Below, one piece after another: positions 1 through 64,000 of a stretch of DNA of 64,000 bases (position 1 is the stretch's first letter; each line of letters opens with the position of its first letter). Source of the stretch: Streptomyces sp. NRRL S-244 (GTDB lineage: Bacteria; Actinomycetota; Actinomycetes; Streptomycetales; Streptomycetaceae); the NCBI RefSeq assembly GCF_000717915.1, contig NZ_JOCX01000005.1, forward strand, positions 186,001 through 250,000, written 5' to 3'. The notes beneath the pieces were generated by a model. It had not been told where the DNA came from. It did not search any database and worked only from the letters and a program-made list of their open reading frames with translations. Both the position numbers and the translations under genes were made by a program.

Positions 1-762
1 GGCGACACCTCCCCCCTCGTGGAACTCGCCAGGGTCCTCCCCCTCGCCGCCCCCGTGTCGGCGGCGCGGCGCAGCCGCCCGGTGCGGTTCGGGCTCGTCG
101 CCGCCCTGGCGGGTGTCGCCGTAGGAGGCCTGGCGGTCGCCGCGGGGGCCGGCCTGCTGGACCGGAGCACGCACGACTCGGCGGGTCCCGTACCGGCGGT
201 GTCCCTCAGCGCCGACGAGAACCCGACGCCGCCCGGCGACACCGGGGGCCCGACCCCCGGCCCGCAGCTGCGGCCCACCCCGTTCCGGGGCGCCGACGGC
301 GTGCAGCCCACCCCGGGCGGCGGGCCGACGTCCGGCGGCCAGGACTCGGGCGCGGTGCAGGGATTCGGCACCGGAACGGGAACCGGCCCCGACGCGGCGT
401 CCGGCGGCGCCGACAAGGACGGCAGGGACGGGGAGAGCACGAGGGGCGGCAAGGACGCCCTCGCGGGCGGGACCACCTCGCTGAAGGACCCGGACGGGCA
501 GACCCGCCTCAAGGCGGTGGACCTGTGCGAGGCCTACCGGTCGGGGGAGATGAACTCGGACCGCCGCGACAAGCTCTCGAAGCTGGCGAGGGGTCTTTCC
601 CGCATCCCGCGCTTCTGCGAGGAACTGCTCGACGGGCCGGCCAGGGGCACGACCCCGACCGTTCCGCGCGGTTCGGACACCGGGGGCGACGTACTCAAGG
701 CGCCGACGCTCACCCCGGCCAGCCCGGGCATGTCCGCGCCCGCCCGCCTGCCGTCGCGCTGA
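1..762 (+). CDS. Unknown single-pass membrane/secreted protein, 5' end outside window
   Basis: The reading frame is open from base 1, so the gene probably begins upstream; the GTG at 19 is only the first start codon in view. The visible part has a basic stretch, one hydrophobic segment of about 25 residues rich in Ala, Gly and Val (about residues 25-48 counted from 19), then a long Pro/Gly/Thr/Asp-rich low-complexity region and a short conserved-looking C-terminal motif (DLCEAYRSG, then an FCEELL stretch). This is the layout of a membrane-anchored protein with an extracytoplasmic disordered domain. In Streptomyces similar proteins often follow an ECF sigma factor gene, but that gene would lie outside this window, so the function is unassigned. 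Confidence 0.6.
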   Translation, partial: GDTSPLVELARVLPLAAPVSAARRSRPVRFGLVAALAGVAVGGLAVAAGAGLLDRSTHDSAGPVPAVSLSADENPTPPGDTGGPTPGPQLRPTPFRGADGVQPTPGGGPTSGGQDSGAVQGFGTGTGTGPDAASGGADKDGRDGESTRGGKDALAGGTTSLKDPDGQTRLKAVDLCEAYRSGEMNSDRRDKLSKLARGLSRIPRFCEELLDGPARGTTPTVPRGSDTGGDVLKAPTLTPASPGMSAPARLPSR

Positions 763-802
763 ACGTCTGAATGTCTGAACGTCTGAAAGTCAGAAGGTCT
801 GA
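763..802. repeat. Five tandem 8-bp repeats (consensus AHGTCTGA)
   Basis: Directly after the stop codon the units ACGTCTGA, ATGTCTGA, ACGTCTGA, AAGTCAGA and AGGTCTGA follow each other without gaps. The purpose is unknown; the position between convergent genes suggests a neutral microsatellite. Confidence 0.85.
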
Positions 803-1093
803 CGGCTGTTTCCGGCCATCCTTCGGGTGGTCTTCGGGCGGCCCGTACGGGCTCACCGTGCAGGTTGCGACGGTCGGCATGAACGGGCTGTAACACTTTT
901 CGAACCTGCGGCGCAGTACATATCGAGCCGACTGGTCATCGGCCGCGCATGAGCCGGGGTTCCCCCCGTACCCCTGGGCTCTGCGCACCTGGCGCGGGCG
1001 GGGTTCGTTCCCCCGGCCCTGCCCGCGCCCTCTACTTCACCGACCGGATCGCCGGAGTCGCCGGGATCACCGGCACCGCCCGGCAGGCGGGGA
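803..1093. other. Intergenic stretch between convergent genes
   Basis: I see no gene here. With the 8-bp repeats it makes a 331-base gap between the 3' ends of two convergent genes. It has a short AT-richer patch around 888-925 but no hairpin I trust as a terminator and no open frame with convincing codon use. Confidence 0.5.
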
Positions 1094-1972
1094 TCACCAG
1101 TAGACGACGACCTTGTCGCCGACCTGCACCTGCTCGAACAGCGACGCGAGCTTGCCCTTGTCCCGGACGTTCACGCAGCCGTGCGAGGCGCCGGCATAGC
1201 CGCGGGCCGCGAAGTCGGCGGAGTAGTGCACCGCCTGGCCCTGGCTGAAGAACATCGAGTACGGCATCGGCGTGTGGTAAATCGTCGACGTCCAGTCCTT
1301 GGCCTTCCACTCCACCTTGAACTGGCCCTCGCGGGTCGGGGTGTTCTCGGAGCCGAAGCGGACGTCCATCGTGGAGACGACCTTGCCGTCGATCATCCAG
1401 GCGAGCGTGCGGCTCTCCTTGCTGATGCACATGACGCGGCCCGTCATGCAGCGCGGGTCCGGCGCGTCGACCTCGTTGACGGTCGGCGGGCGCAGCTCGT
1501 CGGCGGTGGGCTTCTTGCTGACGCTCTGGATCTTCTTCCAGGTGGCGTCGTCGACCGCGCCCGAGGCCGTCAGGCCGTTCTTCGACTGGAAGGACTTGAC
1601 CGCGGCGGTCGTCTTCGAGCCGTAGAAGCCGGTCGGTGCGACGGTCATGTACTTGAGCTGCTTCAGGCGGGCCTGGAGCTCGCGCACCTGCTCGCTCTCG
1701 TCGCCGTTCGCCATGATGGCCTTGACGGTCGGCGAGGGGGACGCGGACGGCGAGGCCGACGGGGAGTCGGACGCCGAGGGCGAGGGGGAGGGGTCGGCGG
1801 GCTTGTTGTCCGTCGACGGGGAACTCTCGGGGGTGGAACCCGCCGCGGACGCGGACGGAACCTTCGAAGCGGAGCCGGCCGGCTCCGTCTTCTGGGGACC
1901 GCAGGCGGTCGCGGCGAGCGCGACGGCGGTGGCCACCCCGAGCGTGCGGATTATGACTCTCTGGCGAAGCAT
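1094..1972 (-). CDS. L,D-transpeptidase lipoprotein with peptidoglycan-binding domain
   Basis: Predicted 292-residue lipoprotein that forms 3-3 peptide cross-links in peptidoglycan outside the membrane. The start gives a short signal sequence with a lipobox ending in Cys24 (LAATAC). A Ser/Pro/Ala-rich linker (about 30-83) leads to a PG_binding_1-like domain (about 88-152, with the pattern VRELQARLKQL and TAAVKSFQSKNGL). The YkuD catalytic domain follows, with the intact motif SHGC at 263-266 (His264, Cys266) near the C-terminus. Family membership is clear from that motif. The gene is divergent from the mutase gene with about 176 bases between starts. A second, degenerate family member is at 23363. 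Confidence 0.93.
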   Translation of the reverse strand: MLRQRVIIRTLGVATAVALAATACGPQKTEPAGSASKVPSASAAGSTPESSPSTDNKPADPSPSPSASDSPSASPSASPSPTVKAIMANGDESEQVRELQARLKQLKYMTVAPTGFYGSKTTAAVKSFQSKNGLTASGAVDDATWKKIQSVSKKPTADELRPPTVNEVDAPDPRCMTGRVMCISKESRTLAWMIDGKVVSTMDVRFGSENTPTREGQFKVEWKAKDWTSTIYHTPMPYSMFFSQGQAVHYSADFAARGYAGASHGCVNVRDKGKLASLFEQVQVGDKVVVYW

Positions 1973-2148
1973 TGCAGTCCCCCGTTTTCTACGTCGTGTA
2001 TGTAGGTGATGCCTGACGGGCGTGGACAGTTGCAGACGATCCAGGGATGTTGCGCCATTGTGACCAGCGGCCGTCAGACGACAGCCGGAGCCGCCGCGGG
2101 GAGTTGTATCAGCCCCGAGCCCATTTGCTCCATGGAGGGTTTGGTCAC

Positions 2149-3729
<1,581 letters not shown>

Positions 3730-3773
3730 AATGCGAGCGACGACAGGTGCGTCCTCATGGGACACTCCTGCCC

Positions 3774-4427
3774 ATGCTGGGTGTCACCGATCTGCCGACC
3801 TATCTCGTCGGGCTCATATTGATCATTTTGCTGCCGGGGCCGAACTCGCTGTACGTGCTCTCCGTCGCGGCGCGCCGCGGGGTGCGGACCGGGTACAAGG
3901 CCGCCGCCGGGGTGTTCACCGGCGATGCCGTGCTGATGGTGCTCGCCGCCGCCGGGGCCGGGGCGCTGCTCCAGGCCAGTCCGGTGGCCTTCGGCATCGT
4001 CAAGCTGCTCGGCGCCGGGTACCTGACCTGGCTCGCCGTCGGGATGATGCGCGGGGCGTGGGCGCTGTGGCGCTCGCGGGCCGAGCGGGACGAGCTGGCC
4101 GAGGCACCGGCTCCGGGGGAGGTCGCCGAGGGGGAGCGGCCGTACCGTCGGGCGCTGCTGATCAGCCTGTTCAACCCCAAGGCGATCCTGTTCCTCGTCT
4201 CCTTCTTCGTGCAGTTCGTGGATCCCTCGTACGCCTACCCGGCGCTCTCGTTCCTGGTGCTGGGCGCGCTGCTCCAGCTCGGCAGCTTCCTGTACCTGAC
4301 CCTGCTGATCTTCGGCGGGACCCGGCTGTCCGCCGCCTTCCGCCGCCGCAGGCGGCTCTCGGCAGGGGCCACCTCGGCGGCGGGCGTGCTCTTCCTCGGC
4401 TTCGCCGCCAAGCTGGCCGTCAGCTAG
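3774..4427 (+). CDS. LysE/LeuE-family amino-acid exporter
   Basis: Predicted six-helix inner-membrane exporter of the LysE/RhtB superfamily, closest in style to leucine exporter LeuE. The ATG at 3774 gives 217 residues, the usual length; an in-frame ATG at 3723 would add 17 polar residues that do not look like part of the fold. The signature LPGPNSLYVLSVAARRG sits at about residues 20-36, with the conserved NPKA motif (SLFNPKAILF) in the second half. It follows the mutase gene by 44 bases in the same direction and may be co-transcribed. The substrate cannot be told from sequence. Confidence 0.88.
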   Translation: MLGVTDLPTYLVGLILIILLPGPNSLYVLSVAARRGVRTGYKAAAGVFTGDAVLMVLAAAGAGALLQASPVAFGIVKLLGAGYLTWLAVGMMRGAWALWRSRAERDELAEAPAPGEVAEGERPYRRALLISLFNPKAILFLVSFFVQFVDPSYAYPALSFLVLGALLQLGSFLYLTLLIFGGTRLSAAFRRRRRLSAGATSAAGVLFLGFAAKLAVS

Positions 4428-4432
4428 CCGTT

Positions 4433-4456
4433 GGCCGGGCGGCCGGACGCCCGGTC
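4433..4456. terminator. Hairpin between convergent exporter and acyltransferase genes
   Basis: CCGGGCG at 4435-4441 pairs with CGCCCGG at 4448-4454 around a 6-base loop, extendable by two pairs. It fills the 27-base gap between the two convergent stop codons, so it could terminate both. There is no U-tract. Confidence 0.5.
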
Positions 4457-5612
4457 AGCCGAGAGCCCGGCGCAGGCGCGGGCCCAGCGGGCGTTCCACC
4501 CCGCGGTGGACCGCCCAGGCCAGCGCCAGTATGGCCGCCACCGTCAGCGCGAACACCGCTGCGGGCGGCAGCCCCGCCCGGCGGTGCAGGGCGGCGATGA
4601 CCACCCAGCCCAGGTGCTCGTGGACCAGGTAGAAGGGGTACGTGAGCGCCCCGGCCAGGGTCAGCCACCGCCCCTCGGGCCACCCGGCCCGCCCACCGGC
4701 CCGCCCGCCGAGCCGGCCGAGCGCCACCAGGGCCACCGCAGCGAACCCGGCCGTGACCACCGCGATGATCACCACCGCACTGCGGTACGAGAAGAACCGC
4801 GGGTCCGGCGCGTGCCACAGCCCCGCCACCGCGCAGTGCTGCCCGAGCAGCCAGCCGGCCAGGGCCACCGCCCAGGCCGGCCGGTCCCGCGGATCGCGGT
4901 GCACCAGGTAGAGGCCGATGCCGCCGATGAAGAACGGCGCGTACTGCGGCATCAGCGCCTGGGCGAGGAACCCCTTCCCGCCCGGGTCGGCCGCGTCCGC
5001 GAGGACCGCCGCCAGCATCCAGCCGGCGCAGAACAGCAGGGTCCGGCGGCGGCCCCCGCCCGGCAGGACGACGCAGAGCGCGAAGAGCACATAGAACCGC
5101 AGCTCCGCCCAGAGCGTCCAGCACACCCCGAGGACCCGCTCGGCCCCCAGCGGCTGCTGGAGCATCGTCAGGTTGACCAGGAAGTCCGACGGCGGCACGG
5201 CCCGGGCGGCCACCGCGACCAGGACCAGTGCCACCCAGTACGCGGGGTACAGCCGGGCCGCGCGCGAGGCGGCGAAGGCGCGTACCGAACGCCCCTGGGC
5301 GCTCAGGCAGATCACGAAGCCGCTGATCACGAAGAAGATCTGCACCCCGAGGCAGCCGTACGCCAGCCAGGGCGCGGCGGCGGGGAACAGCTGCCGCGGC
5401 GAGGCGCCCCAGGCGTCGGCGATCTGCCCGCCGCGGCCGCCGTAGTGGTACCCGGCGACCATCAGGGCGGCGAGCAGCCGTAACCCGTCGAGCGCCCGCA
5501 GCCGCCCGGCCGCCCCTGCTTCCGTCCCTGCCTCCGTCCCTGCCCCCGCCCCCGCGGCCCGCTCCCGGACCCGAGGGGCGGGAACCGCGGCCGCGTCGGC
5601 GGTCGCCGTCAC
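4455..5612 (-). CDS. Membrane acyltransferase, acyltransferase-3 (OafA/NodX) family
   Basis: Integral membrane O-acyltransferase of about 385 residues, with roughly ten hydrophobic helices. The family N-terminal motif is present (LDGLRLLAALMVAGYHYG, with the catalytic-type His), followed by FFVISGFVICL and RLYPAYW. The start is the GTG at 5612, whose first bases overlap the upstream stop (GTGA), so it is translationally coupled to the glycosyltransferase gene before it. It is the last gene of the left arm of the glycan cluster and probably acetylates the sialate-like wall polymer. The N-terminus before the family motif is Ala/Gly/Thr-rich with short repeats. Confidence 0.9.
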   Translation of the reverse strand: MTATADAAAVPAPRVRERAAGAGAGTEAGTEAGAAGRLRALDGLRLLAALMVAGYHYGGRGGQIADAWGASPRQLFPAAAPWLAYGCLGVQIFFVISGFVICLSAQGRSVRAFAASRAARLYPAYWVALVLVAVAARAVPPSDFLVNLTMLQQPLGAERVLGVCWTLWAELRFYVLFALCVVLPGGGRRRTLLFCAGWMLAAVLADAADPGGKGFLAQALMPQYAPFFIGGIGLYLVHRDPRDRPAWAVALAGWLLGQHCAVAGLWHAPDPRFFSYRSAVVIIAVVTAGFAAVALVALGRLGGRAGGRAGWPEGRWLTLAGALTYPFYLVHEHLGWVVIAALHRRAGLPPAAVFALTVAAILALAWAVHRGVERPLGPRLRRALG

Positions 5613-7006
5613 CGCGGGCGGGCCGCGCGCAGCCGCTTCAGCCGGCGGACCACGCGGCGGACGGCCGGGCTGTGCGGCAGGAAGGACAGCTGGGCCGGGA
5701 TGCCGCCGGGCAGTCCGAGGGTGGTCAGCCGGCGGCGCTTGAAGTAGCGCCAGGTCCGGTCGTCCAGATGCGCGGCGAGATAACGCTCGGCCTCGGCCCG
5801 GCGGGCGGCCAGGATCTGGGGCTGCATGGTGAACCCGACGGCGGTGAGAAGACCGGTCAGCCGGTCCGCGTTCTCCTCGGGGCCGGGCGCGGTCCAGCCG
5901 GCGACGGCCCCGGCGTCCGCGAGGGCCGGCAGCAGCGCATCCACCACCGTCAGCGGGATCCGGTTGCTGTTCTGGTACGGGGTGAGGCGGGCCAGTATGG
6001 CCTCGGTCCCGGTGCGCGCCACGGGCAGCCCGTAGAGGGTGGCGGCGGTCAGCAGCCCGGTGGAGAAGCAGCCGACGACCAGGGCGGGGCGCAGCCGCTG
6101 GTAGAGGGTTTCGGCCAGGACCGGGGTGGCCATGACGGTGAGCCGGGCGCCGAGCCGCTCGGCCTCGGCCTCGGCGCGGCGCGAGTACGCGGCGGGGGCA
6201 CTGGGGTGCGGTTTGAAGACCAGCTCGCGGTGGCCGAGGGCGTACGCGCCCCGGACCATCTCCACGTGGAGCTCCTCCTCTTCCTGCGGGGAGAGGAGTT
6301 CGAGCGCGGAGAGGTACTGGCCGAGCAGCAGCGCGGGGGCCTCGCCGACCCCGTCCAGCTCGGGCCCGTACGAGGGGAGCTCGGCGAGCACCTTCAGGAA
6401 CTCGGGGGTCGGGACCAGCTCCGGCCGTACGCCGAACTCGGTGAGCAGCAGCGGTTCCAGACCCGGCACCAGGTCCAGGTGCAGGACGCGGCGCACGCGC
6501 ATGCCGAGCTGCGGGTCGAGGCGGAAGCGGGTGGGCCCGTAGCTCATCAGCCCGTCGGCGTAGACGTCGACGGCGGCGCCGGGGAACAGCGTGCACAGGG
6601 TCCGGGCGGGCGGGACCTGGATCGACTCCACGATGATCTCGACGCGGTCCTCGCCCAGTCCCCAGACCGCCCGGAGCTGGCGCTCCCACAGCGGGACGTC
6701 CTCGGCGCGCGGGGCCCAGGCGCTCGGGTGCTGCGGGGCGATGGCGGCGTTCCAGTCGAGCACCTCGTCGAAGCGGGTGCTCAGCGCGGCGAAGCCCGGC
6801 ATGTCGGCGAGGCCGGGGGAGACCTCGGCGGTGAGGGCGTGGTTGCTGGTGAGCAGGATGCGGCGGCCGGCCGGCGGGAAGCTGCCCGCGTCGATGCCGG
6901 CGGCGAGCGTGGCCATCCCGTAGAGGGTGGAGGCCAGGAAGATCTGCGTGCAGGGGACGGCGGCGACGGTGTTCCGGGGCGCCGCCGGGATGTGCTGCGT
7001 GGCCAT
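5609..7006 (-). CDS. Polysialyltransferase-family (POLYST-like) glycosyltransferase
   Basis: Predicted 465-residue glycosyltransferase of the bacterial alpha-2,8-polysialyltransferase type. I recognise the order of motifs known from bacterial sialyltransferases: an acidic-Gly motif (YADGLMSYGP), the HP motif (VFKPHPS) and a Ser/Thr motif (GCFSTGLLTAATLYGLP). The ATG at 7006 shares its A with the stop of the preceding GT2 gene (TGATG), so the two are tightly coupled; a longer frame upstream is just antisense overlap. With CMP-sialate and NeuB-type genes next door, the likely job is adding or polymerising a nonulosonic acid such as Kdn on a wall glycopolymer. The acceptor is unknown. Confidence 0.8.
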   Translation of the reverse strand: MATQHIPAAPRNTVAAVPCTQIFLASTLYGMATLAAGIDAGSFPPAGRRILLTSNHALTAEVSPGLADMPGFAALSTRFDEVLDWNAAIAPQHPSAWAPRAEDVPLWERQLRAVWGLGEDRVEIIVESIQVPPARTLCTLFPGAAVDVYADGLMSYGPTRFRLDPQLGMRVRRVLHLDLVPGLEPLLLTEFGVRPELVPTPEFLKVLAELPSYGPELDGVGEAPALLLGQYLSALELLSPQEEEELHVEMVRGAYALGHRELVFKPHPSAPAAYSRRAEAEAERLGARLTVMATPVLAETLYQRLRPALVVGCFSTGLLTAATLYGLPVARTGTEAILARLTPYQNSNRIPLTVVDALLPALADAGAVAGWTAPGPEENADRLTGLLTAVGFTMQPQILAARRAEAERYLAAHLDDRTWRYFKRRRLTTLGLPGGIPAQLSFLPHSPAVRRVVRRLKRLRAARPR

Positions 7007-8019
7007 CAGAGTGCGGCTCCCGCTCGTGCGGGTCGGCGGCGCAGGCGGCGCAGCACTCCGGCGCGGTCGGCGTCCATCGCGTTCAGGGCCTGGTCCAGTA
7101 CGTCCTGGGGCATGCGTCCGAGTGCGGCCGTGCTCATCGAACGGAGTTTCTTGGCCACGGCCGGTTCGTACCTTTCGATGGACCCGATATGGTGCGCGAT
7201 AATTGCACAATATGTTCGGACGGCTTTTGGAAGCAGAAGATCACTTTCCCGGTCTTCGGCCGTATCGGCCAGGACCTGGTCGAAAGCCTTGATGAAATCG
7301 AGCTGGCGCTCGTCCTTGATCTGCGTGAGCGAGGTCGCGACCCCGCGCCGGTAGAAGATCCCCGGCAGCCCGACCGCCGCGAACGACTCCGCCCCCCGGT
7401 GCAGGCGCCAGATCCACGGCCGGTCCTCCGCCGTCCGCAGCCCGTCGGTGAAGTGCAGCAGTCCGCGGTCCAGCAGCCGCCGGTGGTACATGCCGGCCCA
7501 GGCGTACGGGTAGTCGACCGAGGTGGCCCGGGAGGAGGGCAGGATTCCGGCGCGCGGATCGCCGACGACCAGCTGCGGACCGTACGGGACCCGCTGCACG
7601 GTGCGGGTACGGCCGGTCACCTGGACATGGTCGTTGCGGACGAAATCGCAGCTCAGAGCCTCTATGACGGCCAAGGTGCGGGCCAGGTGGCCGGGCGCCA
7701 GCCAGTCGTCGCCGTCCAGGAACGTGACGTATTCGCCGCGGACCGCGTCCAGGCCGGTGTTCCGGGCGGTGGCCAGGCCGCCGTTCCGTTCGTGTCTGAG
7801 GAGCACCGCCCCCGGCAGCTCGCGCGCCGCCCGCTCCAGGAGTTCGGGCGTGCCGTCCGTCGAGCAGTCGTCGACGAGCAGGAACTCGAAATCGTCCCGG
7901 GCGTTCAGTTCGAGGCTTTTCAGGGCATCCGGTGCGTATGTCTGCACGTTGTAGAACGGCACGACAACAGAGAGCTTGAGCACCCGCGAGACATTAAGGC
8001 GTTGGCCGGCATTCACCAT
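7006..8019 (-). CDS. Family 2 glycosyltransferase
   Basis: GT-A fold glycosyltransferase using a nucleotide sugar. Motifs: KLSVVVPFYNV at the N-terminus, LLVDDCSTDGT (the first acidic pair), and the metal-binding FLDGDDWLAPGHL. The ATG at 8019 gives 337 residues; no strong Shine-Dalgarno is visible there and a GTG at 7983, just before the first beta strand, is a possible alternative. It is the first gene of the leftward arm, overlapping the next gene by one base. The C-terminal third has a predicted helical region with many charged residues. It probably builds a linker or repeat sugar of the surface polymer. Confidence 0.85.
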   Translation of the reverse strand: MVNAGQRLNVSRVLKLSVVVPFYNVQTYAPDALKSLELNARDDFEFLLVDDCSTDGTPELLERAARELPGAVLLRHERNGGLATARNTGLDAVRGEYVTFLDGDDWLAPGHLARTLAVIEALSCDFVRNDHVQVTGRTRTVQRVPYGPQLVVGDPRAGILPSSRATSVDYPYAWAGMYHRRLLDRGLLHFTDGLRTAEDRPWIWRLHRGAESFAAVGLPGIFYRRGVATSLTQIKDERQLDFIKAFDQVLADTAEDRESDLLLPKAVRTYCAIIAHHIGSIERYEPAVAKKLRSMSTAALGRMPQDVLDQALNAMDADRAGVLRRLRRRPARAGAAL

Positions 8020-8159
8020 GGCCCGTACGCGGATTCCATGTGAACGAAGCGGGGCGGGCGCGTTAACCGGTGCGGTTTCGCATGACGTAGACGGGTTGTT
8101 AACCCGCTGTTGTGCATTCGTTGGGCCGATCACCGAAATTGCGGAATAGCTTCTGCCGG

Positions 8160-9539
8160 GTGCCAGCCAGTAATCGCGCAGCATCCCGCAGTCATCCTCG
8201 GACTCCCCTCCGCGTCGCCGTACTCGCCGATTCCGATACGCGATGGAAATGGGGCGCACTCACCGCCCGCCGCCTGGCGGCGCAGCCGCACCTCACCGGA
8301 TTCCTGCTCCGCGGCCGGGCCACCCCGACCGCGCGCCAGCTCGGCGAAGTGGGCGTCCAGGCGGACCGGCTCTCCGAGGTGACCTGCGTCCGGTTCCTCG
8401 CGGAGATCGAGCGCGAGAAGTACGACGTCGTCGTCCTCGCCCTCGTCGGCGGGGCCGTCCAGGCCGTCCTGCACGGGGTCCGCGCGCTGTGGCCCGAGCC
8501 GGCCGACCGCCCCGTGCTCGTCACCGGGTACGTGGGCGTCGTATACGAGAAGCTCGCCGACGGGCTGCTGCTGCGCCACGGGGCCGACCTCGTCCTCGCC
8601 AACTCCCGGTACGACGCCGGACGCTTCCGCGCCGTGTACGAGGGCGTCGGCGCGGACGCCGGAGCCGTCACGGAGACGGCACTGCCGTTCCTGGACGGAA
8701 CGGCGTACGAGAAGGCCGGCGCCGGCGCGCACACCGTGGTCTTCGCCGTCCAGCCCTCCGTCCCCGAGAGCCGCGCCGACCGCGCGTACCTGCTGGAGCG
8801 GGCCGCCCGGCACGCCCGGCTGCACCCGGAGCGCGAGGTGCTGATCAAGCTGCGCAGCCGGCCCGGGGAGCACACCACGCACCTGGAGGAGCAGCCGTAC
8901 CAGCGGCTCGCCGAGCGGATCCCGGGCGGACTGCCCGCCAACTGCCGCCTGGTGTACGGGAACATGGGCGAGGTCCTGGACGGCACGGACCTGCTGGTCA
9001 CCGTCTCCTCCACGGCCGCCCTGGAGTCCTTGCACCGCGGGATCCCGACGGCGGTCCTCACCGACCTCGGCATCCGCGAGGTGCTCGGCAACCACCACTT
9101 CCTCGGCTCGGGCTGCCTGGCCTCCTGGGACCAGCTCGACGCGGGCCTGCTGCCGCAGGGCGACCCGAAGTGGCTGGCCGACCAGGGCGTGACCGGCGCC
9201 AAGGGGCCTGCCGCCCACGCCGCGGACACCGCTGCCGACGCCGGCGACTCCTTCGCCGCCGCCCGGGCCCGGCTCGGCGAACTGCTGGACCGCCCGGTGC
9301 TCCCCGCCGTCGCCCCCTACTACACACAGGTCACCGCGCCCGGGTACCTGCCCGGCATCCTGGCCCGCCACCACCTCGCCCCCGACGGGACCCCGCTGCC
9401 CGGCGCCGTCCGCGAGAGCGGCGGGGAGCCCCGGCTGCGCCGCTGGCTCCGCTCGCACCTGCGCGAGGCCGCCCGCGGGGCGTACCGGCACGGAGTCCAG
9501 CGCGTGGCCCCGATGATCCGCCGGATGGGGGAGCTGTGA
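8160..9539 (+). CDS. DUF6716-type putative glycosyltransferase
   Basis: First gene of the rightward arm. The core (PLRVAVLADSDTRWKWGALT onward) looks like a GT-B fold family found in actinobacterial sialate clusters. Near the middle are an LIKLRSRPGEHTTH segment in the place of the HP motif and VSSTAALESLHRGIPTAV, which resembles the Ser/Thr motif of bacterial sialyltransferases. The start is uncertain: GTG 8160 gives 459 residues, an ATG at 8112 gives 475, and neither has a clear ribosome binding site. The stop overlaps the GTG of the cytidylyltransferase gene. Its role is inferred from motifs and neighbours. Confidence 0.75.
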   Translation: MPASNRAASRSHPRTPLRVAVLADSDTRWKWGALTARRLAAQPHLTGFLLRGRATPTARQLGEVGVQADRLSEVTCVRFLAEIEREKYDVVVLALVGGAVQAVLHGVRALWPEPADRPVLVTGYVGVVYEKLADGLLLRHGADLVLANSRYDAGRFRAVYEGVGADAGAVTETALPFLDGTAYEKAGAGAHTVVFAVQPSVPESRADRAYLLERAARHARLHPEREVLIKLRSRPGEHTTHLEEQPYQRLAERIPGGLPANCRLVYGNMGEVLDGTDLLVTVSSTAALESLHRGIPTAVLTDLGIREVLGNHHFLGSGCLASWDQLDAGLLPQGDPKWLADQGVTGAKGPAAHAADTAADAGDSFAAARARLGELLDRPVLPAVAPYYTQVTAPGYLPGILARHHLAPDGTPLPGAVRESGGEPRLRRWLRSHLREAARGAYRHGVQRVAPMIRRMGEL

Positions 9540-10303
9540 GCCCCGACGTGAACGCCACAGCCCGTCCCGCCGCCCGCCCCCGCGTACTGGCCGTGATCCC
9601 GGCCCGCGGCGGCTCCAAAGGAGTCCCGGGGAAGAACCTCGCCGAGGTGGCCGGAGTCCCGCTCGTCGTACGGGCCGTCCAGGCCTGCCGGGGCGCGGAC
9701 ACCGTCACCGACGTCGTGGTCTCCACCGACGCCGACCCCATCGCCGAGGCCGCCCGCACCGCCGGGGCCGACGCGATCCGCCGCCCCGCGGCGATCTCCG
9801 GGGACACCGCGAGCAGCGAGGCCGCCGTACTGCACGCGCTCGACGCCTTCGAGGAACTGCACTCCCTCACCGTGGACGTCGTCCTCCTCGTCCAGTGCAC
9901 CAGCCCCTTCCTGACCTCCTCCGACGTCGAGTCGGTCGCCGCCGCCGTCGCCACCGGCGCGGCCGACTCGGCCCTGACCGTCGCCCCGTTCCACGGCTTC
10001 CTGTGGCGGGAGGCGGCCGACGGCGCCGGGGCCGGCGTCAACCACGACCAGGCCGTACGCCCCCGCCGCCAGGACCGCCCCCAGGACCTGCTGGAGACCG
10101 GCGCCGCCTACGCCATGGACGCCGCCGGCTTCCGCGGCGCGCGGCACCGCTTCTTCGGGCGCACCCTCCCCGTCGCCACCGACCCCGCACGGGTCCTGGA
10201 GATCGACGACTCGCACGACCTCGCGCGCGCCCGCCTCCTCGCCCCCCTGTTCACCTCCCCTCAGCACCCCCACGCACCGAACGAAGGACCTCAGCTGCCA
10301 TGA
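9536..10303 (+). CDS. neuA: Acylneuraminate/Kdn cytidylyltransferase
   Basis: Activates a nonulosonic acid with CTP to give the CMP-sugar donor. The 255-residue protein carries the family's nucleotide-binding loop IPARGGSKGVPGKNL at about residues 18-32, with VQCTSPF and a C-terminal EIDDSHDL segment, all typical of CMP-sialate synthetases. The GTG at 9536 is chosen because it overlaps the upstream stop as GTGA and starts just before the fold. It in turn overlaps the NeuB gene start by four bases (ATGA). No neuC-type epimerase or phosphatase gene is in the cluster, which fits Kdn better than N-acetylneuraminic acid; that point is inference. Confidence 0.92.
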   Translation: MSPDVNATARPAARPRVLAVIPARGGSKGVPGKNLAEVAGVPLVVRAVQACRGADTVTDVVVSTDADPIAEAARTAGADAIRRPAAISGDTASSEAAVLHALDAFEELHSLTVDVVLLVQCTSPFLTSSDVESVAAAVATGAADSALTVAPFHGFLWREAADGAGAGVNHDQAVRPRRQDRPQDLLETGAAYAMDAAGFRGARHRFFGRTLPVATDPARVLEIDDSHDLARARLLAPLFTSPQHPHAPNEGPQLP

Positions 10304-11211
10304 CCGTCGCCACCCCCAACTCGCGCCTGCGCACCTTCGGCTCCCGCACCGCCGGCCCCGGCCGCCCCGTGTACGTCGTCGGTGAGATCGGCATCAACCA
10401 CAACGGCGACCTCGGCAACGCGTTCGCCCTCATCGACGCCGCCGCCGAAGCGGGCTGCGACGCGGTGAAGTTCCAGAAGCGCACCCCGGAGATCTGCACC
10501 CCGCGCGACCAGTGGGACATCGAGCGCGACACCCCCTGGGGCCGGATGACGTACATCGACTACCGCCACCGCGTGGAGTTCGGCGAGGCCGAGTACCGCT
10601 CCATCGACGAGCACTGCGCCAAGCGGGGCATCGACTGGTTCGCCTCCCCGTGGGACACCGAGGCCGTCGCCTTCCTGGAGAAGTTCGACGTCCCCGCCCA
10701 CAAGGTGGCCTCCGCCTCCCTCACCGACGACGAGCTGCTGCGCGCCCTGCGCGCCACCGGCCGCACCGTCGTCCTCTCCACCGGCATGTCCACCCCGAAG
10801 CAGATCCGCCACGCGGTGGAGGTGCTCGGCAGCGACAACATCCTTCTCTGCCACGCCACTTCGACCTACCCGGCCAAGGCTGAGGAGCTCAACCTGCGGG
10901 TGATCAACACCCTCCAGGAGGAGTACCCCAACGTCCCGATCGGCTACTCCGGCCACGAGACCGGCCTGCAGACCACCCTCGCGGCCGTCGCCCTCGGCGC
11001 CACCTTCGTCGAGCGCCACATCACCCTCGACCGCGCCATGTGGGGCTCCGACCAGGCCGCCTCCGTGGAGCCCGGCGGCCTCGCCCGCCTGGTCCGCGAC
11101 ATCCGCACCATCGAGACCGCCCTCGGCGACGGCATCAAGCGCGTCTACGACTCCGAGCTCGGCCCCATGAAGAAGCTCCGCCGGGTCCAGGGCGAGCTCG
11201 CCTCGGTCTGA
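10300..11211 (+). CDS. neuB: NeuB-family nonulosonic acid synthase without SAF domain
   Basis: Condenses phosphoenolpyruvate with a hexose to make a nine-carbon acid. Motifs of the NeuB TIM barrel are present: VGEIGINHNGD near the N-terminus, AVKFQKR, DWFASPWD, VLSTGMST, CHATSTYPA, GYSGHE and VERHITLDR. The chain is 303 residues and ends after the barrel, so the C-terminal antifreeze-like SAF domain of classical NeuB (about 345 residues) is absent. The ATG at 10300 overlaps the preceding stop and has GAAGGA upstream. With the cytidylyltransferase it would supply CMP-activated sugar to the sialyltransferase-like enzymes around it. Confidence 0.92.
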   Translation: MTVATPNSRLRTFGSRTAGPGRPVYVVGEIGINHNGDLGNAFALIDAAAEAGCDAVKFQKRTPEICTPRDQWDIERDTPWGRMTYIDYRHRVEFGEAEYRSIDEHCAKRGIDWFASPWDTEAVAFLEKFDVPAHKVASASLTDDELLRALRATGRTVVLSTGMSTPKQIRHAVEVLGSDNILLCHATSTYPAKAEELNLRVINTLQEEYPNVPIGYSGHETGLQTTLAAVALGATFVERHITLDRAMWGSDQAASVEPGGLARLVRDIRTIETALGDGIKRVYDSELGPMKKLRRVQGELASV

Positions 11212-11359
11212 CCCCCGGTCCGGGCGCCGGCCCGGGCCGCGGTCCGACCCCGCGGCCCGTCCGCCGTCCCCGTCCGCCGTCCCCGTCCGCTTTCCCTGCC
11301 GCTTTCCCGGCCGTGTCGGTCCGGTACGACGCCCCGCCCCCGCCCCTGACGAGGAGTAC

Positions 11360-12565
11360 GTGGTGACCCCCTCTGCCTCCAGCCTGGCTTTCGTCGAGAG
11401 TCCGGTCCAGCTCCTGAACGTGCTGGAGTGGGCGCACGCCGAAGGCGCGTCCGCACCGGGCGGTGCCCCGCTGCTCGACGCCGTCCCGAGCCAGCCCAGC
11501 CGCGCCGCCACCCGCGGCCCGGCGTCCGGGGGCGCTCCGGCAGCCGCCGGCCCGGGCCCGGCCGGCCGCTCGGCCGCCCCGGCGTCCTGGCTGCGGATCG
11601 TCGTACTGCCGCCCACCGACCCCATGTCCCGCGGCCAGCTGCGCCGGATGGCGGGGCTGGCCCGGGACGAGGGGTATGAGGTCGTCTGGCAGGAGGCCCG
11701 CGGCGGCCGGCTCGCCCCGCTCAAGGCGCTCGCCGCGCTCTGCAAGGACGTGCGCGCGGCCCGCCGGGTCGTCGTCGGCGACCCCTTCTCCCGGTACGTG
11801 CAGCTCCTGCTCACCCTCGTACGGGCCGAGGAGCTCGTCGTGGTCGACGACGGCACCGCCACCATGGAGTTCGTCGCCCAGACGGCCCGCGGCGAGCGCC
11901 TCGTACGCTGGCACCGGATCGGCGGCGGCGGCCTGCCCGGCCGCGTCCGCGAGCTGGCGTACGCGCCGGTCTCGGCCACCGCCCGGCGCCGCTTCACCCC
12001 GGCCGCGGGCACGGGGCGACGCGTCGAGGTGTTCAGCTCGATGCCCGTCACCGTCCACGGGGCGATGACGCTGCGGGTCAACGAGTTCGCCTGGACCCGC
12101 GCCCGGTTCGGCCCGCCGCGCCTGACCAAGGGCACCGACCTCGTCGGCACCTCCCTCGTGGAGACCGGTGTGGTCGACCCGGCCCGCTACCTGGACGCCG
12201 TACGCGCCCTGACCCTGGAGCACGGCGCCACCCGCTACTTCGCGCACCGCCGCGAGTCCGCGGAGAAGCTGCGCACGCTCAGCGAGGCGACCGGGCTGGA
12301 GATCGTCCGTCCGGACCTGCCGCTGGAGCTGATCGCCCGGCGCGGACCGGTCGGCCGGACGATCGTCAGCTTTCCGTCCACCGTCGTCCACACCCTGCCG
12401 TACGCGCTGACCGGAACCGGTGTGACCGTCGCCGTATGCGATGTCGACCCGGCCTGGCTCGCCGGCTCCGCCTCGCCGCGGGCCCGCAGCTTCCTCGCCG
12501 GGGTCACCGAGACCGCCCGTGATGTGCACAGACTCCCTGCCCAGACGGCCTCCGCGGCCGGATGA
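11360..12565 (+). CDS. Second polysialyltransferase-like protein
   Basis: About 400 residues. The start is one of two adjacent GTG codons (11360 or 11363) after GAGGAG. The N-terminus SLAFVESPVQLLNVLEWA is typical of POLYST/GT52-like proteins. VVVDDGTATMEF gives the acidic-Gly motif, YFAHRRES stands where the HP motif would be, and VSFPSTVVHTLPYAL matches the Ser/Thr motif. An Ala/Pro-rich insert (about 35-75) interrupts the first domain. It lies 148 bases after the synthase gene; the gap holds GC-rich 13-bp direct repeats (GTCCGCCGTCCCC) but no other gene. It is the likely last gene of the rightward arm. Confidence 0.75.
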   Translation: MVTPSASSLAFVESPVQLLNVLEWAHAEGASAPGGAPLLDAVPSQPSRAATRGPASGGAPAAAGPGPAGRSAAPASWLRIVVLPPTDPMSRGQLRRMAGLARDEGYEVVWQEARGGRLAPLKALAALCKDVRAARRVVVGDPFSRYVQLLLTLVRAEELVVVDDGTATMEFVAQTARGERLVRWHRIGGGGLPGRVRELAYAPVSATARRRFTPAAGTGRRVEVFSSMPVTVHGAMTLRVNEFAWTRARFGPPRLTKGTDLVGTSLVETGVVDPARYLDAVRALTLEHGATRYFAHRRESAEKLRTLSEATGLEIVRPDLPLELIARRGPVGRTIVSFPSTVVHTLPYALTGTGVTVAVCDVDPAWLAGSASPRARSFLAGVTETARDVHRLPAQTASAAG

Positions 12566-12603
12566 GCGCGCGAGTTTACCCCCGGGTGCATCCGGTCATG
12601 CGT

Positions 12604-12622
12604 CCAGAGGTCTGGTTTTTTT
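12604..12622 (+). terminator. Short hairpin with U-tract after the glycan cluster
   Basis: CCAG (12604-12607) and CTGG (12612-12615) flank AGGT and are followed by seven T residues. The stem is weak, but a T-run is rare in this genome, and it sits 39 bases after the last gene of the arm. Confidence 0.35.
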
Positions 12623-12690
12623 CCCCTAACGGCATGAACTTTTGGTGATCTACAGCCAGTTGGGCCATTCGTGCGCCTACCCTTCAACGG

Positions 12691-13947
12691 GTGAACCAGT
12701 TGATGTCCCGCGAGTCCCAGACCGCCCTGCCCGGCACGCCTGACCGGCCCGAGCTGCCCGGCAAGATTCCGGACCACCTGCGTGCCGAACTGATCGAGTT
12801 CCGCCGGGACTTGCACATGCACCCCGAGCTAGGACACCAGGAGTTCCGCACCACGGCGGCGATCAAGGCCCGGCTGGAGAAAGCGGGGCTGCGGCCCCGC
12901 GTACTGAAGTCCGGAACCGGCCTGATCTGTGACGTGGGCACCTGGGACGGGGGCCGGCCGATGCTGGCCCTCCGCGCGGACATCGACGCCCTGCCCATTC
13001 CGGACGCCAAGACCCACGTGGCGTACCGCTCGACCTTCCCCGACCGTGCCCACGCCTGCGGCCACGACGTGCACACCGCCGTCGTCCTCGGCGCCGGCCT
13101 GGTCCTCGCCGACCTCGACCGGCAGGGCCTGCTGCCCCGCCCGGTACGGCTGCTGTTCCAGCCCGCCGAGGAGGTGCTCCCCGGCGGGGCGACCGACGCC
13201 ATCGCGTCCGGCGTCCTGGACGGCGTGGGCCGGATCATCGCGGTGCACTGCGACCCGCGGGTCGACGCCGGGAAGATCGGACTGCGCACCGGTCCCATCA
13301 CCTCCGCCTGCGACCGGCTGGAGATCGCGCTGGCCGGCCCCGGCGGGCACACCGCCCGGCCGCACCTCACCACCGATCTGGTGACCGCCGCCGCCCGGGT
13401 CGCCGTCGACCTGCCGGCCGTACTGTCGCGCCGGATGGACGCCCGGTCGGGCATGTCGATCACCTGGGGCCGGATCGAGGCCGGGCACGCCTGCAACGTC
13501 ATCCCCATGCACGCCGAGCTCTCCGGGACGATCCGCTGCCTGGACATCAACGCCTGGCACGAGGCGCCCGACCAGATCCACGCCGCGATCGACGAGATCG
13601 CCGGGATGCACCGGGCCAAGTCGGAGATCACGTACGTGCGCGGGGTGCCGCCGGTCGTCAACGACCCGGTGGTGACCGAGCTGCTGCGCGAGGCGATGGC
13701 GGCCCGGCTCGGCAAGGAGTCGATCGAGGACACCGAGCAGAGCCTCGGCGGCGAGGACTTCTCCTGGTACCTGGAGCACGTGCCCGGAGCCATGGCCCGG
13801 CTCGGCGTGCACACCCCGGGCGCGAGCGCCAAGAGGGACCTGCACCGGGGCGACTTCGACGTGGACGAGTCCGCGATCGGGGTCGGCGTGGAGTTCTTCA
13901 CGGCCGCCGCGCTGCTCGACGGACGGCGTACCAGGCCGATCGGATAG
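12691..13947 (+). CDS. M20-family amidohydrolase (IAA/hippurate hydrolase-like)
   Basis: Zinc-dependent peptidase/amidohydrolase of the M20D group, about 418 residues from the GTG at 12691 (an in-frame ATG at 12703 is possible). The N-terminal RRDLHMHPELGHQE and the metal-site segments ACGHDVHTA (Cys and His ligands), LFQPAEEV and GGEDFSWY are intact, and the dimerisation-domain motif GGHTARPH is present. Such enzymes remove acyl groups from amino acids or amides; the substrate is not predictable. It stands alone between the glycan cluster and the nucleoside importer, with its own terminator. Confidence 0.92.
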   Translation: MNQLMSRESQTALPGTPDRPELPGKIPDHLRAELIEFRRDLHMHPELGHQEFRTTAAIKARLEKAGLRPRVLKSGTGLICDVGTWDGGRPMLALRADIDALPIPDAKTHVAYRSTFPDRAHACGHDVHTAVVLGAGLVLADLDRQGLLPRPVRLLFQPAEEVLPGGATDAIASGVLDGVGRIIAVHCDPRVDAGKIGLRTGPITSACDRLEIALAGPGGHTARPHLTTDLVTAAARVAVDLPAVLSRRMDARSGMSITWGRIEAGHACNVIPMHAELSGTIRCLDINAWHEAPDQIHAAIDEIAGMHRAKSEITYVRGVPPVVNDPVVTELLREAMAARLGKESIEDTEQSLGGEDFSWYLEHVPGAMARLGVHTPGASAKRDLHRGDFDVDESAIGVGVEFFTAAALLDGRRTRPIG

Positions 13948-13995
13948 CGATCGGGCAAAAATTTGTACAACATCTGAGCGCCTACCGTCACACCT

Positions 13996-14024
13996 GTCCA
14001 GCCCTTGGCACACAAGGGCTGGAC
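13996..14024 (+). terminator. Strong hairpin after the amidohydrolase gene
   Basis: A perfect 12-bp stem (GTCCAGCCCTTG with CAAGGGCTGGAC) and a 5-base loop, 48 bases after the stop codon. Confidence 0.8.
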
Positions 14025-14102
14025 GGCAGGGGAGTTACCGATCGGTCACTGTCCGATTCGCGACGATCCGATAACGACTCATGAACGGCCCTTTAACTGA
14101 CA

Positions 14103-14116
14103 TCTACGCGCGTTAC
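14103..14116 (+). promoter_or_regulatory. Nucleoside-regulon operator upstream of the binding-protein gene
   Basis: TCTACGCGCGTTAC shares the core CTACGCGCGT with the five other sites in this window. A plausible promoter surrounds it: TTTAAC at 14092-14097, a 16-base spacer that contains the operator, and TACGAT at 14114-14119. The coding start is 61 bases further on. Confidence 0.65.
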
Positions 14117-14176
14117 GATCGCCGCGAAACCAGCGCCGGTCGTGGCGCTTCGGTCAGGTTTTGAAGGAGCCTCCCC

Positions 14177-15250
14177 TTGCGCCGGATCACCAGGATCGCC
14201 ACCGTGGGCATCGCGTCCGCGGCGCTGGCCCTCTCGGCCACCGCCTGTGGCGGAAAGAAGTCCTCGGACACCTCGTCCTCTTCCTCGTCCTCCTCCTCTT
14301 CTTCTTCTTCCGCGAAGTCGATCGCCATCGCGTACGACATCGGCGGCCGTGGCGACCAGTCGTTCAACGACGCCGCCTACGCCGGTCTGCAGAAGGCCGA
14401 GAAGGAACTGGGCGTCAAGGGCAGCGAGGCCGAGCCGACCGAGGGCGAGGGCGAGGCCGACAAGGTCCAGCGCCTCACCGAGCTCGCCCGCAAGGGCAAC
14501 AACCCGGTCATCGGCGTCGGTTTCTCCTACGCCCCGGCGATCAAGAAGGTCGCGCCGAAGTTCCCGAACACCACGTTCGGCATCATCGACGACACCTCGG
14601 TCACCGGCCCGAACATCGCCAACCTGGTCTTCAACGAGGAGCAGGGCTCCTACCTGGCCGGCGTCGCCGCGGCCAAGGCCTCCAAGACCGGCACGGTCGG
14701 CTTCATCGGCGGTGTCGAGGTTCCGCTGATCAAGAAGTTCGAGGCGGGCTTCACCCAGGGCGTCAAGGACACCAACCCGAACGCCAAGGTGCTGAGCCAG
14801 TACCTGACCCAGCCGCCGAACTTCGACGGCTTCTCCAAGCCCGACCTCGGCAAGGCCGCCGCCCAGGGTCAGCTCGACGCCGGCGCCGACGTGATCTACG
14901 CCGCTGCCGGTCTCGCGGGCTCGGGTGCCATCGAGGCCACCGCCGGCAAGGGCAAGTGGGCCATCGGCGTCGACTCCGACCAGTACAACCAGGCCGGTCT
15001 GTCGAAGTACAAGGACCACATCCTGACCTCGGTCACCAAGGACGTCTCCGACGCGGTCTTCAACGAGATCAAGTCGGTCCAGGACGGCAAGCCGGCCACC
15101 GGTGAGATCCGTTACGGCCTGGACAAGGACGGCGTCGGCCTGGCCGACTCCAACCCCGAGTACAAGAAGATGACCGACCTCACCGCCGCCGTGGAGAAGG
15201 CGAAGGCCGACATCATCGCGAAGAAGATCACCGTCAAGACCGCGCCGTAA
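14177..15250 (+). CDS. BMP-family nucleoside-binding lipoprotein of ABC importer
   Basis: Extracellular solute-binding lipoprotein that delivers nucleosides to the importer encoded downstream. The start is a TTG at 14177 with GAAGGAG seven bases before it. A signal peptide ends in the lipobox LSATAC with Cys about residue 24, followed by a run of about 14 serines before the mature fold. The BMP domain has the typical segments AYDIGGRGDQSFNDAAYAG, GVGFSYAPAI, NEEQGSYLAGVAAA and GADVIYAAAGLAGSGA. The Med/BMP family (PnrA type) binds purine or other nucleosides. It is followed by a hairpin and then the ATPase gene, an arrangement that lets the binding protein be made in excess. Confidence 0.93.
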   Translation: MRRITRIATVGIASAALALSATACGGKKSSDTSSSSSSSSSSSSSAKSIAIAYDIGGRGDQSFNDAAYAGLQKAEKELGVKGSEAEPTEGEGEADKVQRLTELARKGNNPVIGVGFSYAPAIKKVAPKFPNTTFGIIDDTSVTGPNIANLVFNEEQGSYLAGVAAAKASKTGTVGFIGGVEVPLIKKFEAGFTQGVKDTNPNAKVLSQYLTQPPNFDGFSKPDLGKAAAQGQLDAGADVIYAAAGLAGSGAIEATAGKGKWAIGVDSDQYNQAGLSKYKDHILTSVTKDVSDAVFNEIKSVQDGKPATGEIRYGLDKDGVGLADSNPEYKKMTDLTAAVEKAKADIIAKKITVKTAP

Positions 15251-15281
15251 GGCCTCGTCTGACGTGCGATAAGGGGTCTCC

Positions 15282-15318
15282 GGGGTCCGGGAAGCGGTCT
15301 CTACCGCTCCCGGGCCCC
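15282..15318 (+). terminator. Hairpin between binding-protein and ATPase genes
   Basis: A stem of about 16 bp (GGGGTCCGGGAAGCGGT with ACCGCTCCCGGGCCCC, one G-T pair and one bulged A) and a 4-base loop. It probably terminates or attenuates transcription after the abundant binding-protein message. Confidence 0.78.
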
Positions 15319-15375
15319 GCCCCTGTTCCGTGTTGCTTGTGGCCACTTGGCCGCAAGTTTTCACTTTCGACAGTG

Positions 15376-15387
15376 CTACGCGCGTAG
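15376..15387 (+). promoter_or_regulatory. Nucleoside-regulon operator before the ABC ATPase gene
   Basis: A perfect 12-bp palindrome CTACGCGCGTAG. It lies past the preceding hairpin, so the ATPase-permease-cdd operon probably has its own controlled promoter here. I do not see convincing -35/-10 hexamers. Confidence 0.75.
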
Positions 15388-15394
15388 AGGCATC

Positions 15395-17167
15395 GTGGAC
15401 GCGATACCGTCCTCCTCCCGCCCACCCGCCCGGCCGATCCTCGCCCTGCCCCCTGCCAACTTGGCTTTCCAGCTCCTTCCGCGCCAAGGAGAGTGCGTCA
15501 TCAACGCGTCCAGCCCGCCCCCCGCCGTAGAACTTCACGGCATCACCAAGCGCTTCCCCGGCGTCGTCGCCAACAAGGACATCGCGATCACCGTCCGCAA
15601 GGGCACGGTCCATGCCCTCATCGGTGAGAACGGCGCCGGCAAGTCGACCCTGATGAAGATCCTCTACGGCATGCAGAAGCCGGACGAGGGCACCATCGCC
15701 ATCGACGGGGAGCAGGTCACCTTCAACAACCCCGGCGACGCCATCGCCCGCGGCATCGGCATGGTGCACCAGCACTTCATGCTCGCCGACAACCTCACCG
15801 TCCTGGAGAACGTGGTTCTCGGCGGCGAGAAGCTCCACGGCATCGGCGGCAAGGCCCGCAAGAAGATCCTGGAGATCTCGGACGCGTACGGTCTCGGCGT
15901 ACGTCCCGACGCCCTGGTCGAGGACCTCGGCGTCGCCGACCGCCAGCGCGTGGAGATCCTCAAGGTCCTGTACCGCGGCGCCCGCACCCTCATCCTCGAC
16001 GAGCCCACCGCGGTGCTCGTGCCGCAGGAAGTGGACGCGCTCTTCGACAACCTGCGCGAGCTCAAGGCCGAGGGCCTGACCGTCATCTTCATCTCGCACA
16101 AGCTGGGCGAGGTGCTGAAGGTCGCCGACGACATCACCGTCATCCGCCGCGGCACCACCGTCGGCACCGCCGACCCGAAGACCGCGACCACCAAGCAGCT
16201 CGCCGAGCTGATGGTCGGTGCGGAGCTGCCCTCGCCGGAGACCCGCGAGTCCACGGTGACCACCGTCCCGATGCTCCAGGTCGAGAAGCTGACCATCGCC
16301 GAGCACGGCATGCCCGTCGCCACCGAGGAGACCGCCCGCACGCCGGGCCTGTCGGACGCGAACGTGCACGAGGTCGTCGAGGTCGGCCGCCTCCTCCTCG
16401 ACGGGATCAGCTTCACGATCCACAAGGGCGAGGTCCTCGGCATCGCCGGTGTCGAGGGCAACGGCCAGACCGAGCTGATCGAAGCCCTCATGGGCATGCT
16501 CACCCCGGACACGGGTGTCATCACCCTGGACGGCACCGACATCACGAAGGCGCCGGTGCGCAAGCGCCGCGAGGGCGGCATCGGGTACATCCCCGAAGAC
16601 CGCCACCGCCACGGCCTGCTGCTGGAATCCCCGCTGTGGGAGAACCGCATCCTCGGCCACGTCACCGAGGCGCCCAACTCCAAGCGCGGCATCATCGACC
16701 CGAAGGCCGCCCGCAAGGACACCGAGCGGATCGTGCGCGAGTACGACGTCCGCACGCCCGGCATCGAGGTCACGGCGTCGTCGCTCTCCGGCGGCAACCA
16801 GCAGAAGCTGATCGTCGGCCGCGAGATGAGCCACAACCCGAAGTTCCTCATCGCCGCCCACCCCACCCGTGGTGTGGACGTCGGTGCGCAGTCGCAGATC
16901 TGGGACGCGATCCGGGACGCCCGCCGCGAAGGCCTGGCGGTCCTGCTGATCTCCGCGGACCTGGACGAGCTGATCGGCCTGTCCGACACCCTGCGCGTGA
17001 TCTACCGCGGCCGCCTGGTCGCGGACGCCGACCCCGCGACCGTGACCCCCGAGGAGCTCGGCACCGCCATGACGGGCGCCGCCTCCGGGACCCTGGAAGC
17101 CACCGACAACCACTCCGCCGCCGGTACCGACGCTGGTACCGACTCCCCGGAGGACGAGGCCCGATGA
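15395..17167 (+). CDS. Nucleoside ABC transporter ATP-binding protein (two ATPase domains)
   Basis: Energises nucleoside uptake. Tandem ATPase domains: Walker A GENGAGKSTLMK in the first, HQHFMLADNLTV Q-loop region, Walker B LILDEPTAVL; the second has GVEGNGQTELIE in place of a canonical Walker A, signature LSGGNQQK and a degenerate Walker B FLIAAHPTRG. This asymmetry is normal for the sugar/nucleoside (CUT2/BMP) group. The start is a problem: the good Shine-Dalgarno AAGGAG (15486-15491) is followed in frame only by GTC (15497) and ATC (15500), where homologous proteins seem to begin (INASS). GTG 15395, used here, is the nearest canonical in-frame start. It overlaps the first permease gene by four bases. 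Confidence 0.9.
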   Translation: MDAIPSSSRPPARPILALPPANLAFQLLPRQGECVINASSPPPAVELHGITKRFPGVVANKDIAITVRKGTVHALIGENGAGKSTLMKILYGMQKPDEGTIAIDGEQVTFNNPGDAIARGIGMVHQHFMLADNLTVLENVVLGGEKLHGIGGKARKKILEISDAYGLGVRPDALVEDLGVADRQRVEILKVLYRGARTLILDEPTAVLVPQEVDALFDNLRELKAEGLTVIFISHKLGEVLKVADDITVIRRGTTVGTADPKTATTKQLAELMVGAELPSPETRESTVTTVPMLQVEKLTIAEHGMPVATEETARTPGLSDANVHEVVEVGRLLLDGISFTIHKGEVLGIAGVEGNGQTELIEALMGMLTPDTGVITLDGTDITKAPVRKRREGGIGYIPEDRHRHGLLLESPLWENRILGHVTEAPNSKRGIIDPKAARKDTERIVREYDVRTPGIEVTASSLSGGNQQKLIVGREMSHNPKFLIAAHPTRGVDVGAQSQIWDAIRDARREGLAVLLISADLDELIGLSDTLRVIYRGRLVADADPATVTPEELGTAMTGAASGTLEATDNHSAAGTDAGTDSPEDEAR

Positions 17168-18279
17168 AGAAATTCGACAAGGACCGGCTGCTCCTCGGCT
17201 TCGCCGGGCCCGCTCTCGCACTGGTCACCGCGTTCCTGCTGACCATGCTCGTGCTGGCCGCGACGGGTGTGGACCCGATCGAGCCGCTGCGCCTGATGGT
17301 GGAGAACGCCAGCTACGAGGACGTCCAGGTCCTCATCGTGAACCAGGCGGGCACGTACTACCTGGCAGCCCTGGCCGTGGCCATCGGCTTCCGGATGAAC
17401 CTCTTCAACATCGGCGTCGACGGCCAGTACCGCCTCGCGGCGATGCTGTCCGCGGTGGTCGGCGCGGCCGTCACGCTGCCCGGCCCGCTGCAGATCCTGC
17501 TGATCGTGGTCGTCGCCATGTGCGTCGGCGCCTTCTGGGCCGGCATCGCCGGTGTCCTCAAGGCCAAGCGCGGCGTCAGCGAGGTCGTGTCCACGATCAT
17601 GCTGAACGCCATCGCGACCAGCCTGATCGCCTGGCTGATCCTGCCGAAGAACCTCGGCGTCCAGCCGGCCGGCTCCAACGACCTCACCACCGGTGACATC
17701 CCGGACTCCGGCTGGTTCCCGGCCGTGGACCTCGGTGACGGCCTGGAGATCTACGGCTTCACCTTCCTCGCGTTCGCGCTGGGCATCGTCTACTGGTTCG
17801 TGCTCAACCGGACCCGCTTCGGCTTCGACCTGCGCGCCACCGGCGCCAGCGAGTCCGCCGCCCAGGCCTCCGGCGTGGACGCCAAGAAGATGATCATCAC
17901 CTCGATGCTCATCTCCGGCGCCGTCGCCGGCCTCGCCGGCATGCCGGTGCTGCTCGGCGAGAGCCACACGTACAGCCTGGCCTTCCCGGTCGGTGTCGGC
18001 TTCACCGGCATCACCATCGCGCTGCTCGGGCGCAACAGCCCGATCGGCATCTTCTTCGCCGCCTTCCTGATGGCCTTCATCGACAAGGCCTCGGCCTCGC
18101 TCGACACGGCCGGGTACGCGAAGGAGATCGGCACGATCATGAAGGGCCTGATCGTGATCGCCGTTGTCGTCTCGTACGAGCTCGTCCGCCGCTACGGCAT
18201 CCGCCGCCAGCAGCAGAAGGTCGGCGAGGAGCTGGCTGCAGGCCACGCCATCAAGACCGATAAGGAGGTCGCGGCGTGA
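17164..18279 (+). CDS. Nucleoside ABC transporter permease, first subunit
   Basis: Integral membrane subunit of about 371 residues with 8-10 hydrophobic helices, BPD_transp_2 family. The ATG at 17164 overlaps the ATPase stop (ATGA). Conserved family segments include GFRMNLFNIGVDGQ and RATGASESAAQASGVD, the cytoplasmic loop that contacts the ATPase. It forms a heterodimer with the next gene product. It resembles the YufP/NupP type permease of BMP-dependent nucleoside importers. Confidence 0.93.
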   Translation: MKKFDKDRLLLGFAGPALALVTAFLLTMLVLAATGVDPIEPLRLMVENASYEDVQVLIVNQAGTYYLAALAVAIGFRMNLFNIGVDGQYRLAAMLSAVVGAAVTLPGPLQILLIVVVAMCVGAFWAGIAGVLKAKRGVSEVVSTIMLNAIATSLIAWLILPKNLGVQPAGSNDLTTGDIPDSGWFPAVDLGDGLEIYGFTFLAFALGIVYWFVLNRTRFGFDLRATGASESAAQASGVDAKKMIITSMLISGAVAGLAGMPVLLGESHTYSLAFPVGVGFTGITIALLGRNSPIGIFFAAFLMAFIDKASASLDTAGYAKEIGTIMKGLIVIAVVVSYELVRRYGIRRQQQKVGEELAAGHAIKTDKEVAA

Positions 18280-19541
18280 GCACCAGCACCGTCTCCGCGA
18301 CGAGTGCCGCCCCGAAGAAGGCCGGCGGCCGCAAGAAGCTCACCCTGCCGTGGATCATGCTGATCATCGCGGGCGGGCTCGCGCTCGTCTCGCTGGTCCG
18401 CGTGATCAGCGGCGCCAACGACCTGACCTCCATCGGCCAGGTCTCCGGAGCCCTCCAGCTCGCGGTGCCGATCGGCCTCGCCGGCCTCGGCGGCCTGTGG
18501 GCCGAGCGGGCGGGCGTGGTCAACATCGGCCTCGAGGGCATGATGATCCTCGGCACCTGGTTCGGTGCCTGGGCCGGCTACCAGTGGGGTCCTTGGACCG
18601 GCGTCGTCGTCGGGATCCTGGGCGGTGCCCTCGGCGGCCTGCTGCACGCGATCATCACGGTCACGTTCAACGTCAACCACATCGTCTCCGGTGTGGCCGT
18701 CAACATCCTCGCTCTGGGCTTCACCCAGTACCTGTCGAACTTCACGTTCGCGAACGCGCCCGGCGGCTCCTCCAAGCAGTCGCCGCGCGTCGAGGAGATC
18801 TACAAGATCACCGTGCCGGGGCTGTCCGACTGGATGGCCACGCTCCAGGCCAAGCACTGGTTCTTCGTCTCGGACCTCGCCGGCGTCGTCGGCGGCCTGG
18901 TCACCGAGCTCTCGCTGCTGACCGTCGTCGCCCTGCTGCTGATCCCGGGCACCTGGTGGGTGCTGTGGCGCACCACCTTCGGCCTGCGCCTGCGCTCCTG
19001 CGGTGAGAACCCCATCGCCGCCGAATCGCTCGGCGTCAACGTCTACAAGTACAAGTACATCGCCGTGGTCGTCTCCGGCGCCCTGGCGGGCCTCGGCGGC
19101 GTGTTCCTGTCGATCGTCGCCAGCCCCATCTACCAGGAGGGCCAGACCGGCGGCCGCGGCTACATCGGTCTCGCCGCGATGATCTTCGGTAACTGGATGC
19201 CGGGCGGCATGGCGCTGGGCGCCGGCCTCTTCGGCTTCACCGACAGCCTCAAGCTGCGCGGTGGCGCCGAGAACGTCCACGCGATGCTGCTGCTCCTCGC
19301 GATCCTGCTGGTGCTGGTCTGCGCCTGGCAGCTGTACAAGAAGAAGCACTTCCAGGGCGCCCTCTCGGGCGTCATCGCCGGCGGTCTGTTCCTCTGGTAC
19401 GCGCTCACCGACGCGGTCCCGAGCCAGTTCGTGGACGCGGCCCCGTACCTGACGACCCTGCTGGTGCTCGCGCTGTCCGCGCAGCGGCTGCGGATGCCGA
19501 AGGCCGACGGCATGCCGTACCGCAAGGGCCAGGGCAAGTGA
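18276..19541 (+). CDS. Nucleoside ABC transporter permease, second subunit
   Basis: Second BPD_transp_2 permease, 421 residues, starting at GTG 18276 inside the previous stop (GTGA). It has about ten hydrophobic helices, the family segment GLWAERAGVVNIGLEGMM and the ATPase-contact loop RSCGENPIAAESLGVNV. It is longer than its partner because of an extra helix pair at the C-terminus. The gene overlaps cdd by four bases, so import and first catabolic step are encoded on one message. Confidence 0.93.
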   Translation: MSTSTVSATSAAPKKAGGRKKLTLPWIMLIIAGGLALVSLVRVISGANDLTSIGQVSGALQLAVPIGLAGLGGLWAERAGVVNIGLEGMMILGTWFGAWAGYQWGPWTGVVVGILGGALGGLLHAIITVTFNVNHIVSGVAVNILALGFTQYLSNFTFANAPGGSSKQSPRVEEIYKITVPGLSDWMATLQAKHWFFVSDLAGVVGGLVTELSLLTVVALLLIPGTWWVLWRTTFGLRLRSCGENPIAAESLGVNVYKYKYIAVVVSGALAGLGGVFLSIVASPIYQEGQTGGRGYIGLAAMIFGNWMPGGMALGAGLFGFTDSLKLRGGAENVHAMLLLLAILLVLVCAWQLYKKKHFQGALSGVIAGGLFLWYALTDAVPSQFVDAAPYLTTLLVLALSAQRLRMPKADGMPYRKGQGK

Positions 19542-19936
19542 CGACGGCGATCCGCCCCGACTGGGAGGCCCTGCGGGAGGCCGCCCGGGACGCCATGTCC
19601 CGGGCGTACGCCCCCTACTCGCAGTTCCCGGTCGGGGTCGCCGCCCTCGTCGACGACGGCCGGATCGTCGTCGGCTGCAACGTGGAGAACGCCAGCTACG
19701 GGCTCAGCCTGTGCGCCGAGTGCGGGCTGGTCTCCTCCCTCCAGGCCACCGGCGGCGGCCGCCTGACGCACTTCACCTGCGTCGACGGCAAGGGCGACAT
19801 CCTCGTCCCGTGCGGCCGCTGCCGTCAGCTCCTCTTCGAGTTCGGTGGACCGGAGCTGCTGGTGGAGACCCCGAAGGGGGTCCTTCCACTGGCCGAGATG
19901 CTCCCGCAGGCCTTCGGGCCGGACCACCTGAGATAG
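19538..19936 (+). CDS. cdd: Cytidine deaminase
   Basis: Deaminates cytidine and deoxycytidine to uridine and deoxyuridine. The 132-residue chain is the size of the homotetrameric zinc form. The zinc site is complete: CAE at 59-61 (catalytic Glu61) and PCGRC with Cys92 and Cys95; CNVENASYG is the substrate-binding segment. The GTG at 19538 overlaps the permease stop. Its place at the end of the importer operon feeds uridine and deoxyuridine to the phosphorylase encoded next. Confidence 0.96.
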   Translation: MTTAIRPDWEALREAARDAMSRAYAPYSQFPVGVAALVDDGRIVVGCNVENASYGLSLCAECGLVSSLQATGGGRLTHFTCVDGKGDILVPCGRCRQLLFEFGGPELLVETPKGVLPLAEMLPQAFGPDHLR

Positions 19937-19943
19937 CCGTGCC

Positions 19944-19978
19944 GACGGCCCTTCGCCCCTGCCGGGCGAAGGGCCGTC
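19944..19978 (+). terminator. Strong hairpin after cdd
   Basis: A perfect 15-bp stem (GACGGCCCTTCGCCC with GGGCGAAGGGCCGTC) around CTGCC, eight bases past the cdd stop and before the deoA operator. Confidence 0.88.
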
Positions 19979-20010
19979 GCAATTCCCTCTTCTCTTCTCT
20001 CTCCACCCTC

Positions 20011-20024
20011 TCTATGCGCGTAGA
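20011..20024 (+). promoter_or_regulatory. Nucleoside-regulon operator before deoA
   Basis: TCTATGCGCGTAGA, one base off the palindrome seen elsewhere. It touches the ribosome binding site AAGGAAG (20024-20030), so it sits at or just after the transcription start. Confidence 0.72.
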
Positions 20025-20036
20025 AGGAAGCACCAC

Positions 20037-21314
20037 ATGGACGTCATCTCCGTCATCCGAACGAAGCGTGACCGAGGCGAGCTGAGCCCCGAGCAGATCG
20101 ACTGGGTCATCGACGCGTACACGCGCGGTGTCGTCGCAGACGAGCAGATGTCGGCGCTGGCGATGGCCATCCTGCTGAACGGCATGAACCGGGCCGAGAT
20201 CAAGCGCTGGACCGCCGCGATGATCGCCTCGGGCGAGCGGATGAACTTCGACTCCCTGTCCCGCCCGACCGCGGACAAGCACTCCACCGGCGGCGTCGGC
20301 GACAAGATCACCCTGCCGCTGGCCCCGCTCGTCGCCGCCTGCGGCGCGGCCGTGCCGCAGCTGTCGGGCCGCGGCCTCGGCCACACCGGCGGCACCCTGG
20401 ACAAGCTGGAGTCCATCCCCGGCTGGCGCGCGCTGCTCTCCAACGAGGAGATGCTGCACGTCCTGGACACCACGGGCGCGGTCATCTGCGCGGCGGGCGA
20501 CGGCCTGGCCCCCGCCGACAAGAAGCTGTACGCGCTGCGCGACGTGACGGGCACGGTCGAGGCCATCCCGCTGATCGCCTCCTCGATCATGTCGAAGAAG
20601 ATCGCCGAGGGCACGGGCTCGCTCGTCCTCGACGTGAAGGTCGGCACCGGCGCGTTCATGAAGAACATCGAGGACGCGCGCGAGCTCGCCTCGACGATGG
20701 TCGCCCTCGGTACGGACAGCGGCGTCAAGACGATCGCCCTGCTCACCGACATGTCCACCCCGCTCGGCCTGACGGCCGGCAACGCGCTGGAGATCCGCGA
20801 GTCGGTCGAGGTCCTGGCCGGCGGCGGCCCCTCCGACGTCGTCGAGCTGACCCTGGCGCTGGCCCGCGAGATGCTGGACGCGGCGGGCATCAAGGACGCC
20901 GACCCGGCCAAGGCCCTGGCCGACGGCTCCGCCATGGACGTCTGGCGCCGGATGATCTCCGCCCAGGGCGGCGACCCGGACGCGGCCCTCCCGGTGGCCC
21001 GCGAGCAGCACGTGGTCACCGCCCCCTCCTCGGGCGTCCTGACCCGCCTGGACGCGTACGGTGTCGGCGTGGGCGCCTGGCGCCTGGGCGCCGGCCGCGC
21101 GCGCAAGGAGGACCCGGTGCAGGCGGGCGCGGGCATCGAGCTCCACGCCAAGCCGGGCGACACCGTGGTGGCCGGCCAGCCGCTGATGACCCTGCACACG
21201 GACACCCCGGAGAAGTTCGAGTACGCCCTGGCCTCCCTGGAGGGCACGTACGACATCGCCCCGGCCGGCACGGCGTTCTCCGCCACGCCGATCGTCCTGG
21301 ACCGCATCGCCTGA
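20037..21314 (+). CDS. deoA: Thymidine (pyrimidine-nucleoside) phosphorylase
   Basis: Splits thymidine or deoxyuridine with phosphate into base and 2-deoxyribose-1-phosphate. The 425-residue protein has the glycosyltransferase family 3 layout: N-terminal helical domain, then KHSTGGVGDK (81-90, phosphate binding), the family signature SGRGLGHTGGTLDKLESIPG, SIMSKKIAEG, and a C-terminal pyrimidine-phosphorylase domain (GAGIELHAKPGD). The start ATG 20037 has AAGGAAG seven bases before it. Its deoxyribose product can go on through a mutase and DERA, both under the same operator type. Confidence 0.96.
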   Translation: MDVISVIRTKRDRGELSPEQIDWVIDAYTRGVVADEQMSALAMAILLNGMNRAEIKRWTAAMIASGERMNFDSLSRPTADKHSTGGVGDKITLPLAPLVAACGAAVPQLSGRGLGHTGGTLDKLESIPGWRALLSNEEMLHVLDTTGAVICAAGDGLAPADKKLYALRDVTGTVEAIPLIASSIMSKKIAEGTGSLVLDVKVGTGAFMKNIEDARELASTMVALGTDSGVKTIALLTDMSTPLGLTAGNALEIRESVEVLAGGGPSDVVELTLALAREMLDAAGIKDADPAKALADGSAMDVWRRMISAQGGDPDAALPVAREQHVVTAPSSGVLTRLDAYGVGVGAWRLGAGRARKEDPVQAGAGIELHAKPGDTVVAGQPLMTLHTDTPEKFEYALASLEGTYDIAPAGTAFSATPIVLDRIA

Positions 21315-21335
21315 CCTGCGGCTTCCCTTTCGGGT

Positions 21336-21369
21336 GAACGGGACCGGTGGACCCCCGCCGGTCCCGTTC
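21336..21369 (+). terminator. Hairpin after deoA
   Basis: A perfect 12-bp stem (GAACGGGACCGG with CCGGTCCCGTTC) and a 10-base loop, 21 bases after the stop codon. Confidence 0.82.
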
Positions 21370-21410
21370 GGCATGCTGGGACCGGTGACGAACCGAATGA
21401 GGAGCACACC

Positions 21411-22001
21411 ATGAGCGCACTCGCAGTCGAGCACCAGCCTCCGAGCGGTGACGACTGGGATTCGGTCGTCCGCCTCTGGGAGGAGATGGACGTGCCGAAG
21501 GGCTGCAAGGTGGAGATCATCGAGGGGATCATCACCGTGGCACCACCGCCCGTCAACAACCACAACTTGATCGCAGAGTCGGTGCAACGCCGCCTGTACA
21601 CGGTCATTCCCGATGACTGGGGTATCCACCAGACCCTCAACGTGGCCGTCCCGAGCCGCAGCGGTCTCTACATCCCGGACCTCACGGTCGTGCCGAGGGA
21701 GATGGTCCCCGAGGGGGAGAACTTCGTTCCCGTGGCTGCCGCCGAGCTCGTCGTCGAGATCACCTCGAAGTGGAACGCGGTCAACGACCGCGTGTCCAAG
21801 CTCAACGGCTATGCCGCGGCGGGCGTACCGCTCTACCTGCTCATCGACCCGCACGCGACGGGCAGCCCCACCATCCACCTGTACGGCGAGCCCAGCGACG
21901 GCAAATACCGCCTCCTGCACGCGGGCAAGTTCGGCGAGGCCGTCCAGCTCCCCGAGCCGTTCAACCTCACCCTCGACACCTTCGGCTTCCCCCGCCCATA
22001 G
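21411..22001 (+). CDS. Uma2-family (DUF820) nuclease-fold protein
   Basis: 196 residues of the Uma2/DUF820 family, a PD-(D/E)xK nuclease fold abundant in Streptomyces but of unknown physiological role. The fold's key residues are visible: EIIEGIITV, LYIPDLTVV (Asp) and ELVVEITSKWN (Glu and Lys). GAGGAG lies 7-9 bases before the ATG. The gene is separated from deoA by a terminator and followed at 17 bases by the STAS gene. Codon use is a little less GC-biased than in its neighbours. Confidence 0.88.
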   Translation: MSALAVEHQPPSGDDWDSVVRLWEEMDVPKGCKVEIIEGIITVAPPPVNNHNLIAESVQRRLYTVIPDDWGIHQTLNVAVPSRSGLYIPDLTVVPREMVPEGENFVPVAAAELVVEITSKWNAVNDRVSKLNGYAAAGVPLYLLIDPHATGSPTIHLYGEPSDGKYRLLHAGKFGEAVQLPEPFNLTLDTFGFPRP

Positions 22002-22018
22002 GAGGCCGCGGCCTACCG

Positions 22019-22387
22019 ATGAGTTCCGGCGGCCCGGGCAGTCACCCCCTCGTGACGATCACGCGACTCGTGCTGCCCGGACCCAGCCCCACCGCGCGCG
22101 ATGCCGTCCTGCTGTGCGCCGGCCTGGCCCGGCTGTACGAGGACGGGGCGACGGCCGTGGAGTGCGACGCCGGCGCCGTCACCGCGCCCGGGCTCGGGGT
22201 CGTCGAGGTGCTGGCCCGGCTGCGGGTCGCGGCCGGGGGTCGGGCGCTGCGGGTGACCGGGGCCGGGCCCGAGCTACGCGCCCTGCTGGAGCTCGTCGGA
22301 CTCCTCCAGCTGTTCGGGGAGGCCGAAGAGCGGGAACCAGCGGTCGGTGTCCAGGAAGGCGTTGAGCCCGGTGATCCGCCCCTCTGA
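22019..22387 (+). CDS. Small STAS-domain protein
   Basis: 122 residues that look like a STAS domain (SpoIIAA-like): beta strand LVTITRLVLPG, helix, VECDAGAVTAPGLGVVEVLARL, GRALRVTGAGPELRALLELVGL. Such proteins often act as anti-sigma antagonists or as scaffold modules. AGGAGG lies about 14 bases before the ATG. The last 114 bases overlap the end of the convergent sigma factor gene, so the C-terminal Glu-rich tail may be a by-product. The assignment rests on pattern only. Confidence 0.55.
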   Translation: MSSGGPGSHPLVTITRLVLPGPSPTARDAVLLCAGLARLYEDGATAVECDAGAVTAPGLGVVEVLARLRVAAGGRALRVTGAGPELRALLELVGLLQLFGEAEEREPAVGVQEGVEPGDPPL

Positions 22388-23287
22388 GATCTCCAGGACC
22401 TGGAGCGCCCACGGCACGTGCCCCGGCTTCCCGTCCTGCCGCGGCCGGTACTGGCCGAAGGCCGGCAGGCCGTTCGCCGTCGTCGGGACCAGGCGGGAGC
22501 CCTTGCACCCGATGCCCTGGTTCAGATGCCAGGCCGCGATGTCCGCGGGCCCCTGGAGCCACAGGTCGAACGGCGGCATCGACAGCACCGCGTCCTCGTG
22601 CAGCAGTGTGGTCAGCCGCGAGATGTCGTACGCCTCGAAGGCGGAGAGGTACTGCTCCAGCAGCTTCACCTGCTCCGCGTCCAGCGGGTCCGCCGCGTCG
22701 CTCTCGCGCATCCGGCTCGCCGAGAGCGTCGCGCGGGCCCGCTGGAGGGCGCTGTTCACCGACGCCACCGTCGTGTCCAGCAGGGTCGCGACCTCGTCCG
22801 CCTTCCACGCCAGCACCTCGCGCAGGATCAGCACCGCCCGCTGCTTCGCCGGCAGGTGCTGAAGCGCCGCCACGAACGCCAGCCGCACGGACTCCTTCGC
22901 CAGCGCCATCTCCGCCGGATCGGCGGTCTGCGGCAGCACCCGCCCGTCCGGCACCGGCTCCAGCCAGGTCACCTCGGGCCGCTCGTTGAGTATTGCCGAC
23001 GCCTGGTGCTGAGGGGCGCTGAGGTCCATCGGGCGGGCCCGCTTCTTCCCCGCGCTCAGCAGGTCCAGGCAGACGTTCGTGGCGATCCGGTACAGCCACG
23101 AGCGCAGCGAGGACCTGCCCTCGAACTTCTCGAAGCTGCGCCAGGCACGGACGTACGTGTCCTGCACCGCGTCCTCGGCGTCGAAGGAGGAGCCGAGCAT
23201 GCGGTAGCAGTAGCCGGTGAGCTCGACCCGGTAGCGGTCCATCGCCGCGTCCAGATCGGATTCGATACTCGTGGCGACGTCACTCAT
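22274..23287 (-). CDS. ECF sigma factor with C-terminal SnoaL-like domain
   Basis: RNA polymerase sigma factor of 337 residues. Region 2 spans about 15-85 (YCYRMLGSSFDAEDAVQDTY, FEGRSSLRSWLYRIATNVCLD); region 4 about 130-185 (LQHLPAKQRAVLILREVLAW, with the helix-turn-helix VATLLDTTVASVNSALQRAR). A WLEPVPD linker separates them, and a SnoaL-like domain (about 200-325) ends the chain. Sigma factors of this SigX5/TIGR02960-like layout are usually controlled by their own C-terminal domain and not by an anti-sigma factor. The start ATG 23287 has GGGGAAG upstream. The target genes are unknown; the L,D-transpeptidase gene lies just downstream. Confidence 0.92.
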   Translation of the reverse strand: MSDVATSIESDLDAAMDRYRVELTGYCYRMLGSSFDAEDAVQDTYVRAWRSFEKFEGRSSLRSWLYRIATNVCLDLLSAGKKRARPMDLSAPQHQASAILNERPEVTWLEPVPDGRVLPQTADPAEMALAKESVRLAFVAALQHLPAKQRAVLILREVLAWKADEVATLLDTTVASVNSALQRARATLSASRMRESDAADPLDAEQVKLLEQYLSAFEAYDISRLTTLLHEDAVLSMPPFDLWLQGPADIAAWHLNQGIGCKGSRLVPTTANGLPAFGQYRPRQDGKPGHVPWALQVLEISEGRITGLNAFLDTDRWFPLFGLPEQLEESDELQQGA

Positions 23288-23362
23288 GGCTGTCTTCCCC
23301 CAGTAGGTCCGATATCCCGAAGCTACCCGAGGGGTCTGACAACGGCAGCCGGACGCCGCCCG

Positions 23363-24118
23363 CTACGTACCCGGCTTGCGGCCGTAGACGTACACGTCGT
23401 CCCCCTTGGCCAGCAGGTTCCAGTACGCCTTGGCGTCCGCGGGCCGCATGTTCACGCAGCCGCCCGACCCCGGCGGGTTCCACATGCTCTTCTCCACCGA
23501 GTGGAAGGCGATCCCGCCGTCGAAGAACTGCGCGTACGGCATCGACACGTCGTAGATCGTCGACCAGTGGTCGATGCTGCGGTAGTAGATCCGCTTCAGG
23601 CCGGTCCGGGTCTCCGTGCCGTCCTTCCCGGTGCGCACCGGCACCGGGCCGTACTTCAGGACGGCGCCGTCCTGGACCCAGCTGAGCTGGCGGGTCAGGT
23701 CGACGCAGGCGATCCGGCCCACGTTCACCGGGCACGTCCCGGCCCTGTTCGGGTTCGTGCCGGCCGCCCGCTGCGCCAGCATGGTGCTCATCGTCTGCCA
23801 GGTGAGCGGCCCGGCGTACCCCGCGGTCGGGGTGATCCCGTGCGTCGCCTGGAACGCCTTGATCGCCTGGCAGTCGGCCGCGGACTGCCACCCGTCGACC
23901 GGCCGCCCCAGGAACTGCTCCACCTCCCGTTGGTACGGCCCCGTGGTCACGTTGCACGAGCCGGCGGCCCGCGCCGCCCCGCCCCCGCCGACCACGAGCG
24001 GGACCGCGAGCGCCACCGCCCCGCAGACCACCGCCACCGCACGTCGTCCCGTACGCAACCGCTCCGTACGCATCCGTCCCGTACGCGTCCGCTCCGTACG
24101 CATCCGCATCAATGTCAC
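23363..24118 (-). CDS. L,D-transpeptidase-like secreted protein with altered active site
   Basis: About 251 residues. I place the start at GTG 24118 because GGAGGGAG precedes it by six bases; ATGs at 24109 and 24103 are alternatives. The N-terminus is an unusual Arg/Thr repeat (RTER, RTGR, RTER, RTGR) coded by direct DNA repeats, followed by a hydrophobic signal core and cleavage near ARA-AG. A PG-binding-like domain (about 55-110) and a YkuD domain follow. The active-site segment reads SGGC, with Cys221 kept but the usual His of SHGC replaced by Gly; an upstream His206 is kept. It may be active through that His, or be a binding paralogue. Confidence 0.85.
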   Translation of the reverse strand: MTLMRMRTERTRTGRMRTERLRTGRRAVAVVCGAVALAVPLVVGGGGAARAAGSCNVTTGPYQREVEQFLGRPVDGWQSAADCQAIKAFQATHGITPTAGYAGPLTWQTMSTMLAQRAAGTNPNRAGTCPVNVGRIACVDLTRQLSWVQDGAVLKYGPVPVRTGKDGTETRTGLKRIYYRSIDHWSTIYDVSMPYAQFFDGGIAFHSVEKSMWNPPGSGGCVNMRPADAKAYWNLLAKGDDVYVYGRKPGT

Positions 24119-24252
24119 GTCGTACTCCCTCCCACCCCCACTCCTTCCCGGCGGGGAGGGGCAACGCGCCGGAGCCCGGGGCGGCTTGCGCCTCCGGGCT
24201 CCGTAATTCCGCTCGTACCGATGCCGTACGCACCGATCCCCACGCCGCCGTA

Positions 24253-25542
24253 TCAGCGTGCGGCGGCCAGCGACCCGTGGCGCCGCTCGGCGCGCGCCGC
24301 GTGCGAGCCGTACAGGGTGATCGACACGACGCCGAGCACGGCCAGCAGCGCGATGCCCACCGTCGCCGCCCAGCCCGCCGAGTGGTAGGCGAGCGCGCCG
24401 AGCGTGCCGCCCGCGCTGGAGCCCAGGTAGTACGCCGACTGGTACAGCGCCGAGGCCTGCGCACGCCCCGACGTCGCGGTCCGGCTCACCGCGGCGGACG
24501 CCACCGCGTGGCCCGCGAAGAAGCCGGCGGTGATCAGGACCAGCCCGACGAGGATCGCGGCCAGCGAGTCCGCCAGCGACAGCAGCAGGCCCAGTGCGGT
24601 CGTGGTCACCGCCAGGTACAGCGCCCCGCGCCGCCCCGCCCGGGCCACCAGCTGCCCGGCGGCCGCCGAGGAGACCGTACCGACCAGGTAGATCAGGAAG
24701 ATCGACCCGATCACGCCCTGCCCCAGGGAGAACGGCTCGTCGACCAGCCGGTAGCCGATGACGGTGTAGACGGCCCCGAAGACGGTCATGAACAGCGCGC
24801 CGATCCCGTACAGGCGCAGCAGCAGCGGATCCCGCAGGTGCCCGGCGACCGTACGGCCGACCGCGCGCGGGTTCAGCGAGGCCGGGCGGAAGAACCGGGC
24901 CCGGGGGAGCAGGACGAGGAACGCCGCCGCGCAGGCCAGCGCCATGACGCCGACGGCCAGCAGCCCGCCGCGCCAGCCCCACGCCTGGGCCGCCCAGCCC
25001 GTGACGAGGCGGCCGCTCATGCCGCCGATGGAATTGCCCGCCACGAACAGGCCGATCGCGCCCACCAGCGCCTTCGGCTTGACCTCCTCCGCCAGGTACG
25101 CCATCGCGGAGGCCGGGATGCCGGCGATCGCCGCGCCCTGGACGGCGCGCAGCGCCACCAGCCACTCCAGGTTCGGCGCGAACGGTACGAGGAGGCCGAC
25201 GCCGACGGCGACCAGCATGGAGACCGTCATCATCCGGGTCCGCCCGAAGCGCTCGGAGAGCGCGCTGAGCGGCAGGACGAACAGGGCGAGGGCGCCGGTG
25301 GCCGCGGACACGGTCCAGCTGGCCTGACCCGCCGTCACCCCGAACCCGTCGGAGATCGCGGGCAGCAGCGCCTGGGTGGAGTAGAGGAGGGCGAAGGTCG
25401 CGAGGCCCGCGGCGAAGAGCGCGAGGCTCATGCGGCGGTAGCCGGGGCGGCCGGGGGCGTGGGCTTCCGGTGCGGCAGGAGCAGGAGACGACGGGGTGGA
25501 GGCACCTGTGGTGACAGGTGCCCCGGTATGAACGGGAGGCAT
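24253..25542 (-). CDS. MFS transporter (YnfM/AraJ-like)
   Basis: Major facilitator of about 429 residues with 12 hydrophobic segments in two bundles. The loop 2-3 motif is visible as LSERFGRTRMM (G-x3-D/E-R/K-x-G/A-R-R/K type), and the second half has GTVSSAAAGQLVARAGRRGALY. The ATG at 25542 is chosen over the longer frame because it follows GGGAGG-like spacing and precedes a Pro/Ala-rich cytoplasmic tail. It is divergent from a LysR regulator with about 100 bases between starts, the classic layout of a regulator that controls an exporter. The substrate is unknown. Confidence 0.9.
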   Translation of the reverse strand: MPPVHTGAPVTTGASTPSSPAPAAPEAHAPGRPGYRRMSLALFAAGLATFALLYSTQALLPAISDGFGVTAGQASWTVSAATGALALFVLPLSALSERFGRTRMMTVSMLVAVGVGLLVPFAPNLEWLVALRAVQGAAIAGIPASAMAYLAEEVKPKALVGAIGLFVAGNSIGGMSGRLVTGWAAQAWGWRGGLLAVGVMALACAAAFLVLLPRARFFRPASLNPRAVGRTVAGHLRDPLLLRLYGIGALFMTVFGAVYTVIGYRLVDEPFSLGQGVIGSIFLIYLVGTVSSAAAGQLVARAGRRGALYLAVTTTALGLLLSLADSLAAILVGLVLITAGFFAGHAVASAAVSRTATSGRAQASALYQSAYYLGSSAGGTLGALAYHSAGWAATVGIALLAVLGVVSITLYGSHAARAERRHGSLAAAR

Positions 25543-25641
25543 GCCAAAACCGTAGACCCGGCTCGTTTCATGCGTCCAATGCACAGAATCGCGATAATCG
25601 ATCCACTGCTGCATGACCGCAGCTCAGAAGGGTGCCTGTCA

Positions 25642-26646
25642 ATGAACCGTTACGAAGAAGACATCGCGGTGACAGGTTTGCTGGCACCTCGCCTCGCGTA
25701 CTTCGCCGCCGTCGCCCGCCACGAGCACGTCACCCGCGCCGCGCACGAGCTGGGCGTCCCGCAGTCCACCCTCTCCCGGGCCATGGTCCGGCTCGAACAC
25801 GACCTCGGCGTCACGCTGTTCGCCCGCAAGGGCCGCACCGTCGCCCTCACCACGGCCGGCCGGACCTTCCTCGCCTCGGCCGAGCGGGCCCTCGCCGAGA
25901 TCGCCCGCGCCGCCGAGTCGGTGCAGCTGGACGCCGATCCGGCCCTCGGCAAGGTGGCGTTCGGCTTCCTGCACACCCTCGGCCCCGAGACCGTACCCGG
26001 CCTGATCCGCGCCTTCCGCGCCGACCACCCGCGCGTGCGCTTCTCCCTGGTGCAGAACTACGGCGAGGCCATGCTGGAGAAACTCCGGGCCGGCGAGCTC
26101 GACCTCTGCCTGACCTCGCCCCTCCCCGACGCGCCCGACCTGGTCGCCCGCCGCCTCGACGAGCAGCGGCTGCGCCTCGTCGTCCCCGACGACCACCGGC
26201 TGGCCGGCCGCAAGCGCATCCGCCTCGCCGAGGCCGCCGAGGAAACCTTCGTCACCCTGGAAGCCGGCTACGGCCTGCGCCGCATCACCGACGACCTGTG
26301 CGCGGAGGCCGGGTTCACCCCGCGGGTGGCCTTCGAGGGCGAGGAGGCCGAGACCCTGCGCGGCCTCGTCGCGGCGGGGCTCGGCGTGGCCCTGCTGCCG
26401 CCCCCGGCCGTGGCCCGACCCGGCGTGGTCGAGCTGACGGTGACGGCCCCCCGGGCGGTCCGCGAGATCGGCGTGGCCTGGCTGGACGGCCACCCCGACA
26501 CCCGCCCGGTGGCCGAGTTCAAACGCTTCCTCCTCTCCCGCCGCGGCCGCCTCATCCCGGAACTGCACGGCGGGCACCTCGGGCAGCCCGTTCAGGACCC
26601 GGCGCCGCCCTCGGGGTCCGGCGGCGGCGTCGGGGAGAGCAAGTAG
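25642..26646 (+). CDS. LysR-family transcriptional regulator
   Basis: 334 residues. N-terminal winged helix-turn-helix (AVARHEHVTRAAHELGVPQSTLSRAMVRLE split over about residues 22-52), then an effector domain of two alpha/beta lobes (FGFLHTLGPETVPGLIRAF onward). The ATG at 25642 is followed by MNRYEEDIAV before the first helix. It is divergent from the MFS gene and probably activates it in response to a small ligand. The last 55 bases overlap the convergent LuxR gene, and its C-terminal 30 residues are Pro/Gly-rich and dispensable-looking. Confidence 0.92.
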   Translation: MNRYEEDIAVTGLLAPRLAYFAAVARHEHVTRAAHELGVPQSTLSRAMVRLEHDLGVTLFARKGRTVALTTAGRTFLASAERALAEIARAAESVQLDADPALGKVAFGFLHTLGPETVPGLIRAFRADHPRVRFSLVQNYGEAMLEKLRAGELDLCLTSPLPDAPDLVARRLDEQRLRLVVPDDHRLAGRKRIRLAEAAEETFVTLEAGYGLRRITDDLCAEAGFTPRVAFEGEEAETLRGLVAAGLGVALLPPPAVARPGVVELTVTAPRAVREIGVAWLDGHPDTRPVAEFKRFLLSRRGRLIPELHGGHLGQPVQDPAPPSGSGGGVGESK

Positions 26647-27629
26647 CCTGCCTGGAAGCGGGACTTGGCGCCCACCGCCCGCATGATCTCCGCGATGTGG
26701 CGCTGGCAGGTGCGCTCCGACATGCCCAGCCGGCGCGCGATCACCTTGTCCTCCAGGCCCTCCGCCAGCAGCCGTACGATCAGCTGCCGCAGCTCGTCCG
26801 AGAGCGAACGCGCCGCCTCCGGGCTCACCGTCGTCGGGAAGGGCTCCGCCGCCACCCACGAGCGTTCGAACGCCGACGTCATGAAGTGCACCACCGCCGG
26901 CTCCCGCACCACCAGCGCCGCCCCGGCCCGGTCCGGCACCGACATCAGCCCCGTGTGCCCGTCGAAGACCAGCATCCGCATCAGCCCGTCGCCCAGTGTC
27001 CGTACCCGGGCGCCCAGGGCCGTCACCCGTTCCACGTACGCCGCCGTGGGCCGCGAGTAGCGCGCCGTGTGCTGGTAGATCGTGCGCATCCGCACCCCGC
27101 GCGCCAGCAGCGACTCGTCCCGCCCGATGGCCTCTTCCAGCGTCTCCAGCGGCCGGCCCCCGCCCGGCTGCGAGGCCAGCAGCTCCTGCCCGCACTCCGC
27201 GACCAGCTCCGCGATCAGGGCGCGCGCCGCCCCCAGGTCGGTGACCAGCTCCAGCTCCGCCCGCCCCGACCCGTTGCGTTCGAGGTGCGCCGCCCCCGCC
27301 TCGTACGCCGGGACCAGCGCCTCCAGCCGCCCGCGCAGCCGGTCCATCTCGTCGTGGGTCTCCCGTACGAGCAGAGCCAGCGGGGCCAGCGCCCGGGCCG
27401 CCGCCGTCCGCGGCGCGACCGCGCTCCACCGGTCCGGGCCGCTGCCGGGGGCCCGTTGCAGCAGGTGCGCGGAGGCCAGCTCGGTGATCGCCGCGGCCGC
27501 CCGCGCCCCGAGGGCCCCGGTCGCCTCGGCTTCGGCGAACGAGTGCCGCTCCACGGCGTACGCGTACAGCCGCCGGGCGGCGCGGCTCAGGTCGCCCCCG
27601 GACGGCGGGTCGGCTTCGTCGGCTGGCAT
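26592..27629 (-). CDS. LuxR-family regulator
   Basis: 345 residues with a C-terminal LuxR helix-turn-helix (SLSDELRQLIVRLLAEGLED, then VIARRLGMSERTCQRHIAEI and AVGAKSRFQAGYLL). The N-terminal part (LYAYAVERHSFAEAEATGAL) resembles a winged-helix or TrmB-like module, and the middle is helical with no phosphoacceptor site. This is the layout of many Streptomyces orphan LuxR regulators. The ATG at 27629 is used; the frame continues upstream in Pro/Arg-rich antisense sequence. It converges on the LysR gene with a 55-base overlap. Confidence 0.88.
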   Translation of the reverse strand: MPADEADPPSGGDLSRAARRLYAYAVERHSFAEAEATGALGARAAAAITELASAHLLQRAPGSGPDRWSAVAPRTAAARALAPLALLVRETHDEMDRLRGRLEALVPAYEAGAAHLERNGSGRAELELVTDLGAARALIAELVAECGQELLASQPGGGRPLETLEEAIGRDESLLARGVRMRTIYQHTARYSRPTAAYVERVTALGARVRTLGDGLMRMLVFDGHTGLMSVPDRAGAALVVREPAVVHFMTSAFERSWVAAEPFPTTVSPEAARSLSDELRQLIVRLLAEGLEDKVIARRLGMSERTCQRHIAEIMRAVGAKSRFQAGYLLSPTPPPDPEGGAGS

Positions 27630-28105
27630 GTGCGTATTCGTCCCGGCTTGCGGATGTTTATAAACCCCTCGTGTTCCCGCAAGGCGGCAAGACGACGCCC
27701 GATCGGGCGCCGTGCACATATGCCGAACCGGCACAGTGGTCACACCGGGTGAAGGGGGAAACGCGGTGACGGGGGAGCGGGAGCGGGTTCGAGGGACCGG
27801 GCGGGGGCCCAGGGCGGTCCTGCCGAGCCCGCGCCCCGCCGTGGTGGCCGCCGCCCGACGGGCCGGCGCGCGCACCGCGGTGGTCGCGCCGGGTCCGCCG
27901 GTGCCGTCCGACCGTGAGGGGGCGGAGCGGCGGGTACCGGCGGACCGGCGCGACCACGGCCGCCTGACCGGCGCCGTAGGCCGGCCGGACGCCATCCGGC
28001 ACGGGCGGGCCCGCGTCCCGGACCGGGCCGCGGCCCTGCTCGGCGAACGGGGACCCCTCACCCCGGATTCACGCGGGATTCACGTACCGCCGCCACCGTG
28101 GAGGC
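27630..28105. other. 476-base stretch with one doubtful small ORF
   Basis: This lies between the divergent starts of the LuxR and PHP genes. The first 130 bases are AT-richer (TGTTTATAAACC at about 27654-27665) and probably hold both promoters' upstream parts. The rest is very GC-rich and contains the doubtful ORF listed separately. I see no RNA gene or strong hairpin. Confidence 0.5.
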
Positions 28106-28125
28106 ATGGCCCTCACGAGGCGTGA
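27766..28125 (+). CDS. Doubtful small Arg/Pro-rich ORF
   Basis: A 119-residue frame from GTG 27766 with GAAGGGGGAAA upstream. Most codons in this frame end in G or C, as in real genes here. The protein is rich in Arg, Pro, Gly and Ala and matches nothing I know, and it ends 20 bases inside the PHP gene start. It could be a small orphan protein, a decayed gene, or a chance open frame in very GC-rich sequence. Confidence 0.25.
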   Translation: MTGERERVRGTGRGPRAVLPSPRPAVVAAARRAGARTAVVAPGPPVPSDREGAERRVPADRRDHGRLTGAVGRPDAIRHGRARVPDRAAALLGERGPLTPDSRGIHVPPPPWRHGPHEA

Positions 28126-29563
28126 AGTTCTGGCGACCGGTGTGTCCGGCGCCGCCGCAATCACCACCCCGCACCTGTCCGCGCCCTCGCCGGACACCCG
28201 GATCCTGACCGGCACGATCCCCCCGGGCGCCCCGGACTTCGTCGAGATACCCCTCGATGTGCCGCGCGGCGTACGCGAGTTACGGGTGGCGTACACGTAC
28301 GGCAAGCCGCCCGTACCGCCCGGCACGCCCGGCAACGCCCTCGACATCGGCATCTTCGACCAGCACGGCACCGCCCTCGGCGGCCGCGGCTTCCGCGGCT
28401 GGTCCGGCGGCGCCCGCGGCGAGTTCTTCCTCCGCGCCGACGAGGCGACCCCCGGCTACCTGCCCGGCCCGATCGGCGCCGGCCGCTGGCACGTCCTGCT
28501 CGGCCCGTACACCGTCGCCCCGCAGGGACTCCCGTACGAGATCACCGCACGCTTCACCTTCGGCGAGCCGGGGCCCGTACCCCGCCCCGTCTACCCGCCC
28601 CAGCGCGCCCGGGGCCGCGGCCGGGCCTGGTACCGCGGCGACTGCCACATCCACTCGGTGCACTCCGACGGGCGGCGCACCCCGGCCGAGATAGCCGGCC
28701 TGGCCCGCGCGGCCGGCCTGGACTTCATCAACTCCTCGGAGCACAACACCCACAGCGCGCACGCCGCCTGGGCCGACGCGCTCTCGCCGGACCTGCTGAT
28801 CCTGACCGGCGAGGAGATCACCACCCGCACCGGCCACGTCCTGGCCGTCGGCACCGACCCGGGCACCTTCGTCGACTGGCGCTACCGGGCCCGCGAGAAC
28901 CGCTTCGGCCGGTTCGCCCGTACCATCCGGGGCGCGGGCGGCCTGGTCGTACCGGCCCACCCGCACGCCACCTGCATCGGCTGCGCCTGGAAGTTCGGCT
29001 TCGGCGAGGCCGACGCCGTGGAGGTGTGGAACGGCCCCTGGACCCCCGACGACGAGGTCTCCCTGGCCTCCTGGGACGCCACCTTGCGCGGCGCCGACGG
29101 CGAGCGGTGGCTGCCGGCCGTGGCCAACAGCGACCACCACCGCGACCCGGACCGCATCGGAGGCCCGCAGACCGTGGTCCTGGCCGAGGACCTGACGCGG
29201 GAGGCGGTCCTCGCGGGGATGCGGGCCGGGCGGTCCTACGGGGCCGAGTCCGCCCAGGTCTCGGTCGCCTTCGAGGCGGTGGGCCCGCACGGGGAGCACG
29301 CCGGCATCGGGGAGCGGCTGCGGACGGCACCGGACGCGGACGTCCTGATCCGGCTCACGGCGACGGGCGCCCCGGGCTGCGAACTGCGGCTGATCACCGA
29401 CCAGGGCCTGGCCGTGACCTCCTCGGACGCCGCCCTGGAATGGCGCACCAGCCCGGCCCGCTCGGCCTACGTACGGGCCGAGGTCCGCCACCCCGCCACG
29501 CTCCCGCCGCTCCCGGGCGCCCTGGCGGCGTTCACGAACCCGGTGTGGCTGCCGGTTTCCTGA
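28106..29563 (+). CDS. CehA/McbA-type PHP-domain metallohydrolase, secreted
   Basis: 485 residues. A twin-arginine-like N-terminus (LTRREVLATGVSGAAA) suggests export by the Tat route. A beta-rich domain (about 20-160) precedes the PHP domain, whose metal site is intact: DCHIHSVHSDG, SSEHNTHS, LTGEEITTRTGH, VVPAHPH and ANSDHHRD. PHP enzymes of this CehA group hydrolyse phosphoesters; CehA itself was named for carbaryl hydrolysis, so the actual substrate here is open. It stands alone, with the stop only five bases from that of the convergent cupin gene. Confidence 0.9.
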   Translation: MALTRREVLATGVSGAAAITTPHLSAPSPDTRILTGTIPPGAPDFVEIPLDVPRGVRELRVAYTYGKPPVPPGTPGNALDIGIFDQHGTALGGRGFRGWSGGARGEFFLRADEATPGYLPGPIGAGRWHVLLGPYTVAPQGLPYEITARFTFGEPGPVPRPVYPPQRARGRGRAWYRGDCHIHSVHSDGRRTPAEIAGLARAAGLDFINSSEHNTHSAHAAWADALSPDLLILTGEEITTRTGHVLAVGTDPGTFVDWRYRARENRFGRFARTIRGAGGLVVPAHPHATCIGCAWKFGFGEADAVEVWNGPWTPDDEVSLASWDATLRGADGERWLPAVANSDHHRDPDRIGGPQTVVLAEDLTREAVLAGMRAGRSYGAESAQVSVAFEAVGPHGEHAGIGERLRTAPDADVLIRLTATGAPGCELRLITDQGLAVTSSDAALEWRTSPARSAYVRAEVRHPATLPPLPGALAAFTNPVWLPVS

Positions 29564-29568
29564 CGGTG

Positions 29569-29940
29569 TCAGCCGGACGCGGGCTTGGCGTAGTCGGTGT
29601 AGCCGGTCCAGTCGAGGGCGATGCAGGGCTCGTCTCCGACGACCCAGGCGTCGTGTCCGGGCGCGATCCGGATGAAGTCACCGGGGCCGATTTCGCCTTG
29701 CTCCCCGTCGTCCATGGCGATCACCATGCGGCCGCTCACCACGTACCCGGTGTGGGCGGACTGACAGCTGTCCGTGCCCGCGAGCGGCTTGATGTGCTGC
29801 GACCAGCGCCACCCCGGCTCGAAGACCGCCCGGCCCACCGCGCCGCCTTCGGTGTTGAAGAGGTCCAGCCGACCCATGCCGTCCTCGAACGGTCGGGTCT
29901 CGTCCGGCTTGTCGAAGTTCTTGGACACCAATCCGGCCAT
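29569..29940 (-). CDS. Small cupin-domain protein
   Basis: 123 residues forming a single cupin barrel: GWRWSQHIKPLAGTDSC (first motif, one His), HTGYVVSGRMVIAMDDG and GDFIRIAPGHDAWVVGDEP (second motif). Metal-binding residues are partly kept. GAGGAG precedes the ATG at a normal distance. Proteins of this kind can be small isomerases, dioxygenases or sensors; nothing in the context decides. Confidence 0.88.
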   Translation of the reverse strand: MAGLVSKNFDKPDETRPFEDGMGRLDLFNTEGGAVGRAVFEPGWRWSQHIKPLAGTDSCQSAHTGYVVSGRMVIAMDDGEQGEIGPGDFIRIAPGHDAWVVGDEPCIALDWTGYTDYAKPASG

Positions 29941-30017
29941 GACTCATCTCCTCGGGAGAGGAACGCCCCGAGTCCACTCCTCACTGTACGCGCAGGGAGC
30001 CCGTCCAACAGGCTGGT

Positions 30018-30749
30018 TCAGCCCCGAAGCGACCGCCCGAAGCCGGAGGCCAGCGGCATCCGCAGCCCCAGCGGCGGCGGCGCCGCCAGCGCGTCCGTCA
30101 CCGGCCGCGAAAACCGTCCCGAGAACATCGCCCCCAGGATGAAATCCACGGACAGCGCCACGACTTCCGCCTGGTGCTCGCGCAGCCGGTGGCCGTCCGA
30201 GTGCACCTCGAACCGGCACGTCGAGCGGTTCGCCTTCTTCGCCTGCGCCGCCAGCCGAAACGATGCTTCCGGGTCGCTGCGCGCGTCGTTCGTCCCGTGC
30301 ACGATCAGCACCTGCCGCCCCGACAACTGCTTCACCGGTTCCGGGGACTCCGGCGAGACCACCTCTCCCAAGGAAGGGGCAAGCGCCAGCACCGAGTTGA
30401 CGGCCTCGTGGCCCGCCGCCCGCAGCGCCGCCCGGCCGCCCGCGTCGTACCCGGCGAGGCACACCGGCACGTCCCCGTACCTGCGCACCACCTCGTCCGC
30501 CGCCCACCGGGCGTCGTCCTCCCGGCAGGCCCCCCTGCCGTGCAGCACGGTGTGCGTGACCAGGCCGTCCGCCCCGCCCGCCCGGACCAGTGCCCGCGCG
30601 AGCGGACGCACCGGACCGGGGGACAATCTGGATTTACCGGGGAGTAAGAGGACGACTCCGTTGACCGTGCTGCCCGTCGAGACCGAGCCGTTCGCGCCGG
30701 CCGCCCGCCCCAGGCGGGCCCCGCGCGCCGGCGGCGCATGCTGTGCCAT
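30018..30749 (-). CDS. Alpha/beta-hydrolase with Asp at the nucleophile elbow
   Basis: 243 residues with the alpha/beta-hydrolase order of motifs: VVLLLPGKSR (oxyanion strand), VCLAGYDAGGRAAL (nucleophile elbow), VLIVHGTNDARSD (acid) and DGHRL (base His). At the elbow the usual Ser of G-x-S-x-G is Asp (GYDAGG), as in epoxide hydrolases and haloalkane dehalogenases. It resembles dienelactone-hydrolase-like proteins of Streptomyces. The C-terminal 35 residues (after FILGAMFSG) are basic and unlike the fold. It is divergent from add. Confidence 0.78.
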   Translation of the reverse strand: MAQHAPPARGARLGRAAGANGSVSTGSTVNGVVLLLPGKSRLSPGPVRPLARALVRAGGADGLVTHTVLHGRGACREDDARWAADEVVRRYGDVPVCLAGYDAGGRAALRAAGHEAVNSVLALAPSLGEVVSPESPEPVKQLSGRQVLIVHGTNDARSDPEASFRLAAQAKKANRSTCRFEVHSDGHRLREHQAEVVALSVDFILGAMFSGRFSRPVTDALAAPPPLGLRMPLASGFGRSLRG

Positions 30750-30834
30750 GGCGGAACAGTCTCAGACTGACAGGTGTACGCGACCCGTCCGTACGGTCTC
30801 TGTTACGTATCGACCCCTGTCGCCGACGCGCTGC

Positions 30835-30856
30835 TCTACGCGCGTAGGAGTAGAGT
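30835..30856 (+). promoter_or_regulatory. add promoter with nucleoside-regulon operator
   Basis: TCTACGCGCGTAGG (operator, 30835-30848) is followed after two bases by TAGAGT (30851-30856), a good -10. The start codon at 30863 is seven bases past the -10, so the transcript would begin at the ATG: no leader and no Shine-Dalgarno. The -35 is not obvious. The geometry matches the deoC promoter. Confidence 0.72.
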
Positions 30857-30862
30857 GCCCGG

Positions 30863-32011
30863 ATGACGAGCGAGACCCCCAACCTGCCCACCCCGGATCA
30901 GATCCGCCGCTCCCCGAAGGTGCTGCTCCACGACCACCTCGACGGTGGCCTGCGCCCCGGGACCATCATCGAGCTGGCGCACAAGGTCGGCTACGAGAAC
31001 CTTCCCGAGACCGACGCCGACAAGCTGGGCGTCTGGTTCCGCGAAGCCGCCGACTCCGGCTCCCTGCCGCGCTACCTGGAGACGTTCGCGCACACCTGCG
31101 CCGTCATGCAGACGAAGGAGGCCCTCTTCCGGGTCGCCTCCGAGTGCGCCCAGGACCTGGCCGAGGACGGCGTCGTGTACGCCGAGATCCGCTACGCCCC
31201 CGAGCAGCACCTCGAAGCCGGACTGACCCTCGAAGAGGTCGTCGAGGCGGTCAACGAGGGCTTCCGCGAGGGCGAGCGCCGCGCGCGCACCAACGGCAAC
31301 CGCATCCGCGTCGGCGCGCTGCTCACCGCGATGCGCCACGCCGCCCGCGCGCTGGAGATCGCCGAGCTGGCGAACCGCTACCGCGACAACGGCGTGGTCG
31401 GCTTCGACATCGCCGGCGCCGAGGCGGGGTTCCCTCCCACCCGCCACCTGGACGCGTTCGAGTACCTCAAGCGCGAGAACAACCACTTCACCATCCACGC
31501 GGGCGAGGCCTTCGGCCTGCCGTCGATCTGGCAGGCCCTCCAGTGGTGCGGCGCCGACCGCCTGGGCCACGGCGTGAAGATCATCGACGACATCGAGGTC
31601 GCCGCCGACGGTTCCGTGAAGCTGGGCCGGCTGGCCTCGTACGTCCGGGACAAGCGCATCCCGCTGGAGATGTGCCCCACCTCGAACCTGCAGACCGCCG
31701 CGGCCGCCTCGTACGCCGAGCACCCGATCGGGCTGCTGCGGAAGCTGCACTTCAGGCTGACGGTCAACACCGACAACCGGCTGATGAGCGGCACCAGCAT
31801 GAGCCGCGAGTTCGAGCACCTGGTCGACACCTTCGGCTACACGCTTGACGACATGCAGTGGTTCACCGTCAATGCGATGAAGTCCGCGTTCATTCCTTTC
31901 GATGAACGACTGGCCATGATCAATGAGGTCATCAAGCCCGGTTATGCGGAGCTGAAGTCGGAGTGGCTGTTCCAGCAGACCGCTTCGACCAGCGGTTCCG
32001 TCTCGGTCTAG
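30863..32011 (+). CDS. add: Adenosine deaminase
   Basis: Converts adenosine and deoxyadenosine to inosine and deoxyinosine. 382 residues with the complete zinc and catalytic set: HDH at 23-25 ([10 protein letters not shown]), [10 protein letters not shown] (His and catalytic Glu), DRLGHGVKI (His) and [10 protein letters not shown] (Asp). The ATG appears leaderless (no ribosome binding site; -10 seven bases upstream). The operator links it to the purine nucleoside phosphorylase gene that would take its product. Its own strong terminator follows. Confidence 0.97.
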
Positions 32012-32029
32012 GCCACGGCATCACAGACG

Positions 32030-32065
32030 GAAAGCGCCCGGGAGGAGCAATTCCCGGGCGCTTTC
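32030..32065 (+). terminator. Hairpin after add
   Basis: A stem of about 14 bp (GAAAGCGCCCGGGA with TCCCGGGCGCTTTC) and a short GGAGCAAT loop, followed by a TCGTATTT stretch; 19 bases after the stop. Confidence 0.88.
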
Positions 32066-32151
32066 TCGTATTTACGTATGTTTGCGGGCGGGGGTTTGAA
32101 GTGACTAGTTTGCGGAGCCGCTCAATTCCCCGTCGCAAGGACTAAATCTTC

Positions 32152-32430
32152 ATGAAGAAGTCAGCTGCCAAGACCCTCGGTGCCGCCGCTCTCGGCGCCG
32201 CCTTCGTCGCCGCCGCCGCGGGCTCCGCCTCGGCCGCCGTGCCCGCGATCGGCCTCTCCGACGCGCTGGGCACCGTGACCGGCGCCGCCCAGGGGCTGAC
32301 GAGCCAGCAGCACGTCAGCGCCGAGGACGGCCGGCAGCAGAGCGACCCGGCCGCCCCCCTCAACCAGCTCACCGACGCGGTCGGCCCGACCCTCGGCGGT
32401 CTGCCCATCGGCGGCGCGCTCGGCGGCTGA
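32152..32430 (+). CDS. Small secreted protein of unknown function
   Basis: 92 residues: a clear Sec signal peptide (MKKSAAKTLGAAALG..., cleavage near ASA-AV about residue 28) and a short mature part of about 64 residues, rich in Gly, Ala and Gln and ending in GGLPIGGALGG. The upstream bases include an AAGGACTAAAT segment as ribosome binding site. It resembles the small exported proteins common in Streptomyces envelopes; I recognise no domain. A second gene of similar style is at 40503. Confidence 0.75.
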   Translation: MKKSAAKTLGAAALGAAFVAAAAGSASAAVPAIGLSDALGTVTGAAQGLTSQQHVSAEDGRQQSDPAAPLNQLTDAVGPTLGGLPIGGALGG

Positions 32431-32584
32431 TCACCGCCGGACCCCTCCGCGGACTCGTCTGCGGATTTTTCGCACGCGCACGCACGTGGCGCACGCCGGT
32501 TCGATCGGGTGTGTGCCACGTCGTGGCGTGTGCCACGATCACCACCAACTGCCCGCCGACGCACTGGGTATGAGGTCATCGGTC

Positions 32585-33358
32585 ATGCGCTTGAAGGCAC
32601 GAGTCACGGTCGGAGCGGCCACCGCCGCCCTGCTCCCCGCCCTCCTCCTGGGGGCCGTGGGGTGCAGCAGCAACAAGGACGCCCCCGCGACCGGCAAGAC
32701 GCCCGACCCCAAGGGCTCCGCCCCCGCGGGCTCGGCCGCCGCGTCCCCGGGCTCCGCCCCGAGCGGCTCGGCCGCGCCGAAGGCCGGGGCGAGCAAGCTG
32801 GAGCGCTCCGCGCTCGAACAGGGCGATCTGCCCGGCTACCAGGTCTCCGCGCAGGGCAAGAACCCCAACGCCCCCGACGGCCAGCCCCAGGCCGACCGCA
32901 AGGCCTGCCAGCCCCTGGCCGACATCATGGGCGACAAGCCGGACCCGGCCGCCCGCGAGACCGTCAACCGCGGCATCGGCTCCCAGAAGCAGGTCGGACT
33001 CGCCGTCTCCGCCTCCGTCAGCTCCTACGCCGAGAGCGACGCCAAGGCCCTCATCGCCCGCCTCCGCAGCGCCGTCGGCGCGTGCGGTACGGGCTTCACC
33101 GCCACCGTCGACAAGCAGAGCGGCAGCTACCGCGAGGTACGGGCCGCCGAGTACAAGACGGCCGGCGACGAGACCGTCAGCTGGACCACCACCGCAGCCG
33201 CCCAGGGCGTCTCGGCCCAGGTCCACGTGGTCGTCGTCCGCCAGGGCGCCGCCGTCGTACGGCTGATGGCCCTCAACGTCTCCGGGGCCCAGCAGAAGGC
33301 TCTCGTCCCCCAAGAGGTGGCGGACAAGCAGCTGGAGAAGGTCCGCGGCGCGAACTGA
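32585..33358 (+). CDS. Lipoprotein of unknown function
   Basis: 257 residues. Signal peptide with lipobox LGAVGC, then a Ser/Ala/Pro-rich linker (about 30-75) and a globular domain (about 80-257) with two Cys residues (KACQPL and VGACGTGF) that may form a disulfide. I prefer the ATG at 32585 because GAGGT lies eight bases before it; an in-frame ATG at 32570 is possible. The domain resembles a sensor-like or LpqN-like beta sheet, but I cannot name it. Confidence 0.8.
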   Translation: MRLKARVTVGAATAALLPALLLGAVGCSSNKDAPATGKTPDPKGSAPAGSAAASPGSAPSGSAAPKAGASKLERSALEQGDLPGYQVSAQGKNPNAPDGQPQADRKACQPLADIMGDKPDPAARETVNRGIGSQKQVGLAVSASVSSYAESDAKALIARLRSAVGACGTGFTATVDKQSGSYREVRAAEYKTAGDETVSWTTTAAAQGVSAQVHVVVVRQGAAVVRLMALNVSGAQQKALVPQEVADKQLEKVRGAN

Positions 33359-33439
33359 CGCCCCGGGCTTTCCGCCTCGAACCCTTTGCCGGCCGATTTG
33401 CCAGGCCCTTTACCGGGCGCCTTTCCAGGCGCTCCACCG

Positions 33440-33463
33440 GGCTTTCTACCAGGCTTTCTACCA
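33440..33463. repeat. Two exact 12-bp direct repeats at the end of a degenerate array
   Basis: GGCTTTCTACCA occurs twice in tandem. It ends a degenerate series that starts near 33366 (CTTTCC, CTTTGCCGG, CTTTACCGG, CTTTCCAGG). The array lies between convergent gene ends and overlaps the PspC stop codon. Confidence 0.75.
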
Positions 33464-33658
33464 GGCGTTCGAGGCGGACTTCTCGTTCGGCAGGAGCAGC
33501 CACAGCGCCAGGTAGATCAGGAACTGCGGGCCGGGCAGCAGGCACGAGACGACGAAAATGACGCGCATCGTGTTCGCGGATATTCCGAAGCGACGCGCCA
33601 GTCCGGCGCAGACGCCGCCGATCCAGCGGCCGTCACGGGGGCGGACAATCGCGCTCAT
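33458..33658 (-). CDS. PspC-domain small membrane protein
   Basis: 66 residues that are almost entirely a PspC domain: RWIGGVCAGLARRFGISANT, then a membrane helix MRVIFVVSCLLPGPQFLIYLALWLLLP. GGAGAAACC before the ATG serves as ribosome binding site. In other bacteria PspC takes part in the phage-shock envelope-stress response; here it stands alone without PspA or PspB, as in many Streptomyces. Confidence 0.92.
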   Translation of the reverse strand: MSAIVRPRDGRWIGGVCAGLARRFGISANTMRVIFVVSCLLPGPQFLIYLALWLLLPNEKSASNAW

Positions 33659-33703
33659 GGTTTCTCCTCTGTGGCATCCGGCGGGAGGCTTTCCCGCGAT
33701 GCC

Positions 33704-34348
33704 TCAATACTCCCGCGGCACCGCCGACAAGACGTCGGTCCAGGGGCCGAGCCCGACCCTGGGAATTCTCGGGGTGGACCCCTGAGAGGACTGCTCCGAG
33801 CTCCGCGAGCGCCGCAGCCGCGCCCGCAGCGCCGGTACGACGGCCACGTGCGCGAGTACGACGCCCAGCCCGTTCAGCAGCACCGAGTCCACGTCGACCA
33901 CCTGCCCGGGCACCGAGCTCTGGAGCATCTCGATGAGGAGCGAGACCAGCACCCCCGCGGCGGCGGTCCGGCCCAGCGAGGACCACGCGGCCAGCGGCGA
34001 GGGCGCCAGGTTCCCGTTGACGAGCGGCAGCAGCACCCCGAGCGGGGCCAGCAGCGCCAGCGCCTCGCCGATCCGCCGGGCCGCCTCCAGCGGTCCGTAC
34101 GAGAGGTCCGCCCGGATCCCCTCCAGCGGCGTCAGATTGGCCGCGGCCGCCCAGGGCACGTCCAGGGGGCGCAGAGTGAGCCAGCCGACGAGGAGGAGAT
34201 GGGCGACCAGCAGCCCCCCGCCCAGGAGCCGGAGCCGGAGGTGAATGGCGGTGGCGGCACTGCGGCCGACCTCGTTGCGCTGCACATGTGCGAGGACGCA
34301 GGCCCCGGTGGCCGCGGTTCCGGTCGGATCCTGTGAGCGGGCTCGCAC
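33704..34348 (-). CDS. VanZ-family membrane protein
   Basis: Membrane protein of up to 214 residues with four to five hydrophobic helices and the VanZ-type segments LVGWLTLRPLD and GVLVSLLIEMLQSSVPGQVVDVDSV, where the acidic Glu and Asp residues are conserved. VanZ proteins are linked to low-level teicoplanin resistance, but the function of chromosomal Streptomyces copies is unknown. The start is uncertain: GTG 34348 is used, GTG 34285 (VQRNEVGRS) is about as likely, and neither has a clear ribosome binding site. Confidence 0.82.
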   Translation of the reverse strand: MRARSQDPTGTAATGACVLAHVQRNEVGRSAATAIHLRLRLLGGGLLVAHLLLVGWLTLRPLDVPWAAAANLTPLEGIRADLSYGPLEAARRIGEALALLAPLGVLLPLVNGNLAPSPLAAWSSLGRTAAAGVLVSLLIEMLQSSVPGQVVDVDSVLLNGLGVVLAHVAVVPALRARLRRSRSSEQSSQGSTPRIPRVGLGPWTDVLSAVPREY

Positions 34349-34409
34349 CCACCCGTACGGGCGCCCGGGGCGGTGCGGGTGGGCGGTACGGGTCCGCGAC
34401 GGGCCGGCG

Positions 34410-35066
34410 TCAGCCGATGACGAGCAGCACGATCAGCAACACCGCGCCGAGGGCGGCGGGGGCCAGGACCTCGTACGACCACCGCACGCGCACGCTGCCC
34501 TGGGCGCCGGCCCGCGAGGCACCGCGCTCGGCCAGCTCCCGCAGCTCGCCCACGACCTGGTCGGCCTGGGCCCGCTGCGGTTCGGCGGAGGCGGTCGGGC
34601 CGGCCTTGCCCTGCGAGCCCGTGGCGCCCTTGCCGCTGAGCCCGCCGCGGCGGGAGAGCTCCTGCCGGCTCTGCTGCCGGCTCGCCTTCTTCCGCTCGCG
34701 CAGCGAGACCGGAACGGACCACAGCTGGTACTTCGACCCCCCGGCCAGCACCTCCGCCGAGTACCCGGCGCGCACCGCGTCCACGGCGGCCCAGGGCAGC
34801 TCGATGACCCGGAAGGGGTTCCGCACGCGCAGCCGGTCGTCATTGGCGAAGACGGCCGGGCGGATCGTGAACGCCACGATCAGCGGTACGGCCAGCAGGG
34901 CGATCGCCGCGGCGAACCACGGGGCGTTCCCCGACCCCCGCACGATGGCGTCCCCGCACAGCCACGCGACGAGCGCGAGCAGCAGGACCCCCGTGACGAC
35001 GGCCATGGGGGAGCGGTAGACCCGGTCTGCGTACGCCGGCTCTTCGGGGGGCTGCTGGCTGCTCAT
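34410..35066 (-). CDS. PH-domain membrane protein
   Basis: 218 residues. Two membrane helices near the N-terminus (about 20-62) are followed by a bacterial PH-like domain (FANDDRLRVRNPFRVIELPWAAVDAVRAGYS), then a charged, Gln/Arg/Ser-rich cytoplasmic stretch and a single C-terminal hydrophobic anchor. Family function is unknown. It belongs to a run of small envelope genes on this strand (VanZ, PH, sortase). Confidence 0.85.
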   Translation of the reverse strand: MSSQQPPEEPAYADRVYRSPMAVVTGVLLLALVAWLCGDAIVRGSGNAPWFAAAIALLAVPLIVAFTIRPAVFANDDRLRVRNPFRVIELPWAAVDAVRAGYSAEVLAGGSKYQLWSVPVSLRERKKASRQQSRQELSRRGGLSGKGATGSQGKAGPTASAEPQRAQADQVVGELRELAERGASRAGAQGSVRVRWSYEVLAPAALGAVLLIVLLVIG

Positions 35067-35091
35067 GAGGCCGATTCTGCCTCAAGCCGTC

Positions 35092-35724
35092 TCAGCCGAC
35101 GAGATCGGCGTACACGATGATGTTGTCGGGCCGGTGGCCGTCGGTGATCTCGCCCCCGCAGGTGATCAGCCGCAGCTCGGGGCGCGCGGTGTTCCCGTAC
35201 ACCTTGGCCGTCGGAAAGCTCTTCTTGTCGACCTGTTCCAGCGCGCGCACCCGGAAGACGGCGGAGCTGCCGTCCGCCCGGGAGACGGTGATCCCGTCAC
35301 CCGCGTGGATCTTCGCCACGTCGCGCAGTACGGCCGGGCCGCGCGCGGTGTCGAAGTGCCCGATGAGCACGGCCGGTCCCGTCTCGCCCGGGGTGACGCC
35401 CTTCGTGTACCAGCCGATCCGGTCCCCGTTCGCGACGGAGGGCACCTCGACGCTGCCGTCGGCGGCCAGCCCCAGCTTCAGCAGCGGACCCGTGTCCACC
35501 CCGGCCGCGGGGATCCGTACCCGTACGGGCTCGGAGGCGGGCAGCGCTGCGGCGGGCGCGGCCGAAGCGGTCGGCGCGGGCGGGGCCGGCGCCGGGGCCG
35601 CGGCGATGCGGGGCGCGGGCGGGGGCGCGGGCGCGGCCGGCGCGCCGCCGCAGCCGGTCAGGGCGGCGAGGGCGAGCGGACCGAGCAGGGCGGCGGCGAG
35701 CAGGGGGCGGACGCGGTGGGCCAT
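35092..35724 (-). CDS. Class F sortase, lipoprotein form
   Basis: Transpeptidase-type enzyme of 210 residues. The ATG at 35724 gives a signal peptide with lipobox ALTGC; an Ala/Pro linker (about 28-65) follows. The sortase core shows the His motif (VLIGHFDTARG), the catalytic Cys in LITCGG and a C-terminal Arg in DGHRPDN. This is the class F pattern found in Actinobacteria, whose natural substrates are mostly unknown. The neighbouring secreted protein lacks an LPXTG-like signal, so it is not an obvious substrate. Confidence 0.88.
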   Translation of the reverse strand: MAHRVRPLLAAALLGPLALAALTGCGGAPAAPAPPPAPRIAAAPAPAPPAPTASAAPAAALPASEPVRVRIPAAGVDTGPLLKLGLAADGSVEVPSVANGDRIGWYTKGVTPGETGPAVLIGHFDTARGPAVLRDVAKIHAGDGITVSRADGSSAVFRVRALEQVDKKSFPTAKVYGNTARPELRLITCGGEITDGHRPDNIIVYADLVG

Positions 35725-35824
35725 GGGGTGCTCCGGGAAACGGGCCCGGCGGGCCACCGCGGAGGTGGCCCGCCGGAGGCAGGAAAGCGGGAGGGGACGG
35801 GTTGGAGGGGCGGCAAAGGGAAGG

Positions 35825-36832
35825 TCAGCCCCGGCCGCGACCGGCGCGGCGGCCGCGGGCCAGCAGGGCCACACTCAGCCCGGCGAAGATCGCGACGAGA
35901 CCCGTGCCGGCCGCCACGGTGGTGCTGTTGTCGGTGTCCTCGGCGGCGAACTCGGCCCCCGCGGCCACCCCGCCCTTGGGCACGACCACGGTCTGCGCCC
36001 CGCCCTGCGGCTTCACGTCGGCGACCGGCGCGGCGCCGACCGTGACGGTCGGCTCGGGCTTCGGCGCGGGCTTGTCGGCGGCCCGGTCCTCGGTGACCTT
36101 GTAGTTCGGCTTGCAGCCCTTGGGCAGCGCGGGGAAGGAGGTCCGGCCGAGCGGGGTGCCGCCGCCCTGGGTCTTCCACTCGAAGCCGGGCGCGGCACCG
36201 CTCGGGTTCACGATGCGGGCGATGATGCCGGCCGACTCGGGCAGTGCGGGGAAACCGCGGTCCAGGAGCCGCCACGCGGTGTCCTCGCCGGCGACCCACA
36301 GCTCGGCCCGCGGGCCGTCGGGGGACATGAACAGCTTGGCGCTCATGCCGGCGCCGATGTTCTGCGACTTCTCGGCCGAGCAGACCGGGCCTGCCTTGCC
36401 CTCGGGCAGCGGGTAGGACTTGGCGACGCCCTTCGTGGTGACGACGAGCACCGGGGCGGTCGTCTCCGCCTTGGTGAGCTCGAAGGACGCCCCGTACGCC
36501 TCGGCGGTGGTCTGCCCGCGGGTGACCAGGCCCACGACGTGGAGCATGTAGTTGTCGCCCGGCTTCCACTGGTCGCCGACGTAGCGGATCCAGGCCTCCG
36601 GGCCCTCGGCCCCGTTGCGCAGCACCGCGACCATCCCGTTGCCGACGTAGACCGGCCGGCCCTCGTAGCGGCCGCTGTCGTCCGAGGAACCCGACGAATC
36701 CGCAGAGGCAGCCGCCCGGGTCGACGCCGCCGGCTGCGGGGCGGCGGTCGCGGCGACCGCGGTCGCGGCCGGCGCGAGCAGGGCCCCGGCGAGGGCGGCG
36801 GTGACGATCGAGGTGCGGAGGGCGGTACGCAT
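35825..36832 (-). CDS. Secreted protein with C-terminal membrane anchor
   Basis: 335 residues from the ATG at 36832, which starts a typical Sec signal peptide (LRTSIVTAALAGALLAPAA). The mature part is a beta-rich domain of about 230 residues (PVYVGNGMVAVLRNGAEGPE, GPRAELWVAGEDTAW) with two Cys. A Pro/Lys-rich stalk, a hydrophobic helix (TVAAGTGLVAIFAGLSVALL) and a basic tail follow. The end mimics a sortase substrate, but no LPXTG or LAXTG is present before the helix, so it is more likely just membrane-anchored. It precedes the sortase gene on the same strand by 100 bases. Confidence 0.8.
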   Translation of the reverse strand: MRTALRTSIVTAALAGALLAPAATAVAATAAPQPAASTRAAASADSSGSSDDSGRYEGRPVYVGNGMVAVLRNGAEGPEAWIRYVGDQWKPGDNYMLHVVGLVTRGQTTAEAYGASFELTKAETTAPVLVVTTKGVAKSYPLPEGKAGPVCSAEKSQNIGAGMSAKLFMSPDGPRAELWVAGEDTAWRLLDRGFPALPESAGIIARIVNPSGAAPGFEWKTQGGGTPLGRTSFPALPKGCKPNYKVTEDRAADKPAPKPEPTVTVGAAPVADVKPQGGAQTVVVPKGGVAAGAEFAAEDTDNSTTVAAGTGLVAIFAGLSVALLARGRRAGRGRG

Positions 36833-36940
36833 AACGACTCCTGGAGCTGCGTCGCGGGAAGGTGGGAGAGTCGCATGCCCCTTTTCTCTACGGGTTCTCT
36901 GCCGAAGGCTTCGTCCGGTGAGGTCTGGCGGGCTGCTGAA

Positions 36941-36958
36941 GAGAAATTTACGTTTCTC
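36941..36958. other. AT-rich hairpin in the 300-base divergent region before deoC
   Basis: GAGAAA and TTTCTC flank TTTACG. The 300 bases between the starts of the secreted-protein gene (36832) and deoC (37133) hold no gene. This small palindrome lies nearer the secreted-protein gene and could be part of its promoter or a protein site. Confidence 0.4.
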
Positions 36959-37096
36959 GTTCGACTGGACCATGAGGTTCCCGTCTTCGCCATGTAACAG
37001 GAAAAGCGGAGGTCAGCGGTCCGCAGTGCGTTCTTCGGCCGGATCCCCGCCCCGCCCGGATGTGCCCGAGTCCGCACATATGTGCGCCCGCGGGGG

Positions 37097-37126
37097 GTGA
37101 CAGGCAGCTACGCGCGTAGATATGCT
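37097..37126 (+). promoter_or_regulatory. deoC promoter with operator inside the spacer
   Basis: GTGACA (37097-37102), an 18-base spacer and TATGCT (37121-37126) form a good vegetative promoter. The perfect palindrome CTACGCGCGTAG (37108-37119) fills the spacer, so a bound repressor would block RNA polymerase. The GTG start at 37133 is seven bases after the -10 and has no Shine-Dalgarno, so the message is probably leaderless. Confidence 0.82.
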
Positions 37127-37132
37127 CATCTG

Positions 37133-38101
37133 GTGACCATGCCCACCACCCTCACCGCATTCGCTGACGTGACGACGTCCGACAGCGCGCTGCGCCGCTT
37201 CCTGCACGGGCTGCCCGGCGTAGACGCCGTCGGCCTGGAGGCCCGCGCGGCCGCGCTCGGTACCCGTTCGATCAAGACCACGGCCAAGGCGTACGCCATT
37301 GACCTGGCCATTTCGATGATCGACCTGACCACGCTTGAGGGTGCGGACACCCCGGGCAAGGTCCGAGCGCTCTCCGCCAAGGCCGTCAACCCCGACCCGA
37401 CCGACCGCACGACGCCCATGACCGCCGCGGTCTGCGTCTACCCCGACATGGTGGCCACCGCGAAGGCCGCCCTGAACGGCGCCGACGTCAAGGTGGCCTC
37501 CGTCGCGACCGCCTTCCCGGCCGGCCGCGCCGCGCTGCCCGTCAAGCTCGCGGACACCCGTGACGCCGTCGCCGCCGGCGCCGACGAGATCGACATGGTC
37601 ATCGACCGTGGCGCCTTCCTCGCCGGCCGCTACCTGGAGACGTACGAGCTGATCAAGGCCATCAAGGAGGCGTGCGTACGCCCCGACGGCACCGCCGCCC
37701 GCCTCAAGGTCATCTTCGAGACCGGCGAGCTGTCGACGTACGACAACATCCGCCGGGCCTCCTGGATCGGCATGCTCGCGGGCGCCGACTTCATCAAGAC
37801 CTCCACCGGCAAGGTCGGCGTCAACGCCACCCCCGCCAACACGCTGCTGATGCTCGAAGCCGTCCGCGACTTCAAGGCGCAGACTGGAATCCAGATCGGC
37901 GTGAAGCCGGCCGGCGGCATCCGGACCACCAAGGACGCCATCAAGTTCCTGGTCCTGGTCAACGAGACCGTGGGCGAGGACTGGCTCTCCAACCACTGGT
38001 TCCGCTTCGGCGCCTCCAGCCTGCTCAACGACCTGTTGATGCAGCGCCAGAAGCTGAGCACCGGCCGTTACTCCGGTCCCGACTACGTGACGGTGGACTG
38101 A
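37133..38101 (+). CDS. deoC: Deoxyribose-phosphate aldolase
   Basis: Cleaves 2-deoxyribose-5-phosphate to acetaldehyde and glyceraldehyde-3-phosphate. 322 residues from GTG 37133 (ATG 37139 is two codons further). The DERA barrel motifs are present: DLTTLEGADT, CVYPDMV, GADEIDMVIDRGAFL, LKVIFETGEL, DFIKTSTGK (Schiff-base Lys) and GVKPAGGIRTTKDA (second active-site Lys). It is the longer, class of DERA found in Actinobacteria and animals. It is the first gene of an operon with two aldehyde dehydrogenase genes, the first five bases downstream. Confidence 0.96.
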   Translation: MTMPTTLTAFADVTTSDSALRRFLHGLPGVDAVGLEARAAALGTRSIKTTAKAYAIDLAISMIDLTTLEGADTPGKVRALSAKAVNPDPTDRTTPMTAAVCVYPDMVATAKAALNGADVKVASVATAFPAGRAALPVKLADTRDAVAAGADEIDMVIDRGAFLAGRYLETYELIKAIKEACVRPDGTAARLKVIFETGELSTYDNIRRASWIGMLAGADFIKTSTGKVGVNATPANTLLMLEAVRDFKAQTGIQIGVKPAGGIRTTKDAIKFLVLVNETVGEDWLSNHWFRFGASSLLNDLLMQRQKLSTGRYSGPDYVTVD

Positions 38102-38106
38102 TCACC

Positions 38107-39543
38107 ATGGCATCCCTTTTCGAGTACGCACCGGCCCCCGAGTCGCGTTCCGTCGTCGACATCGCCCCCTCGTACGGGCTCTTCATCGACGGCGAGTTCG
38201 TCGACGCCGCCGACGGCAAGGTCTTCAAGACCGTCTCCCCGTCGTCCGAGGAGGTCCTCTCCGAGGTCGCCCAGGCCGGCGCCGCCGACGTCGACCGCGC
38301 CGTCAAGGCCGCCCGCAAGGCCTTCGCGACCTGGTCCGCGCTGCCCGGCTCCGAGCGCGCCAAGTACCTCTTCCGCATCGCCCGGATCATCCAGGAGCGC
38401 AGCCGCGAGCTGGCCGTCCTGGAGACCCTGGACAACGGCAAGCCGATCAAGGAGACCCGCGACGCGGACCTCCCGCTCGTCGCCGCCCACTTCTTCTACT
38501 ACGCGGGCTGGGCCGACAAGCTCGACCACGCGGGCTACGGCGCGAACCCGCGCCCGCTCGGCGTGGCCGGACAGGTCATCCCCTGGAACTTCCCCCTCCT
38601 CATGCTGGCGTGGAAGATCGCCCCGGCGCTGGCCACCGGCAACACGGTCGTGCTGAAGCCGGCGGAGACCACCCCGCTCACCGCGCTGTTCTTCGCGGAC
38701 ATCTGCCGCCAGGCGGGCCTGCCCAAGGGCGTCGTCAACATCCTCACGGGTTACGGCGACGCGGGCGCGGCCCTCGTCGAGCACCCGGACGTCAACAAGG
38801 TCGCCTTCACCGGCTCGACCGCGGTCGGCAAGGCCATCGCCCGCCAGATCGCCGGTACGGACAAGAAGGTCACCCTGGAGCTGGGCGGCAAGGGCGCCAA
38901 CATCGTCTTCGACGACGCCCCCATCGACCAGGCCGTCGAGGGCATCGTCAACGGGATCTTCTTCAACCAGGGCCAGGTCTGCTGCGCGGGCTCGCGCCTG
39001 CTGGTCCAGGAGTCGATCCACGACGAGCTGCTGGACTCCCTCAAGCGCCGCCTGAGCACCCTGCGCCTGGGCGACCCGCTCGACAAGAACACCGACATCG
39101 GCGCGATCAACTCCGCCGAGCAGCTGGCCCGGATCACCGCGCTCGCGGAGACCGGCGAGGCCGAGGGCGCCGAGCGCTGGTCCCCGGCGTGCGAGCTGCC
39201 GTCCTCCGGCTACTGGTTCGCCCCGACGCTCTTCACGAACGTCACCCAGGCGCACACCGTCGCCCGCGACGAGATCTTCGGCCCGGTGCTGTCCGTGCTG
39301 ACGTTCCGTACGCCCGACGAGGCCGTCGCCAAGGCCAACAACAGCCAGTACGGCCTGTCCGCCGGCATCTGGACGGAGAAGGGCTCGCGCATCCTCGCGG
39401 TCGCGAACAAGCTCCGCGCGGGTGTCGTCTGGGCCAACACGTTCAACAAGTTCGACCCGACCTCGCCCTTCGGCGGCTACAAGGAGTCGGGCTTCGGCCG
39501 CGAGGGCGGTCGCCACGGCCTGGAGGGCTACCTCGATGTCTGA
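38107..39543 (+). CDS. Aldehyde dehydrogenase, full-length
   Basis: NAD(P)-dependent aldehyde dehydrogenase of 478 residues. Key elements: VIPWNFPLLMLAWKIAPAL (nucleotide binding), VAFTGSTAVGKAI, LELGGKGANIVFDDA (general-base Glu) and FFNQGQVCCAGSRLLV (catalytic Cys), then EIFGPVLSVLTF. Following deoC at five bases, its likely substrate is the acetaldehyde made by the aldolase, giving acetate. The last eight bases overlap the next gene, a short relative. Confidence 0.93.
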   Translation: MASLFEYAPAPESRSVVDIAPSYGLFIDGEFVDAADGKVFKTVSPSSEEVLSEVAQAGAADVDRAVKAARKAFATWSALPGSERAKYLFRIARIIQERSRELAVLETLDNGKPIKETRDADLPLVAAHFFYYAGWADKLDHAGYGANPRPLGVAGQVIPWNFPLLMLAWKIAPALATGNTVVLKPAETTPLTALFFADICRQAGLPKGVVNILTGYGDAGAALVEHPDVNKVAFTGSTAVGKAIARQIAGTDKKVTLELGGKGANIVFDDAPIDQAVEGIVNGIFFNQGQVCCAGSRLLVQESIHDELLDSLKRRLSTLRLGDPLDKNTDIGAINSAEQLARITALAETGEAEGAERWSPACELPSSGYWFAPTLFTNVTQAHTVARDEIFGPVLSVLTFRTPDEAVAKANNSQYGLSAGIWTEKGSRILAVANKLRAGVVWANTFNKFDPTSPFGGYKESGFGREGGRHGLEGYLDV

Positions 39544-40432
39544 GTCGTCGACCCGTCTGAACGTCTTCAAGACCTACAAGCTGTACGTCGGGGGCAAGTT
39601 CCCCCGCTCCGAGAGCGGCCGGGTGTACGAGGTGCAGGACTCCAAGGGCAAGTGGCTGGCCAACGCCCCCCTGTCCTCCCGCAAGGACGCGCGTGACGCG
39701 GTCGTCGCGGCCCGCAAGGCCTTCGGCGGCTGGTCGGGCGCGACGGCGTACAACCGCGGGCAGATCCTCTACCGCATCGCCGAGATGCTGGAGGGCCGCC
39801 GCGAGCAGTTCGTCCGCGAGGTCGGCGAGGCCGAGGGCCTGTCCAAGTCGAAGGCCGGCGCGGTCGTCGACGCGGCCATCGACCGCTGGGTCTGGTACGC
39901 GGGCTGGACCGACAAGATCGGCCAGATCGTGGGCGGGGCCAACCCGGTCGCGGGCCCCTTCTTCAACCTCTCCACCCCGGAACCCACGGGCGTCGTGACC
40001 GTGATCGCCCCCCAGGACTCGTCCTTCCTGGGCCTGATCTCGGTGATCGCCCCGGTCATCGCGACGGGCAACACGGCCGTCGTGATCACCTCGGAGAAGT
40101 CCCCGCTCCCCGCCCTGTCCCTGGGCGAGGTGCTGGCCACCTCCGACCTGCCGGGCGGAGTCGTCAACATCCTGTCCGGCAAGGCCGCCGAGATGGGCCC
40201 GCACCTGGCGTCCCACCAGGACGTCAACGCGATCGACCTGGCGGGCGCCGACGCGGCGCTGGCCAAGGAGCTGGAGATCGCGGCGGCCGACAACCTCAAG
40301 CGCGTCCTGCGTCCACAGCCTGTGGACGACTGGAGCGCCGACCCGGGCACGTCGCGCATGACGGCGTTCCTGGAGACGAAGACGGTCTGGCACCCGACGG
40401 GCTCGCTGGGCTCGGGCGGATCCTCGTACTAG
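39536..40432 (+). CDS. Short aldehyde dehydrogenase-like protein without catalytic half
   Basis: 298 residues that align with the N-terminal NAD-binding half of aldehyde dehydrogenases (TYKLYVGGKFPRSESGRVYE, NRGQILYRIAEMLEGRREQF, GVVTVIAPQDSSFLGLISVI). It ends where the catalytic Cys domain would begin; no Cys motif is present. The ATG at 39536 overlaps the end of the full-length gene. It reads as an intact, selected gene, not a decayed one: codon use is normal and the frame is clean. A regulatory or stabilising partner of the full-length enzyme is my best guess. Confidence 0.85.
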   Translation: MSESSTRLNVFKTYKLYVGGKFPRSESGRVYEVQDSKGKWLANAPLSSRKDARDAVVAARKAFGGWSGATAYNRGQILYRIAEMLEGRREQFVREVGEAEGLSKSKAGAVVDAAIDRWVWYAGWTDKIGQIVGGANPVAGPFFNLSTPEPTGVVTVIAPQDSSFLGLISVIAPVIATGNTAVVITSEKSPLPALSLGEVLATSDLPGGVVNILSGKAAEMGPHLASHQDVNAIDLAGADAALAKELEIAAADNLKRVLRPQPVDDWSADPGTSRMTAFLETKTVWHPTGSLGSGGSSY

Positions 40433-40450
40433 AGGACCCCCTCCGGAACC

Positions 40451-40483
40451 GGCCCCGGCAGCGTCCCCCGCGCTGCCGGGGCC
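40451..40483 (+). terminator. Hairpin after the deoC operon
   Basis: A perfect 13-bp stem (GGCCCCGGCAGCG with CGCTGCCGGGGCC) and a 7-base loop, 18 bases after the stop; also usable by the convergent small gene. Confidence 0.85.
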
Positions 40484-40502
40484 TTCCCGTGCCCCCTTAC
40501 GA

Positions 40503-40850
40503 CTACTTCGGCAGCAGCGGGCCGAGCAGCGAGGACGCGGCCGCCTCGGGCAGCTCGCCGACGGACGGACCCTGCGTCAGGATCCCCGTGACCATGGTCG
40601 TGCCGACCGCCGGGAAGTCGGCGACCCGCGTGGCCACGCCGTTGTCGAGCGGGTCCACGCCGGTGTGGGCCAGCGGGTTCACCTTGAGGTTCGCGACGGG
40701 GTCGGTGACCCCCGCGAGGGCCGCCGGAACCGAGAGCTCACCGGCCTGGGCGCCACCGGCGGCCATGGCCAGGGCCGCACCGGCCATGGAGAGCGTGATG
40801 CCTGCGGAGCGCAGCGCGGAGCTGCCGGGTGCTGCTGCGTGACGTGCCAT
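40503..40850 (-). CDS. Small secreted protein of unknown function
   Basis: 115 residues: basic N-terminus, hydrophobic core ITLSMAGAALAMAAGG and likely cleavage near AQA-GE (about residue 36), then a short mature domain (VTDPVANLKVNPLAHTGVDP) without Cys. It resembles other small exported Streptomyces proteins of unknown role, including the one at 32152. It converges on the deoC operon and shares its terminator region. Confidence 0.75.
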   Translation of the reverse strand: MARHAAAPGSSALRSAGITLSMAGAALAMAAGGAQAGELSVPAALAGVTDPVANLKVNPLAHTGVDPLDNGVATRVADFPAVGTTMVTGILTQGPSVGELPEAAASSLLGPLLPK

Positions 40851-40970
40851 GGGGATCCCGCCTGAGGTCGTAGTCGCGTGCGCACGCAGCGTAGTTGAGG
40901 TGTGATCCTGGATACCAACCGGCCACCGGAGGCATCCCCTGCGCGGGGGAATGGTTCACACTGGTGTCCC

Positions 40971-41603
40971 GTGAGCTCCTCCTCTCCTTTGCCTACGCGT
41001 GTCGTCCTGTTGACCGGGCCTTCGGGGTCCGGCAAGTCCAGGCTGGCTGCCCGTTCCGGGCTGCCGGTGCTGCGCCTGGACGACTTCTACAAGGAGGGCG
41101 ACGACCCGACCCTCCCACTGGTCGAGGGCAGTTCCGACATCGACTGGGACTCCCCGCTGTCGTGGGACGCCGACGCCGCGGTCGCCGCGATCGGGGAGCT
41201 CTGCGCGGGCGGCCGGACCGAGGTGCCGGTGTACTCCATCGCCACCTCCTCCCGTTCGGGTACGGAGACGCTGGACATCTCCCGTACCCCGCTGTTCATC
41301 GCGGAGGGGATCTTTGCGGCCGACATCGTGGCCCGGTGTCATGAGATGGGGCTGCTCGCCGATGCCATCTGCCTGCGCGGCCGGCCGTCGACGACGTTCC
41401 GGCGCAGGCTCGCGCGGGATCTGCGCGAGGGGCGCAAGTCGCTGCCGTTCCTGCTGCGCAGGGGATGGCGGCTGATGCGGGCGGAGCGGGGCATCGTGGC
41501 CCGCCACACCGCCCTCGGCGCCCACGCCTGCGCCCGCGACGAGGCCCTCGGGCGGCTGGCCGCCTGCGCCGCGGGCCGCCACCGCACGACCGCCCCGGCG
41601 TAG
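40971..41603 (+). CDS. Uridine kinase-like P-loop protein
   Basis: 210 residues. Walker A is GPSGSGKS (about residues 16-23), followed by LRLDDFYKEGDDP, typical of the uridine kinase/phosphoribulokinase group, and FIAEGIFAAD as the Walker B-like strand. The GTG at 40971 fits the family N-terminus; longer frames upstream look non-coding. Uridine kinases salvage uridine and cytidine to the monophosphates. The neighbourhood is rich in nucleoside genes, which supports the name, but the nucleoside specificity is not proven by motifs. Confidence 0.85.
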   Translation: MSSSSPLPTRVVLLTGPSGSGKSRLAARSGLPVLRLDDFYKEGDDPTLPLVEGSSDIDWDSPLSWDADAAVAAIGELCAGGRTEVPVYSIATSSRSGTETLDISRTPLFIAEGIFAADIVARCHEMGLLADAICLRGRPSTTFRRRLARDLREGRKSLPFLLRRGWRLMRAERGIVARHTALGAHACARDEALGRLAACAAGRHRTTAPA

Positions 41604-41754
41604 CAATACAAGAAGCGGCAATACGAGAAGCGGCAATACGAGAAGGCGGGACCACGCGGACCCCCGGCCGCCTGATCCCGCCTTCTCCCCCCGCAGGCCC
41701 CCGTCCCACCCCCGTAGGACGGGCCCCCTGGCCCATGGTCTGTGGTGTGCCGCG

Positions 41755-42459
41755 TTACGCGACGAGCTCCTCGAAGGACTCCGCCTCGTCGCGGCCGAAG
41801 CTCAGCACCTCGTCGTCCCGCAGCCGCCGCAGCGACCGCCAGATGCTCGACTTCACCGTGCCGACGCTGATCCCCAGGATCTCCGCGATCTCCGGGTCCG
41901 TACGGCCCTCGTAGTACCGCAGCACCAGCATCGTGCGCTGCGGCTCCGGGATGCGGGCCAGTGCCTGCCACAGCACCGCGCGCAGCTCCGTACCCCGCAT
42001 CGCGTCCGTGTCGGAGGCCGTCTCCGGGAGCTCCTCGGTCGGGTACTCGTTCAGCTTCCGCCGGCGCCAGGCGCTGATGTGCAGGTTCGTCATCGTGCGA
42101 CGCAGGTACCCGCCGACGGCGGCCTTGTCGCTGATCCGGTCCCAGGCGCGGTACGTGGAGAACAGCGCGCTCTGGAGCAGGTCCTCGGCCTCGTAACGGT
42201 CACCGGTCAGGTGGAAGGCCGTCGCGTAGAGGGCGGCCCGCCGCTCCTGGACGTACGCCGTGAACTCGGCCTCCGAGGTGGCGGAGAGCTCGGGCGTGCG
42301 CTGCACCGGGACGGCGGACTGGTACGTGTTCGCGTCGATGGCCACCGTGTGCGCCGGCCGCGGACGGGCGACCGTCACCGAACGGACACCTGCCCGGCGG
42401 TTCACATCGTGCAGCCGCGTGACAACCGCGCTGGTGGTGGTGCTGTGCAGCGTGTTCAT
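41755..42459 (-). CDS. sigQ: ECF sigma factor SigQ (SigE-family)
   Basis: 234 residues. Region 2 is about 70-135 (YATAFHLTGDRYEAEDLLQSAL, YLRRTMTNLHISAWRRRK) and region 4 about 160-215 (ALARIPEPQRTMLVLRYYEGRTDPEIAEIL split, GISVGTVKSSIWRSLRRLR). It is divergent from afsQ1-afsQ2, the arrangement of S. coelicolor, where AfsQ1 controls sigQ and both affect antibiotic production and development under nitrogen stress. A Shine-Dalgarno GGGGGGCG precedes the ATG. The first 60 residues form an unusual polar extension. Confidence 0.92.
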   Translation of the reverse strand: MNTLHSTTTSAVVTRLHDVNRRAGVRSVTVARPRPAHTVAIDANTYQSAVPVQRTPELSATSEAEFTAYVQERRAALYATAFHLTGDRYEAEDLLQSALFSTYRAWDRISDKAAVGGYLRRTMTNLHISAWRRRKLNEYPTEELPETASDTDAMRGTELRAVLWQALARIPEPQRTMLVLRYYEGRTDPEIAEILGISVGTVKSSIWRSLRRLRDDEVLSFGRDEAESFEELVA

Positions 42460-42552
42460 CTCGCGCCCCCCGTCGTGGAGTCTGCTTCGGATCCTGCTCG
42501 GTTTCGTTGGTAAAAGACTGCCCGGCCGACTTAACCGGGGTGTCCGCCGACT

Positions 42553-42568
42553 GTCACAGGCCTGTCAC
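42553..42568. promoter_or_regulatory. AfsQ1 binding box between sigQ and afsQ1
   Basis: GTCACAGGCCTGTCAC is a perfect match to the published AfsQ1 consensus GTnAC-n6-GTnAC as I remember it. It lies 94 bases upstream of the sigQ start and 125 before afsQ1. Confidence 0.8.
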
Positions 42569-42578
42569 AGCGGCTCCG

Positions 42579-42633
42579 GTGGGTCCGGCGTGGGTCCGGT
42601 GTGGGTCGGGCGTGGGTTCGGTGTGGGTCCCCG
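42579..42633 (+). repeat. Five 11-bp direct repeats upstream of afsQ1
   Basis: Units begin exactly every 11 bases: GTGGGTCCGGC, GTGGGTCCGGT, GTGGGTCGGGC, GTGGGTTCGGT and GTGGGTCCCCG. A period of 11, one helical turn, is what SARP and OmpR-type proteins use. It lies just after the AfsQ1 box. Confidence 0.85.
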
Positions 42634-42656
42634 GTCGGATCCCGTGGGCCCGACGG

Positions 42657-42686
42657 TCGAACTCCGAACGGTCGATGGGACAGAAT
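42657..42686 (+). promoter_or_regulatory. Putative afsQ1 promoter giving a leaderless message
   Basis: TCGAAC (42657-42662), an 18-base spacer and CAGAAT (42681-42686); the GTG start is seven bases later, with no Shine-Dalgarno. The -35 is weak, the -10 fair. Confidence 0.5.
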
Positions 42687-42692
42687 GAGCCC

Positions 42693-43370
42693 GTGCCTTT
42701 CCTGTTGCTGATCGAGGACGACGACGCCATCCGCACGGCCCTCGAACTCTCCCTGTCTCGCCAGGGCCACCGTGTGGCCACCGCGGCGACGGGCGAGGAC
42801 GGCCTGAAACTGCTGCGCGAGCAGCGGCCGGACCTGATCGTGCTGGACGTCATGCTGCCCGGGATCGACGGCTTCGAGGTGTGCCGGCGGATCCGCCGCA
42901 CCGACCAGCTGCCGATCATCCTGCTGACCGCCCGCAGCGACGACATCGATGTCGTCGTGGGCCTGGAGTCGGGGGCCGACGACTACGTCGTCAAGCCCGT
43001 CCAGGGCCGGGTGCTCGACGCCCGGATCCGGGCCGTCCTGCGCCGCGGGGAACGGGAGGCCAGCGACTCCGCGGTGTTCGGTTCCCTCGTCATCGACCGG
43101 GCGGCGATGACGGTCACCAAGAACGGCGAGGACCTCCAGCTCACGCCGACCGAGCTGCGGCTGCTGCTGGAGCTCAGCCGCCGGCCCGGGCAGGCGCTCT
43201 CCCGCCAGCAGCTGCTGCGCCTCGTCTGGGAGCACGACTACCTCGGCGACTCCCGGCTCGTGGACGCCTGCGTACAGCGGCTGCGCGCCAAGGTCGAGGA
43301 AGTACCGTCCTCGCCCACCCTCATCCGGACCGTGCGTGGTGTCGGCTACCGGCTGGACTCGCCACAGTGA
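42693..43370 (+). CDS. afsQ1: AfsQ1 response regulator (OmpR family)
   Basis: 225 residues from GTG 42693, exactly the length I know for AfsQ1. Receiver domain with acidic pocket IEDDD (8-11) and phosphoacceptor Asp52 in VLDVMLPG; Lys near YVVKPV. C-terminal winged-helix domain with LTPTELRLLLEL and the recognition part LVDACVQRLRAKVE, RTVRGVGYR. AfsQ1 activates antibiotic genes in S. coelicolor, mostly with glutamate as nitrogen source. The GTG of afsQ2 overlaps its stop. Confidence 0.95.
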   Translation: MPFLLLIEDDDAIRTALELSLSRQGHRVATAATGEDGLKLLREQRPDLIVLDVMLPGIDGFEVCRRIRRTDQLPIILLTARSDDIDVVVGLESGADDYVVKPVQGRVLDARIRAVLRRGEREASDSAVFGSLVIDRAAMTVTKNGEDLQLTPTELRLLLELSRRPGQALSRQQLLRLVWEHDYLGDSRLVDACVQRLRAKVEEVPSSPTLIRTVRGVGYRLDSPQ

Positions 43371-44854
43371 TCAAAGCCCTGTTCGCGGGCCGGCGCTGGA
43401 CCAGCCTGCGGCTGCGGCTCCTGATGGTGTTCTCCCTGGTCGCGCTGGTGGCCGCCGTGTCCGCGTCCGGGATCGCGTACTGGCTCAACCGCGAGGCCGT
43501 GCTCACCCGTACCCAGGACGCGGCCCTCGGTGACTTCCGCCAGGAGATGCAGAACCGGGCCGCGGCGCTGCCCGCCGACCCGACGCCCGAGGAGATGCAG
43601 CGCACCGCCGAGCTGATGGCGGGCAGCAGCCCCGGCTACAGCGTGCTGCTGGTCGACGAGCGCAAGGACGGCCGCAAGGTGTTCGGCGCGGCCGGCCCCG
43701 ACTCCTTCGGGCTGGACGACGTACCGGGCTCGCTGCAGCGCGCGGTGAACGACCGGCAGAAGGCGACGGCCGCGAACGACGCCGAGTACCACGTGTACTG
43801 GCAGCGGACGAAGCCGCGCGGCAATCCGTACCTGGTCGGCGGGACGCGGATCGTGGGCGGCGGGCCGACCGGCTACATGTACAAGTCCCTGGCGCAGGAG
43901 CGGGACGACCTGAACGCGCTCGGCTGGTCGCTGACCATCGCGACGGGCCTCGCGCTGCTCGGTTCCGCACTGCTGGCCCAGGCGGCCGCCCGGACCGTGC
44001 TCAAGCCCGTGCAGCGGCTGGGGGACGCGGCGCGGCGGCTCGGCGAGGGCGAGCTGGACCACCGGCTCGACGTATCGGGGACCGACGAACTCGCGGACCT
44101 CTCACACACGTTCAACAAGACGGCGGAGGCACTGGAGAAGAAGGTCGCCGACATGAGCGCGCGGGAGGAGGCCAGCCGGCGCTTCGTCGCGGACATGTCG
44201 CACGAACTGCGCACTCCGCTGACGGCGCTGACGGCGGTCGCCGAGGTGCTGGAGGAGGAGGTCGAAGACCTCGATCCGATGATCGCGCCGGCGGTGGCGC
44301 TGGTGGTCAGCGAGACGCGGCGGCTGAACATCCTGGTGGAGAACCTGATGGAGGTCACCCGCTTCGACGCGGGGACGGCCAAGCTGGTCCTGGACGACGT
44401 GGACGTCGCCGACCAGGTCACGGCCTGCATCGACGCGCGGGCCTGGCTCGACGCGGTCGAACTGGACGCGGAGCGGGGCATCGTGGCGCGGCTCGACCCG
44501 CGCCGGCTCGACGTCATCCTCGCCAACCTGATCGGCAACGCGCTCAAGCACGGCGGCTCGCCGGTGCGGGTGTCGGTGGTCGTCGAGGGGGAGTGGCTGG
44601 CGATCGCGGTCCAGGACAACGGGCCGGGCATCCCGGAGGAGGTGCTGCCGCACGTCTTCGACCGGTTCTACAAGGCGAGCGCCTCGCGGCCGAAGTCGGA
44701 CGGCAGCGGGCTGGGCCTGTCGATCGCGGTGGAGAACGCGCACATCCACGGCGGTGACATCACCGCGGCCAACGGGCCGCAGGGCGGGGCGCTGTTCACG
44801 CTGCGGCTGCCGGTGGACGTGGGAAAGGTGATCGCCGGTGAAGCGGACGCGTAG
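43367..44854 (+). CDS. afsQ2: AfsQ2 sensor histidine kinase
   Basis: 495 residues, GTG start overlapping the afsQ1 stop (GTGA). A first membrane helix at about 18-42, an extracytoplasmic sensor domain to about 185, a second helix to about 207, then HAMP (VLKPVQRLGDAARRLGEGEL), the HisKA H-box FVADMSHELRTPLTALT, and the HATPase domain with N-box NLIGNALKHGG, VQDNGPGIP and SGLGLSIAVENAH. It phosphorylates AfsQ1 in response to an unknown signal; growth in glutamate medium activates the pair in S. coelicolor. It overlaps the next lipoprotein gene by 17 bases. Confidence 0.95.
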   Translation: MIKALFAGRRWTSLRLRLLMVFSLVALVAAVSASGIAYWLNREAVLTRTQDAALGDFRQEMQNRAAALPADPTPEEMQRTAELMAGSSPGYSVLLVDERKDGRKVFGAAGPDSFGLDDVPGSLQRAVNDRQKATAANDAEYHVYWQRTKPRGNPYLVGGTRIVGGGPTGYMYKSLAQERDDLNALGWSLTIATGLALLGSALLAQAAARTVLKPVQRLGDAARRLGEGELDHRLDVSGTDELADLSHTFNKTAEALEKKVADMSAREEASRRFVADMSHELRTPLTALTAVAEVLEEEVEDLDPMIAPAVALVVSETRRLNILVENLMEVTRFDAGTAKLVLDDVDVADQVTACIDARAWLDAVELDAERGIVARLDPRRLDVILANLIGNALKHGGSPVRVSVVVEGEWLAIAVQDNGPGIPEEVLPHVFDRFYKASASRPKSDGSGLGLSIAVENAHIHGGDITAANGPQGGALFTLRLPVDVGKVIAGEADA

Positions 44855-45452
44855 GGCCGGGGCGGTACTCCTCGTACTGCTGACCTCGGCGTGCGGGATC
44901 AGGGCGACGACGGTGCCGGTGGACGTCGGCGCGGCGCCTTCGCGGGTGTCGTGCGATACGCCGGGTCCGCAGACCGGGGTGCAGGGCTTCCGGGCCACGG
45001 TGGAGCTGGTCTGCGGATCGCAGCTGGTCGGCGTGGAACGGGTGGTGCCGGTACCGGAGAAGAAGCCGGTACGGGATCCCGTGATGCTGGTCGCCGAGGC
45101 GCTGCTGGAGGCGCTGGAGCGGGAGCCGTCGTCGGAGGAGCGGGACGCGGGCTTCACGACCGGGGTTCCGGACGGCCTGACGGTCGCGCCGGCGCGGACC
45201 GGTGATCCGGCGGGGACGATACGCATCAGCCGCAAGCCGGAGGACCTGCCGCCGGTGGCGCTGTCACAGGTGGTGTGCACGCTGGCGGGCAGCGAGGCCG
45301 TCTCGGCGGGCCCGGGCCCGGTGGTCCTGGGCGGCCCCGACGCGGACCCGCCGCGGACCTGGGAGTGCACGGAGGCGGTCCGCTCCCGCCCCGAGTCGGT
45401 CCCCACCCTGGGCGAACTGGTCCGCCCGTCGCCGTCGCCCGGCTCTTCCTGA
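44838..45452 (+). CDS. Lipoprotein encoded with afsQ1-afsQ2
   Basis: 204 residues starting at GTG 44838, inside the afsQ2 end. The signal peptide ends in the lipobox LLTSAC (Cys about 19). The mature protein has a beta-rich pattern and four Cys (SCDTPG, LVCGSQL, VVCTLAG, TWECTEA). A lipoprotein gene in this place is conserved in S. coelicolor next to afsQ2, as I recall, and it may be an accessory sensor for the kinase; its function is not established. Confidence 0.85.
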   Translation: MKRTRRAGAVLLVLLTSACGIRATTVPVDVGAAPSRVSCDTPGPQTGVQGFRATVELVCGSQLVGVERVVPVPEKKPVRDPVMLVAEALLEALEREPSSEERDAGFTTGVPDGLTVAPARTGDPAGTIRISRKPEDLPPVALSQVVCTLAGSEAVSAGPGPVVLGGPDADPPRTWECTEAVRSRPESVPTLGELVRPSPSPGSS

Positions 45453-45804
45453 CGCGACCGCAGGGAGCGCCCTTGACGGGCCGGCGCGAACCGGAAGGGC
45501 GGTGGGACTGACGGGAAACCCCCAAACCCACTCCGATGCGGGCCAGGGGGACACGGCTCCCCGGCGCCGGACCTGCACCCGGGGGCGGGTGGGCAGGTGC
45601 CGACCGAGCCCGGCACCTCGGGGGAGACAGCCGGCCCGCGCCGCACGCGACGTACCGCCCCCCCGCAACGTCGACGGCCCCCTCAGGGGGAGCTGAGGGG
45701 GCCGGACGAGGGCTGATGCCCTTGGGACTGCACCCGACGGACGGAGTCCGGTGCAGCGGCGCGGAGCCGGGGGGCTCGCCAGGGGCGAGCCGTGCGGGGC
45801 GGGG
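45453..45804. other. 352-base gap between convergent genes
   Basis: No convincing gene. The only clear structure is a hairpin listed at 45675. Several open frames in GC-rich sequence here lack codon bias and ribosome binding sites. Confidence 0.55.
45675..45704. terminator. Hairpin usable by both convergent operons
   Basis: A perfect 12-bp stem (CGGCCCCCTCAG with CTGAGGGGGCCG) and a 6-base loop, between the afsQ lipoprotein gene and the 3' end of the mutase gene. Confidence 0.78.
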
Positions 45805-47451
45805 TCAGATGCCCATGGCCGCCGAGAGGTCCTTCTTGATTCCGTCGAGGACTTCCTGGCCGCGGACTCGGGCCGGCGCCAGGTCGGAGGCCTCGGAGAC
45901 CGGGACCACGACCTCCAGGTAGCACTTGAGCTTGGGCTCGGTGCCGGAGGGGCGGCAGATCACCCGGGCCTTGTAGTCGCCCTCCAGGTGGTAGCGCAGG
46001 CCGTCCGTGGGCGGGAGCTTGTCCGTGCCCTGGTTGAGGTCCTCCGCCGAGACCACCCGCAGCCCCGCCAGCGATACCGGCGGCTCGGCCCGGAGCGCGG
46101 CCATCGCCGAGGCGATGACCGACAGGTCGGAGACGCGGACCGACAGCTGGTCGGTGTGGTGCAGGCCGTGGGCCATCGCCAGGTCGTCCAGCAGGTCGGT
46201 CAGCGTGCGGCCCTGCTCCTTGAGCTCCGAGGCCAGCTCCGCCACCAGCAGGGCGGCCGTGATGCCGTCCTTGTCGCGGACGCCCTCGGGGTCGACGCAG
46301 TAGCCGAGCGCCTCCTCGTAGCCGTACCGCAGGCCCTCGACGCGGGCGATCCACTTGAAGCCCGTCAGGGTCTCCTCGTAGCCGACGCCCGCCGCCTCCG
46401 CGATCCGGCCCAGGAGGGACGACGAGACGATGGACTCGGCGAAGACGCCGCGGGCGCCCTTGTGGACCAGATGGGCGGCCAGCAGCGCGCCGACCTCGTC
46501 GCCGCGGAGCATCCGCCAGCCGTCCGCGGTGGGGACGGCCACCGCGCAGCGGTCCGCGTCCGGGTCGTTCGCGATCACGATGTCGGGCTGGACCGCGGCG
46601 GCCGTCGCGAACGCCAGGTCCATCGCGCCCGGCTCCTCCGGGTTGGGGAAGGCCACCGTCGGGAACGCCGGGTCCGGCTCCGCCTGCTCGGCGACCAGCA
46701 CCGGCTCCGGGAAGCCGGCCCGGGCGAAGGCCGCCAGGACGACGTCCTTGCCGACGCCGTGCATGGCCGTGTAGACGGTCCGCACGCCCCGGGGGGAGCC
46801 GGAGGTCAGGACGGCGTCGGTACGGGCCAGGTAGGCCTCCAGGACCTCGTCGCCGAGGTCCTCCCAGCCGGACTCCGGGCGGGGGACCGAGGCGAGGGTG
46901 TCCACGCGCTCGATCTCCGCAGCGATCTCGACGTCCGCGGGGGACACGATCTGCGAGCCGTCGCCGAGGTAGACCTTGTAGCCGTTGTCCCGGGGCGGGT
47001 TGTGGCTCGCGGTCACCTCGACGCCGGCGACGGCACCCAGGTGCCGTATGGCGTACGCGAGGACGGGCGTCGGCAGCGGGCGGGGCAGGACGGCGGCGCG
47101 CAGGCCCGCGCCGGTCATCACGGCGGCGGTGTCGCGGGCGAAGTCCGCGGACTTGTACCGCGCGTCGTAGCCGACGACGACCAGGCCTCCGGCGTGGCCC
47201 TGGGCCTTGAGGTGGGCCGCGAGGCCGGCCGCGGCCCGGATGACCACGGAGCGGTTCATCCGCATCGGGCCCGCGCCGATCTCGCCGCGCAGTCCGGCCG
47301 TGCCGAACTGCAGGGTGCCGGAGAACCGGTCCGCGAGCTCCGCGACGTCCCCGGCCTCGATGAGCTTGGCCAGCTCGGCCGCCGTCTCCGGGTCCGGGTC
47401 CTCCGCCAGCCAGGCCTGCGCCCGGGTGATCAGGTCGTCCTGTTCCTGCAC
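45805..47451 (-). CDS. Phosphosugar mutase, PGM2/phosphopentomutase-like
   Basis: 548 residues of the alpha-D-phosphohexomutase superfamily, usually annotated as phosphomannomutase. The four active-site loops are present: TASHNPPRDNG (phosphoserine), NDPDADR (metal), EEALGYCV (sugar) and RPSGTEPKL (phosphate). The length and the EEALGY...DKDG segment fit the PGM2/PgcA branch, which includes phosphopentomutases. I place the start at GTG 47451, eight bases after GGAAG; GTG 47457 is possible. The gene follows the purine nucleoside phosphorylase gene by 41 bases on the same strand, under the nucleoside operator, so conversion of (deoxy)ribose-1-phosphate to the 5-phosphate is likely. Confidence 0.9.
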   Translation of the reverse strand: MQEQDDLITRAQAWLAEDPDPETAAELAKLIEAGDVAELADRFSGTLQFGTAGLRGEIGAGPMRMNRSVVIRAAAGLAAHLKAQGHAGGLVVVGYDARYKSADFARDTAAVMTGAGLRAAVLPRPLPTPVLAYAIRHLGAVAGVEVTASHNPPRDNGYKVYLGDGSQIVSPADVEIAAEIERVDTLASVPRPESGWEDLGDEVLEAYLARTDAVLTSGSPRGVRTVYTAMHGVGKDVVLAAFARAGFPEPVLVAEQAEPDPAFPTVAFPNPEEPGAMDLAFATAAAVQPDIVIANDPDADRCAVAVPTADGWRMLRGDEVGALLAAHLVHKGARGVFAESIVSSSLLGRIAEAAGVGYEETLTGFKWIARVEGLRYGYEEALGYCVDPEGVRDKDGITAALLVAELASELKEQGRTLTDLLDDLAMAHGLHHTDQLSVRVSDLSVIASAMAALRAEPPVSLAGLRVVSAEDLNQGTDKLPPTDGLRYHLEGDYKARVICRPSGTEPKLKCYLEVVVPVSEASDLAPARVRGQEVLDGIKKDLSAAMGI

Positions 47452-47492
47452 TGCCACTGCTTCCGCCTTGTCTCTCGTACGGTGCCGATGCC

Positions 47493-48299
47493 TCAGATGC
47501 GGGCGAGGACCTGCGTCAGCAGCTTGCCCATGCGCGCGGCCGAGTCGCGGCCGGCCTGGAGCACCTCTTCGTGGTTCAGCGGCTCGCCGGAGATGCCCGC
47601 CGCCAGGTTGGTGACGAGGGAGATGCCGAGCACCTCGGCGCCGGCCTCGCGGGCGGCGATGGCTTCCAGCACGGTGGACATGCCGACCAGGTCGGCGCCC
47701 ATGACGCGGATCATGTTGATCTCGGCCGGGGTCTCGTAGTGCGGGCCGGGGAACTGGACGTAGACGCCCTCTTCGAGGGTCTCGTCGATCTCCTTGCACA
47801 TCGCGCGCAGGCGCGGCGAGTACAGGTCGGTCAGGTCCACGAAGTTCGCGCCGACGATCGGCGAGGTGGCCGTCAGGTTGAGGTGGTCGCTGATCAGGAC
47901 GGGCTGGCCGGGCTTCATGCCCTCGCGCAGGCCGCCGCAGCCGTTGGTCAGGACGACGGTCTTGCAGCCGGCGGCGACGGCGGTGCGCACGCCGTGGGCG
48001 ACGGCGGCGACGCCGCGGCCCTCGTAGTAGTGGGTCCGGCCGAGGAAGACCAGCGCGCGCTTGTCGCCGATCTTGTACGAGCGGATCTTGCCGCCGTGGC
48101 CCTCGACGGCGGCGGGCGGGAAGCCCGGCAGCTCGGTGACGGGGAATTCGGCCTCGGGGGCGCCCAGCGCCTCTGCGGCGGGGGCCCAGCCGGAGCCCAT
48201 GACGAGGGCGACATCGTGGGTTTCGGCGCCGGTCAGCTCACGCAGGCGGGCGGCTGCGGCGGTGGCGTCGGCGAAGGGGTCGGTAACAGATGCGTTCAC
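47493..48299 (-). CDS. Purine nucleoside phosphorylase, trimeric type
   Basis: Phosphorolyses inosine, guanosine and their deoxy forms to base and (deoxy)ribose-1-phosphate. 268 residues from GTG 48299. The trimeric PNP signature is complete: [67 protein letters not shown] and LVTNLAAGI. The start has no Shine-Dalgarno; a TACGCT hexamer (48312-48307) eight bases before it could be the -10 of a leaderless message. The operator is just upstream. It takes the products of add and hands sugar phosphate to the mutase encoded next. Confidence 0.94.
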
Positions 48300-48324
48300 G
48301 CAGACGAGCGTAGCCGAGCATTGC

Positions 48325-48336
48325 CTACGCGCGTAG
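48325..48336 (-). promoter_or_regulatory. Nucleoside-regulon operator before the phosphorylase-mutase operon
   Basis: A perfect palindrome CTACGCGCGTAG, 25 bases before the GTG start on the minus strand, about where the -35 element of the likely promoter would be. Confidence 0.78.
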
Positions 48337-48419
48337 ATGGCGCAGCTCACGGTGTTCGGATCGTTGCCTTGTCGTTTCCGCCGAAACGTCCCCTCGGCCT
48401 CGGCGACGTCCCCCCGGCC

Positions 48420-48857
48420 TCAGCAGGGGCGCTTGCGGAGTTCCATCATGTAGTCGTGCGGGGCCCCGGCCGCCTCGGCCGCGTCGGCGATCTCGCCGAG
48501 GTAGCGCGCCGAGGGCAGGCCGCCCTCGTACCCGTTCAGCACGTAGCACCAGGCCGCCTCCTCGCCGTCCAGCGTGTGGACGCGGATCCGCATCCGGCGG
48601 TAGATGTCGAGCCCGACGCCCTCCCACCGGTCCATGGAGTCCTCGTCCAGCGGCGCGATGTCGTACAGGGCGACGAACACCTGGTGGCGCGGGGCCTCGA
48701 CGATCGTGGCCAGGGCGCCCTCCCACCCCATCTGCTCACCGCCGAAGGTCAGCCGCCAGTCGTTGATCCAGCCCGTGCCGCGCAGCGGCGAATGCGGAGC
48801 GCGGCGCGTCATCAGCCGCGGGTCGAGGTTGCCGGCGTACGCGGCGTAGAGCGACAT
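48420..48857 (-). CDS. Gamma-glutamylcyclotransferase-fold protein
   Basis: 145 residues of the GGCT/AIG2-like fold: YAAYAGNLDPRLM (substrate loop), HQVFVALYDIAPLDEDSMDRWEG (with the acidic catalytic-type Glu) and WCYVLNGYEGGLPSARYL. The fold cleaves gamma-glutamyl amines or related amides. It is a monocistronic gene between two regulated ones, divergent from lpdA. The exact substrate is unknown. Confidence 0.88.
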   Translation of the reverse strand: MSLYAAYAGNLDPRLMTRRAPHSPLRGTGWINDWRLTFGGEQMGWEGALATIVEAPRHQVFVALYDIAPLDEDSMDRWEGVGLDIYRRMRIRVHTLDGEEAAWCYVLNGYEGGLPSARYLGEIADAAEAAGAPHDYMMELRKRPC

Positions 48858-49042
48858 GAGGTCGAGGGTACGGGAGGGGCGGGGCGGGCCGCGTGCCCGG
48901 TCGTCCTCACGGATGGGCGGACCGGGGGAGAAGCACCTTGAAGCGTGCGGGACAATGGGGCACGGAATGCATCCCCCGGGGAGACCCCCGGAAGCCCCGG
49001 CCGGGGCGGCAGCCGGCCGGGTAGACGTGAGGCGGAGTTTTC

Positions 49043-50482
49043 GTGACCCGGATCGTGATCATCGGCGGCGGACCCGGCGGGTATGAGGCGGCCCTCGTGG
49101 GGGCCCAGCTCGGCGCGGAGGTGACCGTCGTCGACTGCGACGGCCTCGGTGGCGCCTCCGTCCTCACCGACTGCGTACCTTCCAAGACCCTCATCGCGAC
49201 CGCCGAGGTCATGACGACCTTCGACTCGTCGTACGAGGAGCTCGGCATCGTCGTCGCCGACGACACCCCGCACATAGAGCAGGCCGCGCGCGTCGTCGGG
49301 GTGGACCTCGGCAAGGTGAACCGGCGCGTCAAGCGCCTCGCGCTCGCCCAGTCGCACGACATCACCGCGTCCGTCACCCGGGCCGGCGCCCGCGTCGTAC
49401 GGGGCCGCGGCAAGCTCGGCGGCCCGCAGGGCATCGACGGCACGCGCGACGTCATCGTCACCGCGGCCGACGGCACCGAGACGATCCTGACGGCCGACGC
49501 CGTGCTGATCGCGACCGGCGGCCACCCCCGCGAGATCCCGGACGCCATGCCCGACGGCGAGCGGATCCTGAACTGGACCCAGGTCTACGACCTCGACGAG
49601 CTCCCCGAGGAGCTCATCGTGGTCGGCTCGGGCGTCACCGGCGCCGAGTTCGCCGGCGCGTACCAGGCCCTCGGCTCCCGGGTGACGCTGATCTCCTCGC
49701 GCGACCGCGTGCTGCCCGGCGAGGACCCGGACGCGGCGGCCGTGCTGGAGGACGTCTTCCGGCGCCGCGGCATGAACGTCGTCGGCCGCTCCCGCGCCGA
49801 GTCCGCCAAGCGCGTCGGCGACCGGGTCGAGGTCACGCTCTCCGACGGCCGCGTCATCACCGGCACGCACTGCCTGATGGCGGTCGGCGCGATCCCGAAC
49901 ACCAAGGACATGAACCTGGAGGAGTCCGGGGTCCGGCTCAAGGAGTCCGGGCACATCTGGACCGACAAGGTCTCCCGTACGTCCGCGCCCGGCGTGTACG
50001 CGGCCGGCGACGTGACCGGGATCTTCGCGCTGGCCTCCGTCGCCGCCATGCAGGGCCGCATCGCGATGTACCACTTCCTCGGCGACGCGGTGGCCCCGCT
50101 GAACCTCAAGACGGTCTCGTCGAACGTGTTCACCGACCCGGAGATCGCCACTGTCGGTTACACCCAGGCCGATGTGGACGCCGGCAAGATCGACGCCCGT
50201 GTCGTGAAGCTGCCGTTGCTGCGCAACGCGCGGGCCAAGATGCAGGGCATCCGGGACGGGTTCGTGAAGCTGTTCTGCCGCCCGGGCACCGGAATCGTGG
50301 TCGGCGGCGTGGTGGTCTCCCCGCGGGCGAGCGAGCTGATCCACCCCATCTCGATCGCAGTCGACAACAACCTGACCGTCGAGCAGATCGCAAACGCGTT
50401 CACGGTGTACCCCTCGCTGTCGGGTTCGATCGCCGAGGTGGCGCGCCAGCTGCACACGCGGAAGACCGCCGGCGAGGCCTGA
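49043..50482 (+). CDS. lpdA: LpdA-type NAD(P)H quinone reductase
   Basis: 479-residue flavoprotein of the disulfide reductase superfamily, but altered at the active site. The FAD motif GGGPGGYEAAL, the NAD motif VVGSGVTGAEFAG and GVYAAGDVTG are intact. In place of the redox pair GGxCxxxxCxPSK it has GGASVLTDCVPSK, so one Cys is lost, and the C-terminal catalytic HPTLSE is YPSLSG, so the His is lost. Mycobacterium LpdA (Rv3303c) has the same changes and acts as a quinone reductase. The GTG at 49043 follows AGGCGGAG. I expect redox cycling of quinones, not a dehydrogenase-complex role. Confidence 0.88.
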   Translation: MTRIVIIGGGPGGYEAALVGAQLGAEVTVVDCDGLGGASVLTDCVPSKTLIATAEVMTTFDSSYEELGIVVADDTPHIEQAARVVGVDLGKVNRRVKRLALAQSHDITASVTRAGARVVRGRGKLGGPQGIDGTRDVIVTAADGTETILTADAVLIATGGHPREIPDAMPDGERILNWTQVYDLDELPEELIVVGSGVTGAEFAGAYQALGSRVTLISSRDRVLPGEDPDAAAVLEDVFRRRGMNVVGRSRAESAKRVGDRVEVTLSDGRVITGTHCLMAVGAIPNTKDMNLEESGVRLKESGHIWTDKVSRTSAPGVYAAGDVTGIFALASVAAMQGRIAMYHFLGDAVAPLNLKTVSSNVFTDPEIATVGYTQADVDAGKIDARVVKLPLLRNARAKMQGIRDGFVKLFCRPGTGIVVGGVVVSPRASELIHPISIAVDNNLTVEQIANAFTVYPSLSGSIAEVARQLHTRKTAGEA

Positions 50483-50491
50483 GGACGGCAA

Positions 50492-50521
50492 CCGCCCCAG
50501 GTCGAAGGGGACTTGGGGCGG
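50492..50521 (+). terminator. Hairpin after lpdA
   Basis: A stem of about 12 bp with one mismatch (CCGCCCCAGGTC with GACTTGGGGCGG) and a short loop, ten bases after the stop. Confidence 0.75.
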
Positions 50522-50656
50522 CCCCAGCGGGGGTGGAGTGACGTTCACTCAACCGCCCCGCCGCGTATACCACTAGTCGCCCTGCTTTATGGACAACTTC
50601 GGTATTCCGGCGCAAGGAGCTGAAACAAGACGGTCGTTGGGGTTACTGTCAGTTTC

Positions 50657-51613
50657 GTGTTCGCTGCAGAACGTCGCCAATTGATTCTCGAAATGGTGCG
50701 GGCCAACGGAGCGGTGTCGCTCCGGGAGCTCGCCCGCGTCGTCCAGACCTCCGAAGTGACCGTACGGCGGGACGTGCGGGCGCTGGAGGCCGAAGGACTC
50801 CTCGACCGCCGACACGGCGGTGCGGTTTTGCCGGGCGGTTTCACGCGGGAGTCCGGATTTCCGCAAAAGTCCCATCTCGCGACGGCGGAGAAGACCGCCA
50901 TTGCCGACGTGGCGGCCGGCCTCGTCGAAGAAGGCGAGGCCGTCGTCGTCGGCGCGGGCACCACGACCCAGGAGCTGGCCCGCCGGCTCGCCCGGGTGCC
51001 CGGACTGACCGTCGTCACCAACTCGCTGCTGGTCGCGCAGGCACTGGCCCACGCGAACAGGGTGGAGGTGGTGATGACGGGCGGCACCCTCCGCGGCTCC
51101 AACTACGCGCTGGTCGGCAGCGGGGCGGAGCAGTCCCTCCAGGGGCTGCGGGTCTCCCGGGCCTTCCTGTCCGGCAGCGGCCTGACGGCGGAACGCGGTC
51201 TGTCCACGTCCAACATGCTGTCGGCGAGCGTGGACCGGGCCCTGGTCCAGGCGGCGGCGGAGGTGGTGGTCCTCGCGGACCACACGAAGCTGGGCACCGA
51301 CACCATGTTCCAGACGGTGCCGACCGATGTGATGACCCGTCTGGTCACGGACGAGCCCCCGCCGCACGACGACCGCGCGGCCACGGAACTCCAGGCCCTC
51401 GCGGACCAGGGCGTCCAGATCACCATCGCCGGCGCCGTGGCCCCCGGCGGGAACGCCGACGGCATGGCGGGCCGCCGCCCGCGCCGCGAGTCCCCCCTCC
51501 CGGTGCAGCGCCGCGGCGGCCCCACCGCTCAACTCCGCAGCGCGGGCCCCCTCCCGGACCCCCAGCCGGGGGAGCGGGAGCGCGCGAGGGTGGCGGACAT
51601 GCGGCGGCGGTGA
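50657..51613 (+). CDS. DeoR/GlpR-family repressor
   Basis: 318 residues. N-terminal DeoR helix-turn-helix (RRQLILEMVRANGAVSLREL, TSEVTVRRDVRALEAEGLLDR) with HGGAVLP, then the DeoRC sugar-phosphate sensor domain (VGAGTTTQELARRL, VVTNSLLVAQAL, GGTLRGSNYALVG, VVLADHTKLG). The C-terminal 60 residues are an added Pro/Arg-rich tail. GTG 50657 has no Shine-Dalgarno; TGAAAC (50621-50626) and TACTGT (50644-50649), 17 bases apart, would give a leaderless message. DeoR-type proteins often control sugar or nucleoside genes, so it is one candidate reader of the operator described here; its own promoter lacks that site. Confidence 0.9.
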   Translation: MFAAERRQLILEMVRANGAVSLRELARVVQTSEVTVRRDVRALEAEGLLDRRHGGAVLPGGFTRESGFPQKSHLATAEKTAIADVAAGLVEEGEAVVVGAGTTTQELARRLARVPGLTVVTNSLLVAQALAHANRVEVVMTGGTLRGSNYALVGSGAEQSLQGLRVSRAFLSGSGLTAERGLSTSNMLSASVDRALVQAAAEVVVLADHTKLGTDTMFQTVPTDVMTRLVTDEPPPHDDRAATELQALADQGVQITIAGAVAPGGNADGMAGRRPRRESPLPVQRRGGPTAQLRSAGPLPDPQPGERERARVADMRRR

Positions 51614-51676
51614 GGAGCGTGTGCGGCGCCGCGATCTGTCGGAGTTTCTACCGCCATATCTACGCGGCTGGCAGAA

Positions 51677-51705
51677 ACGGGTCGCCGGAAGATCCGGCGA
51701 CCCGT
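51677..51705. terminator. Strong hairpin between the DeoR gene and the immunity gene
   Basis: A perfect 13-bp stem (ACGGGTCGCCGGA with TCCGGCGACCCGT) and a 3-base loop, between convergent 3' ends, so it can serve both. Confidence 0.88.
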
Positions 51706-51726
51706 CACTTGATCAGCGCTTGCCGA

Positions 51727-52062
51727 TCATGAGCTGCTTGAGCGGTGCTCCTCCTCTGCCAGCTTTCGGGCAAAGGCGACACGGCGGTTCAGCAATTCCA
51801 CCCACATGTTGTCTGTGTTCAGTGGGTAGTCTGCCGTCTGAGCGCTTGGTGCGGTCTCGATCACATGTAGCAAAGTCATCGAGAGGCCGAAGCAGTCGTC
51901 GGAGCCGAAGATCGTTGTCAGAGCCTGAGCTTCTTCATCCGTGACCGGTTCCGGGATCTGCTCGAGCAGGTGCTCTGTCTCAGTGATCTCCTCTACAGGG
52001 GCTTCCTCGGACGGGAACGGGCCTGCGTCAAGTAGATCCTGAACTTCCTTTCGGATTCCCAT
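51727..52062 (-). CDS. Probable immunity protein to the adjacent RHS toxin
   Basis: 111 residues, very acidic in the first half (EEAPVEEITETEHLLEQIPE), with a helical central part and a short Ser-rich end; no signal peptide, so cytoplasmic. The ATG at 52062 is eight bases after the stop of the RHS toxin gene, with AGGGGA as ribosome binding site, the standard place for a polymorphic toxin immunity gene. Two 60-base lines counted by hand in this gene have 33 and 34 G or C (55-57%), well below the neighbouring genes. I recognise no family; the role is inferred from position. Confidence 0.72.
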   Translation of the reverse strand: MGIRKEVQDLLDAGPFPSEEAPVEEITETEHLLEQIPEPVTDEEAQALTTIFGSDDCFGLSMTLLHVIETAPSAQTADYPLNTDNMWVELLNRRVAFARKLAEEEHRSSSS

Positions 52063-52070
52063 GTGATCCC

Positions 52071-55000
52071 CTAGATCATTCCGATGCGCCGATAGTAAGC
52101 CATCATCTCCAGGATTCCCTTGTTGAAGTAGCTGGCGTCGTTGTACTGCAATTTCCCTATTCGGCGCATGTCCCAGATGTCCATGGCGAGCACCGTCCTG
52201 AAGGGAAGGTTGGCGTCTGCCCGCTTGGTCGCACCGCCTCGGCCCCCGTAGGTACGGGTCAGCTTGTGATCCTCACGCTTCATCACCACGGCACCACCGT
52301 CCTTGCGGTCGGTGTGTTCGAGGGCGGCCTGCGGCATGTGGTGGGCCTCCAGGCCATCGCCGGGCACACCCGGGTCCAAGTCGCCGAAGCGCCCACCATC
52401 GTTTTCGTACACAACCTTGCACGAGGCGTTGTGGACCAAGATGGGCGAGGATCCCGCAAGCACGTAGTAGGTGTGCTTCGAAGCCACCGTGAGGTTGTGG
52501 ACCTTCTTCTGCTCGGTCCACCGCTTGACCTCGGTGACTTGCACCCAGCTGCCCGAGGACGTGCGCAGCCACTGACCGGCGCTGAGGTCGGTGGCGTTAA
52601 GCCACTTGCCCATGGACGGGACCCAGAACGGGTGGCCGTCTGTGGCGGTGAGGTGTTCGGTGGCTTCGCCCTTCGCGCCGTCGGTGTCGATTGTTATCTC
52701 GACCAGCTTCTTCTGGCCCTCACCGATGATCAAAGCTGCGACGGATTCGCCGGTAGTGGCGCCCGTCTCAGCCTCGGTGGCCAGGACCTTGTCCTCGAGT
52801 CGTACGTCCTCGATGGGCTTCGCTGAGCCGTCGGCCATCAGGACCTGCGTACCGGGTACGAAGCTGTTGCAGCCCTCGTTCGTCTGAGAGCCGCCGGAAT
52901 CGTCTTCCTTGCCCTTCGACTTCTTCGGCTCGTCGCCCTTCTTCGCCTCCGACGACTTCGACGCCTTGCCGTCGCCGTCGGCCTTCTTGGCCTTCGTCGC
53001 GGAGGACTTGCCTTGCTTGGCCGCCGTAGCCTTGGCTTCGTCGGCCTTCTTCGCGGCCGCAGCTGCTGCCTCTTGGACCCTTCTTCGGGCCGCTGCGGCC
53101 TCCTCCTCCAGTTTTCTCGCGCGTTCGGCGGCTTCCTCTATCTGCCGTTTCCACTCGGCCAGGTCCTCGGCGTACTTGGCCATCGCCTGCTGGTAGCGCT
53201 CGACCCGCCTGAGGATGTCTCGCGCCAGGGCGAGTTTGTGCGACCAGCTGTTGAAGGCATCCCACGCACGGTCCAGTGCCTTCAGGATGCGCTTGGCACG
53301 GCCCGCGAAGGGCAATGCCGCATCCAGGGCGAGGCCGGCGCACGCGCCCCAGTCGCCGCCCAGGCAGTCGCGGATGTCGTTGTACCCCGAGGCGTCCTTC
53401 AGGATGCCCATCGCGACTTCGAGCGCGATGTCCAGGGCACTCTTGCCCTGGATCATGTTCGCCCAGGCCGCCTCGGCGTCCGAGAAGTCCTTGATCGGCA
53501 TCGTAGGAGGCGCGATCGACAGGCCGCTGGGGTCGCTGAACGTCACCGGCGAGTTGTTCGCGTAGACGTACGGGTTCATCTGTTTGGGCTCGTTGTAGTC
53601 GACGATGGGGTCGACCGACTGGAACCGGCCTGTCGCAGGGTCGTACTCACGTGCACCTAGATGCACGAGCCCGGTGGTCTCGTCTACCTCTCCGCCGACG
53701 AAGCCCTTCTTGCCGGGCCACAGCGAGGGGGCCGCACCGCGGACCTCGCCATACGGTGTGAACTTGCGCCGGGTGACCGCCATGGTGGTGGCGTCCACGG
53801 TCGTGGTCGCTGTGCCGTTGTGGTCGGCCATCAGGTACGACGTCGTGATGACGCCGTCCTTGGCCGTCTTGACCATCGTCGGGCCGGCCGGGTGGCCGTA
53901 GTAACGCGTGCTCTCCAGCTTGCCCGCCGCCGTGAGCTTGACCTCGGTGCCCGGCAGGTAAAGCGTCGTGCCCGACGGCTCACGCTTGATCAGGCGGCTG
54001 CCGCCGGCGTCGTAGACGAAGTCCGTCGCCTCCGCACCCTTGGTGACCTTCGTCAGCTGACCCGAGGCGTCCCATTCCAGATTCTGGGTGTCGCCCTGGA
54101 TGGTGCGGGTTTTGGTGTTGCCTGCCGCATCGTAGGTGTAGGACTCGGTACGGGCGCCGCCCGGGCCGGTGGTGTCGACCTTCTTCAGACCGTTCGCACC
54201 GGCCTGACCAGCCGTGCCGTAGGTGTAGGTGCGGGTGACGTCCTTGGTGAGGTCACCGATCGGGGAATGCTGGACTTCCTTGGTGCGGTTGCCCGCTGCG
54301 TCGAAGCTGTACGAGCTCCAGTACGCGCTCGGACCACCGACCTGGGGCTTGGAGCCGGGGCCGGCCGCGTTCGGCTGGGCCGCGCAGTCGTCCGTAGCCG
54401 TCCAGGCCTCGTTCATGCGGCGCAGATAGTCGTACGCGAAGCACTGCACGTCGGCAGTGGCGGCCGGGCCTTCCTTGTCGGTGACCTTCAGGATGTTGCC
54501 GACAGCGTCGTAGTCGTATGACGTGTCGTTGATCCGGCTGGGCGACTGCTCTTTGTCGTTGACCGTCCGGGTGAGAAGGCGTGTCTGCTCGTCGTAGAAG
54601 TTCGTCGAGTAGACCTGGGATCCGGCCGGGCCGGACTCCGTGCGCAGCACGTCGCCCATCGGCGAATAGTCAACATTGCCGACGAAGGTCTTGCCCTGGA
54701 CGCCCATGATGGTGGGCAGTTCCAGGTGGTTGTACTTCATGGTGGTCGTTTCGGCGGGCAGTCCACCGATTGCGGGCTGACTCGTCCACGCCGTCAGGCC
54801 AGTGTTGGGCCGATAGCCGTTGGCGAAGCTGTACGAACCGGCGAGGGCACCCTCCGACGCGGGAATGGTGATCTTCGAGCCCGTCGGGCGGTACTCGCTG
54901 TCGTAGCCGGTGATCTCTTGCGTGTAGGCGTTGCCGTTGACATAGCGTGTCGAGGACACCGGCAGGCCGACGGCACCCGGAAGGGTGTCGTACGTGGTCG

Positions 55001-58000
55001 AGGTGAGCTTCGGGCCGGTCACCGAGCCGTCATGGGTGGCAACGACGCGGCCCAGGTCGTCGTACTCCGGGGCGATGACCTTTCCGCGTGCGTCTGTCGT
55101 GGTCGCCAGCCGGTCGCCCTGGCCGTACGTCATCGTCGTCGTGCCCTTGTCAGGGTCCGTCTGCTTGGTCTGGCGACCGCGGATGTCGTACTCGAAGCCC
55201 CACTTGTCGCCCGCCTGGTTGACGACCGACTCCAGCGCCCCGCGCTGGTTGTACGCGTACGTCGTCTTGTCGTACGCCCCCGTCGGCGAGTCCGAGCGGA
55301 AGAAGCGCAGCTCCGTCTTGCGGCCCGCGCCGTCGAGGAAGGCCCGGGTCGGGGTCTCGCCCTTCGGGGGGTCGACGGTGATGTTGTCGCCGCCGTACGA
55401 GGTGGTCGTACGGGAGGTCTCCAGACCGAACTTCCGCGAGATCTGCGCGGTCGAGCGGCCGGAGCCGTCGTACTCGGTCACCGTCGACGACGGGACCTCG
55501 TTGTCCTTGGGCTCCCACTGGACGCCGGACGGAGCGCCGGCGGTGTAGTAGGCGCCGTTGCTCTTCCAGACCTGGCCGAGGCTGTTGTAGAAGGTGTCGG
55601 TGATGAGCCGACCGCCTCCGAGGGCCTCCATCTGGGTCTGGCGGATGCGCAGGCTGCTGTCGTAGATGTCGTAGCTGGTGCGGTACGTACCGTCGTCCAG
55701 CAGGCTCTTGTTGGAGATGACGACCGGACCGTCGGTGCGGACGTCGTACGAGAACTCGCCGTCCGGGGACTTCGAGAGCGGGTCGCGGTCCGGGGACCAG
55801 ACCTTGAGGAGCCGGCCCAGGCCGTCGTACTCCATCACCTGGCGGCGGCCGTTGGTGTCCTGCTTGGCCAGGACCGAACCGCGGCCCTGGTCGGTCTCCG
55901 TCGTCTGGGTGTGACCGGCGGAGTTGGTGGTGACGACCTTGGTGACGATCTGTCCCGAGGCGGGGGTGTAGTCGACCTTGGAGGTCTTGCCGAAGACGTC
56001 GGTCGTCGTCTTCATGCGGCCGTACGTGTCGAAGGTCGCGCTGCCGTCCGTGGTGTACACCGGGTTGCCGCCCGAGTATCCGGACAGCGACTCGGTGGAC
56101 TTCAGGTTGCCCGCCGCGTCGTAGTACATCCGCGCGTCGGACGTCACGTCCGCCGGGCGCTGCACGTTCGCCGCGTCACACGCCTTCGCGACCGTCTCCA
56201 CCCGCTTCTGGCGGGCGATGATCCAGCGGGTCTGGTCCTCGTCGTACTCGTAGCGCGTGCAGCTGTCGTCCGACGGGTCCGCGACGTCGCCGAGGTTCGA
56301 CACCGACTGGGCGAAGCCCCGGTTGTCGTACGTCGTGCTCATCGCCGTACGGCGCCAGCCGCGGCCGTCGGACAGCAGGATGCGGGAGTTGACCCCCGTG
56401 GTCTGCTGGACGAAGGACTGCTGGGGCTCGATGTCCTCCTCGGGCACCGCGCCCTTGCGCTGGCGCGTCGCCGTGGGGCCGTACAGCCACGGGGTGTAGG
56501 TCGTGGCCGCTTCGAGCGCGCCGCCCTCGCCGTTGTACGCCAGGACCTCGCGGGTCTGGCCGGCGTAGAGGCGGTGGTCCGCCATCTCGTTGCCCTCGGA
56601 GTCCTTGACCTTGACCGACTTCTTGCCGCCCGAGGGGGCGAGCCGGTCACCGTCGAGGCCTCGGAAGAACAGCGTCTCCGTCATGGAGCGCTTGTCGGGG
56701 GCCTGGCCGATGAAGGTGCGCACCTTCTCGTAGCCGCGCCACTGGGACCAGGTGCGCGTCTTGGGACGCATCATCTCGGTCTCGTCGTCGTACGCCCACG
56801 CCGGGTTGCCGAGGAACTCGTACTCGGTGCGCCGCGTCGGGGAGTTGCCGTTGCGGTCCTCCTCCTGGACCCAGTCGACGACGTACTTGTGGAACCAGTC
56901 CGTGACGTAGAGCTTCTTCTCGTGCTGCGGATCGGTCGGGTCCGGGATCTCGGAGATCACCGGGTAGCAGCGGAGGGTGTTCGTCTCGGGCGAGGTGGGC
57001 ATGACGCGCGGGTTGGCCGCGCGGCACTCCGGGTCCTTGTAGTGGGCCAGGATGGTCGAGCCGGTCTCGCTGTCGATCGCCTCGATGCGGTAGCGCAGGT
57101 ACGGCGGCTTGCCGTCGGCGGCGCCGTCCACGCGGTTGGGGAGCTGCTTGCCGCGGAACTTCACCGGCGGCAGCGCCGTGTCCGTGCCGTTCTTGCCCGT
57201 GTGCTTGATCTCGCCCAGCCACAGCGGGTAGTCCGTGCCGTCGCCGGTCATCGGGAAGTCCTGGGTCAGCTTCCAGGAGTCCACCGGCTTGCGCGCGGTC
57301 CCGTTCCACACCGAGGTGCTGACCTCGGTCAGGCGCTTGCGGGTGAAGAAGGTCGGCGTGAACCGGCCCTTGCACTCCTCGCCCGCCGCGCAGAGCTGGT
57401 CACCGGGGGTGTCGGGCCAGTTCTTGGCGATGTCCCAGGCGACCTCCGGCTTCAGCTTCGCCGGGTCGCAGTCGAAGGAGGACGTGACGAGGCAGCGCTC
57501 GGCGACACCGAAGTTCACCTGGGCCGGGGCCTCGGCGAACAGGTTGTCGTTGCGCAGACCGTACGAGATGTGGTCCAGCCAGCCGGAACGGTCGTACGCC
57601 CGGGCGGTCGAACCACCCGCGATCTTGTAGTTCGAGCCGTAGTGGTTGACCTCCTTCTGGTACCAGTAGGTCATCGCGTTGCCGCGCGGGTCCACGACGT
57701 AGTCGAGGTTCCAGCGGTAGGCCTGGTCGCACACCGCGTCGGCGAACGTCGCGTTGTAGCAGGGCTCACCGGGCTGGTTGCCGTAGACCGGGACGTTCCA
57801 GGTGGAGTTGGTGACGGGCTTGCCCGTCGTCCAGCCCGGGACCTTGTTCAGACCGAAGTAGAACTGGATGCCCTGGGGGTTGGTGAACCTCCAGTGGTCA
57901 CCCTCCTTGTCGCCGTTCGAGGCGCCCTGGAGCAGCTCGATGCGCGAGCCGTCGTCCTTCGCCGGCCGCCACTTCTTCGTGGTGTCGTCGAGGACGAGCT

Positions 58001-59360
58001 GGGTGGAGCCGCCGTTCAGCGACATGGTGACCATCGGTGCGCCGTGGCACAGGTCGCCGGTGTCGTCCTTCGGGTTGTTGAACCCGGAGCCGGCCTTCTT
58101 GTCCTGGCTGCACGGGACGTAGCCCCGCTCGATGTAGTTCGAGGCCAGGTCCCAGCCGTCGCCGACCCACGAGGTCTGCTGCGCGGAGGCCGACGTACGG
58201 CCGTCGATCTGGGCGCTGGAGTAGCCGAGGGAGAGCGAGGGGCTCGGACCGCCCAGGGAGGCGGGGATGTCCAGCGGGTAGGACCAGGAGAAGTCACCCG
58301 CCGAGCCGCCGGCCTGCCAGGAGCCCGAGGGGTTCAGCGAGGTGGCCTTGAACGTGCCGTTCGCGCCGTCGGCGCCCGGGCTCGCGGCCAGCGTCATGCC
58401 CTGGCTGCCCGCGGCGGCCGCGGAGACCGCGGTGTTCGCGGCCGACAGGTTCATGTCGGCCTTGTCCGACGGGACGGCCGACTGGGCGGGGGTGGAGGAC
58501 GAGGACGCCGTGAACGTCGCGATGAGCTTGCCGGTCACCGGGTCGTTCTTCGTGGTGACCGGGATGCTGCCCTTGCACTCGGGCTTGTTCGGCGTCGTCA
58601 CCGCACAGGCGGGAACGGCCGTGAAGCGGAGTCGGGAACCCCAGCTGCCGCCGTACGCGTTCTTGAACGCGTCGTAGTCGAGCTCGACGGAGACGGGCGC
58701 CGCCGCCTTGCCCGTGTCGGTGCGCTTCACGTTCAGCAGCAGGCTGTTCGCCAGGCCGGCCTTCTTGGCCGCCGTCTGGTCGAGCAGGTCGACCTTCAGC
58801 TTCACCTGCTCGGCGGGCGCGTCGGCCGCAAGGCTCTGCGGGGCGGCGCCGGACTTCGCACCGGCCTTCGGGCCCGCTGCTGCCGAAGCCGGGAGCGCGG
58901 CGACCGTCACCGGGAGGGTGCCCGCCTTGACGGGGTTGCCCGCGGCCTTCGACGGGCCGAGGGCGAATGCCCCCGCCGTGCCCTGGGGGGCCGACTTCAG
59001 GCTGACGACCGGCGGTGCGGACGCGTCAGGCAGGGCGATTTCCGCCGAACCCGCCTTCGGCCAGGCGATCTTCGGCGCGGAGGACTTCCACGCCTTCTTC
59101 TGCGACTCGGCGGGGCCCGCTGCGGGCTTCCCGGTGACGGGTGCTCCGCCGACCTTCGTGAGCTTCTGCAGTCCCGGCTTCTTCAGGTCGGAACCGGCCG
59201 CCATGGCGGGGGTGGCGGTGAGCCCGGCGGTCAGCATGCTGAGCGCCAGGACCGGTATCGGCCACCGCCAGACACGCCTCAGAGGCGCACGCAAAGCGTG
59301 CGCCTGGGATCTCTTCAAAATTCGAACACTCCAAGCCGTCGCGCGCGGTGGTTCGGCCAC
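52071..59360 (-). CDS. RHS/YD-repeat polymorphic toxin with Hint domain and nuclease-like tip
   Basis: Secreted 2429-residue protein. The start is GTG 59360 (TTG 59321 is possible; neither has a clear ribosome binding site), giving a signal peptide (WPIPVLALSMLTAGLTATPAMA in pieces). A beta-rich N-terminal region follows, then dozens of RHS/YD repeats (for example YDAAGN, YDGLGR) that form a shell, and the RHS core end (LGAREYDPATGRFQSVDP). After a Lys/Ala/Glu coiled coil comes a Hint domain (about 2164-2311, from CNSFVPGTQVLMADG to VHN, with TDGH in block B). The last 118 residues, with EAHH at about 2338-2341, are the likely nuclease tip. An immunity gene follows at eight bases. Confidence 0.88.
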   Translation of the reverse strand: MAEPPRATAWSVRILKRSQAHALRAPLRRVWRWPIPVLALSMLTAGLTATPAMAAGSDLKKPGLQKLTKVGGAPVTGKPAAGPAESQKKAWKSSAPKIAWPKAGSAEIALPDASAPPVVSLKSAPQGTAGAFALGPSKAAGNPVKAGTLPVTVAALPASAAAGPKAGAKSGAAPQSLAADAPAEQVKLKVDLLDQTAAKKAGLANSLLLNVKRTDTGKAAAPVSVELDYDAFKNAYGGSWGSRLRFTAVPACAVTTPNKPECKGSIPVTTKNDPVTGKLIATFTASSSSTPAQSAVPSDKADMNLSAANTAVSAAAAGSQGMTLAASPGADGANGTFKATSLNPSGSWQAGGSAGDFSWSYPLDIPASLGGPSPSLSLGYSSAQIDGRTSASAQQTSWVGDGWDLASNYIERGYVPCSQDKKAGSGFNNPKDDTGDLCHGAPMVTMSLNGGSTQLVLDDTTKKWRPAKDDGSRIELLQGASNGDKEGDHWRFTNPQGIQFYFGLNKVPGWTTGKPVTNSTWNVPVYGNQPGEPCYNATFADAVCDQAYRWNLDYVVDPRGNAMTYWYQKEVNHYGSNYKIAGGSTARAYDRSGWLDHISYGLRNDNLFAEAPAQVNFGVAERCLVTSSFDCDPAKLKPEVAWDIAKNWPDTPGDQLCAAGEECKGRFTPTFFTRKRLTEVSTSVWNGTARKPVDSWKLTQDFPMTGDGTDYPLWLGEIKHTGKNGTDTALPPVKFRGKQLPNRVDGAADGKPPYLRYRIEAIDSETGSTILAHYKDPECRAANPRVMPTSPETNTLRCYPVISEIPDPTDPQHEKKLYVTDWFHKYVVDWVQEEDRNGNSPTRRTEYEFLGNPAWAYDDETEMMRPKTRTWSQWRGYEKVRTFIGQAPDKRSMTETLFFRGLDGDRLAPSGGKKSVKVKDSEGNEMADHRLYAGQTREVLAYNGEGGALEAATTYTPWLYGPTATRQRKGAVPEEDIEPQQSFVQQTTGVNSRILLSDGRGWRRTAMSTTYDNRGFAQSVSNLGDVADPSDDSCTRYEYDEDQTRWIIARQKRVETVAKACDAANVQRPADVTSDARMYYDAAGNLKSTESLSGYSGGNPVYTTDGSATFDTYGRMKTTTDVFGKTSKVDYTPASGQIVTKVVTTNSAGHTQTTETDQGRGSVLAKQDTNGRRQVMEYDGLGRLLKVWSPDRDPLSKSPDGEFSYDVRTDGPVVISNKSLLDDGTYRTSYDIYDSSLRIRQTQMEALGGGRLITDTFYNSLGQVWKSNGAYYTAGAPSGVQWEPKDNEVPSSTVTEYDGSGRSTAQISRKFGLETSRTTTSYGGDNITVDPPKGETPTRAFLDGAGRKTELRFFRSDSPTGAYDKTTYAYNQRGALESVVNQAGDKWGFEYDIRGRQTKQTDPDKGTTTMTYGQGDRLATTTDARGKVIAPEYDDLGRVVATHDGSVTGPKLTSTTYDTLPGAVGLPVSSTRYVNGNAYTQEITGYDSEYRPTGSKITIPASEGALAGSYSFANGYRPNTGLTAWTSQPAIGGLPAETTTMKYNHLELPTIMGVQGKTFVGNVDYSPMGDVLRTESGPAGSQVYSTNFYDEQTRLLTRTVNDKEQSPSRINDTSYDYDAVGNILKVTDKEGPAATADVQCFAYDYLRRMNEAWTATDDCAAQPNAAGPGSKPQVGGPSAYWSSYSFDAAGNRTKEVQHSPIGDLTKDVTRTYTYGTAGQAGANGLKKVDTTGPGGARTESYTYDAAGNTKTRTIQGDTQNLEWDASGQLTKVTKGAEATDFVYDAGGSRLIKREPSGTTLYLPGTEVKLTAAGKLESTRYYGHPAGPTMVKTAKDGVITTSYLMADHNGTATTTVDATTMAVTRRKFTPYGEVRGAAPSLWPGKKGFVGGEVDETTGLVHLGAREYDPATGRFQSVDPIVDYNEPKQMNPYVYANNSPVTFSDPSGLSIAPPTMPIKDFSDAEAAWANMIQGKSALDIALEVAMGILKDASGYNDIRDCLGGDWGACAGLALDAALPFAGRAKRILKALDRAWDAFNSWSHKLALARDILRRVERYQQAMAKYAEDLAEWKRQIEEAAERARKLEEEAAAARRRVQEAAAAAAKKADEAKATAAKQGKSSATKAKKADGDGKASKSSEAKKGDEPKKSKGKEDDSGGSQTNEGCNSFVPGTQVLMADGSAKPIEDVRLEDKVLATEAETGATTGESVAALIIGEGQKKLVEITIDTDGAKGEATEHLTATDGHPFWVPSMGKWLNATDLSAGQWLRTSSGSWVQVTEVKRWTEQKKVHNLTVASKHTYYVLAGSSPILVHNASCKVVYENDGGRFGDLDPGVPGDGLEAHHMPQAALEHTDRKDGGAVVMKREDHKLTRTYGGRGGATKRADANLPFRTVLAMDIWDMRRIGKLQYNDASYFNKGILEMMAYYRRIGMI
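52428..52871 (-). other. Hint autoprocessing domain inside the RHS protein
   Basis: Residues about 2164-2311: begins with Cys (GCNSFVPGTQ), has the block B motif ATDGH and ends in VHN. The next residue is Ala, not Cys, Ser or Thr, so splicing is impossible but cleavage after Asn, freeing the toxin tip, is possible. Confidence 0.78.
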
Positions 59361-59710
59361 CGCGCTAATGGGCCAACGGCGCTGAACCTAACAAGGGAGC
59401 ACGCGGTGCGTCGAAGGCTTCCGGTGTGCTTATAAACGGAATTCCGGCCTCCGGGTGCAGGTCAGCGAGTTGCGAAAAGGTTGCACAGCGAAAGTGTCGA
59501 AGTTCTCGCGGGAATCTTGTGGAACCTCCGACGGTCCCGGCCCATCGGGGATTTCCGTCCGGAAAGGGTGCCGTCGGCTGCTACAAATCATTCGAACAGT
59601 CGGGTGGCCGACCGTCAGGATGGCTCAAAGTCGTCCGCGGCGGGAGGTCGTCCCAGTCATCGGTCGCCGCTCCGGCGCGGCCACCGCACCAACCCGTTGA
59701 GGACCTGTCA
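59361..59710. other. 350-base divergent promoter region of the toxin and the large secreted protein
   Basis: I see no gene here. The region is AT-richer than the surrounding genes (TTATAAACGGAATTCC at 59430-59445, and 59575-59600), as expected for two divergent promoters. No operator of the nucleoside type is present and no clear -35/-10 pair could be fixed. Confidence 0.5.
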
Positions 59711-62700
59711 GTGAGACCATTCACGACGCGCGCCCGCGTCGACGATCCGCCCTCCCGCAGAACGCCGGTGCTCGCCACGGCGACCGTGCTGACCGCCGCG
59801 TTGACCTCCACACTGCTCGGCGGTCTGCCCGCCGTGGCCGCGGGCAAGTCCGGCGCCGCCGCTGGCGACAAGGTCAAGGAGCGCCTGGCCGACGCCGCCG
59901 CGGAGACGAAGGCCAAGGGCGAGGCGAAGAAGTCCGGTAAGCCCGTCGAGATCGAGTCGAAGCGCACGGAGACGGACGACGTCTGGGCGAACCCGGACGG
60001 AACGCTGACTGCCAATCACGCGCTCGTGCCCGTACGCGTGTACCGCGGCGGCAAGCTCGTGGACGCGGACGCCACCCTGGCCAAGCAGTCGGACGGGCGC
60101 ATAGCCCCGGCCGCGACAGCCGTCGGCCTGTCCTTCTCCGGCGGGGGCACGGGCGCGCTGGCGACCATGCGCAAGGACGGCCGGGACGTTTCCCTGACCT
60201 GGCCGACGCCGCTGCCCGCGCCGAAGCTGGAGGGCAACAGCGCCACGTACACGAACGTCCTGGAGGACGTGGACCTGCGCATCAGCGCCGACGTGAGCGG
60301 CTTCTCGCACCAGATCGTCGTCAAGACGCGCAAGGCCGCCGAGAACCCGGCCCTCGCCAGCCTCGACTTCGGCCTCGAGGGCAAGGGCGTCACCATCCGC
60401 AAGGAGGCGAGCGGCGAGCTCCGCGCGGTGGATCCGGCCGGCCAGACCCTCTTCAGCGCCGCCAAGCCGCAGATGTGGGACTCCGGCGCCGAGAAGATCC
60501 TGCCCGAGTCCACTGCCGGAACGACGGGCCCGGCGCCCGCCCCGGCCCCGAAGGCTGCCGCTCCGAAGGCCGCGGACGCCGCCAAGACCTCCGGCCTGCA
60601 GGCGGCCCCGGCCGCCGGGGCCGCCGCCCAGGCCCCGGCCCCGGTTCCGCCGGTGCCCGCCGTCGACGGCATCTCGAACGGGTCCAAGGAGGCCGACCTC
60701 GGCGTCGACCTCAAGGGCTCCAAGCTCACCCTGAAGCCCGACCGCAAGCTGCTCACGGACGCAGCCACCACCTACCCGGTCGTCATCGACCCGGTGTGGC
60801 GGGACGACTGGAAGTCGGCCTGGGCGATCGCCTACAAGCACACCGCCTACGCGAACTCCGCCAACACCAACTACTGGAACGGCGGCACGCTCAGCAAGGA
60901 GGCCCGCGTCGGCTGCGCCAAGGACGGCGCCAACGGCGGCACCGTCTGCGCGAAGACCTTCTTCCAGGCCGGCATGGGCGCCATGTGGGACAAGCAGATC
61001 CTGGAATCCACCTTCCGCATCCAGCAGAAGTACGCGGGTTCCTGGAGCTGCCAGTCCGGTCAGCTCCAGATCTGGGACACCGACGCCATCGGCGGCGGCA
61101 CCACCTGGAACAACCAGCCCGCCTGGAAGCGCATGGTCGACGCCTCCGGCCAGTCCTTCGGGGGCCGCAACTGCCCCGGCGACGGTGACACCATCGAGCT
61201 GAACGTGACCTCCGCGGTCGCCGACGCCGCTCGTTACCACTGGCCGGCGTGGACCATGGGCCTGAAGTCCGCGAACGACAACGTCGACGTGTCGTGGCGC
61301 AAGTTCAACCCGGACAGCGCCCGCATCTCGACCAAGTTCAACACGCTGCCCACCACCCCGTACGAGCGCAGCTCCAGCCCGTCGGTCGCCTGCAACGGCG
61401 GCCAGATGGGCACGACCGACAACGTCGTGCTGCGCGCCCGCGTCTCCGACGCCGAGGACAACTCGCTGACCGCCGAGTTCCACTACTGGAACGCGAACGA
61501 CTACGGCACGCTGAAGACCGCCCGCGTCCCCGTGGCCAGCGGCAACATGGCCCAGCTGACGATCCCCGCCGCGGGCCTGGGCAGCAACACCTACCGCTGG
61601 GACGTCCGCGGCAACGACGGGACGGCGGACGGCCCCTGGGCCGGACAGTGTCTGTTCACCATCGACGCGACCCGCCCCGCCTCGCTCCCGGGCGTGTCCT
61701 CGGCGCAGTTCCCCGAGAACGAGCCGGACAACACTGGCTACGCCCGTACCGAGGGAACGTTCAAGCTGACCTCGGGCGGCGAGAACGACATCACGAAGTA
61801 TCAGTGGTGGACCGAGTCCGACCCCAAGGTCCAGGAGGCCAGCCCGGCCGCGCCCGGCGGTTCGGTGGACGTCAAGTACAAGCCGACCGCGGCCGGCCCG
61901 CAGGTGATGTACGTCCGTAGCCTGGATGCTTCCAACAACCGCTCGGATCTGAAGTCCTACCTCTTCTACGCCAAGCGCCAGCCGGTGCGCGACAAGCCCG
62001 GCGACCTCAACGGCGACGGCACCGTCGACCTGTGGAGCGTCGACCCGGGCTCCGGCCAGCTGTGGGTGCACCCGGGCAAGGGCGACGGCTCGTTCGGCCT
62101 GTCCAGGAAGCTGGACCACGCCTCCTTCGCCAACGTCAAGTCGATGAGTCATCGCAACAGCTGGAGCGAGGACCTGATCGAGGACCTCCTCGTCCTGCGG
62201 CCGCAGAACGGCGACCCCAGTCGCAATACGCTGTGGGTCTACCCCGGCAAGGGCGACGGAGACCTCAAGCCCCTGGACGCCAAGGGGTTCGAAGTGACGG
62301 CCTTCGAAGACGGTGTGAACGACCACAACCACTGGGCGCAGGCCGACCAGGTGGTCTCGATCGGCAGCGTCAACGACGACAACGGCGACGGCAAGACGGA
62401 CGACGACGACGTGCCCGACATGCTGATCAAGGAGGGTTCCAAGCTCTGGCTCTACCTCGGGACGCTGACCGGAGAGGTGGCAATCCCCGGTTCCGAGCCG
62501 ATCCTCCTCGGCAACGCCGACTGGCAGAACATGACGATCATGACGCCGGGTGACCTGAACGGTGACGCGCTGCCTGAGATCTGGGCCCGCGACACGGTCA
62601 GCGGCAAGATCCACCAGTACACCAGCAAGAAGACCACCGCCAACACCTCGCCCGCGTTGGTCGACCTGACGGTGTACGGAGACCCGGCCGTCCGGACGGC

Positions 62701-64000
62701 CTCCATCGGTACGGGCTTCACCAGCGCCGCCTACCCGCACCTGTCCAGCGACGGCGACTTCGAGAAGGACGGCTACGCCGACCTCTGGTCGCGCGACGGC
62801 AACGGCCAGATCACCGAGTTCCCGGGCCGCGCCCTGAGCGGCGGATCCGTCTTCGGCCCCGGCCGCAAGCTGGTCCTCGGCGGCACGCCGTGGTCCGAGT
62901 GCCAGGCGTTCACCAAGCCCGGTACGACCACCCCGCGCCAGCTGTGCGGACCGATCCTGGCGAAGTTCAACGCCGCGGGCGGCACCGCCGCGCTCGGCTA
63001 CCCGACCACCGACATCACCGAGTCGACCGACGCCGTCGGCCGCTTCGTGCACTTCCGCAAGGAAGGCGAGAGCAGCGACAACGGCTCCATCTACTGGCAC
63101 CCGAACACCGGTGCCTGGACCATCGTCAACGGCATCCGCCAGAAGTGGATGAGCCTGGGCGCCGAACGGGGCGTCATGGGCTACCCGACCTCCGACGAGG
63201 CCGTGACCTTCGACAACAACGGCTGGTTCAGCACCTTCAGCGGCGGTGGCGGCGGGGCCATCTACTTCACGTTCGAATTCAGTGGCCAGTCCGTCAGGGG
63301 CACCATCTACAAGAAGTACATCGAGCTCGGCGGCCCCAGCGGCCCGCTCGGCTACCCGACCACCGACGAGACCAACGCCCCCGACGGCGTCGGCCGCTAC
63401 AACCACTTCCGCCACAAGGGGCAGACCTCCGACACGGCGTCCATCTACTGGACGACCACGACGGGCAAGGCCTGGTCGGTCCGGGGCACGATCCGCGAGA
63501 AGTGGTTGAGCCTCGGCGGTGCGGAGAAGAGCTTCCTGGGCTACCCGCAGTCGGACGAGTACGACGTCTACGGCGGCCCCCGCGAGGACTTCTCGGGCGG
63601 CTACATCCGCCACAACCACACCACGGGCGTCAGCGTCGAGCACAAGGCGAACGACCGCACCATGGACAAGCGCACCGAACTGGGGGGTGACTTCAACGGC
63701 GACGGCCGGGCCGACGTGGCCACCGTCTACGACTTCGGCAGCGACGCGATGGCGCTCTACGTCGCGCCCGGCAAGGCCGACGGCAGCGGATACGGCGCCC
63801 CGGTCCTCGGCTTCAACAGCGGGGTGTGGAACTGGCGCGTCAAGCAGTCGCAGTGGGTCGTCGGCGACTTCAACAACGACGGCCGCGACGACCTGGCCGC
63901 ACTGTACGACTACGAAGACGCCAACGGTCTGTTCACCTTCCTCGGCAACGCCGACGGCACTTTCACCAGCCTGCCGCGCAGCGCCTACGTCGGCCCGGGC
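59711..64000 (+). CDS. Giant secreted DNRLRE/FG-GAP/LGFP repeat protein, 3' end outside window
   Basis: The frame is open from GTG 59711 (GAGGA seven bases before) to the window end: 1430 codons, no stop. Parts in order: a signal peptide, a charged linker, a beta-rich domain with a Pro/Ala-rich insert (about 275-310), a DNRLRE-type domain (from YPVVIDPVWRDDW, about 353 on), two or more FG-GAP/VCBS segments with calcium-type motifs (GDLNGDGTVDLW at about 764, later GDFNGDGRADVAT, GDFNNDGRDDLAA), and four LGFP-type repeats (LGYPTTD, MGYPTSD, LGYPTTD, LGYPQSD). Streptomyces often pairs such a protein with an RHS protein. It is divergent from the toxin gene and may help deliver or display it. Confidence 0.85.
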   Translation, partial: MRPFTTRARVDDPPSRRTPVLATATVLTAALTSTLLGGLPAVAAGKSGAAAGDKVKERLADAAAETKAKGEAKKSGKPVEIESKRTETDDVWANPDGTLTANHALVPVRVYRGGKLVDADATLAKQSDGRIAPAATAVGLSFSGGGTGALATMRKDGRDVSLTWPTPLPAPKLEGNSATYTNVLEDVDLRISADVSGFSHQIVVKTRKAAENPALASLDFGLEGKGVTIRKEASGELRAVDPAGQTLFSAAKPQMWDSGAEKILPESTAGTTGPAPAPAPKAAAPKAADAAKTSGLQAAPAAGAAAQAPAPVPPVPAVDGISNGSKEADLGVDLKGSKLTLKPDRKLLTDAATTYPVVIDPVWRDDWKSAWAIAYKHTAYANSANTNYWNGGTLSKEARVGCAKDGANGGTVCAKTFFQAGMGAMWDKQILESTFRIQQKYAGSWSCQSGQLQIWDTDAIGGGTTWNNQPAWKRMVDASGQSFGGRNCPGDGDTIELNVTSAVADAARYHWPAWTMGLKSANDNVDVSWRKFNPDSARISTKFNTLPTTPYERSSSPSVACNGGQMGTTDNVVLRARVSDAEDNSLTAEFHYWNANDYGTLKTARVPVASGNMAQLTIPAAGLGSNTYRWDVRGNDGTADGPWAGQCLFTIDATRPASLPGVSSAQFPENEPDNTGYARTEGTFKLTSGGENDITKYQWWTESDPKVQEASPAAPGGSVDVKYKPTAAGPQVMYVRSLDASNNRSDLKSYLFYAKRQPVRDKPGDLNGDGTVDLWSVDPGSGQLWVHPGKGDGSFGLSRKLDHASFANVKSMSHRNSWSEDLIEDLLVLRPQNGDPSRNTLWVYPGKGDGDLKPLDAKGFEVTAFEDGVNDHNHWAQADQVVSIGSVNDDNGDGKTDDDDVPDMLIKEGSKLWLYLGTLTGEVAIPGSEPILLGNADWQNMTIMTPGDLNGDALPEIWARDTVSGKIHQYTSKKTTANTSPALVDLTVYGDPAVRTASIGTGFTSAAYPHLSSDGDFEKDGYADLWSRDGNGQITEFPGRALSGGSVFGPGRKLVLGGTPWSECQAFTKPGTTTPRQLCGPILAKFNAAGGTAALGYPTTDITESTDAVGRFVHFRKEGESSDNGSIYWHPNTGAWTIVNGIRQKWMSLGAERGVMGYPTSDEAVTFDNNGWFSTFSGGGGGAIYFTFEFSGQSVRGTIYKKYIELGGPSGPLGYPTTDETNAPDGVGRYNHFRHKGQTSDTASIYWTTTTGKAWSVRGTIREKWLSLGGAEKSFLGYPQSDEYDVYGGPREDFSGGYIRHNHTTGVSVEHKANDRTMDKRTELGGDFNGDGRADVATVYDFGSDAMALYVAPGKADGSGYGAPVLGFNSGVWNWRVKQSQWVVGDFNNDGRDDLAALYDYEDANGLFTFLGNADGTFTSLPRSAYVGPG

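What the first reader, a model, noticed from the sequence alone, without database searches (positions are those of the whole stretch)
51727..52427. Low-GC toxin tip and immunity gene: an exchanged polymorphic-toxin cassette
The last 118 residues of the RHS protein and the gene eight bases behind it have clearly lower GC (33-34 of 60 bases in three lines counted by hand) than the rest of the long RHS gene. The tip has an EAHH motif that could be a metal-dependent nuclease site but fits none of the toxin families I can name with certainty. This may be a new toxin/immunity pair.
Basis: partly seen in the sequence, partly recalled or inferred. Interest (0 to 1): 0.75.

Follow-up and report, generated by a model that had tools for sequence, protein, structure and literature searches.

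The report
Swapped RHS toxin tip with immunity
A Streptomyces RHS protein carries an exchangeable toxin tip, probably a DNA-cutting enzyme, followed by the gene of its likely antidote; the pair belongs to uncatalogued families found across several bacterial phyla.

The parts
52071..59360 (-). RHS polymorphic-toxin gene, 2429 aa: N-terminal hydrophobic, signal-like segment, weak SpvB-like part, RHS/YD repeats, RHS core, HINT, toxin tip
   Evidence: the SpvB match is below its cut-off; the signal-like segment was judged by eye only
53520..53759 (-). RHS repeat-associated core domain (residues 1868-1947)
   Evidence: TIGR03696, E 1.8e-18, above the curated cut-off
52428..52871 (-). pre-toxin HINT domain (residues 2164-2311) ending ...LVHN, predicted self-cleavage site
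   Evidence: PF07591, profile positions 3-137 of 137
52071..52427 (-). toxin tip, 118 aa plus stop; predicted nuclease
52338..52343 (-). H29 and H30 of the tip (HHMPQ motif); H30 nearly invariant, end of predicted strand 26-30
52266..52268 (-). H54 of the tip, nearly invariant, end of predicted helix 51-54 that follows strand 45-50
52170..52181 (-). D83 to D86 of the tip (DxxD of the long helix), invariant or nearly so
51727..52062 (-). candidate immunity gene, 111 aa, predicted all-helical, acidic (pI 4.2)
51615..52427 (-). segment with no BLAST match in the orthologous locus of G071 (tip, partner and intergenic part)
51678..51704 (.). perfect 12-bp inverted repeat with a 3-base loop between the convergent genes, probable terminator
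   Evidence: sequence
50657..51613 (+). convergent flanking gene (DeoR-type regulator by look of its sequence, recalled); conserved flank in G071

Best explanation
This is an exchangeable toxin-immunity cassette at the 3' end of a Streptomyces RHS gene, possibly exchanged together with its HINT domain. The RHS shell presents the tip. The HINT domain probably cleaves after ...VHN and frees the 118-residue tip. The tip is most likely a nuclease, probably a DNase: a strand-strand-helix core with H30 as likely catalytic base and H54 (with H29 or the D83/D86 helix) holding a metal, in a fold like the TseN DNase. The acidic, all-helical 111-residue protein probably binds the basic tip and covers its active site to protect the producer and its kin. 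Shown by computation: gene layout, locus exchange, cross-phylum linkage, conserved residues. Inferred: cleavage, nuclease chemistry, target, neutralisation, secretion.
Confidence: 0.66

Rival explanations
1. A genuine exchanged toxin/immunity cassette, but the tip is an RNase or another His/Asp-dependent enzyme rather than a DNase; the fold likeness to TseN does not fix the substrate.
For: No sequence family with tested activity matches; the structural match is below usual significance; the survey PMC3482391 lists several two-histidine RNase toxins (passages).
Against: Predicted strand(HH)-strand-helix(H) order fits beta-beta-alpha-metal nucleases (likeness recalled); the only outstanding structural match is a demonstrated DNase.
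Confidence: 0.22
2. The 111-residue protein is a general helical binding protein with its own cellular role that was recruited beside the toxin, and not a dedicated immunity protein.
For: 48 of 392 Streptomyces genomes have the family but only 4 of these are among the 7 with a tip match; the 10 stand-alone copies examined form one separate clade (100/99) without the tip nearby. A co-opted partner, Tdi5b, is reported for the DNase Tde5 (PMC13392607, section 8).
Against: In 13 of 22 tip loci over several phyla this family lies right behind the tip, and the linked copies lie apart from the stand-alone ones in the tree.
Confidence: 0.15
3. No import into the window's lineage: the low GC is ordinary composition of a fast-evolving tip, and G071 is the one that changed.
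For: Lower tip GC is family-wide (19 of 20); one comparison cannot say which lineage changed.
Against: Either way the locus has been exchanged: flank and chassis align at 86-95% DNA identity with no match in between. A relative of the tip sits on a poorly alike chassis (P0004), and the tip is rare in the genus (7 of 392).
Confidence: 0.08

Closest known systems
RHS/HINT polymorphic toxin systems (Zhang et al. 2012, PMC3482391; passages seen)
   Same: RHS repeats, HINT directly before a variable C-terminal tip, immunity gene behind the tip, exchange of tip plus immunity in one event
   Different: The tip and partner match no library family searched
TseN/TsiN of Acidovorax citrulli (PMC12574953; abstract, sections 6, 7, 15, 34 and passages seen; PDB 9J9W)
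   Same: Best structural match of the tip model over 111 of 118 residues; toxin domain with an essential histidine and a cognate partner next door
   Different: TseN is a T6SS effector with a nuclear signal, and no HINT is mentioned; TsiN is described as alpha/beta, while our partner is predicted all-helical; no sequence similarity was detected
Tde5/Tdi5a/Tdi5b, beta-beta-alpha-metal DNase toxin (PMC13392607; abstract, sections 5, 7, 8 and passages seen)
   Same: Strand-strand-helix with three conserved histidines; unrelated immunity families for one toxin family; acidic all-helical inhibitor (Tdi5a); a partner fold also found away from toxins (Tdi5b)
   Different: T6SS effector; its sequence was not compared here, and its structure (12FS) did not appear in the structure results
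Sister RHS tip family (alignment A6; example L078; also in the window's own genome, G000:C6:85512-85886)
   Same: Homologous by profile comparison (97.0%, E 9.2e-11 over 107 columns); shares the H30, H54 and D83 positions
   Different: NHIP/NHMP in place of HHMPQ (N at position 29 in 10 of 10); also no Pfam match

Membership tests
RHS/HINT polymorphic toxin system | RHS repeats and RHS core in the body | tested here: met
   (PF05593, TIGR03696)
RHS/HINT polymorphic toxin system | processing HINT domain directly before the tip | tested here: met
   PF07591 E 4.3e-19, nearly full length
RHS/HINT polymorphic toxin system | different tips on one constant body | tested here: met
RHS/HINT polymorphic toxin system | candidate immunity gene directly behind the tip | tested here: met
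   22 of 22 genome loci have a candidate partner (one of them convergent)
RHS/HINT polymorphic toxin system | export signal | not tested
   A hydrophobic, signal-like N-terminus was seen by eye; no predictor was run
RHS/HINT polymorphic toxin system | toxicity of the tip and protection by the partner | not testable with these tools
   needs expression
TseN-like DNase | same fold | tested here: inconclusive
TseN-like DNase | essential histidine equivalent to H254 | tested here: inconclusive
   no residue correspondence is given by the tools; the aligned ranges alone favour H54 if the chain is numbered from its construct start (inference)
TseN-like DNase | detectable sequence similarity | tested here: inconclusive
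   9j9w was absent; absence at this sensitivity does not exclude kinship
HNH/EndoVII (beta-beta-alpha-metal) toxin families of Pfam (AHH, SHH, EHHH, LHH, WHH, GHH and others) | match to a family model | tested here: not met
   none of 19 members gave a reported match to such a model at E up to 10 (filters drop most above about 0.1)
HNH/EndoVII (beta-beta-alpha-metal) toxin families of Pfam (AHH, SHH, EHHH, LHH, WHH, GHH and others) | His at the end of strand 1, strand 2, then helix with metal ligand | tested here: inconclusive
   strands 26-30 and 45-50, helix 51-54, with H29/H30 and H54; geometry was not measured
Imm30 | similarity of the partner to an Imm30 protein | tested here: inconclusive
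   no Pfam match; comparison with one Imm30 protein gave probability 0.3%

The most novel reading that the evidence does not exclude
The fold reported as new in the antifungal T6SS DNase TseN is in fact a widespread, uncatalogued nuclease superfamily of RHS tips in five or more phyla. In Actinomycetota one branch changed to an unrelated immunity family, and the original immunity family lives on without this toxin in about one Streptomyces genome in nine as a stand-alone defence.
Probability: 0.35. Interest if true: 0.62.

Novelty: new member of a known kind. Interest (0 to 1): 0.48.

Why it matters
It names a toxin tip family with a clear set of candidate catalytic residues and two unrelated partner families, none of them matched in the libraries searched. 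It gives a clean natural example of one RHS locus with its tip-immunity end exchanged. If the TseN link holds, a DNase class described from one T6SS effector would become a widespread one. The stand-alone partner genes in Streptomyces make 'immunity without the toxin' directly testable.

Full report
Observation. The gene at 52071-59360 (minus strand) encodes a 2429-residue RHS protein; its last 118 residues (52071-52427 with the stop) are followed after eight bases by a 111-residue ORF at 51727-52062. GC is 61.6% in the tip, 57.4% in the partner, 63.4% in the HINT part and 68.1% in the body; GC3 is 0.81, 0.67, 0.85 and 0.92. Pfam finds RHS repeats and a nearly full-length pre-toxin HINT domain; NCBIfam finds the RHS core. 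The tip starts directly behind the HINT's ...LVHN.

Exchange. The 450 residues before the tip have matches at E up to 1e-20 in 77 of 120 genomes searched, the window's own among them. The best match outside the window's genome, in G071, is 87% identical and sits at the same locus. DNA similarity runs over 49767-51614 (94.6%), over 52428-54280 (86.0%) and on over 54180-59418 (91.6%). Upstream of the gene only patches at 76-81% follow, up to 60809, with nothing found from there to 64000, so the conserved flank is the downstream one. There is no match between 51615 and 52427. G071 has another tip and another downstream ORF there. One comparison does not say which lineage changed.

Did the HINT move too? 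At the swapped locus the 150 residues upstream are 145/150 identical, the HINT 109/148 and the tip at background (22/79). A control is the second RHS locus of the same two genomes (G000:C25 and G071:C40), where the tip is the same (128/133): there the upstream part is 146/149 and the HINT 128/148. So the HINT is more diverged at the swapped locus, but HINTs also diverge faster than the chassis without a swap. Co-exchange of the HINT is plausible, not shown.

Where the tip occurs. A close strain, Streptomyces sp. 2132.2 (P0003), has the same chassis and tip (tip 99%; chassis nearly identical). The Streptacidiphilus protein P0004 has a 73% identical tip behind a poorly alike chassis. The tip family is rare in the genus: 7 of 392 genomes at E up to 1e-3. 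Of these seven, one (G251) belongs to a sister family, one (G137) is probably chance and one (G379) holds a partial tip with a partner frame that contains a stop.

What low GC means. In 19 of 20 relatives the tip has lower GC and lower GC3 than the stretch of up to 900 nt before it, in hosts of very different GC. This is a trait of the cassette and no proof of recent import.

Family. Eighteen proteins of RHS length, 22 genome loci and 166 short or partial proteins at E up to 1 (120 listed) carry the tip; these sets overlap in part. The hosts include Actinomycetota, Bacteroidota (Hymenobacter), Pseudomonadota (Lysobacter, Gilliamella, Burkholderiales), Verrucomicrobiota (an Akkermansia MAG) and a Riflebacteria MAG. 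In 149 distinct sequences (the 120 listed proteins plus the earlier tips, identical ones merged; gaps set aside per column) D83 is 149/149; P32, Q33, R77, L80 and D86 148/149; H54 147/149; H30 140/142; H29 136/142; D24 138/139. A sister family found through G251 (L078) is homologous by profile comparison (97.0%, E 9.2e-11 over 107 columns; control against the partner family 0.1%). In its 10 aligned members the positions of H30 and H54 are H, and position 29 is N. It occurs in 12 of 295 Streptomyces genomes, the window's own included. Neither family has a Pfam match at usable scores.

Partner. Behind the tip, on the same strand, 12 of 22 loci have the window's partner family (one of them, L019, has an interrupted tip frame). 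One more (L013) has it on the opposite strand, convergent, with about 38 bases between. Eight have an unrelated protein of about 190 residues (seven aligned, L020 judged by eye). L023, the most distant tip, has an Imm30 protein. The seven tips with the second partner that were put in the tree form one group with moderate support (90/85), which suggests one replacement (L019, L020 and L023 were not in the tree). The two partner families show no likeness in profile comparison (0.3%). The partner model is all-helical (pLDDT 90.8) without a convincing PDB match. Partners are acidic (pI 4.1-5.3 in 23 of 23) and tips mostly basic (pI above 8 in 18 of 19). This fits an inhibitor that covers a DNA-binding site, as reported for Tdi5a on the DNase Tde5 (PMC13392607, section 7).

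Stand-alone partners. The partner family is in 48 of 392 Streptomyces genomes at E up to 1e-3, some by weak or partial matches, and only four of these are among the seven with a tip match. Ten stand-alone loci were examined (10 of the 12 delivered; the other two are tip-linked). None has the tip in its roughly 3.3 kb, and all ten form one clade apart from the linked copies (100/99). They may be retained defences or a protein with another role; PMC13392607 describes a comparable split for Tdi5b.

Mobility. Four plasmid records of Streptomyces (two S. rimosus, two S. longwoodensis) carry the tip in HINT proteins. Of the two records examined, the S. rimosus plasmid has the window's partner family behind the tip and the S. 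longwoodensis plasmid the second family, both judged by eye. No phage record matched.

Verdict. An exchanged toxin-immunity cassette behind an RHS-HINT body is well supported. The tip is probably a His-dependent nuclease, with DNase most likely. Activity, target, cleavage and protection remain to be shown. The kind is known; the tip and both partner families matched nothing in the libraries searched.

Noticed in passing
L003, L007-L011, L014, L020: A second, unrelated partner family of about 190 residues (alignment A5) follows one branch of the same tip family; the one member scanned has no Pfam match.
   Followed up: partly
L066-L075: Stand-alone copies of the window's partner family in many Streptomyces genomes without the tip; in some (such as L072 and L075) the upstream frame looks like an IS110-type transposase (name recalled).
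   Followed up: partly
G000:C6:85512-85886 (L085, L093): The window's own genome has a second, related RHS tip of the sister family (NHIP type).
   Followed up: partly
L060, reverse strand: The G071 allele of this locus has an unclassified tip (no Pfam match) and its own downstream ORF: another likely exchangeable pair.
   Followed up: no
L061 and L062: A second RHS paralogue in both genomes ends in the same third tip (128/133 identical; no Pfam match), so that locus kept its tip while the window's locus changed.
   Followed up: partly
L013:2277-2615: The partner gene lies convergent to the toxin gene rather than behind it on the same strand.
   Followed up: no
window 51678-51704: Perfect 12-bp inverted repeat with a 3-base loop between the convergent partner and regulator genes, inside the segment not shared with G071.
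   Followed up: partly
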